Source: a virus. Taken from it: 26,308 nucleotides of DNA. Numbering within the stretch: position 1 is the stretch's first letter; each line of letters starts with the position of its first letter. The DNA is taken from positions 1 through 26,308 of the IMG/VR virus record IMGVR_UViG_3300037010_000703; one strand, written 5' to 3'. Positions 1 through 26,308 of the stretch are shown here, one piece after another. Made by a program: the position numbers and the translations under genes. Under the pieces are notes generated by a model. It saw only the letters and a list, made by a program, of their open reading frames with translations. It was not told the DNA's origin and did no database searches.

Positions 1-2
1 TT

Positions 3-161
3 TCATCTGAAGATCAAGTACTGTATGTACAAGCGTTAGGTAAGCTACAAGACGAGTTCTATACTAAGATGCATATCTTGCAGAGTGAATTTGATCTGAA
101 TAACCGCTATCGTCGTTTCGATCCTAGTAAGATGACTAACATCATTAAAGAAGCGGTTTAA
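3..161 (+). CDS. C-terminal end of an unidentified phage protein (5' truncated by window)
   Basis: An open frame runs from the window edge to a TAA at 159-161 and gives 52 residues ending TNIIKEAV. It is hydrophilic, rich in Gln, Asp and Tyr/Arg, with no membrane segment and no motif I recognise. The lack of stops and the codon use (gta, cta, agt) match the genes downstream. A tRNA and a promoter follow, so this is the last gene of an upstream transcription unit. Function cannot be judged from this fragment. Confidence 0.6.
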   Translation, partial: SSEDQVLYVQALGKLQDEFYTKMHILQSEFDLNNRYRRFDPSKMTNIIKEAV

Positions 162-277
162 TAGTTTGGATACGTCGTCCTTAATAGACGTACTTGCACT
201 ACTAGCGGGTAAAGAGCCAACATAATTTGGTATGTAGTAGTTTCTGGTAGGGTTCTATATAAAACCTTTCCCCACAC
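162..277. other. Non-coding stretch before the tRNA
   Basis: No credible gene is visible here. There is a weak 6-bp inverted repeat (tacgtc 171-176 with gacgta 187-192). A second short stem-loop lies around 249-268, just upstream of the tRNA, and could help 5' processing. I could not fold a second tRNA in it. Together with the tRNA, the hairpin and the promoter it makes up the roughly 300-bp gene-free interval 162-468. Confidence 0.4.
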
Positions 278-359
278 GCCGGTCTCGCATAGTGGGATTG
301 CAGCTCTCTTGTAAGGAGCCTCGAAAGAAGAGGGTGTTCGATTCACCCGCCCGGCACCA
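278..359 (+). tRNA. tRNA-Thr (anticodon UGU), CCA encoded
   Basis: The cloverleaf can be drawn by hand. Acceptor stem is 278-284 with 349-355, paired except for one T-C mismatch at the sixth pair. The D stem is short (GCA 287-289 with TGC 299-301). The anticodon arm is 303-307 with 315-319, loop CTTGTAA, anticodon TGT at 310-312. The T arm is GGGTG/CACCC (332-336, 344-348) with loop TTCGATT. The discriminator is A356 and CCA is encoded at 357-359. The variable region (320-331) is 12 nt, longer than the usual 4-5 for threonine tRNAs, and holds a possible 2-bp GAAA-capped mini stem. T5-like phages carry many tRNAs; this window shows only one. Confidence 0.85.
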
Positions 360-391
360 TATTTTAGCACATTGTTAGTATGCTAAAATAT
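359..391 (+). terminator. 11-bp stem-loop directly after the tRNA
   Basis: A perfect 11-bp inverted repeat (359-369 with 381-391) has an 11-nt loop (370-380). Its first base is the last base of the encoded CCA. There is no uridine tract, so it is either a weak terminator or an RNA processing/protection element for the tRNA 3' end. Confidence 0.5.
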
Positions 392-409
392 AGTAATAGA
401 AATATTCAC

Positions 410-438
410 TTGAATTATCAGTCTAAACACTGTATAAT
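410..438 (+). promoter_or_regulatory. Promoter P1 (sigma70-like)
   Basis: The -35 is TTGAAT (410-415), the spacer is exactly 17 bp and the -10 is TATAAT (433-438), followed by taatctttaaac. It is one of six promoters of the same design in the window and sits 30 bp upstream of the gene at 469. Confidence 0.8.
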
Positions 439-468
439 TAATCTTTAAACAACAAAAGGAACTAAAGC

Positions 469-825
469 ATGGCTTGGACAGATGAAACAAAGAAGCAAGC
501 AGTTGATGCATACTTGGCTGGAGAGCCAACAGCAGAGAACTCTACTGAACTGGTAAAGGAAATCGCAGAAGATATGGAGCAGAGTGCTAATGGAGTACGT
601 CAAGTACTCGTTCAAGCAGGCGTATATATTAAGAAAGATGCGGTAACTGGTACTAAAGGTACCGCTACTAAGGGTGCTAGTGATAAGGCTCCTCGTGTTT
701 CTAAAGAGTCTCAGATCGCGGAACTCAAGGCACTTATTGAAGCTAAGGGTAAAGAAGCCGATGATGAAGTTCTTAGCAAGTTGACAGGTAAGGCATGTGC
801 TTACTTGGTTAAGGTATTTTCTTAA
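469..825 (+). CDS. Small HTH DNA-binding protein, related to the D5-like factor
   Basis: A 118-residue protein. The first ~52 residues (starting WTDET) look like a helix-turn-helix module: an acidic start, a helix TELVKEIAEDM, then NGVRQVLVQAGVY as a probable recognition helix. The middle (~53-82) is a Lys/Thr/Ser/Ala linker and the last third (~83-118) is helical. The N-terminal pattern (WxxET, acidic stretch, then a 'VR..L..AGV' helix) resembles the first module of the larger factor at 4953, so the two may be paralogues. The start is supported by AAAGGA about 9 nt upstream. Promoter P1 precedes it and a strong terminator follows. A regulatory or nucleoid-type role is inferred from the fold only. 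Confidence 0.7.
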   Translation: MAWTDETKKQAVDAYLAGEPTAENSTELVKEIAEDMEQSANGVRQVLVQAGVYIKKDAVTGTKGTATKGASDKAPRVSKESQIAELKALIEAKGKEADDEVLSKLTGKACAYLVKVFS

Positions 826-831
826 ATAATA

Positions 832-854
832 AGGCAGCTTAGTGCTGCCTTTTT
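832..854 (+). terminator. Intrinsic terminator T1
   Basis: A 7-bp GC-rich stem AGGCAGC/GCTGCCT (832-838, 844-850) with a 5-nt loop and a T tract (850-854). It ends the P1 unit right after the 118-residue protein. The next gene's ribosome binding site begins only 4 nt after the T tract. Confidence 0.85.
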
Positions 855-867
855 CAATGGAGTAAAA

Positions 868-1122
868 ATGGTAACTGTTCTTTGTAAAAACTGTGCCTGG
901 TTTCATACGTCTATCCTAGACCCTAGAGTGGCTCTCTGTAAAAATCCAGCGGCTAAAACATCTGATGTAGATTTTGTATTTGGTCATAAGACATTCTATC
1001 AGTGCAAGCCTATGCGAGATTCTAGTAAAGATTGTGGTACTGAGGGTAATTGGTTCAAGCCATTAACAGAGCCAAGATTTAAACCTGCGCCAAACGTCCA
1101 AAATTCTAATCCTGAAATGTAA
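868..1122 (+). CDS. Small cysteine-rich protein, probably zinc-binding
   Basis: An 84-residue protein. The pattern CxxC at Cys6/Cys9, then Cys24, Cys46 and Cys56, with a closing CGTEGNWFKP segment, is of a kind I recognise in many phage early regions (CxNC...C...G...C..R....CG..G.WF.P). It probably forms a small metal-binding or disulfide fold. No membrane segment or enzyme motif is present. GGAG lies 6 nt upstream of ATG. There is no promoter between terminator T1 and this gene, so it likely depends on read-through. It precedes the glutaredoxin gene by 3 nt. Function unknown. Confidence 0.7.
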   Translation: MVTVLCKNCAWFHTSILDPRVALCKNPAAKTSDVDFVFGHKTFYQCKPMRDSSKDCGTEGNWFKPLTEPRFKPAPNVQNSNPEM

Positions 1123-1125
1123 CAA

Positions 1126-1380
1126 ATGATTATTACAATGTATACTCAGCCAGGGTGCACTTTTTGCGAGCAGGCTAAAACCCTTATCAAAAGTAAGGGA
1201 CATACAGTACAAGAGCTTATTCTTAATGTAGGGCAGGTACAGGAAGTAGGTAAAACATATGTTCCTGTTCAGCATCTAAAAGATCGCGTACCTTTTGCTA
1301 AATCTGTACCTCAGATGTTTGAAGGCAAAACTTATATTGGTGACTTCAATAAGCTAAAAGAGTTTCTTAGGTTTGATTAA
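1126..1380 (+). CDS. Glutaredoxin
   Basis: An 84-residue glutaredoxin/thioredoxin-fold protein. It has the beta strand IITMYTQPG, the active-site pair Cys11-x-x-Cys14 followed by a helix, the cis-proline motif SVPQMF (usually TVPQIF) and a GDFNKL segment where glutaredoxins have the glycine-rich glutathione loop. It acts in the cytosol, reducing disulfides, and in phages it typically recycles the oxidised C-terminal cysteines of ribonucleotide reductase. The class II RNR at 22058 is a plausible client. It starts 3 nt after the preceding stop without a clear Shine-Dalgarno, so translation is probably coupled. The unusually long insert between the CxxC helix and cis-Pro (~residues 30-58) resembles phage glutaredoxins. 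Confidence 0.85.
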   Translation: MIITMYTQPGCTFCEQAKTLIKSKGHTVQELILNVGQVQEVGKTYVPVQHLKDRVPFAKSVPQMFEGKTYIGDFNKLKEFLRFD

Positions 1381-1386
1381 ATACAC

Positions 1387-1415
1387 TTGACCCTAAGCTG
1401 TATAAGTGTTACAAT
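1387..1415 (+). promoter_or_regulatory. Promoter P2 (sigma70-like)
   Basis: The -35 is TTGACC (1387-1392), the spacer 17 bp and the -10 TACAAT (1410-1415), followed by taatacttaaac, almost the same downstream string as at P1 and P5. It drives the gene at 1438. Confidence 0.75.
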
Positions 1416-1437
1416 TAATACTTAAACGGAGAATATA

Positions 1438-2058
1438 ATGGCAACTAAACGCATTAAAAACGAAGACGAACGCTTAGACGATACGCATATGGCTAGGGTA
1501 ATTAGTATGCTAGAACCTATCGAAGGTAAGCCTGCATCGAAAAAAGACTGTTGCCAAGTTCTTGGTATTGCTTATAATACAACACGTCTCGCCAGCCTAA
1601 TCGAGAAGTATAAGGACAAACAGGCATATGAAGCTAAACGTCGTGGAGAACTACGCGGAAAGCCAGCAACAGCCGAAGAAATTGTATATATTATTGGAGA
1701 ATACCTAGAAGGGGCTACAGTAGACTCTATTAGTAACTCTACCTTCCGACCATCAGGATTCATCAAACGAATTCTTGAAGATAATGCAGTACCTATTAGA
1801 CAATCTTCGCAAGACTACTTTAAGCCAGCACTTATCCCGGAAGGGGCAGTACGTGAACGCTTTAGTGTTGGTGAAGTAGTATACTCCGCTCGATATGACT
1901 CTATTGCGCGTGTTGATCTTGAAATTGAGGACTCGCGGTATAACGGGTACGTCTACCGAATTTACCTGCTAGCAGATAAGTGGCGTCAGTCTGCATATCA
2001 AGAAGCCTATGAGCTTGCTTCGTTGGAACATCTTAGAGTATTAGGGGTTAGGGTATGA
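1438..2058 (+). CDS. Protein with two predicted helix-turn-helix segments
   Basis: A 206-residue protein. Two helical segments look like DNA-binding HTHs: residues ~32-60 (KPASKKDCCQVLGIAYNTTR) and ~74-112 (KPATAEEIVYIIGEYLEGAT, followed by a turn and SGFIKRILED). The C-terminal half (~125-206) is mixed alpha/beta with several Tyr and Arg residues (SVGEVVYSARYDSIARVDLE) and may be a small beta-barrel. I recall similar hypothetical proteins in other phages but no function. GGAGA about 5 nt upstream supports the start, and P2 lies just before it. Transcriptional regulation is a guess from the HTHs. The following small membrane ORF starts inside its stop codon (ATGA overlap). Confidence 0.7.
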   Translation: MATKRIKNEDERLDDTHMARVISMLEPIEGKPASKKDCCQVLGIAYNTTRLASLIEKYKDKQAYEAKRRGELRGKPATAEEIVYIIGEYLEGATVDSISNSTFRPSGFIKRILEDNAVPIRQSSQDYFKPALIPEGAVRERFSVGEVVYSARYDSIARVDLEIEDSRYNGYVYRIYLLADKWRQSAYQEAYELASLEHLRVLGVRV

Positions 2059-2223
2059 AGTACTATTTAGTAACCTTCCTAATAGGCTTTACAGTAAATG
2101 CTACCCTAACTAGGGTACAATCAGGTAGATTATACAGATATAATCTACCCTATTGCTATTCTAGCAGTACTACTTCTCGGTGTTATAATAACTAATATTT
2201 TAGAGCAATATGAAACTACGTAA
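2055..2223 (+). pseudogene. Small membrane protein gene split by an apparent frameshift
   Basis: An ATG at 2055 overlaps the previous stop (ATGA). It encodes 46 residues beginning MKYYLVTFLIGFTVNATLTR, a signal-like or membrane-anchor helix, and ends at TAA 2193-2195 in a low-complexity Ser/Thr/Tyr tail. In the +1 frame, from about 2119 to TAA 2221-2223, the same DNA encodes VDYTDIIYPI, a strongly hydrophobic helix (AILAVLLLGVIITNILE) and a polar tail, but that frame has no start codon. Joined near 2125, the two parts give a sensible ~54-residue protein with two membrane helices. A one-base deletion, a sequence error or programmed frameshifting could explain this. Two perfect hairpins (2102-2149) lie at the junction. 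Confidence 0.5.
2102..2149 (+). repeat. Two adjacent perfect inverted repeats
   Basis: TACCCT (2102-2107) pairs with AGGGTA (2112-2117) around a 4-nt loop. GGTAGATTAT (2124-2133) pairs with ATAATCTACC (2140-2149) around a 6-nt loop. They are separated by 6 nt and there is no T tract, so they do not look like terminators. They coincide with the frame break in the overlapping small membrane gene. Confidence 0.7.
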
Positions 2224-2383
2224 ACTAAAGAAACTAAAACAAGAGCAGCAAGGATGGCCAATCACTATTAAGTGTAAAAGCTGGTATGGGTATGGGTTAT
2301 GGGAGGCTTCAGAACATAAGTTTGTCCATCCTATAACTTATATTACCCACTGGCATAATAAAGAGTGGAGAGGTATAGCATGA
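2210..2383 (+). CDS. Small basic Trp-rich protein
   Basis: ATG at 2210, TGA at 2381-2383, 57 residues. The N-terminus is very basic (MKLRKLKKLKQEQQG). The rest has five tryptophans and several histidines (SWYGYGLWEASEHKF, THWHNKEWRG). It overlaps the end of the membrane ORF by 14 nt and the next tiny ORF by 4 nt (ATGA), which fits translational coupling. No family recognised. The composition would suit nucleic acid binding or a small regulatory role, but nothing proves it. Confidence 0.55.
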   Translation: MKLRKLKKLKQEQQGWPITIKCKSWYGYGLWEASEHKFVHPITYITHWHNKEWRGIA

Positions 2384-2433
2384 AAACATTAGTAGCCATT
2401 AGTAATACACATCTTTATAGGGCTAGGCAATAA
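2380..2433 (+). CDS. Possible 17-residue peptide ORF
   Basis: ATG at 2380 overlaps the preceding stop by ATGA, has a GGAGAGG Shine-Dalgarno 7-8 nt upstream, and ends in a TAATG overlap with the next gene. It encodes MKTLVAISNTHLYRARQ. It may only pass ribosomes from one gene to the next. Confidence 0.3.
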   Translation: MKTLVAISNTHLYRARQ

Positions 2434-2684
2434 TGATTACGCATGTAGCAATCCAATATGATGGACAGACGTACTCTCTCCCTAAACCTAATAGGCATTA
2501 CCACGTAATTAGGTTGATAGGAGGTATTAAAGGCCCTCACAAAGAAGGCTTTCTAGATGCTACAGGCAGATTCCTTAGCCGAATCGCAGCTATGCAAATG
2601 GCTAAGGATACTAAACAATTTAAACGTGAACCTGACCCTAAACTATATCAAGGGCCCGAACTATTCTCTGAGGACTTATGGTAG
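2433..2684 (+). CDS. Conserved phage hypothetical protein
   Basis: An 83-residue protein. The pattern ITHVAIQYDGQTYSLPKPNR HYHVIR near the start, 'GFLDATGRFLSRIAA' in the middle and a C-terminal 'LFSEDLW' is one I recognise from small hypothetical proteins in many unrelated phages. No enzymatic motif or transmembrane helix is seen. It begins at TAATG with the preceding tiny ORF, and its last 7 nt overlap the next gene. Function unknown. Confidence 0.75.
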   Translation: MITHVAIQYDGQTYSLPKPNRHYHVIRLIGGIKGPHKEGFLDATGRFLSRIAAMQMAKDTKQFKREPDPKLYQGPELFSEDLW

Positions 2685-2881
2685 TGATTACAAAACCAAA
2701 TATTTGGTCTTCTATGGAAATCTACTGCGTTGTGCATGGTTTCCCCTATGATGAATACTTAGACTACCGTGCTAATTACGAATGTAAGTGTAGGCCCTTA
2801 TATAAAGAGGCGTACATTCTACTGCGTAGGATGTTTTATAAGCAAATGGAACTTGAAATGAGGGACTTAGCTAATGAGTGA
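2678..2881 (+). CDS. Small hypothetical protein with CxxH/CxC cysteines
   Basis: A 67-residue protein. Cys17-x2-His20 and Cys36-x-Cys38 could bind a metal. The C-terminal half (~40-67) is a charged amphipathic helix with Arg/Lys/Glu. It overlaps the upstream gene by 7 nt, has GAGG just upstream of the ATG, and overlaps the next gene by 8 nt. No family recognised. Confidence 0.6.
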   Translation: MVVITKPNIWSSMEIYCVVHGFPYDEYLDYRANYECKCRPLYKEAYILLRRMFYKQMELEMRDLANE

Positions 2882-3170
2882 AGAGTTTTACGAGAAGCTA
2901 ATTTATCAAAACGATGATAAGTTCTACCAGCTTAGACTAGTAGTTAATGAGTTCCGGGGCACTCAGTATGTCCATATTAGGAAGTACTTCCTATCTTATG
3001 AGGGTGAGTATATTCCTAGTAAAGAGGGAATTAGTATGGCAGCTTCTATTACTAATATCTATTCTCTACTGGACGGACTGTTGGAAATTGTATCTAAAGA
3101 AGAAGCCATCGAAGCAATCAATACCTATTTTAGCAACAAAATTATTGACTTGCGAAAGCCTATTGATTGA
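2874..3170 (+). CDS. PC4/Sub1-like single-stranded DNA-binding protein
   Basis: A 98-residue protein. Residues ~18-55 follow the PC4 fold pattern: strand YQLRLVVNEFRG, strand YVHIRKYFLSYEGE, then the hallmark turn YIPSKEGISM leading to a long helix (AASITNIYSLLDGLLEIVSK). In PC4 proteins this 'G.y.hiR.y....g...P.k.Gis' core makes the ssDNA-binding beta-sheet and the helix makes the dimer. A PC4 homologue is known in phage T5, where it is linked to recombination-dependent replication, so a similar role is likely. The gene overlaps the preceding one by 8 nt. Promoter P3 lies inside its last codons. Confidence 0.75.
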   Translation: MSEEFYEKLIYQNDDKFYQLRLVVNEFRGTQYVHIRKYFLSYEGEYIPSKEGISMAASITNIYSLLDGLLEIVSKEEAIEAINTYFSNKIIDLRKPID

Positions 3171-3178
3171 TGTATAAT
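3150..3178 (+). promoter_or_regulatory. Promoter P3, predicted to make a leaderless ligase mRNA
   Basis: The -35 is TTGCGA (3150-3155), the spacer 17 bp and the -10 TATAAT (3173-3178). The -35 lies inside the PC4-like gene. The expected start of transcription (7 nt after the -10) is 3185-3186, i.e. at the A of the ligase ATG, with no room for a Shine-Dalgarno. Confidence 0.75.
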
Positions 3179-3185
3179 TATTACT

Positions 3186-4139
3186 ATGAACAAAATCAAA
3201 GAATATTTAGATGAATCCTCAATTAAATACTATATGGGCGAGCCTATTATCAGCGATGAGGCGTTTGACCGTCTGGCTGAGTCTATTGGGTACTCCAAAG
3301 TCGGGTCAAAGCAGCATGAGAATGTATGCAAGCATGTATTTCCCATGTGGAGCCTACAGAAATACTACGAAGACGAAGGAAAAAAACCTTTAGAGGGTTA
3401 TAAAAACCTTTCATCGACCCCTAAGCTAGACGGGGCCGCTATCTCTATTCTATACCTAGACGGAAAGCTATCACAAGTGTTGACTCGCGGCGATGGTGTA
3501 GAAGGTAGAGATATTACTGATAAGTTCCTAGCTAGTAAGACCCTTATCCCTCATTCTATCGACTTGCTTGGTGTTTACCAAATAACTGGTGAGATTGTGG
3601 CTCCTAAGCATGTAGAGAACAGCCGTAACTACGCAGCAGGTGCTCTGAATCTGAAAGACCCAGACGAGTTCTGTACTAGAGCTATTAATTTCTTCGCTTA
3701 TGGAGTGTACCCATACCTTACTAATAGTTTTAGTCACGATATGCAGGCTCTTAGTAGACTTGGTTTTAACACAGTACAAGACCCTGAGATTCACAAAATC
3801 TACGACTGTGACGGAATTGTATTTCGCATTGATGATAACAAAACTTTCTCTGAGTTAGGGTACACAGCGTCTTTTCCAAGAGGAAGCTATGCCTTAAAAG
3901 AACGTAAAGAAGCAGTAGAAACTGAGATTCTAGCCGTTGAATGGGGCGTTGGTAAGAGTGGAAAAGTAACTCCAGTAGCTATCCTTAAACCGGTAATGAT
4001 TGGTGATAAGTGTGTAACTAGAGCTACTCTCAATAACCCTGCATTTATTGAGAACCTAGGAATTTGTATTGGCGATACCGTAGGGGTCATTTTGGGGGGC
4101 GAAATCATTCCTTGCATAACCCATAAAGTTGAAGCATAG
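3186..4139 (+). CDS. NAD-dependent DNA ligase, N-terminal subunit (adenylation and OB domains)
   Basis: A 317-residue protein matching the front half of bacterial LigA. Residues 1-45 are a short Ia domain (KYYMGEPIISDEAFDRL corresponds to the Y..D.P.ISD..YD motif that binds the NMN part of NAD+). The nucleotidyl-transfer motif KLDG has the AMP-accepting Lys80, followed by LTRGDGVEGRDIT. The C-terminus holds the start of the OB fold (IGDTVGVILGGEIIPCI). It stops where LigA would continue into the zinc finger, and that part is the next gene. T5 also has its NAD ligase in two polypeptides. It seals nicks during replication and consumes NAD+. ATG 3186 has no Shine-Dalgarno and lies at the predicted +1 of P3. 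Confidence 0.92.
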   Translation: MNKIKEYLDESSIKYYMGEPIISDEAFDRLAESIGYSKVGSKQHENVCKHVFPMWSLQKYYEDEGKKPLEGYKNLSSTPKLDGAAISILYLDGKLSQVLTRGDGVEGRDITDKFLASKTLIPHSIDLLGVYQITGEIVAPKHVENSRNYAAGALNLKDPDEFCTRAINFFAYGVYPYLTNSFSHDMQALSRLGFNTVQDPEIHKIYDCDGIVFRIDDNKTFSELGYTASFPRGSYALKERKEAVETEILAVEWGVGKSGKVTPVAILKPVMIGDKCVTRATLNNPAFIENLGICIGDTVGVILGGEIIPCITHKVEA

Positions 4140-4150
4140 AAAAAATAGAC

Positions 4151-4179
4151 TTGCGAAGCACTACTTTTTGAGTTATAAT
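4151..4179 (+). promoter_or_regulatory. Promoter P4 (sigma70-like)
   Basis: The -35 is TTGCGA (4151-4156) within agacttgcgaag, nearly the same string as at P3. The spacer is 17 bp and the -10 is TATAAT (4174-4179). The predicted +1 is near 4186, giving a leader of about 16 nt without a Shine-Dalgarno before ATG 4202. Confidence 0.78.
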
Positions 4180-4201
4180 ATACACATAAACAAATAATAC
4201 T

Positions 4202-4960
4202 ATGCAAAGAATCGAAATCCCGACCAAGTGCCCCTGTTGCGATTACCCACTAGAGCTGGTAAAAGATCAACTGTTCTGCAGAAATACTGCCTGTAGTGCT
4301 CAGTTAGGTAAAAAACTGGAGCATTTCACTAAAACCCTTAGCATCAAAGGCTTTGGCCCTAAGACGATTGAGAAACTTAATCTCAGTGAATTGACAGAAC
4401 TATTTTATCTAGACCATGATGAAGTTTACTCAGCTCTTGGGGAGAAAGTAGGGTCTAAATTGCTAGACGAGATCGAGCGTGCTAAAGGTGCCTCCCTTGA
4501 CGTAGTAATTGCTAGTTTTAGTATTCCATTAGTCGGAGCAACCGCAAGCAAGAAGATTGCAGCTATAGTATCGAGTATTGATGAAATTAATCAGGAAACC
4601 TGTAAAATAGCAGGTCTAGGGACTAAGGTAACAGAGAATCTAGTAAATTGGGTTCAAACAGAGTACCAAGAGCTAAAAGAATTCTTGCCCTTTACTTTTG
4701 AGGGCAAAATGACAGTGGATAGTCCAAACGCTAAACGTGTATGTATTACCGGTAAATTGAAGTCCTATAAAAAGAAATCCGACGCAGAGGGGGCGCTCCG
4801 AGCAGCAGGATTCATTCTAGTAGACTCAGTAACTAAAACAACTGATTATCTAGTAGACGAAGAGGATAAAGGTTCGACGAAACGCGACAAGGCCGTATCC
4901 TACGGTATAACAATAATTAACGATCTTAATGATCTATTGAAAGAAAAAACAAATGACTGA
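4202..4960 (+). CDS. NAD-dependent DNA ligase, C-terminal subunit (Zn finger, HhH, BRCT)
   Basis: A 252-residue protein matching the back half of LigA. It has a four-cysteine zinc finger (Cys10-x2-Cys13, Cys26-x4-Cys31, with CRNTACSAQ), helix-hairpin-helix repeats (SIKGFGPKTIEKL at ~47-59, then VGATASKKIAAI and AGLGTKVTENL) and a BRCT domain from ~172 to the end (RVCITGKLKSYKKKSDAEGA, DYLVDEEDKGSTK RDKA). It should bind nicked DNA and complete the ligase with the protein at 3186. There is no in-frame continuity with the N-half: a stop, 62 nt and promoter P4 lie between them. This is therefore a true two-subunit arrangement as in T5. It overlaps the next gene by 8 nt. Confidence 0.92.
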   Translation: MQRIEIPTKCPCCDYPLELVKDQLFCRNTACSAQLGKKLEHFTKTLSIKGFGPKTIEKLNLSELTELFYLDHDEVYSALGEKVGSKLLDEIERAKGASLDVVIASFSIPLVGATASKKIAAIVSSIDEINQETCKIAGLGTKVTENLVNWVQTEYQELKEFLPFTFEGKMTVDSPNAKRVCITGKLKSYKKKSDAEGALRAAGFILVDSVTKTTDYLVDEEDKGSTKRDKAVSYGITIINDLNDLLKEKTND

Positions 4961-5702
4961 AACTAAAAGCAAAAAGTGGAATAACGAAACCGTAGCAACT
5001 CTATTGGGTATCGTTGGTAGTACCTCACCTGTTAGTGTGGACTTGGTTGAACAAGCCGCAACTACACTTGGCGTTACTGCCCGTTCTATTGCTTCAAAAC
5101 TGCGTCAGCTAGACCATGATGTGGCTAGTATGGCTAAAGCTGCAACCCCCACATTTACTCATGAACAGGGCGATGCTCTCGCTGCTTTTGTTAAAGAAAA
5201 TGCCGGTAAACTAACCTATAAGGAAATTGCCGAGCAGTTCCAGGCTGGAGTATTTAGTGCTAAGCAAGTTCAAGGTAAGTTGCTTGCCCTAGAACTAACT
5301 TCTTCTGTTCGCCCTGCTGATAAAATCGAAGTTGCTACTAAGTATAATGAAGCTGAAGAAGCTACGTTCATTAAGATGGCTACTAACGGTAAGTTCATCG
5401 AAGAAATTGCTGTAACTTTGGGTAAGACTGTTGCTAGTGCTCGTGGTAAGGCTCTTAGCCTGTCACGTAAGGGTCTGATTGAAAAGATTCCTGCACAAAA
5501 GGAACACCATGCAAAGAACACTGTTGATCCAGTGGAAGCTTTGGGTGCTTCTATTGCTACTATGACTGTTGCTGAAATTGCAGCAGCTACTAAGAAAAGT
5601 GACAGAGGTATTAAAACCCTTCTGACTCGTCGTGGTATTAAGGTTGCAGATTATGATGGAGTTGCAAAGAAGGCAAAAGCCGAAGGTAAACGAGCAGCTT
5701 AA
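4953..5702 (+). CDS. D5-like multi-HTH DNA-binding factor
   Basis: A 249-residue protein built of repeated helical modules: ~8-58 (WNNETVATLLGI... ARSIASKLRQL), ~67-115 (FTHEQGDALAAF... SAKQVQGKLLALEL), ~129-178 (YNEAEEATFIKMATNGKF... ASARGKALSLSRKG) and a shorter one ~195-232 (TVAEIAAATKKSDRGIKTLL). Each ends in a 'S/R...K...L' helix typical of HTH recognition. The tail is Lys/Ala-rich. Position and architecture match T5 D5, a DNA-binding protein needed for replication and late transcription; this assignment is by analogy. The gene is followed by a strong terminator, and codons shift toward ggt/gct/act, which fits an abundant product. It overlaps the ligase gene by 8 nt. Confidence 0.75.
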   Translation: MTETKSKKWNNETVATLLGIVGSTSPVSVDLVEQAATTLGVTARSIASKLRQLDHDVASMAKAATPTFTHEQGDALAAFVKENAGKLTYKEIAEQFQAGVFSAKQVQGKLLALELTSSVRPADKIEVATKYNEAEEATFIKMATNGKFIEEIAVTLGKTVASARGKALSLSRKGLIEKIPAQKEHHAKNTVDPVEALGASIATMTVAEIAAATKKSDRGIKTLLTRRGIKVADYDGVAKKAKAEGKRAA

Positions 5703-5716
5703 TTTTTAAATATTAG

Positions 5717-5755
5717 AAAAGGGCCGGAAGTTAGATTTAGCTTCTGGCCCTTTTT
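5717..5755 (+). terminator. Intrinsic terminator T2
   Basis: The stem is AAAAGGGCC, one mismatch, GAAG (5717-5730) pairing with CTTC, one mismatch, GGCCCTTTTT (5741-5755), with a 10-nt loop. It ends transcription after the D5-like gene. The T tract runs almost directly into the Shine-Dalgarno of the next gene. Confidence 0.88.
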
Positions 5756-5768
5756 CATTGGAGTAGTA

Positions 5769-6068
5769 ATGCAAGTAACAATTAAGTATTCAGATGATAC
5801 AGCCTTTACAGTAGAAGAAGTCGTTAAACAGGCAGTACACAATTATGGTAAAAGAGCTATAGTAGAAGTATTACCAGATAGCAGTAAGCCCCACGACCTG
5901 ATCTATTTCGCGCTTCAGTGTATGGTAACCCATATTCAATTAAGCCTACTATATGATGATAAGTTTGGGTATGCAAAGTCTCTACAAACTCTTAGAAGCG
6001 AAACTCTTTATAAGCTAGGAGAACTTCTAGATCAGGTACTAATCGATAATGAGGCTAAAGTAGCTTAA
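5769..6068 (+). CDS. Hypothetical protein upstream of helicase
   Basis: A 99-residue protein, alpha-rich in its second half (LIYFALQCMVTHIQLSLLYD, LRSETLYKLGELLDQVL). No membrane segment or known motif. GGAG lies 6 nt upstream of ATG, immediately after terminator T2. No separate promoter is seen, so it and the helicase likely rely on read-through. Its TAA overlaps the helicase ATG by 1 nt (TAATG), suggesting translational coupling and perhaps a helicase-associated role. Function unknown. Confidence 0.7.
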   Translation: MQVTIKYSDDTAFTVEEVVKQAVHNYGKRAIVEVLPDSSKPHDLIYFALQCMVTHIQLSLLYDDKFGYAKSLQTLRSETLYKLGELLDQVLIDNEAKVA

Positions 6069-7447
6069 TGGATGTTTCTGCCACTTTAATTAATAAAATT
6101 ATATCTGAGTCCAATCTAGAGTGTTGGGCTAAACTAAAGCTATCTTTCCTAGATGCAGCGTACTCCTCAGTCTATACCCTTATTAGCAAGCACTACGATA
6201 AGTATAGTACTATCCCTAGTTTTGATGAACTAGAAGTAACTTCTAGAGATAGTTCTGCAGCTAAGATGTTGGCAGCTATCAAAATGGCAGATGAAGAAGA
6301 TATTACCGCAGAAGTAGCTCTAGACGCTTTAATCGACTTATACACGCAAAATACTACAATTGACTTACTAGATAAATTCATTGACAAGCTCCCTTTATAC
6401 GATACAACAGAAATAAAGGAGAACTTAAGCAGTATTGTTATGAAGCTGGATGAGAAGACCCTTACAACCGAAGGGGTCTATTCAATGAATAATATCATGG
6501 TATTTATTAGACCTGACGAGCAGGCTAAAAATACTGTATACCTTGGCCTCAATAATACTTTCGATTCAATTGTGCGAGGTGCAAGACAAGAGCTAATTCT
6601 AATTGGTGGAAAGCGGGGTTCGGGTAAGTCTCTAGTTAGTAGTAATATTCAGATCAATCAGTATGAGGCAGGGTTTACCAGTGCTTACTTTACTATTGAA
6701 ATGATTGCTCATGAAACGCTACAGCGTAACATGAGTATTTTAGCTAATGTGAATCATCAGAATCTAAAGAATGGTACGCTAACAGATGGAGAACTTCTTA
6801 GTGTAGTTAAAGCTAGAGCAGATATGTTTCTAGACGCTAAGCCGTTAGTAGATCAGTTTATTAAAGACCGTGATCAGTTTAGGTTCGAAGAAAGTTTAGT
6901 CAAACAGTGCGAGCTAAAAGATGCACAGATGATGATTATAGATGATAGGGCACTAACGCTTAGTTCACTAGACTTACACCTTGGTAAAATTAAATCTAGG
7001 TTCGGAGACTCATTCACTGTAGCAGTAGTAGACTACCTTAACCAGATCGTAGTTGAAGAAGGTAAGAGCCAGTTCGATTGGCAGCCACAAGTTGTGGTAT
7101 CTAAGAAACTGAAAGAAATGGCACGTAAGCATGACATCCTATTAGTATCTCCTTATCAGATTGATGAATCTGGAGAAGCCCGTTTTGCTAAGGGTATTCT
7201 AGACGCAGCAGATGTTGCACTTATTCTAGATGCTAATAATAAAGAAGACGGGGCTATTAGCTTTGATACTACTAAGATTCGTGGTGCTAAAGAAATGAAG
7301 TTCACTAGTGGCATGAATTGGGATACGCTACGTATTAGCCCTCAATCTATTGAAAAGCCAACACCGCCTGAAAAGAAAGAGAAAAAAGGAAAGAAAGAAT
7401 ATGGAGCAACTGCAGCAAAAGAACACGCAGGGGATCTTCCCTGGTAG
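6068..7447 (+). CDS. Replicative DNA helicase, DnaB/RecA-fold family
   Basis: A 459-residue protein. The N-terminal helical domain (~1-135) precedes a RecA-type ATPase core. Walker A is GGKRGSGKS (180-188), followed by the FTIEM strand typical of DnaB (H1a-like). A Walker B-type strand is AVVDYLNQI. The segment QVVVSKKLKEMARKHDILLVSPYQID matches the DnaB 'S..LK.LA.e....vi..sQl' motif with SPYQ in place of SQL. The C-terminus (~430-459) is a Lys/Glu tail ending HAGDLPW. It should unwind DNA 5'-3' at the fork, with the primase at 7619. Size is close to DnaB (~470). Its last 47 nt overlap the next small gene. Confidence 0.92.
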   Translation: MDVSATLINKIISESNLECWAKLKLSFLDAAYSSVYTLISKHYDKYSTIPSFDELEVTSRDSSAAKMLAAIKMADEEDITAEVALDALIDLYTQNTTIDLLDKFIDKLPLYDTTEIKENLSSIVMKLDEKTLTTEGVYSMNNIMVFIRPDEQAKNTVYLGLNNTFDSIVRGARQELILIGGKRGSGKSLVSSNIQINQYEAGFTSAYFTIEMIAHETLQRNMSILANVNHQNLKNGTLTDGELLSVVKARADMFLDAKPLVDQFIKDRDQFRFEESLVKQCELKDAQMMIIDDRALTLSSLDLHLGKIKSRFGDSFTVAVVDYLNQIVVEEGKSQFDWQPQVVVSKKLKEMARKHDILLVSPYQIDESGEARFAKGILDAADVALILDANNKEDGAISFDTTKIRGAKEMKFTSGMNWDTLRISPQSIEKPTPPEKKEKKGKKEYGATAAKEHAGDLPW

Positions 7448-7616
7448 GCATCCTAGTGGCTTAGATAAGGATGAGTTAGTATATGTTAGTATGGAGTTCT
7501 GGATGCTAGAAGATAATGGCTTGGACTCTATTATGTCTGCTACAAATGAAAAGTTTAATAGGCTTCTTTCCTTTCAACAAGGCTGGAAAGCATGTAAAGA
7601 TTATTATAGTAATTAA
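7401..7616 (+). CDS. Small hypothetical protein between helicase and primase
   Basis: A 71-residue protein starting MEQLQQKNTQGIF. It starts inside the helicase gene in another frame, with an AAGGA-type site about 11 nt upstream. An upstream in-frame ATG at 7350 would add a very basic stretch encoded by the helicase Lys/Glu tail and is less likely. No motif is recognised. It is mostly helical, with aromatic residues (VYVSMEFWMLED, FQQGWKACKDYY). It ends 2 nt before the primase ATG. A role at the primosome is suggested only by position. Confidence 0.6.
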   Translation: MEQLQQKNTQGIFPGRHPSGLDKDELVYVSMEFWMLEDNGLDSIMSATNEKFNRLLSFQQGWKACKDYYSN

Positions 7617-7618
7617 AT

Positions 7619-8473
7619 ATGAGTAATAAAACAGTAGCAGAACTGCTAATAGCACATAATATACCTTACACTAATTCAGGGAAGGACTATGTAACTAAGT
7701 GTTTTAATCCTGACCATAATGACTCTAACCCTAGTTTTAGAATCGATAGAGTTAGTGGTATTGCTCACTGTTTCTCTTGTGGATTTAAGTTTAACTTATT
7801 TAAATACTATGGCGAATCCTCTAATAACGCCTCAATCAGAGTTTCTAAGATTAAAGAAAAACTAAGAGTACTAAGCCTTAGTACTAAGGGGTTAGAGCCA
7901 CTAGAGGGCACAAGACCTTTTAATGGAACACATAGGAATATTAGTTCGCAAACTTTGAAAGAGTTTGAAGCATTTAAAACAGATAAAGTTATAGGGTTAG
8001 AAGATAGGATTATATTCCCAATTAAAGATGTTAGGAATAAAGTTACTGCCTATGTAGGGCGTCATTTATTATCTAATGGTAACCCTAGATATAAGATTCA
8101 CCCAATAGGGTGTGAGCTATCTCTGTACCCTACTCGTTTTACTGAGAAGCAGCACTGTATTATCCTAGTCGAGGGCATATTCGATTTACTAAATCTCTGG
8201 GATAAAGGCTTACATAATGTTGTATGTACTTTTGGTACAGAAGGATTACAGAATCATACTAAAGAAAAGCTACTACCATATAAAGCAGCAGGAGTCTCTA
8301 AAGTATATATTATGTATGATGGTGATGAGGCAGGTAGAAACGCAGCAGAAAAGCTTAAACCACTTATTGAAGAGGCTAACTTTGAAGTGGAAGTTATTGG
8401 TATGGCGGATGAGTGTGATCCAGGTGACTCTACACAAGAAGAAGTAAATCAACTTATAGAATACATTAAGTAG
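7619..8473 (+). CDS. DnaG-type DNA primase (zinc finger and TOPRIM)
   Basis: A 284-residue protein. The N-terminal zinc-binding motif is CHC2-type: Cys28-x4-His33, Cys51-x2-Cys54 (CFNPDHND, AHCFSCG). A central region includes IIFPIKDVRNKVTAYVGRHL, like the DnaG RNA polymerase domain. A TOPRIM fold follows with the catalytic Glu in ILVEGIFDLL (Glu185) and the DxD in IMYDGDEAGR (Asp234, Asp236). It makes RNA primers on ssDNA for lagging-strand synthesis. It is much shorter than bacterial DnaG (~580) and lacks a C-terminal helicase-binding domain, as is common in phage primases. It ends 41 nt before the polymerase gene. Confidence 0.92.
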   Translation: MSNKTVAELLIAHNIPYTNSGKDYVTKCFNPDHNDSNPSFRIDRVSGIAHCFSCGFKFNLFKYYGESSNNASIRVSKIKEKLRVLSLSTKGLEPLEGTRPFNGTHRNISSQTLKEFEAFKTDKVIGLEDRIIFPIKDVRNKVTAYVGRHLLSNGNPRYKIHPIGCELSLYPTRFTEKQHCIILVEGIFDLLNLWDKGLHNVVCTFGTEGLQNHTKEKLLPYKAAGVSKVYIMYDGDEAGRNAAEKLKPLIEEANFEVEVIGMADECDPGDSTQEEVNQLIEYIK

Positions 8474-8514
8474 GATAACTAATAGCCTTGATAAATATTA
8501 GAATAAGGAAATAA

Positions 8515-10797
8515 ATGAAAATTGCAGTAATAGATAAGCAACCTAGTAAGACTAACTATTCAAAATACTTTAATTTTGAATATGAAAACTTCCATATGAG
8601 CTCTGTTCCCATTACTAAGCTTTTAAAGCGTGATGTAGACCTTGAGTTTGACGATAGTGAATTTGACTGTGTAATTCTTGTTGGTAGTGAAGCTGCTAAA
8701 GAATATGCTAAAGTAACTAGTATTACTAGTATGGCGGGACAGCTAGTAAATAAGAAGTTCATCTGTATTAGTAACCCCGCAGCTTTAATATTCAAGCCCG
8801 AAGGTAAGCAGGACTTTGAACGGGCTTGTTCTATGATTCATAAGTTTGTAGCAGGAGACCTAAAATCTAATATTACTGACGGAGACTATCAGGGAATTAT
8901 AAGTACCAATCAAGCTTTAGCTTTTTTACACGAAGTGTACAATAATGCAGAGGGCTACGTGGCAATGGATACTGAAACAACCTGTCTATACCCACGAGAT
9001 GGATATGTTCTAGGTATATCACTTAGTTATAAAGGTAAGCATGGTGCGTATATTAGTACAGATTGTCTTGATGATGCCTGTATAGACGTACTAAAATCTA
9101 TTATAGATAAGTACACAATCGTATTTCATAATATGAAGTTCGATATTAAGATGATCGAGTACCATACTGAGTTAAGGTTCAATCGTGCTAAAGTACATGA
9201 TACTATGTTAATGCATTATTTGCTTAACGAGAATGAAAGCCACAGTCTAAAGTTCTTAGCTCTGAAGTACACCGACTACGGTGACTATGATACTCCGCTA
9301 GATGACTTTAAGAAAGAATACTGTGCTAAGAATGGAATTCATCAGGACGACTTTACTTACGACCTTATTCCTTTTGATATTATTTATCCTTATGCTGCTA
9401 CTGATACTGCTGTAACTATTGAGATTTTCCATAAGTTCTGGCCCTTAGTACAGAAAAATAGTAAGTTACTAAATGTATATAATATGTTATTAGTACCAGG
9501 TAGCTTATTTCTAATGGATATGGAGGAAGTAGGTATCCCAATTAATCGTGATCGTATGGTAATGGCTGAAGAATATCTTGATCGAGAAATTGAAGTAGCT
9601 AAGCAAGAGCTATATGCTTATAAAGAAGTTCAGGAGTTTGAAAGAGATACAGGAATTATTTTCAATACAAACTCAGTTCAACAACTCCGCAAAGTGTTAT
9701 TCGATTACGTTAAATTGGACCCAACGGGCAAAAAGACAGCAACTGGAGCAATTAGCACAGATGCAGAAGTGCTGGAACAACTCAGCGAACTTCACCCACT
9801 TCCAGCTGCCATTCTCAAAGTTAGGCAGCTAGGAAAGATTAAAAACACTTACATCAGTAAGATATTACCGGAGCTTGACCGAGATGGTAGAATTCGTACT
9901 AATTTTAATCTTATTTTTACAACTAGCGGCAGGTTGTCTAGTAGTGGTAAGTTCAATGCTCAGCAAATCCCGCGCGACAACCCTATCATTAAAGGGTGTA
10001 TCGCGGCCCCACCTGGATACAAGATAGTATCACAGGACTTGAAAACAGGGGAAGTTTATTACGCAGCTGTATTAAGTGGGGATAAAAACCTACAGGAAGT
10101 ATTTAAGTCAGGGGGCGACTTCCACTCAGCGATTGCTAAGTCGGTATTTGATATTACTTGCCCTGTAGAAGAAGTTAAGAAGCTGTTCGCAGGACTTAGA
10201 CAGGCAGCCAAAGCTATTACATTCGGCATTATGTATGGATCCGGACCGAGTAAGGTAGCTGATACAGTAACTAAGGAAACTAAGGAATATTACAGTATTG
10301 AAAGAGCTAAGGAAGATATTAGAGCATACTTCACTAAATTCAGTAAGCTTAAAAAATGGTTGAAAGATAGGGAAACTTTCATTCGTGAGTATGGGTTCAC
10401 TTACTCATTCTTTGGGCGTAAGCGCCGCCTTATTAATGTTTTTAGTGAGGATAAGGGTATTGCGGCGCACGAGGTTCGTTCTGGTATTAACTCGGAAATC
10501 CAGTCCGTATGTAGTGATGTTAACTTACTAGCGGCTATTGACACAGCAAACGAAGTTATATTGAAAGGGATTGACGCAAAAATCTTTGCTCTAGTACACG
10601 ACTCCATTGTAGCATTAGTAAAAGATGAAGCTGTAGAAGAGTACTGTGAAATTGTTAAGCGAAATACCCAGAAAGACAGAGGGTGCTCTATTCCAGGGTG
10701 CCCTATTGGTACTGATACTGACGTAGGTCAGGATTACTCTTTTGGACACTTCGATGAATACTATCTCACTACAGGAAATATCCTATCCCGTATATAA
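8515..10797 (+). CDS. DNA polymerase, family A, with 3'-5' exonuclease
   Basis: A 760-residue protein. The N-terminal ~125 residues are phage-specific (DCVILVGSEAAKEYAK, FICISNPAALIF). The proofreading domain has Exo I MDTETT (Asp152, Glu154), Exo II FHNMKFD (Asn206, Asp210) and Exo III YAATD (Tyr293, Asp297). The polymerase domain has motif A DLKTGE (Asp508, Glu513), motif B RQAAKAITFGIMYG (Arg562, Lys566, Tyr574) and motif C VHDS (His695, Asp696, Ser697). Motif C reads HDS where most family members have HDE. There is no 5' nuclease domain; that activity is supplied by the gene at 20072. The start has AAGGA 7 nt upstream. Its end overlaps the next gene by 44 nt. Confidence 0.94.
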   Translation: MKIAVIDKQPSKTNYSKYFNFEYENFHMSSVPITKLLKRDVDLEFDDSEFDCVILVGSEAAKEYAKVTSITSMAGQLVNKKFICISNPAALIFKPEGKQDFERACSMIHKFVAGDLKSNITDGDYQGIISTNQALAFLHEVYNNAEGYVAMDTETTCLYPRDGYVLGISLSYKGKHGAYISTDCLDDACIDVLKSIIDKYTIVFHNMKFDIKMIEYHTELRFNRAKVHDTMLMHYLLNENESHSLKFLALKYTDYGDYDTPLDDFKKEYCAKNGIHQDDFTYDLIPFDIIYPYAATDTAVTIEIFHKFWPLVQKNSKLLNVYNMLLVPGSLFLMDMEEVGIPINRDRMVMAEEYLDREIEVAKQELYAYKEVQEFERDTGIIFNTNSVQQLRKVLFDYVKLDPTGKKTATGAISTDAEVLEQLSELHPLPAAILKVRQLGKIKNTYISKILPELDRDGRIRTNFNLIFTTSGRLSSSGKFNAQQIPRDNPIIKGCIAAPPGYKIVSQDLKTGEVYYAAVLSGDKNLQEVFKSGGDFHSAIAKSVFDITCPVEEVKKLFAGLRQAAKAITFGIMYGSGPSKVADTVTKETKEYYSIERAKEDIRAYFTKFSKLKKWLKDRETFIREYGFTYSFFGRKRRLINVFSEDKGIAAHEVRSGINSEIQSVCSDVNLLAAIDTANEVILKGIDAKIFALVHDSIVALVKDEAVEEYCEIVKRNTQKDRGCSIPGCPIGTDTDVGQDYSFGHFDEYYLTTGNILSRI

Positions 10798-11287
10798 GTT
10801 GCCTGACAAACCTAATGTAGATGATGGTATTATCTACTATTATAGCGAGCAAGAAAAGGAAGACCTTACTATTAGTAAATTATTAATAGTAGATGATGCC
10901 AATATTGAGGGTGATACACTGGCTAAAAGGCGTCTTCGTATCTTATCTGAGGGTACTAAAGTATATAGGCTTACCAATGCAATATTCTTTTTAGGAGACC
11001 TAATAAAGTTAGCTACACCGCAAACTAACTTTATTGACTCTAAGGGTAGGTTGTTCGTGTATAGAAAGGATAAATTTGCTAAACTCAAATTCTACAAAAT
11101 CGATAGGGTGATGCCAATTACTACTGGTGGAGCAATTATATCAGTAGTAGGTATTCCTAGTAGATTTAAAGTACTTAATACTCCTAATGATAATATTAGG
11201 TATGCTGGAATACTACAAACAGGAATGGCTAATATACTATACGGGCTATACGAAAATGATACAGAAGATACACGGAGAAAGATATGA
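10754..11287 (+). CDS. Hypothetical protein overlapping the polymerase 3' end
   Basis: 177 residues from ATG 10754 (MNTISLQEISYPVYKLPDKP). A TTG four codons upstream is in frame but less likely. It is rich in beta structure (DGIIYYYSEQ, SKLLIVDDANIEG, GRLFVYRKDKFAKLKFYKI, GGAIISVVGIPSRF). No enzyme motif is recognised. It overlaps the polymerase gene by 44 nt and its stop overlaps a 22-codon ORF by ATGA, so it belongs to the polymerase-helicase operon. Function unknown. Confidence 0.65.
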   Translation: MNTISLQEISYPVYKLPDKPNVDDGIIYYYSEQEKEDLTISKLLIVDDANIEGDTLAKRRLRILSEGTKVYRLTNAIFFLGDLIKLATPQTNFIDSKGRLFVYRKDKFAKLKFYKIDRVMPITTGGAIISVVGIPSRFKVLNTPNDNIRYAGILQTGMANILYGLYENDTEDTRRKI

Positions 11288-11352
11288 TAGAAAATCTACT
11301 ATATAAACTTATAGGGCATCTCAAAGAGTATAAAGGAAACCATTTTGGGTAA
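11284..11352 (+). CDS. 22-residue ORF leading into the helicase gene
   Basis: ATG at 11284 lies in an ATGA overlap with the previous gene. It encodes MIENLLYKLIGHLKEYKGNHFG and ends at TAA 11350-11352, 8 nt inside the downstream helicase gene. The peptide is amphipathic. Translation through it would carry ribosomes to the TTG start of the helicase. It may be a leader peptide rather than a functional protein. Confidence 0.35.
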   Translation: MIENLLYKLIGHLKEYKGNHFG

Positions 11353-12634
11353 AGCAATATTAAGTAATAGAATTTACTTAGATACTACACCTGAGATTTT
11401 AGAGCGACTGAAAAGTACTCTAACATATAAAATTAAGAAGCCTCCGCGTCCGGGGCTTACTCACTTCTCCCAGTTTGAAATTATTAAGAACTTCAAACTA
11501 TTACCTAAAGGAGTAATAGCTATACCTATTGGTAGAACCGATCTTATTCCTAATGGATACGAGATAGTAGATAAACGGGTAAAAGAAGAATATCCCTACC
11601 CTGACCCTAAGCTACAGCTACGTGGCAGTCAGATTCCTATCTATGAAGATATTGATGATAATGCGTTTATTAATGCTATGGTAGGGTTTGGCAAAACTTT
11701 CTTAGCACTTCATATTGCTAGAAAGCTAGGGCAAAAAACACTAATAGTATGTCATAATACTATGCTAAGAGACCAATGGATAGAAGAGGTTAAGAAGTTA
11801 TATGGAATGGATTGTGGCATTATCGGTAGTGGTAGCTTTGATATCGACCATGTTATTGTTGTCGGAAATATCCAAACACTCATCAAAGAGCTTCCTAATA
11901 TTGCTAAAGAGTTTGGCACTGTTATCGTGGATGAGTGTCACCATGTTACTGCTACTACCTTCTCTAGCTTCCTGGATGGAATGTACTCTAGATATAAGAT
12001 TGGCTTATCTGGTACTATGAACCGTAAAGATGGAAAGCACATATTATTCAAAGATTTCTTTGGACTTCAGCTGTATCAGCCGCCCCAAGAGAACACATTA
12101 GTACCCAGGGTACGTATTGTTAAGACAGGGGTAGGGTTATCCGAAGGAGACCCCTGGGCAGTTAAGATCAATAAGTTACTATATGACCCTGACTATCAGG
12201 AGCTAGTTGCTATCATTGCAGCTAAAGAGATTGCAGAAGGACATAAAGTACTAATCATCGCAGACCGTGTAGAATTTTTACAAAAAGTAGGAGAACTAAT
12301 TGGTGAAGAATGTGTGTGTATTGTTGGTGAAACAACCTTTGAACAAAGAGTTGAGCTTAAACGTCAAATCGAAGAAGGTGAAAAGAGCTGCATTGCTGGC
12401 TCCCGCCAAATCTTCTCAGAGGGAATCTCAGTAAATATTCTTAGTTGCGTAATTTTAGCTGCGCCAATTGCGAACGATTCACTCCTAGAGCAGATCATTG
12501 GTCGTATTATGCGTATGCAGGAGGGTAAACTAGAGCCTTTAGTTATTGATATGAACTTTAGCAGCCCTAGCGATAAGAAACAGAATACTATGCGTAAGAA
12601 TTTTTATACTAGAAAAGGATGGGAAATTGAATAA
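11345..12634 (+). CDS. SF2 DNA helicase, UvsW/T5 D10-like
   Basis: A 429-residue protein. Motif I is VGFGKTFLAL (Lys117), motif Ia TLIVCHNTMLRDQW, motif II VIVDECHH (DECH, 196-199), motif III GLSGTMNRKDG, motif V AGSRQIFSEGISV and motif VI LLEQIIGRIMR. These are the features of the UvsW/RecG-like branch-migrating helicases and of T5 D10. It likely remodels forks and recombination intermediates. The start is TTG at 11345, with AAAGGA about 8 nt upstream; the N-terminus MGKAILSNRIYLD reads as a natural start and no better ATG is present. It overlaps the 22-codon ORF. It ends the replication block before the NAD module. Confidence 0.9.
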   Translation: MGKAILSNRIYLDTTPEILERLKSTLTYKIKKPPRPGLTHFSQFEIIKNFKLLPKGVIAIPIGRTDLIPNGYEIVDKRVKEEYPYPDPKLQLRGSQIPIYEDIDDNAFINAMVGFGKTFLALHIARKLGQKTLIVCHNTMLRDQWIEEVKKLYGMDCGIIGSGSFDIDHVIVVGNIQTLIKELPNIAKEFGTVIVDECHHVTATTFSSFLDGMYSRYKIGLSGTMNRKDGKHILFKDFFGLQLYQPPQENTLVPRVRIVKTGVGLSEGDPWAVKINKLLYDPDYQELVAIIAAKEIAEGHKVLIIADRVEFLQKVGELIGEECVCIVGETTFEQRVELKRQIEEGEKSCIAGSRQIFSEGISVNILSCVILAAPIANDSLLEQIIGRIMRMQEGKLEPLVIDMNFSSPSDKKQNTMRKNFYTRKGWEIE

Positions 12635-12781
12635 AGAATTCTTAGCAGCATTCCGACTTATAGGTTATGACTAGCTATCTTTTTAGGTATGCCTATACTC
12701 TATGATGGAGGTCTTTGTATAAATAGAAGCATAGAGGAACAAGCATATTCTAATTTACACAAAGAGCACTTAGAAATTTAG
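12627..12781 (+). pseudogene. Broken small membrane ORF between helicase and NAD module
   Basis: Frame A, from TTG 12627, reads NKEFLAAFRLIGYD and then hits TAG. The adjacent frame continues as LAIFLGMPILYDGG followed by a polar tail (CINRSIEEQAYSNLHKEHLEI) to TAG 12779-12781. It could also start at an internal ATG at 12689 (30 codons). Joined, these would make one ~50-residue protein with a single membrane helix. I read it as a frameshifted remnant. The alternative is a 30-codon ORF that only looks like one. Confidence 0.35.
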
Positions 12782-12783
12782 AC

Positions 12784-12812
12784 TTGTACTATTTGTCTAA
12801 ATTTGATATAAT
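12784..12812 (+). promoter_or_regulatory. Promoter P5 (NAD module)
   Basis: The -35 is TTGTAC (12784-12789), the spacer 17 bp and the -10 TATAAT (12807-12812), followed by tattacttaaacaaaa, the same downstream sequence seen at P2. It drives the NAD salvage genes and places them under separate control from the helicase upstream. Confidence 0.8.
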
Positions 12813-12849
12813 TATTACTTAAACAAAAAAGCATAATAAGGAGTTTAGT

Positions 12850-13866
12850 ATGCAAAAACCAACACTCGGAATCTTCATTGGTAGATTCCAGCCACTTCAT
12901 GCAGGACATAGAGAAGTTATTAGACAAGTATCTAAGGAAGTTCAGAAGACTAGCGGTCTAGGGCTTGTACTAATTGGTTCAGCTAATGTGGCTAGATCAG
13001 TTAAGAACCCTTGGACATTACAGGAACGTCGTATAGAACTTAGAAACTTTCTATTTCATGAAGGTATTACTAATGTTAATCTTAGTTGTCTTAATGACTA
13101 TAAGTACTCTGATAGCCAATGGTTAAATGATGTAACAAGCATCGTCAATGAGTATAACGCTAATGATACTTATACTGTAAAACTCTTTGGGTTTGCTAAA
13201 GAAGGTAATGACTATCTTGATTGGTTCCCTCAGTACGAGTTTATCAATGTTACTACACCTTACGATGTATGCTCTACAGATATTCGTGAGCAATGGTTTC
13301 AGAAAGAATCTCACCGTTTTGTAAATAGTGTTATAGCTGACTGGGACTATTTCAAGAAAGAGAAAGCTCTTTTTAGGGATTACCCTTTCAAAGAGACCCT
13401 TAACTTCAACTGTGCTGATGCTATTCTTGAATGCTGTGGGCATATTCTTCTTATCAAGCGCGGAGCCGCTCCAGGTAAAGGTAATTGGGCTTTACCGGGT
13501 GGCTTTAAGAATGCTAATGAAACCTTCCAAGACTGTGCAATCCGTGAGCTAATGGAAGAAACTAATGTACGAGTACCTGAGAAGGTTCTTAGAGGCTCTA
13601 TAGTTTCTAGTAAACTATTTGACTCTCCCACCCGTGGTCAAGGCATCCCTAGAAACACTCTCGCGATACACATTAAAGTACTTGCTGGCGCTGACGGTAG
13701 TCTACCTAGAGCTAAGGGCATGGATGATGCAGTAGAAGCAAAATGGTTTCCTATCTCTGTAATTATGAATAATATTAGTATGCATGATGACCATGCTGCT
13801 ATTATTTCCACAATGTGTGGCGTGCTTCCTTTACCTGCGCACGTAAATCCTAGGTTCTTTAATTAG
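12850..13866 (+). CDS. nadM: Bifunctional NMN adenylyltransferase / Nudix hydrolase
   Basis: A 338-residue fusion. Residues 1-~170 are a nucleotidyltransferase of NadM type: GRFQPLHAGH (11-20) is the (H/G)xGH-type ATP site and STDIR (142-146) is the ISTxxR-like motif. It joins NMN and ATP to make NAD+. Residues ~185-330 are a Nudix domain: the Nudix box spans 218-240 with Gly218, Glu224, Arg232-Glu233 and Glu236-Glu237, but the usual late Gly is Asn239. The family suggests ADP-ribose or NAD(H)-related hydrolysis. Similar fusions are known in Synechocystis and vibriophage KVP40. Shine-Dalgarno AAGGAG 7 nt upstream. Cytosolic. It works with the NAMPT gene 13 nt downstream. Confidence 0.92.
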   Translation: MQKPTLGIFIGRFQPLHAGHREVIRQVSKEVQKTSGLGLVLIGSANVARSVKNPWTLQERRIELRNFLFHEGITNVNLSCLNDYKYSDSQWLNDVTSIVNEYNANDTYTVKLFGFAKEGNDYLDWFPQYEFINVTTPYDVCSTDIREQWFQKESHRFVNSVIADWDYFKKEKALFRDYPFKETLNFNCADAILECCGHILLIKRGAAPGKGNWALPGGFKNANETFQDCAIRELMEETNVRVPEKVLRGSIVSSKLFDSPTRGQGIPRNTLAIHIKVLAGADGSLPRAKGMDDAVEAKWFPISVIMNNISMHDDHAAIISTMCGVLPLPAHVNPRFFN

Positions 13867-13879
13867 TAAGGAGTTTACT

Positions 13880-15313
13880 ATGAAATCAAATCTTAATTCA
13901 ATCATGTTGGATACTGACAGTTATAAAGTCAGTATGTGGAAACAATATCCAGAGGGTACCGAGTATGTTTACTCCTACATTGAAGCCCGTGGAGGAGTTT
14001 ACTCTGAAACGGAATTTTTGGGTGTACAGGCTTTAGCACAGTACCTAGCAACCCCAATTACTCAAGAGCAAATTGACTATGCTGATCGTATATGGTCATT
14101 ACACGGTGAACCATTCAACAAAGCTGGTTGGCAATACATACTCGATGTGCATAATGGACGATTGCCTCTTCGAATTCGAGCTGCTAAAGAAGGACTTATT
14201 ATTCCAACCAGAAATGTACTCTGTACCATTGAAAACACAGACCCTAAGTGCTATTGGCTCACTACCTGGGTGGAGACATCAGCACTTAGGGCTATTTGGT
14301 ACCCTTCAACAGTCGGTACAATCTCGTGGAATATCAAACAAGTTATTATAAAATATTTGGAGAAATCTGGTGACCCTAGCTCTATTGGTTTTAAACTTCA
14401 CGATTTCGGCGCTCGTGGTGTATCTAGTAATGAGAGCGCCGGCATTGGTGGAGCAGCGCACCTTGTTAATTTCATGGGCACTGATACTATGTCTGGTGTG
14501 CTCCACATTATGGATATTTACGGTGGGGACGTGTGCGGATTCTCAATCCCAGCCGCAGAACACAGCACAATCATAAGCTGGGGTCGTGAAAACGAAGTAG
14601 CCGCATACCGTAATATGGTTAAGCAGTTCGGTGGAAATGGAAAGATTCTAGCAGTTGTGTCTGATTCCTATGATATTTTCAACGCTTGCAAACTATGGGG
14701 GACGGAACTAATAGATGATGTTATTGCTAGTGGGGCAACAGTAGTTATTCGCCCTGACTCTGGCGACCCTATTGAAGTTATGCCAAAGATGATGGCAATT
14801 CTGGAACACTACTACGGTGCCCCTAAGAATACTAAAGGCTACAAAGTACTAAATAACGTACGGGTAATCTGGGGAGATGGTATCAATGCAATGTCATTAG
14901 AAACTATCCTGCGCACAATGGTTGATTTGCATGGCTATAGTGCCGATAACTTTGCCTTTGGCATGGGAGGGGGCCTACTGCAGCAATTGAACCGTGATAC
15001 TCAGCAATGGGCTATGAAGTGTTCGGCCGTAGGTATTCGTGAGGTAGTATGGGATGGGTTTGGTAATTATACACGAGAATTAGTATGGCTCGATGTATTC
15101 AAAGACCCTATTACTGACCCTGGTAAGCGTTCAAAGCGTGGTCGTGTTACTCTTTGGACTAGTGGGGGAGAATACCAGTCCTCTATTACACAGCCTATGA
15201 ATTGGACTGATAAGGGTATTCTTTGGGAAGATGCAATGGAAACTTACTTTGATAATGGTGAAGTACAGTTTACTCAAACATTTGAGCAAGTTCGATCTAA
15301 TAGTAATAAATAA
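13880..15313 (+). CDS. nadV: Nicotinamide phosphoribosyltransferase (NAMPT)
   Basis: A 477-residue protein close to human NAMPT in length. It makes NMN from nicotinamide and PRPP, and NMN then feeds the adenylyltransferase encoded just upstream. Conserved stretches are DTDSYKVSMWKQYPEGTEYV at the N-terminus (10-30), FKLHDFGARGVSS (171-183), the phospho-accepting His in PAAEHST (His228), VSDSYDIFNACKLWG, RPDSGDP (291-297) that binds the phosphoribosyl part, and FGMGGGLLQQLNRDT. All core motifs are intact, so it should be active. The Shine-Dalgarno and spacer (aaggagtttactatg) are almost identical to those of the upstream gene. NAMPT is found in many large phages, including vibriophages. Confidence 0.95.
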   Translation: MKSNLNSIMLDTDSYKVSMWKQYPEGTEYVYSYIEARGGVYSETEFLGVQALAQYLATPITQEQIDYADRIWSLHGEPFNKAGWQYILDVHNGRLPLRIRAAKEGLIIPTRNVLCTIENTDPKCYWLTTWVETSALRAIWYPSTVGTISWNIKQVIIKYLEKSGDPSSIGFKLHDFGARGVSSNESAGIGGAAHLVNFMGTDTMSGVLHIMDIYGGDVCGFSIPAAEHSTIISWGRENEVAAYRNMVKQFGGNGKILAVVSDSYDIFNACKLWGTELIDDVIASGATVVIRPDSGDPIEVMPKMMAILEHYYGAPKNTKGYKVLNNVRVIWGDGINAMSLETILRTMVDLHGYSADNFAFGMGGGLLQQLNRDTQQWAMKCSAVGIREVVWDGFGNYTRELVWLDVFKDPITDPGKRSKRGRVTLWTSGGEYQSSITQPMNWTDKGILWEDAMETYFDNGEVQFTQTFEQVRSNSNK

Positions 15314-15314
15314 T

Positions 15315-15566
15315 ATGATCAAAAAAGAACCACAATTTATAGTACTATCTAAACGTACTATTCATCATGAGGGAGACCAACGTAGCCGTGACTTTCCTGG
15401 TCACGGCTATGGAACCTACTCAGAAGAAATAGACGTAGTAACGGAACTTTTTGATGAAGAAGGGCTAAGGGAGTACTTACTAGGCGAGGAACTTAGTTTA
15501 TATAGAGTATATAAGGTAACTCCAGTTAAAGTTAGTAAAATAGTAAGCATTGACATAAATAGATGA
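15315..15566 (+). CDS. Hypothetical protein after NAMPT
   Basis: 83 residues from ATG 15315, 1 nt after the NAMPT stop. An in-frame upstream extension would lie inside NAMPT and is unlikely. The protein is charged and beta-rich: FIVLSKRTIHHEGDQRSRDF, then EEIDVVTELFDEEGLREYLL and a C-terminal YRVYKVTPVKVSKIVSI. No motif or membrane segment recognised. It is the last gene of the P5 unit. A link to NAD metabolism is suggested only by position. Confidence 0.65.
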   Translation: MIKKEPQFIVLSKRTIHHEGDQRSRDFPGHGYGTYSEEIDVVTELFDEEGLREYLLGEELSLYRVYKVTPVKVSKIVSIDINR

Positions 15567-15578
15567 TTAATTTTAAAC

Positions 15579-15607
15579 TTGAACATCTTGCCCTTTTATG
15601 ATATAAT
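15579..15607 (+). promoter_or_regulatory. Promoter P6 (SSB unit)
   Basis: The -35 is TTGAAC (15579-15584), the spacer 17 bp and the -10 TATAAT (15602-15607). The gene at 15628 and the SSB gene follow, ending at terminator T3. Confidence 0.8.
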
Positions 15608-15627
15608 AAATATTCAAAAGGATAGCA

Positions 15628-16008
15628 ATGGCGTTATTTTTCAATATGCAACTACTTGAGGAGCAGGCAAAAACAGACAACAATAAATTATTGGCGTTAC
15701 TCCTGCATCACTATAACGGTAAAACCATACCTAGTAAGTATGATAAATACCCTCCCTCTAGGATACCTTTAGTAGGGCATTCTTTCCTACTAAACCCTAG
15801 GGATTTCTTTTTAGATAAAAATACTGATATTCTTTATAAGATTCAGTATCTAAAACTCGCCGCAATGCGCGATTACTTGTTATACAAAATGTACAAGTAT
15901 AAAGCCTTGCAAACTTCATTCTATCCTGATCTAAATCATGATGGGATAAAACACAATCCACTGTTGCAAATAACACCAACAGAAATCCACTTTAAATACG
16001 AGAAATAA
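15628..16008 (+). CDS. Hypothetical protein co-transcribed with SSB
   Basis: A 126-residue protein rich in Tyr, Lys and Leu (KIQYLKLAAMRDYLLYKMYKYK). It has a helical N-terminus (LLEEQAKTDNNKLLALLLHH) and a Pro-rich middle (KYDKYPPSRIPLVGH). Not a membrane protein. AAAAGGA lies about 7 nt upstream of the ATG. It is the first gene after promoter P6 and ends 4 nt before the SSB gene, so it may be a partner of that protein. No family recognised. Confidence 0.65.
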   Translation: MALFFNMQLLEEQAKTDNNKLLALLLHHYNGKTIPSKYDKYPPSRIPLVGHSFLLNPRDFFLDKNTDILYKIQYLKLAAMRDYLLYKMYKYKALQTSFYPDLNHDGIKHNPLLQITPTEIHFKYEK

Positions 16009-16012
16009 TTAT

Positions 16013-16660
16013 ATGGCACTAGATTTTAAATCCACCAAGGGTAAAGCAGTTAAGAACTCCCACGAGGCTTACACATACAAAGATGGCGAAAACGTCGTTC
16101 GTCTAGTTGGCGGCATTCTGCCGCGTTATGTATATTGGGTAAAAGGTACTAATGGGAAACAACTTCCAGTTGAGTGCCTAGCATTTTCAAGGGAAGAGGA
16201 AAAATTCAACAATAAAGAACATGATTGCGTTCAAGAGTTCCACCCAGAACTGAAATGCTCATGGGCTTACGCAGTTAACTGTATTGACCCTACTGATGGT
16301 AAAGTTAAGGTTCTTAACCTGAAGAAGAAGCTATTTGAGCAGATTCTTTCAGCCGCTGACGATCTTGGTCTTGACCCTACTGATCCTGATGAAGGTTTCG
16401 ATATTGTGTTTAAGCGTGCCAAGACTGGCCCACTTGCATTCAATGTGGAATACACGCTTAGCCAGCTTAAGTTGAAAAAGCGCAGCCTATCTCCCGCGGA
16501 GCGGGAAGCTGCTGCAGCTGCTATAAGTATTGACGAGAAGATTCCTCGTCAGACATACGAAGAAATCAAGGCTCTCCTAGAGCGTCTTGCTAAGGGCGTC
16601 GAAGACGAAGCTCCTGCTGATGAAGGTGTTGATAAAGAAGCTGTGAACGAACTGGCCTAA
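16013..16660 (+). CDS. Probable single-stranded DNA-binding protein (gp32-like)
   Basis: A 215-residue protein. The core (~20-155) has OB-fold-like strands with aromatic and basic residues (NVVRLVGGILPRYVYWVKG, ECLAFSREEEKF, KCSWAYAVNCID, KVKVLNLKKKLFEQI, FDIVFKRAKTG, FNVEYTLSQLKLKKRSL). Cys56, Cys72 and Cys82 plus nearby His residues may bind zinc as in gp32. The last ~20 residues are acidic (EDEAPADEGVDKEA), the usual protein-interaction tail of SSBs. It coats ssDNA for replication and recombination. It is followed immediately by a strong terminator, and its codons are of the highly expressed kind. The assignment rests on layout and overall pattern rather than a decisive motif. Confidence 0.7.
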   Translation: MALDFKSTKGKAVKNSHEAYTYKDGENVVRLVGGILPRYVYWVKGTNGKQLPVECLAFSREEEKFNNKEHDCVQEFHPELKCSWAYAVNCIDPTDGKVKVLNLKKKLFEQILSAADDLGLDPTDPDEGFDIVFKRAKTGPLAFNVEYTLSQLKLKKRSLSPAEREAAAAAISIDEKIPRQTYEEIKALLERLAKGVEDEAPADEGVDKEAVNELA

Positions 16661-16668
16661 TTAATTCA

Positions 16669-16702
16669 GCCACTATGGGGTTTTCTTCATAGTGGCTTTT
16701 TT
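16669..16702 (+). terminator. Intrinsic terminator T3
   Basis: A perfect 9-bp stem GCCACTATG/CATAGTGGC (16669-16677, 16688-16696), a 10-nt loop and six Ts (16697-16702). It lies 8 nt after the SSB stop and 12 nt before the SbcD-like gene, which has no visible promoter of its own. Confidence 0.9.
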
Positions 16703-16714
16703 GCCTGAAACAAA

Positions 16715-17680
16715 ATGAAGATACTATTTACAGCGGATTTGCATATAAAACTTGGACAGAAAAATGTACCTATTCCATGGGCTAAGAATAGGTACGTAGA
16801 GTTAATTACTCAGCTTAATATGTGGCAAGAGAATATTGATATGTTCATCATTGGGGGAGACATATTTGATAAAATGCCTAATATGGAAGAGCTAGAAGTT
16901 TATTATAATCTAGTAACATCATGTAGAGTACCTACACTAATTTACCCCGGTAATCATGAATCCCTAAAGAAAGATACTACCTTCTTTAGTTACTTAAAGA
17001 CAGTTACTAATAGACTAAATAAGTTAGTAACTGTTATTGATGATTACTATACCCACCCAGATAACTCTTTTGATATTATTCCATATAATAAACTAAAAGA
17101 GTATCACCCTCAGCATATAGATTTTCATTCAGATGTTCTATTTACCCACGTTCGCGGAGAGATTCCTCCCCATGTTAAGCCAGAAGTTAATCTAGAAATC
17201 TTTGATCGTTGGAAGGTGGTTCTGGCAGGCGATCTGCATTCTTATGATAATTGTCAGCGTAATATTTTATACCCTGGCAGCCCTCTCACAACCAGTTTCC
17301 ATCGTGGAGTTGTTGATACAGGGGTTATCGTATTTGATACTCATACGTTAGCTCATGAATGGGTCAAACTAAATCTACCTCAGCTTATTAGAAAAACAAT
17401 TCAAGCAGGCGACCCTATGGTAGCGACTGAGTACCATCACACAATCTTTGAGATTGAGGGCGATATGGCTGAATTAGCTAATATGGAAGATAATGAGCTA
17501 ATTGATAAGAAAGTGGTAAAACGGGATATAGATACTATACTTATTCTAGACCCTAAGCTATCGCTAGCTGGAGAAGTACGAGAATATTTGATGTATATTC
17601 TTAATCTAGATGAGAAAACTATTGAAGCCTGTCTTCAACTACTAAATAATAATATGGAGAAGATAGATGATCAGATTTAA
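16715..17680 (+). CDS. Recombination nuclease subunit, SbcD/Mre11/gp47-like (T5 D12-like)
   Basis: A 321-residue calcineurin-type metallophosphoesterase. Motifs are TADLH (Asp8, His10), GGDIFD (47-52), PGNHES (78-83), a conserved His in FTHVRGE and LAGDLHSY. These bind two metal ions for DNA cleavage. It pairs with the SbcC/gp46-like ATPase next door to process DNA ends for recombination-dependent replication. It overlaps that gene by 14 nt. No promoter lies between terminator T3 and its ATG, so expression probably comes from read-through. No Shine-Dalgarno is obvious before the ATG. Confidence 0.92.
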   Translation: MKILFTADLHIKLGQKNVPIPWAKNRYVELITQLNMWQENIDMFIIGGDIFDKMPNMEELEVYYNLVTSCRVPTLIYPGNHESLKKDTTFFSYLKTVTNRLNKLVTVIDDYYTHPDNSFDIIPYNKLKEYHPQHIDFHSDVLFTHVRGEIPPHVKPEVNLEIFDRWKVVLAGDLHSYDNCQRNILYPGSPLTTSFHRGVVDTGVIVFDTHTLAHEWVKLNLPQLIRKTIQAGDPMVATEYHHTIFEIEGDMAELANMEDNELIDKKVVKRDIDTILILDPKLSLAGEVREYLMYILNLDEKTIEACLQLLNNNMEKIDDQI

Positions 17681-19463
17681 AAAGTTAAAGTGGGCAAATA
17701 TATTCTCGTATGGTGATAATAACGAGCTAGATTTAGATAGTACTTCTCTTACACAACTTGTTGGTAAGAATGGACATGGAAAAAGCTCTATTGCGTTAAT
17801 TTTAGAAGAAGGATTATTTAACTCTAATTCTAAAAAGATCAAGCGATCTGACGTATTAAATAGGTACTCTACGAGTAAAAACTATACTATCACTGTTATT
17901 TTTGAAGTTGATGGGATTGAATATACTACAATCACTAGTCGTACTGCTACTAGCGGTACTATTAAGCTGCTTCGTAACGGAGTTGATATTTCTTCTCATA
18001 CGGCTACTGGTACGTACAAGCAAATCGAAAACATTCTTGGCTTCGACAGTAAGACATTCGCCCAGATCGTATACCAGAGCAGCGTTTCATCGTTAGAGTT
18101 TCTTACAGCAACAGATTCAGCAAGAAAGAAATTCTTAATTGACCTTCTTAACCTTGGTAAGTATACTAAGGCGCTAGATGTATTTAAAGAGTTAGCAAGC
18201 GGTATGTCTAAACAAGTAGATACCACACAAGCTAAACTATCTACTGTACAGTCTTGGTTGAAGAAGTACGAAAATGAAGACCTTACTATTAGAGAGTTAG
18301 AGACTGAAATTCCTTCCCCTACTGGTATGCAAGAACAAGTTACTCTACTGTCTAAAGAGTTATCTAATATAGATAGTACAAATAAGAAAATCTCTCAGAA
18401 TAATACTTATGGTAAGATTCTGAGTAGCATTGATATTAGTAGCCCCTATACTATGCCTAACCACCCTTTACTAAAGGAGTGGAATAGTAGGGTTACTATT
18501 ATCAAGCAAAGGCTAAAAGAGGGAGCTTCTCTAACAAAGAACCCACATACTAAAGTTATTAAGTGCCCTACCTGTACACAGGATATGGATAATTCTGTAA
18601 TGTTTACTAGAATTATTAATTTTGAGGCTGAGTTACCTGCTCTACATTTAGAGTTAGAACAACTTGATGCTAATATCAAGGCTTCAGAAGTTGCTGATAA
18701 GCTATACACTGAGTATGACAGGAAAGTACAAGAGTGGGAAAAGTATCATAGCTTGTTCGACCCTAGCCTTACTAAAGAACTTTTAGATAGGGCTACTTTA
18801 GAAAAAGAAATTGCCTCTTATAAAGCAAGTGTTCTTAACTGTGAAAAAGCTATAGCTGATACTAGAAAACGTAATGAGGCAATTACAGCTCACAATTCTA
18901 AAGCTAAGGTAATCTCTGAGCAACTTCAAGAAATGAATAAAGATGCTAAAGCACTAGCACAAGACTTAGTTCTAAAAATAGACGAGTTGTCTAAGTTACA
19001 AGTATTAGTAAAGACATTTAGTAATACAGGCTTAGTAGCTTATAAGATTGAGTGTCTAGTTAAAGACCTTGAAGAGCTTACTAATGAGTACCTAGGTGTT
19101 TTAGCGGACGGTAGGTTCCAATTATCTTTTGTTGTTGTATCGGATAAACTAAATGTAGTTATTACTGATAACAGCCGTGATGTTAGTATCGATTCCCTAT
19201 CTAGTGGTGAGCGCGCTCGCGTTAATGTATCTACCTTACTTGCTATTAGGAAACTTATGCAGTCTCTATCAAATAGTAGAACGAATCTACTTATACTTGA
19301 TGAAACTGTTGAGAATTTAGATGCAGAAGGTAAGGAAAAATTGATTGAAGTATTACTAGCAGAAGAGTCACTAAATACTTTCCTTATTAGTCATGGTTTT
19401 AGTCATCCACTGCTAGAAAAGATTAGTGTAATTAAAGAAAATAACATATCGAGAATAGAATGA
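17667..19463 (+). CDS. Recombination ATPase subunit, SbcC/Rad50/gp46-like (T5 D13-like)
   Basis: A 598-residue SMC-like ATPase. Walker A is GKNGHGKSS (33-41). Two coiled-coil arms flank a zinc hook CPTC (Cys300, Cys303). The ABC signature is SLSSGERARV near residue 510, Walker B is LLILDETVENLD with the D-loop, and the H-loop is LISHGF. The protein is far shorter than E. coli SbcC (~1050) and similar to T4 gp46 (560), as expected for phage. It tethers DNA ends and drives the SbcD-like nuclease. It starts inside the upstream gene and its stop overlaps the next ATG (ATGA). Confidence 0.94.
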   Translation: MIRFKKLKWANIFSYGDNNELDLDSTSLTQLVGKNGHGKSSIALILEEGLFNSNSKKIKRSDVLNRYSTSKNYTITVIFEVDGIEYTTITSRTATSGTIKLLRNGVDISSHTATGTYKQIENILGFDSKTFAQIVYQSSVSSLEFLTATDSARKKFLIDLLNLGKYTKALDVFKELASGMSKQVDTTQAKLSTVQSWLKKYENEDLTIRELETEIPSPTGMQEQVTLLSKELSNIDSTNKKISQNNTYGKILSSIDISSPYTMPNHPLLKEWNSRVTIIKQRLKEGASLTKNPHTKVIKCPTCTQDMDNSVMFTRIINFEAELPALHLELEQLDANIKASEVADKLYTEYDRKVQEWEKYHSLFDPSLTKELLDRATLEKEIASYKASVLNCEKAIADTRKRNEAITAHNSKAKVISEQLQEMNKDAKALAQDLVLKIDELSKLQVLVKTFSNTGLVAYKIECLVKDLEELTNEYLGVLADGRFQLSFVVVSDKLNVVITDNSRDVSIDSLSSGERARVNVSTLLAIRKLMQSLSNSRTNLLILDETVENLDAEGKEKLIEVLLAEESLNTFLISHGFSHPLLEKISVIKENNISRIE

Positions 19464-19648
19464 TTCATTTAAATTATAGATACCGAAATAAGAACAATAA
19501 AGACGATCTAGTTCGTATTAGTAGCATTGAGTATGTTGGCGGACTAAAGTATGTTATATTTAATCGCTTTGGTAGAGATACTACTTGCCAACTACCTATT
19601 GAAATGTTCGAGAAGAACTTTGAAAGGGTAGATAGTGGTAACGAGTAA
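19460..19648 (+). CDS. Small hypothetical protein
   Basis: A 62-residue basic, beta-rich protein (DLVRISSIEYVGGLKYVIFNRFG, CQLPIEMFEKNFERV) resembling small SH3- or Tudor-like barrels, though I cannot name a family. It overlaps SbcC-like by ATGA and the nuclease gene downstream by 14 nt. Position suggests a recombination accessory protein. Confidence 0.6.
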   Translation: MIHLNYRYRNKNNKDDLVRISSIEYVGGLKYVIFNRFGRDTTCQLPIEMFEKNFERVDSGNE

Positions 19649-20075
19649 TGATAAAGGCGCTCGCGGAGAGACTGTGATTAGGGATAAACTCAGGCTCCTT
19701 ACGGGACTTCAATTTGAGCGCGTTCCTAGTTCCGGTGCCTTAGACCCTAAACATGGCTTGAAAGGGGATTTGTATATCCCCAACCAGAGTAACCTATATG
19801 CTATTGAGTGCAAAAACTATGAAGAAGATCACCTTACTAGTAAGGTGTTAACTTCAGTAGACTCTCAGCTACATAAGTTTTGGGCTCAGGCAGTAAGACA
19901 AGGTGTACAAGTAAATAAGAAGCCCCTATTACTATTTAAGTTTACTAGAAGTAAGATATTTGTAGCATACAATGAAATCCCTAATAATGTAGACCATGTT
20001 TATATTAGCAAGGGAGACTTCTTTGTATCTATGATGGAAGATTGGATTAGACAGGAGAAACCTAAGTTCATATGA
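19635..20075 (+). CDS. PD-(D/E)XK nuclease, Holliday-junction-resolvase-like
   Basis: A 146-residue protein. The N-terminal helix KGARGETVIRDKL carries the conserved Glu. The core reads GDLYIPNQSNLYAIECKNYEE, with Asp on the first strand and ExK on the next: the PD-(D/E)XK active site. Arg/Ser-rich RVPSSGALDPK before it resembles archaeal Hjc-type resolvases. Likely role: cutting branched recombination intermediates. The start is GTG at 19635; no ATG lies upstream of the helix with the catalytic Glu, and AGGGTA sits nearby. It overlaps the preceding gene by 14 nt and the flap nuclease by 4 nt. Confidence 0.75.
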   Translation: MVTSNDKGARGETVIRDKLRLLTGLQFERVPSSGALDPKHGLKGDLYIPNQSNLYAIECKNYEEDHLTSKVLTSVDSQLHKFWAQAVRQGVQVNKKPLLLFKFTRSKIFVAYNEIPNNVDHVYISKGDFFVSMMEDWIRQEKPKFI

Positions 20076-20917
20076 AATCATTTAAAGAAATTAACGATAC
20101 TCCAGGTAATAGTCTAATGATACTAGATAGTTTAAACCTTGGATTCAGGTACCTTCACGCTGGTACAGAAAACTTCTGTGAAGACTATATGCGTACAGTA
20201 CTAAGTCTTAAAAAGTCTTATAAGTGTGATAAGCTAATAATTGCGGGAGATATGGGTTCTTCTAGCTATAGAAAAGCCCTAGACCCAGAGTACAAAGCTA
20301 ATAGAAAGAAAAAATATGAAGATCAGACAGCTGAGGAAGAGGCAAAGTTTGAAGAGTTCTTTGCCGAAATGCAAAGAATACTACAGAAATATGAAGCTGA
20401 TGGAGTTTATCCAGTGGTTAGATTCCCAGGAGTTGAAGCTGATGACATATCTGCATATATTGTCGGAAAAAGAAAAAAGAACAACATAGACTATATCTGG
20501 CTAATATCGTCAGACCGAGACTGGAATCTTTTAGTAGATAAGAATGTAAGTCAGTTTAGTTATGTTACTAGAAAAGAGTTTACTTATGATAACTGGCATG
20601 AGCACTATGACTGGACTAAAGATGAATATATTAGTATTAAAGTACTACAAGGTGACCCAGGCGATAATATAAAGGGAGTACCGGGTATTGGGCCTAAGAG
20701 GGCGCTAGAACTTGTTAGGGCGTATGGCTCTGTATATGATATTATGGCTAATATTCCCTTACCGGGTAAATATAAGTATATTGATGCACTAAATAAGTTT
20801 GGTGCTGATAATTTACAACTAAACTATAAACTAATGGATTTAGTAACCTATTGCGAGGAAGCTATAGGAGAAGAAAATTGCAAGAGATTAGATCAACAAC
20901 TTAAGGATTATTTATGA
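20072..20917 (+). CDS. 5' flap endonuclease/exonuclease (FEN family, T5 D15-like)
   Basis: A 281-residue protein; T5 D15 is about 290. Acidic metal-binding residues are seen in order: LDSLN (Asp19), IAGD (Asp60), GVEADDI (Glu122, Asp124, Asp125), SSDRDW (Asp148, Asp150) and QGDPGDNIKG (Asp195, Asp198), followed by a helix-hairpin-helix GVPGIGPKRALEL. The arch region around 66-95 (YRKALDPEYKANRKKKYEDQ) has the expected basic residues. It removes RNA primers and 5' flaps and supplies the 5' nuclease that the polymerase lacks. ATGA overlaps on both sides tie it to the neighbours. Confidence 0.94.
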   Translation: MKSFKEINDTPGNSLMILDSLNLGFRYLHAGTENFCEDYMRTVLSLKKSYKCDKLIIAGDMGSSSYRKALDPEYKANRKKKYEDQTAEEEAKFEEFFAEMQRILQKYEADGVYPVVRFPGVEADDISAYIVGKRKKNNIDYIWLISSDRDWNLLVDKNVSQFSYVTRKEFTYDNWHEHYDWTKDEYISIKVLQGDPGDNIKGVPGIGPKRALELVRAYGSVYDIMANIPLPGKYKYIDALNKFGADNLQLNYKLMDLVTYCEEAIGEENCKRLDQQLKDYL

Positions 20918-21216
20918 AAAAACTAATAGTTATGCTATTAATATGTATTAGTATTAATAGTTACGCAGAAGTATGTAGCCCAAAGCGTGCCTCTAATGGG
21001 CGCATTGCTAGAAGCGCTACACAGGTTAAGTATTTTAAACAAGCAAATCCCTGCCCATCCACAGGAAAAACATCAGGAAGCTGCCCTGGGTATATTGTAG
21101 ACCATGTAATACCTCTTTGTAACTGTGGATTAGATAATCCTAGTAATATGCAGTGGCAGACTACTAAAGATTCTAAAATTAAAGATAAGCAGGAACGTAT
21201 ACAGTGCAAGAAATAA
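20914..21216 (+). CDS. Secreted HNH endonuclease
   Basis: A 100-residue protein. The N-terminus is a clear signal peptide: Lys-Lys, a hydrophobic core LIVMLLICISI, and a signal peptidase I site after Ala18 (SYA-EV). The mature part has an HNH-like core: YIVDHVIPLCNCG (Asp63-His64), then NPSNMQW (Asn78) and KDSKIKDK. Cysteines 21, 47, 57, 69, 71 and 98 could form disulfides in the periplasm. It would cut DNA outside the cytoplasm, such as incoming competing phage DNA or DNA of lysed cells, rather than take part in replication. It overlaps the flap nuclease gene by 4 nt. Export is inferred from the signal alone. Confidence 0.75.
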   Translation: MKKLIVMLLICISINSYAEVCSPKRASNGRIARSATQVKYFKQANPCPSTGKTSGSCPGYIVDHVIPLCNCGLDNPSNMQWQTTKDSKIKDKQERIQCKK

Positions 21217-21290
21217 TTCCCATAGATAAGCCTATACATGGAATAACTAGCACCCGTAATAATACGGGCAGATTTAAAGATAAACTATAA
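21204..21290 (+). CDS. Possible 28-residue ORF with GTG start
   Basis: GTG at 21204 with AGGAA about 8 nt upstream, ending at TAA 21288-21290, just before the dUTPase. It encodes a polar peptide (VQEIIPIDKPIHGITSTRNN TGRFKDKL). It overlaps the HNH gene by 13 nt and fills the otherwise empty gap. The overlap pattern matches local practice, but the ORF is short. Confidence 0.3.
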   Translation: MQEIIPIDKPIHGITSTRNNTGRFKDKL

Positions 21291-21296
21291 CTATAT

Positions 21297-21740
21297 ATGA
21301 TACCTAAAATTCAAATTAAACTAGATAACCCTAAGCTTAACCCTTTCAGGGTACACCTTACAGATGCAGGAGCCGATCTAAAGTCTAATAAAGATGTAAG
21401 TATCTACCCCGGAGAACAAAAATTAATTGATACAGGAGTAGCAATTAAAATTCCAGTAGGATACGTTGGCTTTATTTTCAATAGGAGTTCTCAAGGGAAA
21501 ATAGGTATTCAAATCGCTAATGGAACTGGGATTATTGATTCAGATTATCGTGGAAATTTAAAAGTTTTGCTAAAAAATAATGGGGAAGACCCTTATTTTA
21601 TTACAGCATTTACTAGTAGGATTGCACAATTAGTAATCTCTCCTGTGCTTTTGCCACAGTTTGTGGCTTGGAGCGCTTCAGATGAACCCTGGGAAGATAC
21701 AGAGCGCGGTTCAGGTGGATTTGGCAGTACAGGACAATAA
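21297..21740 (+). CDS. dut: dUTPase
   Basis: A 147-residue trimeric-type dUTP pyrophosphatase. All five motifs are present: DAGADL (23-28), RSSQGK (63-68), GIIDSDYRG (78-86), RIAQLVI (108-114) and RGSGGFGSTG (137-146). It converts dUTP to dUMP and PPi, keeping uracil out of DNA and feeding thymidylate synthesis. Length is typical. There is no strong Shine-Dalgarno before the ATG. T5 also encodes a dUTPase after its flap nuclease. It sits beside the RNR in a dNTP-supply group. Confidence 0.96.
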   Translation: MIPKIQIKLDNPKLNPFRVHLTDAGADLKSNKDVSIYPGEQKLIDTGVAIKIPVGYVGFIFNRSSQGKIGIQIANGTGIIDSDYRGNLKVLLKNNGEDPYFITAFTSRIAQLVISPVLLPQFVAWSASDEPWEDTERGSGGFGSTGQ

Positions 21741-21752
21741 AGGAATAACAAA

Positions 21753-22058
21753 ATGAATGAACAACAAATTGAACAAGAGATTCAGGCTAAAGGGCTTAAT
21801 GCTCCTAGACTAACCCCTACACTTATTGATGGCTGTATCACTGAAACTACATATACAGTACTACCTAGTGGCAAAGTTATGGTATGCGAGCTAACATTAG
21901 TTAATGGATTCACAGTACGCGGAGAAGCTGCTACCGTTAGTAAAGAGAACTTTAACGATGAAATTGGCAAAACTATTAGTTTTAAAAATGCTCGTGAAAA
22001 GATTTGGGAACTTGAAGGGTATCTACTACAACAACGGGTATTTGAAGGAAAGAACTAA
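21753..22058 (+). CDS. N4 gp49 / Sf6 gp66-family phage protein
   Basis: A 101-residue protein. The pattern CITETTYTVLPSGKVMVCELTLVNGFTVRGEA, then VSKENFNDEIGKTISFKNAREKIWELEGYLL, matches the small conserved phage family named after N4 gp49 and Sf6 gene 66. The family has no established enzymatic function. AAGGAA lies about 8 nt upstream of the ATG. Its stop overlaps the RNR start (TAATG), so the two are translationally coupled. Confidence 0.85.
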   Translation: MNEQQIEQEIQAKGLNAPRLTPTLIDGCITETTYTVLPSGKVMVCELTLVNGFTVRGEAATVSKENFNDEIGKTISFKNAREKIWELEGYLLQQRVFEGKN

Positions 22059-22493
22059 TGGATAAAAAAGCACTATCAGATATTACAGTATTTAACAAGT
22101 ACGCCCGATTTACTAAAGAGAAGAATCGAAGAGAGAATTGGAACGAGATTGTTACTCGTAATGCTAATATGCACAAGGAGAAGTATCCTTGGATGAAGGA
22201 GCAGATTGACGATGTTTATCGTAAGTTTGTCTTTACTAAAAAGGTGTTACCTAGTATGCGGTCACTCCAGTTTGGCGGAAGACCTATTCTTATGGCAGAG
22301 AACCGAATCTTTAACTGTGCGTATGCCCCCGCAGAAAGCACAAAGTTCTTTAGTGAATTAATGTTTCTGCTCCTAGGCGGGACAGGTATGGGATACTCCG
22401 TCCAACGTCGTCACACTGATAAACTCCCTAAAATCAAGACTCCTGAATCAGATGAAGAGTATAAGTATCAAGTTCAAGATTCTATTGTTGGGT
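22058..22493 (+). CDS. nrdJ: Class II ribonucleotide reductase, exon 1
   Basis: Encodes residues 1-145 and the first base of codon 146 of an adenosylcobalamin-dependent ribonucleotide reductase (monomeric RTPR type); the rest is 23426-24846. Visible features are VLPSMRSLQFGG, NRIFNCAYAP with Cys87 (equivalent to the redox Cys119 of the Lactobacillus enzyme), and FSELMFLLLGGTGMGYSVQ. The exon ends SIVG plus T, and the intron's first bases AA complete a TAA stop (22493-22495), so unspliced RNA gives a 145-residue fragment. The joined gene is 1857 nt, 618 residues, in frame. It makes deoxyribonucleotides for phage replication. Confidence 0.92.
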
Positions 22494-23425
22494 AAACCTC
22501 TGCTCAACTAAAACGCATTTAATTGCTGGAAACCCCTTAGAGCCTAAAGCACTACAACGAACCCTGTCTAAGGGAGACGTGAATGTTTGAAAAGATTTAG
22601 GATTGGGCAATCAGCAGCTAAGCATGATAAGGAAATTCATGAAAGTTCAACGATCAGTCAGTAATGACGTAGACGGAAGCAATTCCCTCGAAACGGTGCG
22701 CATCTATTTTTATGCACTTAAAGACCCATTTACGTTAAAAATACGTTATATTGGGCAAACAGTAGCTCCAGATAATAGGTATAGAAATCATATATACGAA
22801 GCAAAAAAGAATAATAAAAACCATAAAGAAAGATGGATTATTCAACTTCTTCGTAAGAATGCTAAACCTATAATGGAAATACTATGGGAAGATGTAATGT
22901 CAGCTAAAGAGGCTAATGACTTCGAAACTGATATGATACAGTTCTATAAAGACGAGGGTTGTGATTTAACAAACTCAGAGGATAGGGCCCGCAATACTCC
23001 TATAGTAGTAACTACACCAGTTTACCAATTCAGTTTACTGGGAGAATTTATAGCAAAATTTCCAAACGCTAATCAGGCTATGCTTATTACAGGTATTAAT
23101 GATGCTGCAATTGGAGAAGTATGTAGAAACCCAAATAAAGTAGGTAATAATAGCCGTGGTGGGTTTCTATGGTCTTATAATGATATACCTAATAAGGCAT
23201 ATGATAAGCCTAAAAGTACCTCTAAAAAGACAGTACAACTAAATACAGAGGGTATTTTTCTAGCAGAGTTTGCCTCCGCTAGAGAAGCATCTAAAACAAC
23301 AGGTATTTGCTATAAAAGAATTAGTGCAGCCATAACAGGGCGTCAGAAAACAGCTGGCGGCTTTGTGTGGAAGTTAGATGAAGATATGATCTAATCCTAC
23401 TATAAATAGTAGGTATGCGTCACAG
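22494..23425 (+). mobile_element. Group I intron in the RNR gene
   Basis: A 932-nt intron with boundaries set by base pairing. P1: exon GTTGGGT (22487-22493) pairs with GCTCAAC (22502-22508), giving the conserved U-G at the 5' splice site. P10: CTCT (22498-22501) pairs with exon 2 GGAG (23426-23429). The intron ends in G (23425). P4 candidate: TGCTG (22524-22528) with CAGCA (22612-22616). P7: GATCA (22652-22656) with TGATC (23387-23391), inside typical R (gttcaacgatca) and S (aagatatgatc) strings. P9: CCTACTA/TAGTAGG (23396-23402, 23407-23413). Splicing restores GWSDAVK, a conserved class II RNR sequence. The homing endonuclease ORF fills the P7-P8 region. Confidence 0.93.
22624..23394 (+). 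CDS. GIY-YIG homing endonuclease in the intron
   Basis: About 256 residues from ATG 22624. The frame is open from TTG 22603, and later starts (ATG 22639, GTG 22696) are possible because the first ~24 codons overlap the intron core. The GIY-YIG domain starts RIYFYAL... and has RYIGQT, an Arg-containing helix (NRYRNHIYEA) and the metal-binding Glu in NDFETDMIQFY. Two NUMOD1-like repeats follow (VYQFSLLGEFIAKFPNANQA ... GGFLW; VQLNTEGIFLAEFASAREAS ... GGFVW), which bind DNA. It would cut intronless RNR genes and so spread the intron. Its last codons form the 3' strand of P7. Confidence 0.88.
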   Translation: MIRKFMKVQRSVSNDVDGSNSLETVRIYFYALKDPFTLKIRYIGQTVAPDNRYRNHIYEAKKNNKNHKERWIIQLLRKNAKPIMEILWEDVMSAKEANDFETDMIQFYKDEGCDLTNSEDRARNTPIVVTTPVYQFSLLGEFIAKFPNANQAMLITGINDAAIGEVCRNPNKVGNNSRGGFLWSYNDIPNKAYDKPKSTSKKTVQLNTEGIFLAEFASAREASKTTGICYKRISAAITGRQKTAGGFVWKLDEDMI

Positions 23426-24846
23426 GGAGTGACGCTGTTAAAGTTGTTTGTAAAGCTTTCTTTAACGCGGGTACTTTACCTATTTTTGATTATAGGGACA
23501 TTCGTGATAAAGGTGCGGAATTAATCACTACTGGTGGGCAAGCTCCCGGGCCGGAACCACTTCGTATCTGTATTGAACAGTTAACTAGCCTATTACGTAA
23601 TGCAGTAGGACGTAAACTAGAACCAATAGAAGTGCATGATATGGCTTGTATCATAGCTGATGCTGTTCTAGCTGGGGGAATTCGCCGAGCCGCTATGATT
23701 GCTCTGTTTGACCGCTTTGACGAAGAAATGCTTAACTGTAAGTCTGGTGAATGGTGGAAAACTAACCCGGCGCGTGCTCGTGCTAATAATAGTGCTATGC
23801 TGCTTCGTGGCTCAATATCAGAGATTGAGTTCTACGAACTTATGGAGCGAGTAGAGGATTCCGGCTGCGGTGAGCCAGGTATCTACTGGACTAATAATCT
23901 GGACTGGGGTACTAACCCTTGCTGTGAGATTGCACTACGTCCTTATCAGATGTGTAACCTAACAGAGATTAATGCAGGAGCCATTAGTACGCAACGTCAG
24001 TTTAACGAAGCTGCTGAAGCTGCTGCGTTTATTGGTACGTTGCAAGCTGGATACACGGACTTCCACTACTTAAACCCTAAGTGGCGCCTAGCATGCGAAA
24101 AAGAAGCACTACTTGGTGTATCTATGACAGGTATTGCTAGTGGTACTATTGAAAAGTTAGACATGGAATGGGCCTCACAGTGTGTGGTAGATACAAATGC
24201 TAAAATTGCTAAAGAACTTGGTATCAATCCCGCTGCTCGTAGTACTTGTGTTAAGCCTGCTGGCACTACTAGCCTTGTACTTGGTACTAGCAGTGGTATA
24301 CATGCTTGGCATGCTGATTACTATATTCGTAGGATGCGTGCTGGTAAAGACGAAGCGTTAGCGCAGTACATGATGAAAGCTGCTCCTGGACTAGTTGAGC
24401 AAGATGTTACTAAAGAAAATCAAGTAGTTCTTAGCTTTCCACAAGCTGCTCCAGTAGGTGCTGTGACCCGTCACGAACCTATGATGTCTCTATTAGAGCG
24501 TGTCAAGAACGTATCTATCAAGTGGGTTGCTAATGGACATATAAGTGGTACGAACCAGCATAATGTTAGCTGTACCATTAGTGTTAAGCCAGACGAGTGG
24601 GAAGAATTAGCCATCTGGATGTGGGAGAATAGAGAATACTATAATGGTATCTCTGTATTACCCTTCTATGGGGCTGAAGCATACCCACAGTTACCATTTG
24701 AAGATATTACTAAAGAGCAGTACGAGACTATGCTTCCATTACTAGAAGGTATCGATATTAGTAAGGTATTTGAAGAAGATGGTAGTAGTGTAGACTTGGC
24801 TGCTGAACTGGCTTGTGCTGGCGGTGGTTGCGAAATTAAGTTCTAA
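23426..24846 (+). CDS. nrdJ: Class II ribonucleotide reductase, exon 2
   Basis: Encodes the rest of codon 146 (Trp) to residue 618. The active-site loop NPCCEIALRPYQMCNLTEIN holds the thiyl-radical Cys311 (equivalent to Cys408 of Lactobacillus RTPR), Glu313 and the redox Cys322; Asn309 is also conserved. Other signatures are GGQAPGPEPL, LAGGIRRAAMIALF, ARANNSAM, the phosphate/radical segment PAGTTSLVLGTSSG and a C-terminal CAGGGC (Cys609, Cys614) that would be reduced by glutaredoxin or thioredoxin. The enzyme needs host-supplied cobalamin and no separate radical subunit. A GTG at 23632 starts a shorter frame but is not a gene start. A bidirectional terminator follows directly. Confidence 0.94.
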
Positions 24847-24848
24847 AT

Positions 24849-24888
24849 AAAAAAGCCCCCTTAATGTAATTATTAAGGGGGCTTTTTT
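24849..24888. terminator. Bidirectional intrinsic terminator between convergent genes
   Basis: A perfect 17-bp inverted repeat: AAAAAAGCCCCCTTAAT (24849-24865) pairs with 24872-24888, with a 6-nt loop. T tracts lie on both strands, so it ends both the RNR (plus) and the PhoH unit (minus). It touches the PhoH stop codon (24888-24890). Confidence 0.95.
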
Positions 24889-25625
24889 TAATTACGGTAG
24901 GCCATAATAATAGCCTTACACATCTTACTACGCACAATATCTTCATCAAGGAACTCAATTACAGAAATTCCATCAATACCTTCTAACCTAGCTACTGCAT
25001 CTTCTAATCCAGAGTCTTCACCAATGTCAGATTGATCTTGGTCACCCGAAAAAATCATTTTGCAATTCTTTCCAACTCTAGAAAGTAGCATCTTCATTTC
25101 TTCCCTGGTACAATTCTGGGCTTCGTCTACTAAAACAATACAGTCCTCAAAGGTAGTACCTCTTAGAAAGCCTAAAGGAGTGGGCTCAATGTCCTTATTC
25201 TTTAGTGCATACTCATAGAAGCCCTTACCTAAAGCTTTAGTAAAAATAGCATCAAAAGGTAGTAGGTAAGGGGCATATTTTTCCTCTAAAGTACCGGGTA
25301 GAAAGCCTAAACCTCTACCTGTTTCCACATTAGGTCTAGTTAGAATAACTTTACCAATCCTACGGTGAAACAACTCACTAGCAGCGTAACTTGCTGCAAT
25401 AAAGGTTTTACCTGTACCTGCGGAACCAATACCGAAAATAACTTGATCGGTCTTAATTGCTTCAAGGTACTCACCTTGAATAAAATTAAGTGGTTCTACT
25501 TCTTTAAACTCTCTGCTATAATCATCTTTACGTCTAGCAATTGATTTTTCTTCCTGAGTAATGACTCTTTTAGAATCTTTTTTCATAGGGAATGTACGTT
25601 GAGTTTTACCGGAGTTTCTTGCCAT
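24888..25625 (-). CDS. phoH: PhoH-like ATPase
   Basis: A 245-residue P-loop ATPase. A basic N-terminus (~1-45) is followed by FIQGEYLEAI, Walker A GIGSAGTGKT, ILTRPNVETGRGLGFLPG (a PhoH hallmark), Walker B IVLVDEAQNCT and FSGDQDQSDI. PhoH-type proteins are SF1-helicase-like ATPases, common in phages including T5 relatives; suggested roles are in RNA or phosphate-stress metabolism and are not settled. AAGGG lies ~9 nt upstream of the ATG. It lies 13 nt downstream of the endolysin gene on the same strand and is the last gene of that minus-strand unit, ending in the shared terminator. Confidence 0.92.
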   Translation of the reverse strand: MARNSGKTQRTFPMKKDSKRVITQEEKSIARRKDDYSREFKEVEPLNFIQGEYLEAIKTDQVIFGIGSAGTGKTFIAASYAASELFHRRIGKVILTRPNVETGRGLGFLPGTLEEKYAPYLLPFDAIFTKALGKGFYEYALKNKDIEPTPLGFLRGTTFEDCIVLVDEAQNCTREEMKMLLSRVGKNCKMIFSGDQDQSDIGEDSGLEDAVARLEGIDGISVIEFLDEDIVRSKMCKAIIMAYRN

Positions 25626-25638
25626 TGAGTACCCTTAG

Positions 25639-26148
25639 TTATGCTAATAATGATACTGCTTTAGTATATAATGCAGTACGTTCAATTAATCCATTATACC
25701 CACCATTAATACGTTTAGTGGCCTTTTGTACATCAGTAATACCATTTAGACCATTAGTTACCCAGAAGTATGCTGCACTTCTAGCCGCATTAATAGGCTC
25801 TTCTAGTAATTCAGGGTGATTAACTAGATCGAGATTTAATCCTTTACCTACTTTTGTATAGTTTACCCTACCAGTTACTTGTAAAAGACCTCTACCTTTA
25901 TATTTTACCCCATCGCCAGGGTAAATATTACCTAAATCAAGGCGTCCTTCATATCTAGACTGTGCAGGAGTAGGTCCCCAAATTTCTCTAAGATATTTTA
26001 ATCCGCCCGATTCATGTCCTATTTGCGCTAAAAACATAGCTTTATTAGTGATGTTAAACTCAGATATAACATCATCAATACTATCTATAAACTTAGCAGC
26101 ATTAGTACGTGTTGCACCTGTCGCTGCCATTAGGATATCAATATTCAT
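25639..26148 (-). CDS. Endolysin, glycoside hydrolase family 19
   Basis: A 169-residue single-domain lysin. The motif FLAQIGHESGGL (His45-Glu46 with the catalytic Glu) and YLREIW match GH19 chitinase-like lysozymes. YKGRGLLQVTGRVNYTKVG is the family signature (YKGRGxxQlTGr.NY), and INGGYNGLIER closes the fold. It cuts the glycan strands of peptidoglycan. No signal peptide or cell-wall-binding domain is present, so it needs a holin, which the overlapping upstream gene probably provides. T5 itself uses a peptidase endolysin, so this lysis gene has a different origin. Confidence 0.92.
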   Translation of the reverse strand: MNIDILMAATGATRTNAAKFIDSIDDVISEFNITNKAMFLAQIGHESGGLKYLREIWGPTPAQSRYEGRLDLGNIYPGDGVKYKGRGLLQVTGRVNYTKVGKGLNLDLVNHPELLEEPINAARSAAYFWVTNGLNGITDVQKATKRINGGYNGLIERTALYTKAVSLLA

Positions 26149-26308
26149 TCTGTATTCTGCTTAACTAGTCTACCTATAATACCAGCAATTACTAAAGCTA
26201 GAGTAGCATAGTGTACTGCATTAGTAGGTACGTGGCTTTTTAGGTCTTCTGGTAAAGTTACCCAAGTCCCTTGAAGCGCTGCAGCTATAGTCATTGCTTG
26301 TATACTGA
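26145..26308 (-). CDS. Holin-like small membrane protein (partial or start unclear)
   Basis: Read on the minus strand, the frame ends at TGA (26147-26145), overlapping the endolysin ATG (ATGA). It gives MTIAAALQGTWVTLPEDLKS, HVPTNAVHYATLALVIAGII and GRLVKQNTE. One hydrophobic helix (ATLALVIAGIIG) is followed by a basic tail, and the N-terminal 'TWVTLPEDL' segment is common in small phage holins. A candidate ATG lies at 26294, but the frame stays open to the window end, so it may be longer. Coupling to the endolysin supports a lysis role: making membrane holes that release the signal-less lysin. Confidence 0.65.
   Translation of the reverse strand, partial: SIQAMTIAAALQGTWVTLPEDLKSHVPTNAVHYATLALVIAGIIGRLVKQNTE

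Follow-up and report, generated by a model that had tools for sequence, protein, structure and literature searches.

Among the nucleotide-metabolism genes of phages, the reductase gene is the one most often interrupted by introns (PMC3653736), and by 2009 the curated RNRdb entries for group I introns of reductase genes numbered more than 100 (PMC2795772). Most group I introns carry an in-frame stop just within the 5' splice site, and the overlap of an endonuclease ORF with the core helices has been described as 'core creep', including a two-sided case with the ORF in P8 (PMC3073962). The introns of Bastillevirinae phages are likewise mostly IA-like and hold a nuclease in a loop (PMC11878797). 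The locus analysed here lies in a window of 26,308 nucleotides, a 26-kb IMG/VR record of an uncultured phage, in which a class II ribonucleotide reductase gene is split on the plus strand by an insert with a GIY-YIG/NUMOD1 endonuclease ORF in P8. It was compared with the closest described introns. The Staphylococcus phage Twort nrdE intron (MT151386) is also a group IA intron of a reductase gene with a nuclease-coding insert, and its core is 78% identical over 102 nt to the window intron; however, Twort has a class Ib nrdE, an HNH endonuclease and a different insertion site. The T4 td intron with I-TevI shares a phage GIY-YIG ORF running over core helices including P7 (PMC3073962), but that ORF lies in the P6 loop, overlaps the core at its 3' end only and has thymidylate synthase as host gene. 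The Bacillus thuringiensis nrdF intron is again in a reductase gene, with a GIY-YIG ORF over P6a, P7 and P7.1 (PMC3073962), whereas its ORF is placed in P6a and the host is a class I small subunit. The Synechococcus lividus LSU rDNA intron also has a P8 ORF with two-sided overlap of P6, P7, P3, P8, P9.0 and P9 (PMC3073962), although it belongs to an rRNA gene and the LAGLIDADG family. The Vibrio phage ICP1 intron (HQ641349) has the common core and the same GAUCA/UGAUC form of P7, but is only about 72% identical over a part of the core and has another host locus and ORF. In the open-access literature searched, no specific report of a group I intron in a class II reductase was found, nor a description of the combination of class II host, GIY-YIG/NUMOD1 protein, P8 site and two-sided overlap. 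The intron is thus well supported but ordinary, belonging to a well-known class of mobile elements in phages.

The original prediction had placed a group I intron at 22494-23425 with splice sites fixed to the base, and the empty sites, orthologues, core homology and covariation all agree with it. Exon 1 (22058-22493, PHROG 367 ribonucleotide reductase) ends in GTTGGGT with T22493 as the last base. The 932-nt intron runs from AAACC at 22494 to CACAG, closing on the predicted terminal G at 23425, and exon 2 (23426-24846) starts with GGAGTGACG. Joining of the two exons reproduced the expected reductase frame of 618 residues without any stop, and the conserved GWSDAVK was restored where intronless relatives encode GW(S/A)DA(V/I)K or a close variant. 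The predicted stop is equally present: without splicing, T22493 and the AA of the intron are read as a UAA, and the open frame is only 145 residues long. The intron splits the Trp codon of a GW motif which is conserved in relatives and aligns with the GW of PDB 1L1L. If the cut is shifted by one base the match to the empty-site alleles is lost, and only the cut at 22493/23426 gives GGGT joined to GGAG. The main reading, to which we give a probability of about 0.96, is that the Trp codon of the class II reductase GW motif is interrupted by a mobile, phage IA-type group I intron, which would work by the mechanism proposed below. It is very improbable that the insert is a degenerate, non-splicing remnant leaving the reductase either dead or working as two fragments. 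A phage reductase that works in two fragments is known from Aeh1 nrdA (PMC3653736), but here the 145-residue piece reaches barely into the GW motif, and no start codon lies near the 5' end of exon 2. Moreover, both exons are open in frame and similar to intact relatives, and none of the proposed pairs of the fold is broken in the three copies, which have diverged from each other and show compensatory changes.

The position of the intron was compared with 80 related reductase loci from IMG/VR. About 75 of these relatives have no intron and their frame continues through the GW motif; the loci that span the junction are nearly all collinear. The exact empty site, TTGTTGGGT directly followed by GGAGTGA, was found in L034, whose reductase protein is 90% identical to that of the window, and L021 has the empty target GTTGGGT followed by GGAGTGA as well. 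Two further uncultured phages, L033 and L023, carry a 932-nt intron at the identical base, so that the known carriers are three together with the window. An intein or some other protein-level insertion in the reductase was also weighed, as L033 and L034 are close relatives with intein-like insertions in the same gene at another site. This alternative has a very small probability and is ruled out by frame and fold: a stop codon closes the reading frame at the junction, the insertion point lies within a codon, and the inserted sequence contains a complete group I core whose P1 and P10 fit the exons.

The fold of the group I intron was traced helix by helix. P1 (22487-22493/22502-22508) is a helix of 7 bp having the predicted U-G pair, U22493.G22502, at the 5' splice site. 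P10, also part of the original prediction, is formed by 22498-22501 of the internal guide with 23426-23429 of exon 2 (4 bp, including one G.U). Of 200,000 shuffles of the 30 bases at the start of the intron, 98 gave a P1 of 7 bp or more with the junction U.G together with an adjoining P10 of 4 bp or more. P3 pairs 22514-22519 with 22695-22700, and its one varying pair still pairs among the orthologues. P4 (22523-22529/22611-22617), P5 (22534-22536/22605-22607) and P5a (22543-22548/22596-22601) show covariation in 13 phage introns. The pairs of the P6a hairpin (22623-22641) are invariant in the three orthologues, and its loop contains an AGGA ahead of the endonuclease ATG. The predicted P7, the guanosine-binding helix, is made of GAUCA at 22652-22656 and UGAUC at 23387-23391 and has two double changes among the 13 introns; its 3' strand corresponds to the last codons of the endonuclease. 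One compensatory change each was found in P7.1 (22657-22660/22665-22668) and P7.2 (22675-22678/22683-22686). In P8 the strand CAUCUA at 22701-22706 pairs with 23375-23380, with a compensatory A22702G/T23379C in L023. P9, predicted too, is a 7-bp hairpin at 23396-23413 which agrees with both the Rfam match and the fold.

A covariance-model search had been suggested along with the prediction. The Rfam group I model (RF00028) matched the 5' half with 36.7 bits (E 1.6e-7) and the 3' half with 19.5 bits, both below the gathering score of 50. The scan of the whole window at gathering scores gave no match, and the matches appeared when the region was scanned alone. The coding insert of ~670 nt in P8 is a plausible reason why neither match alone attains the gathering score. 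The orthologues scored 38.9 and 32.0 bits with the same model, and the empty allele L034 gave no match to it. Sequences with about 70-80% identity to parts of the core occur in 177 phage records, the Twort nrdE intron being one of them. A composite of P4, P5, P5a and P7 from 13 phage introns was assembled by hand around conserved anchors; 97.9% of its cells pair, and both sides have changed in 11 of the 22 pairs. This level was reached by none of 500 shuffles, and the slid control did not come near it either. The count does not include P3, for which the pairing strands of the distant introns had been picked by eye. The P7 form of the window is shared with ICP1, and the other introns have GACUA/UAGUC. 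Within the three orthologues all 64 proposed pairs are kept, with the compensatory changes in P7.1, P7.2 and P8; here the shuffle control gave 22 of 500, which is weak alone with three sequences. Rfam and covariation thus together indicate the group I core of P3, P4, P5, P6, P7 and P8, of which P6 proper is partly resolved. With the U.G in P1 at the 5' splice site, the terminal G and the frame-restoring excision, the sequence data support a group I intron at 22494-23425, and the P7.1/P7.2 hairpins and the homology to phage IA cores place it in the phage group IA, where it is probably IA2-like.

Three features were absent from the original prediction, namely the GIY-YIG endonuclease encoded in the loop of P8, the signs of a recent transfer and the class II identity of the reductase. 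The endonuclease ORF (22639-23394) encodes 251 residues with matches to PF01541 (GIY-YIG, 23.6 bits against a cut-off of 22.6) and to a C-terminal PF07453 (NUMOD1, 30.5 bits against 22.8). Its likeliest start is the ATG at 22639 with the AGGA upstream, of which one base is missing in L033; GTG at 22696 or TTG at 22603 may serve instead. The stop codon (23392-23394) comes directly after the 3' strand of P7, and the frame therefore covers P7, P7.1, P7.2, the 3' strand of P3 and both strands of P8. In L023 the A22702G change in P8 replaces Ile by Val and is matched by the synonymous T23379C. Judged from a dN/dS of 0.08-0.20, the ORF is under purifying selection. No relatives of the endonuclease were found in bacterial and archaeal genomes, and in viral contigs only the two other carriers contain one. 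Annotated phages gave distant or partial matches only, and the sequence search of PDB gave no meaningful match.

The mobility of the intron was evaluated from its divergence relative to that of the exons. Between the window and L033 the intron is 96.0% identical whereas the exons are 77-81% (about 79%) identical, and between the window and L023 the values are 87.7% and about 73%. The dS for the window and L033 is 0.126 in the endonuclease ORF against about 2.0 in the exons. Since the intron is closer than the exons, it has moved between diverged phages after the flanking genes had diverged, and these values indicate a recent transfer of the intron between phages. From this we would naturally infer homing by the encoded nuclease.

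The host gene is, on its sequence matches, a class II, adenosylcobalamin-dependent reductase of the monomeric RTPR type. The match covers RTPR together with the active-site regions, and TIGR02505 (RTPR) is the best family at 256.8 bits, against an equivalog cut-off of 340. The reductases of L033 and L034, each about 90% identical to that of the window, contain two different intein-like insertions (about 2945-4000 and about 2968-4008, respectively) at neighbouring positions of the NPCCEIAL active-site region; the window has no insert there, and L033 has both the group I intron and an intein-like insert in its reductase. Split class II reductases also occur in the cultured phages CRP-118 (L100, 1349-1603) and KLEP7 (L101, 1144-1378), each with an unexplained gap of about 230-250 nt close to the NPCCEIAL region. 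These split nrdJ genes were considered as relatives of the present case and rejected, being split near residue 300-312 and not 145 and giving no RNA-family match. Reductases about 60% identical to that of the window are annotated as 'recombinase' in Vibrio phage VPs20 (OP056089, 21873-23666) and Oceanospirillum phage PD0307 (OL658619, 38128-39891), which is probably a misannotation. Elsewhere in the window, an NAD-dependent DNA ligase is present as two ORFs, 3186-4139 (adenylation and OB) and 4202-4960 (HhH and BRCT), and adjacent NAD-salvage genes at 12850-15313 encode a nucleotidyltransferase-Nudix fusion and a nicotinamide phosphoribosyltransferase.

In the proposed mechanism the ribozyme core would fold within the transcript and a guanosine bound in P7 would attack after U22493 in P1. 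The freed exon 1 would then attack after the terminal G23425 with the help of P10, joining the exons so that the 618-residue enzyme can be made. Ribosomes would be kept out of the core by the junction UAA. In a co-infection, the GIY-YIG/NUMOD1 protein would cut the intronless reductase allele of another phage near its empty site, and the cut allele would receive a copy of the intron by recombination. As the ORF extends over P7, P3, P8 and the 3' strand of P7, translation of the endonuclease and folding of the ribozyme should be mutually exclusive on any one RNA. A more speculative extension, which we regard as rather doubtful, is that this constitutes a real switch, with every RNA molecule committed either to translation of the endonuclease or to splicing for the B12-dependent reductase, and that perhaps no group I intron had been described in a phage class II reductase before.

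With these results the annotation of a split reductase gene is corrected, and the phage class II reductases gain a mobile intron. The three occupied alleles and the close empty ones are a clean natural system in which to test GIY-YIG homing, and the same alleles are suited to the study of one sequence acting as both coding region and ribozyme core.
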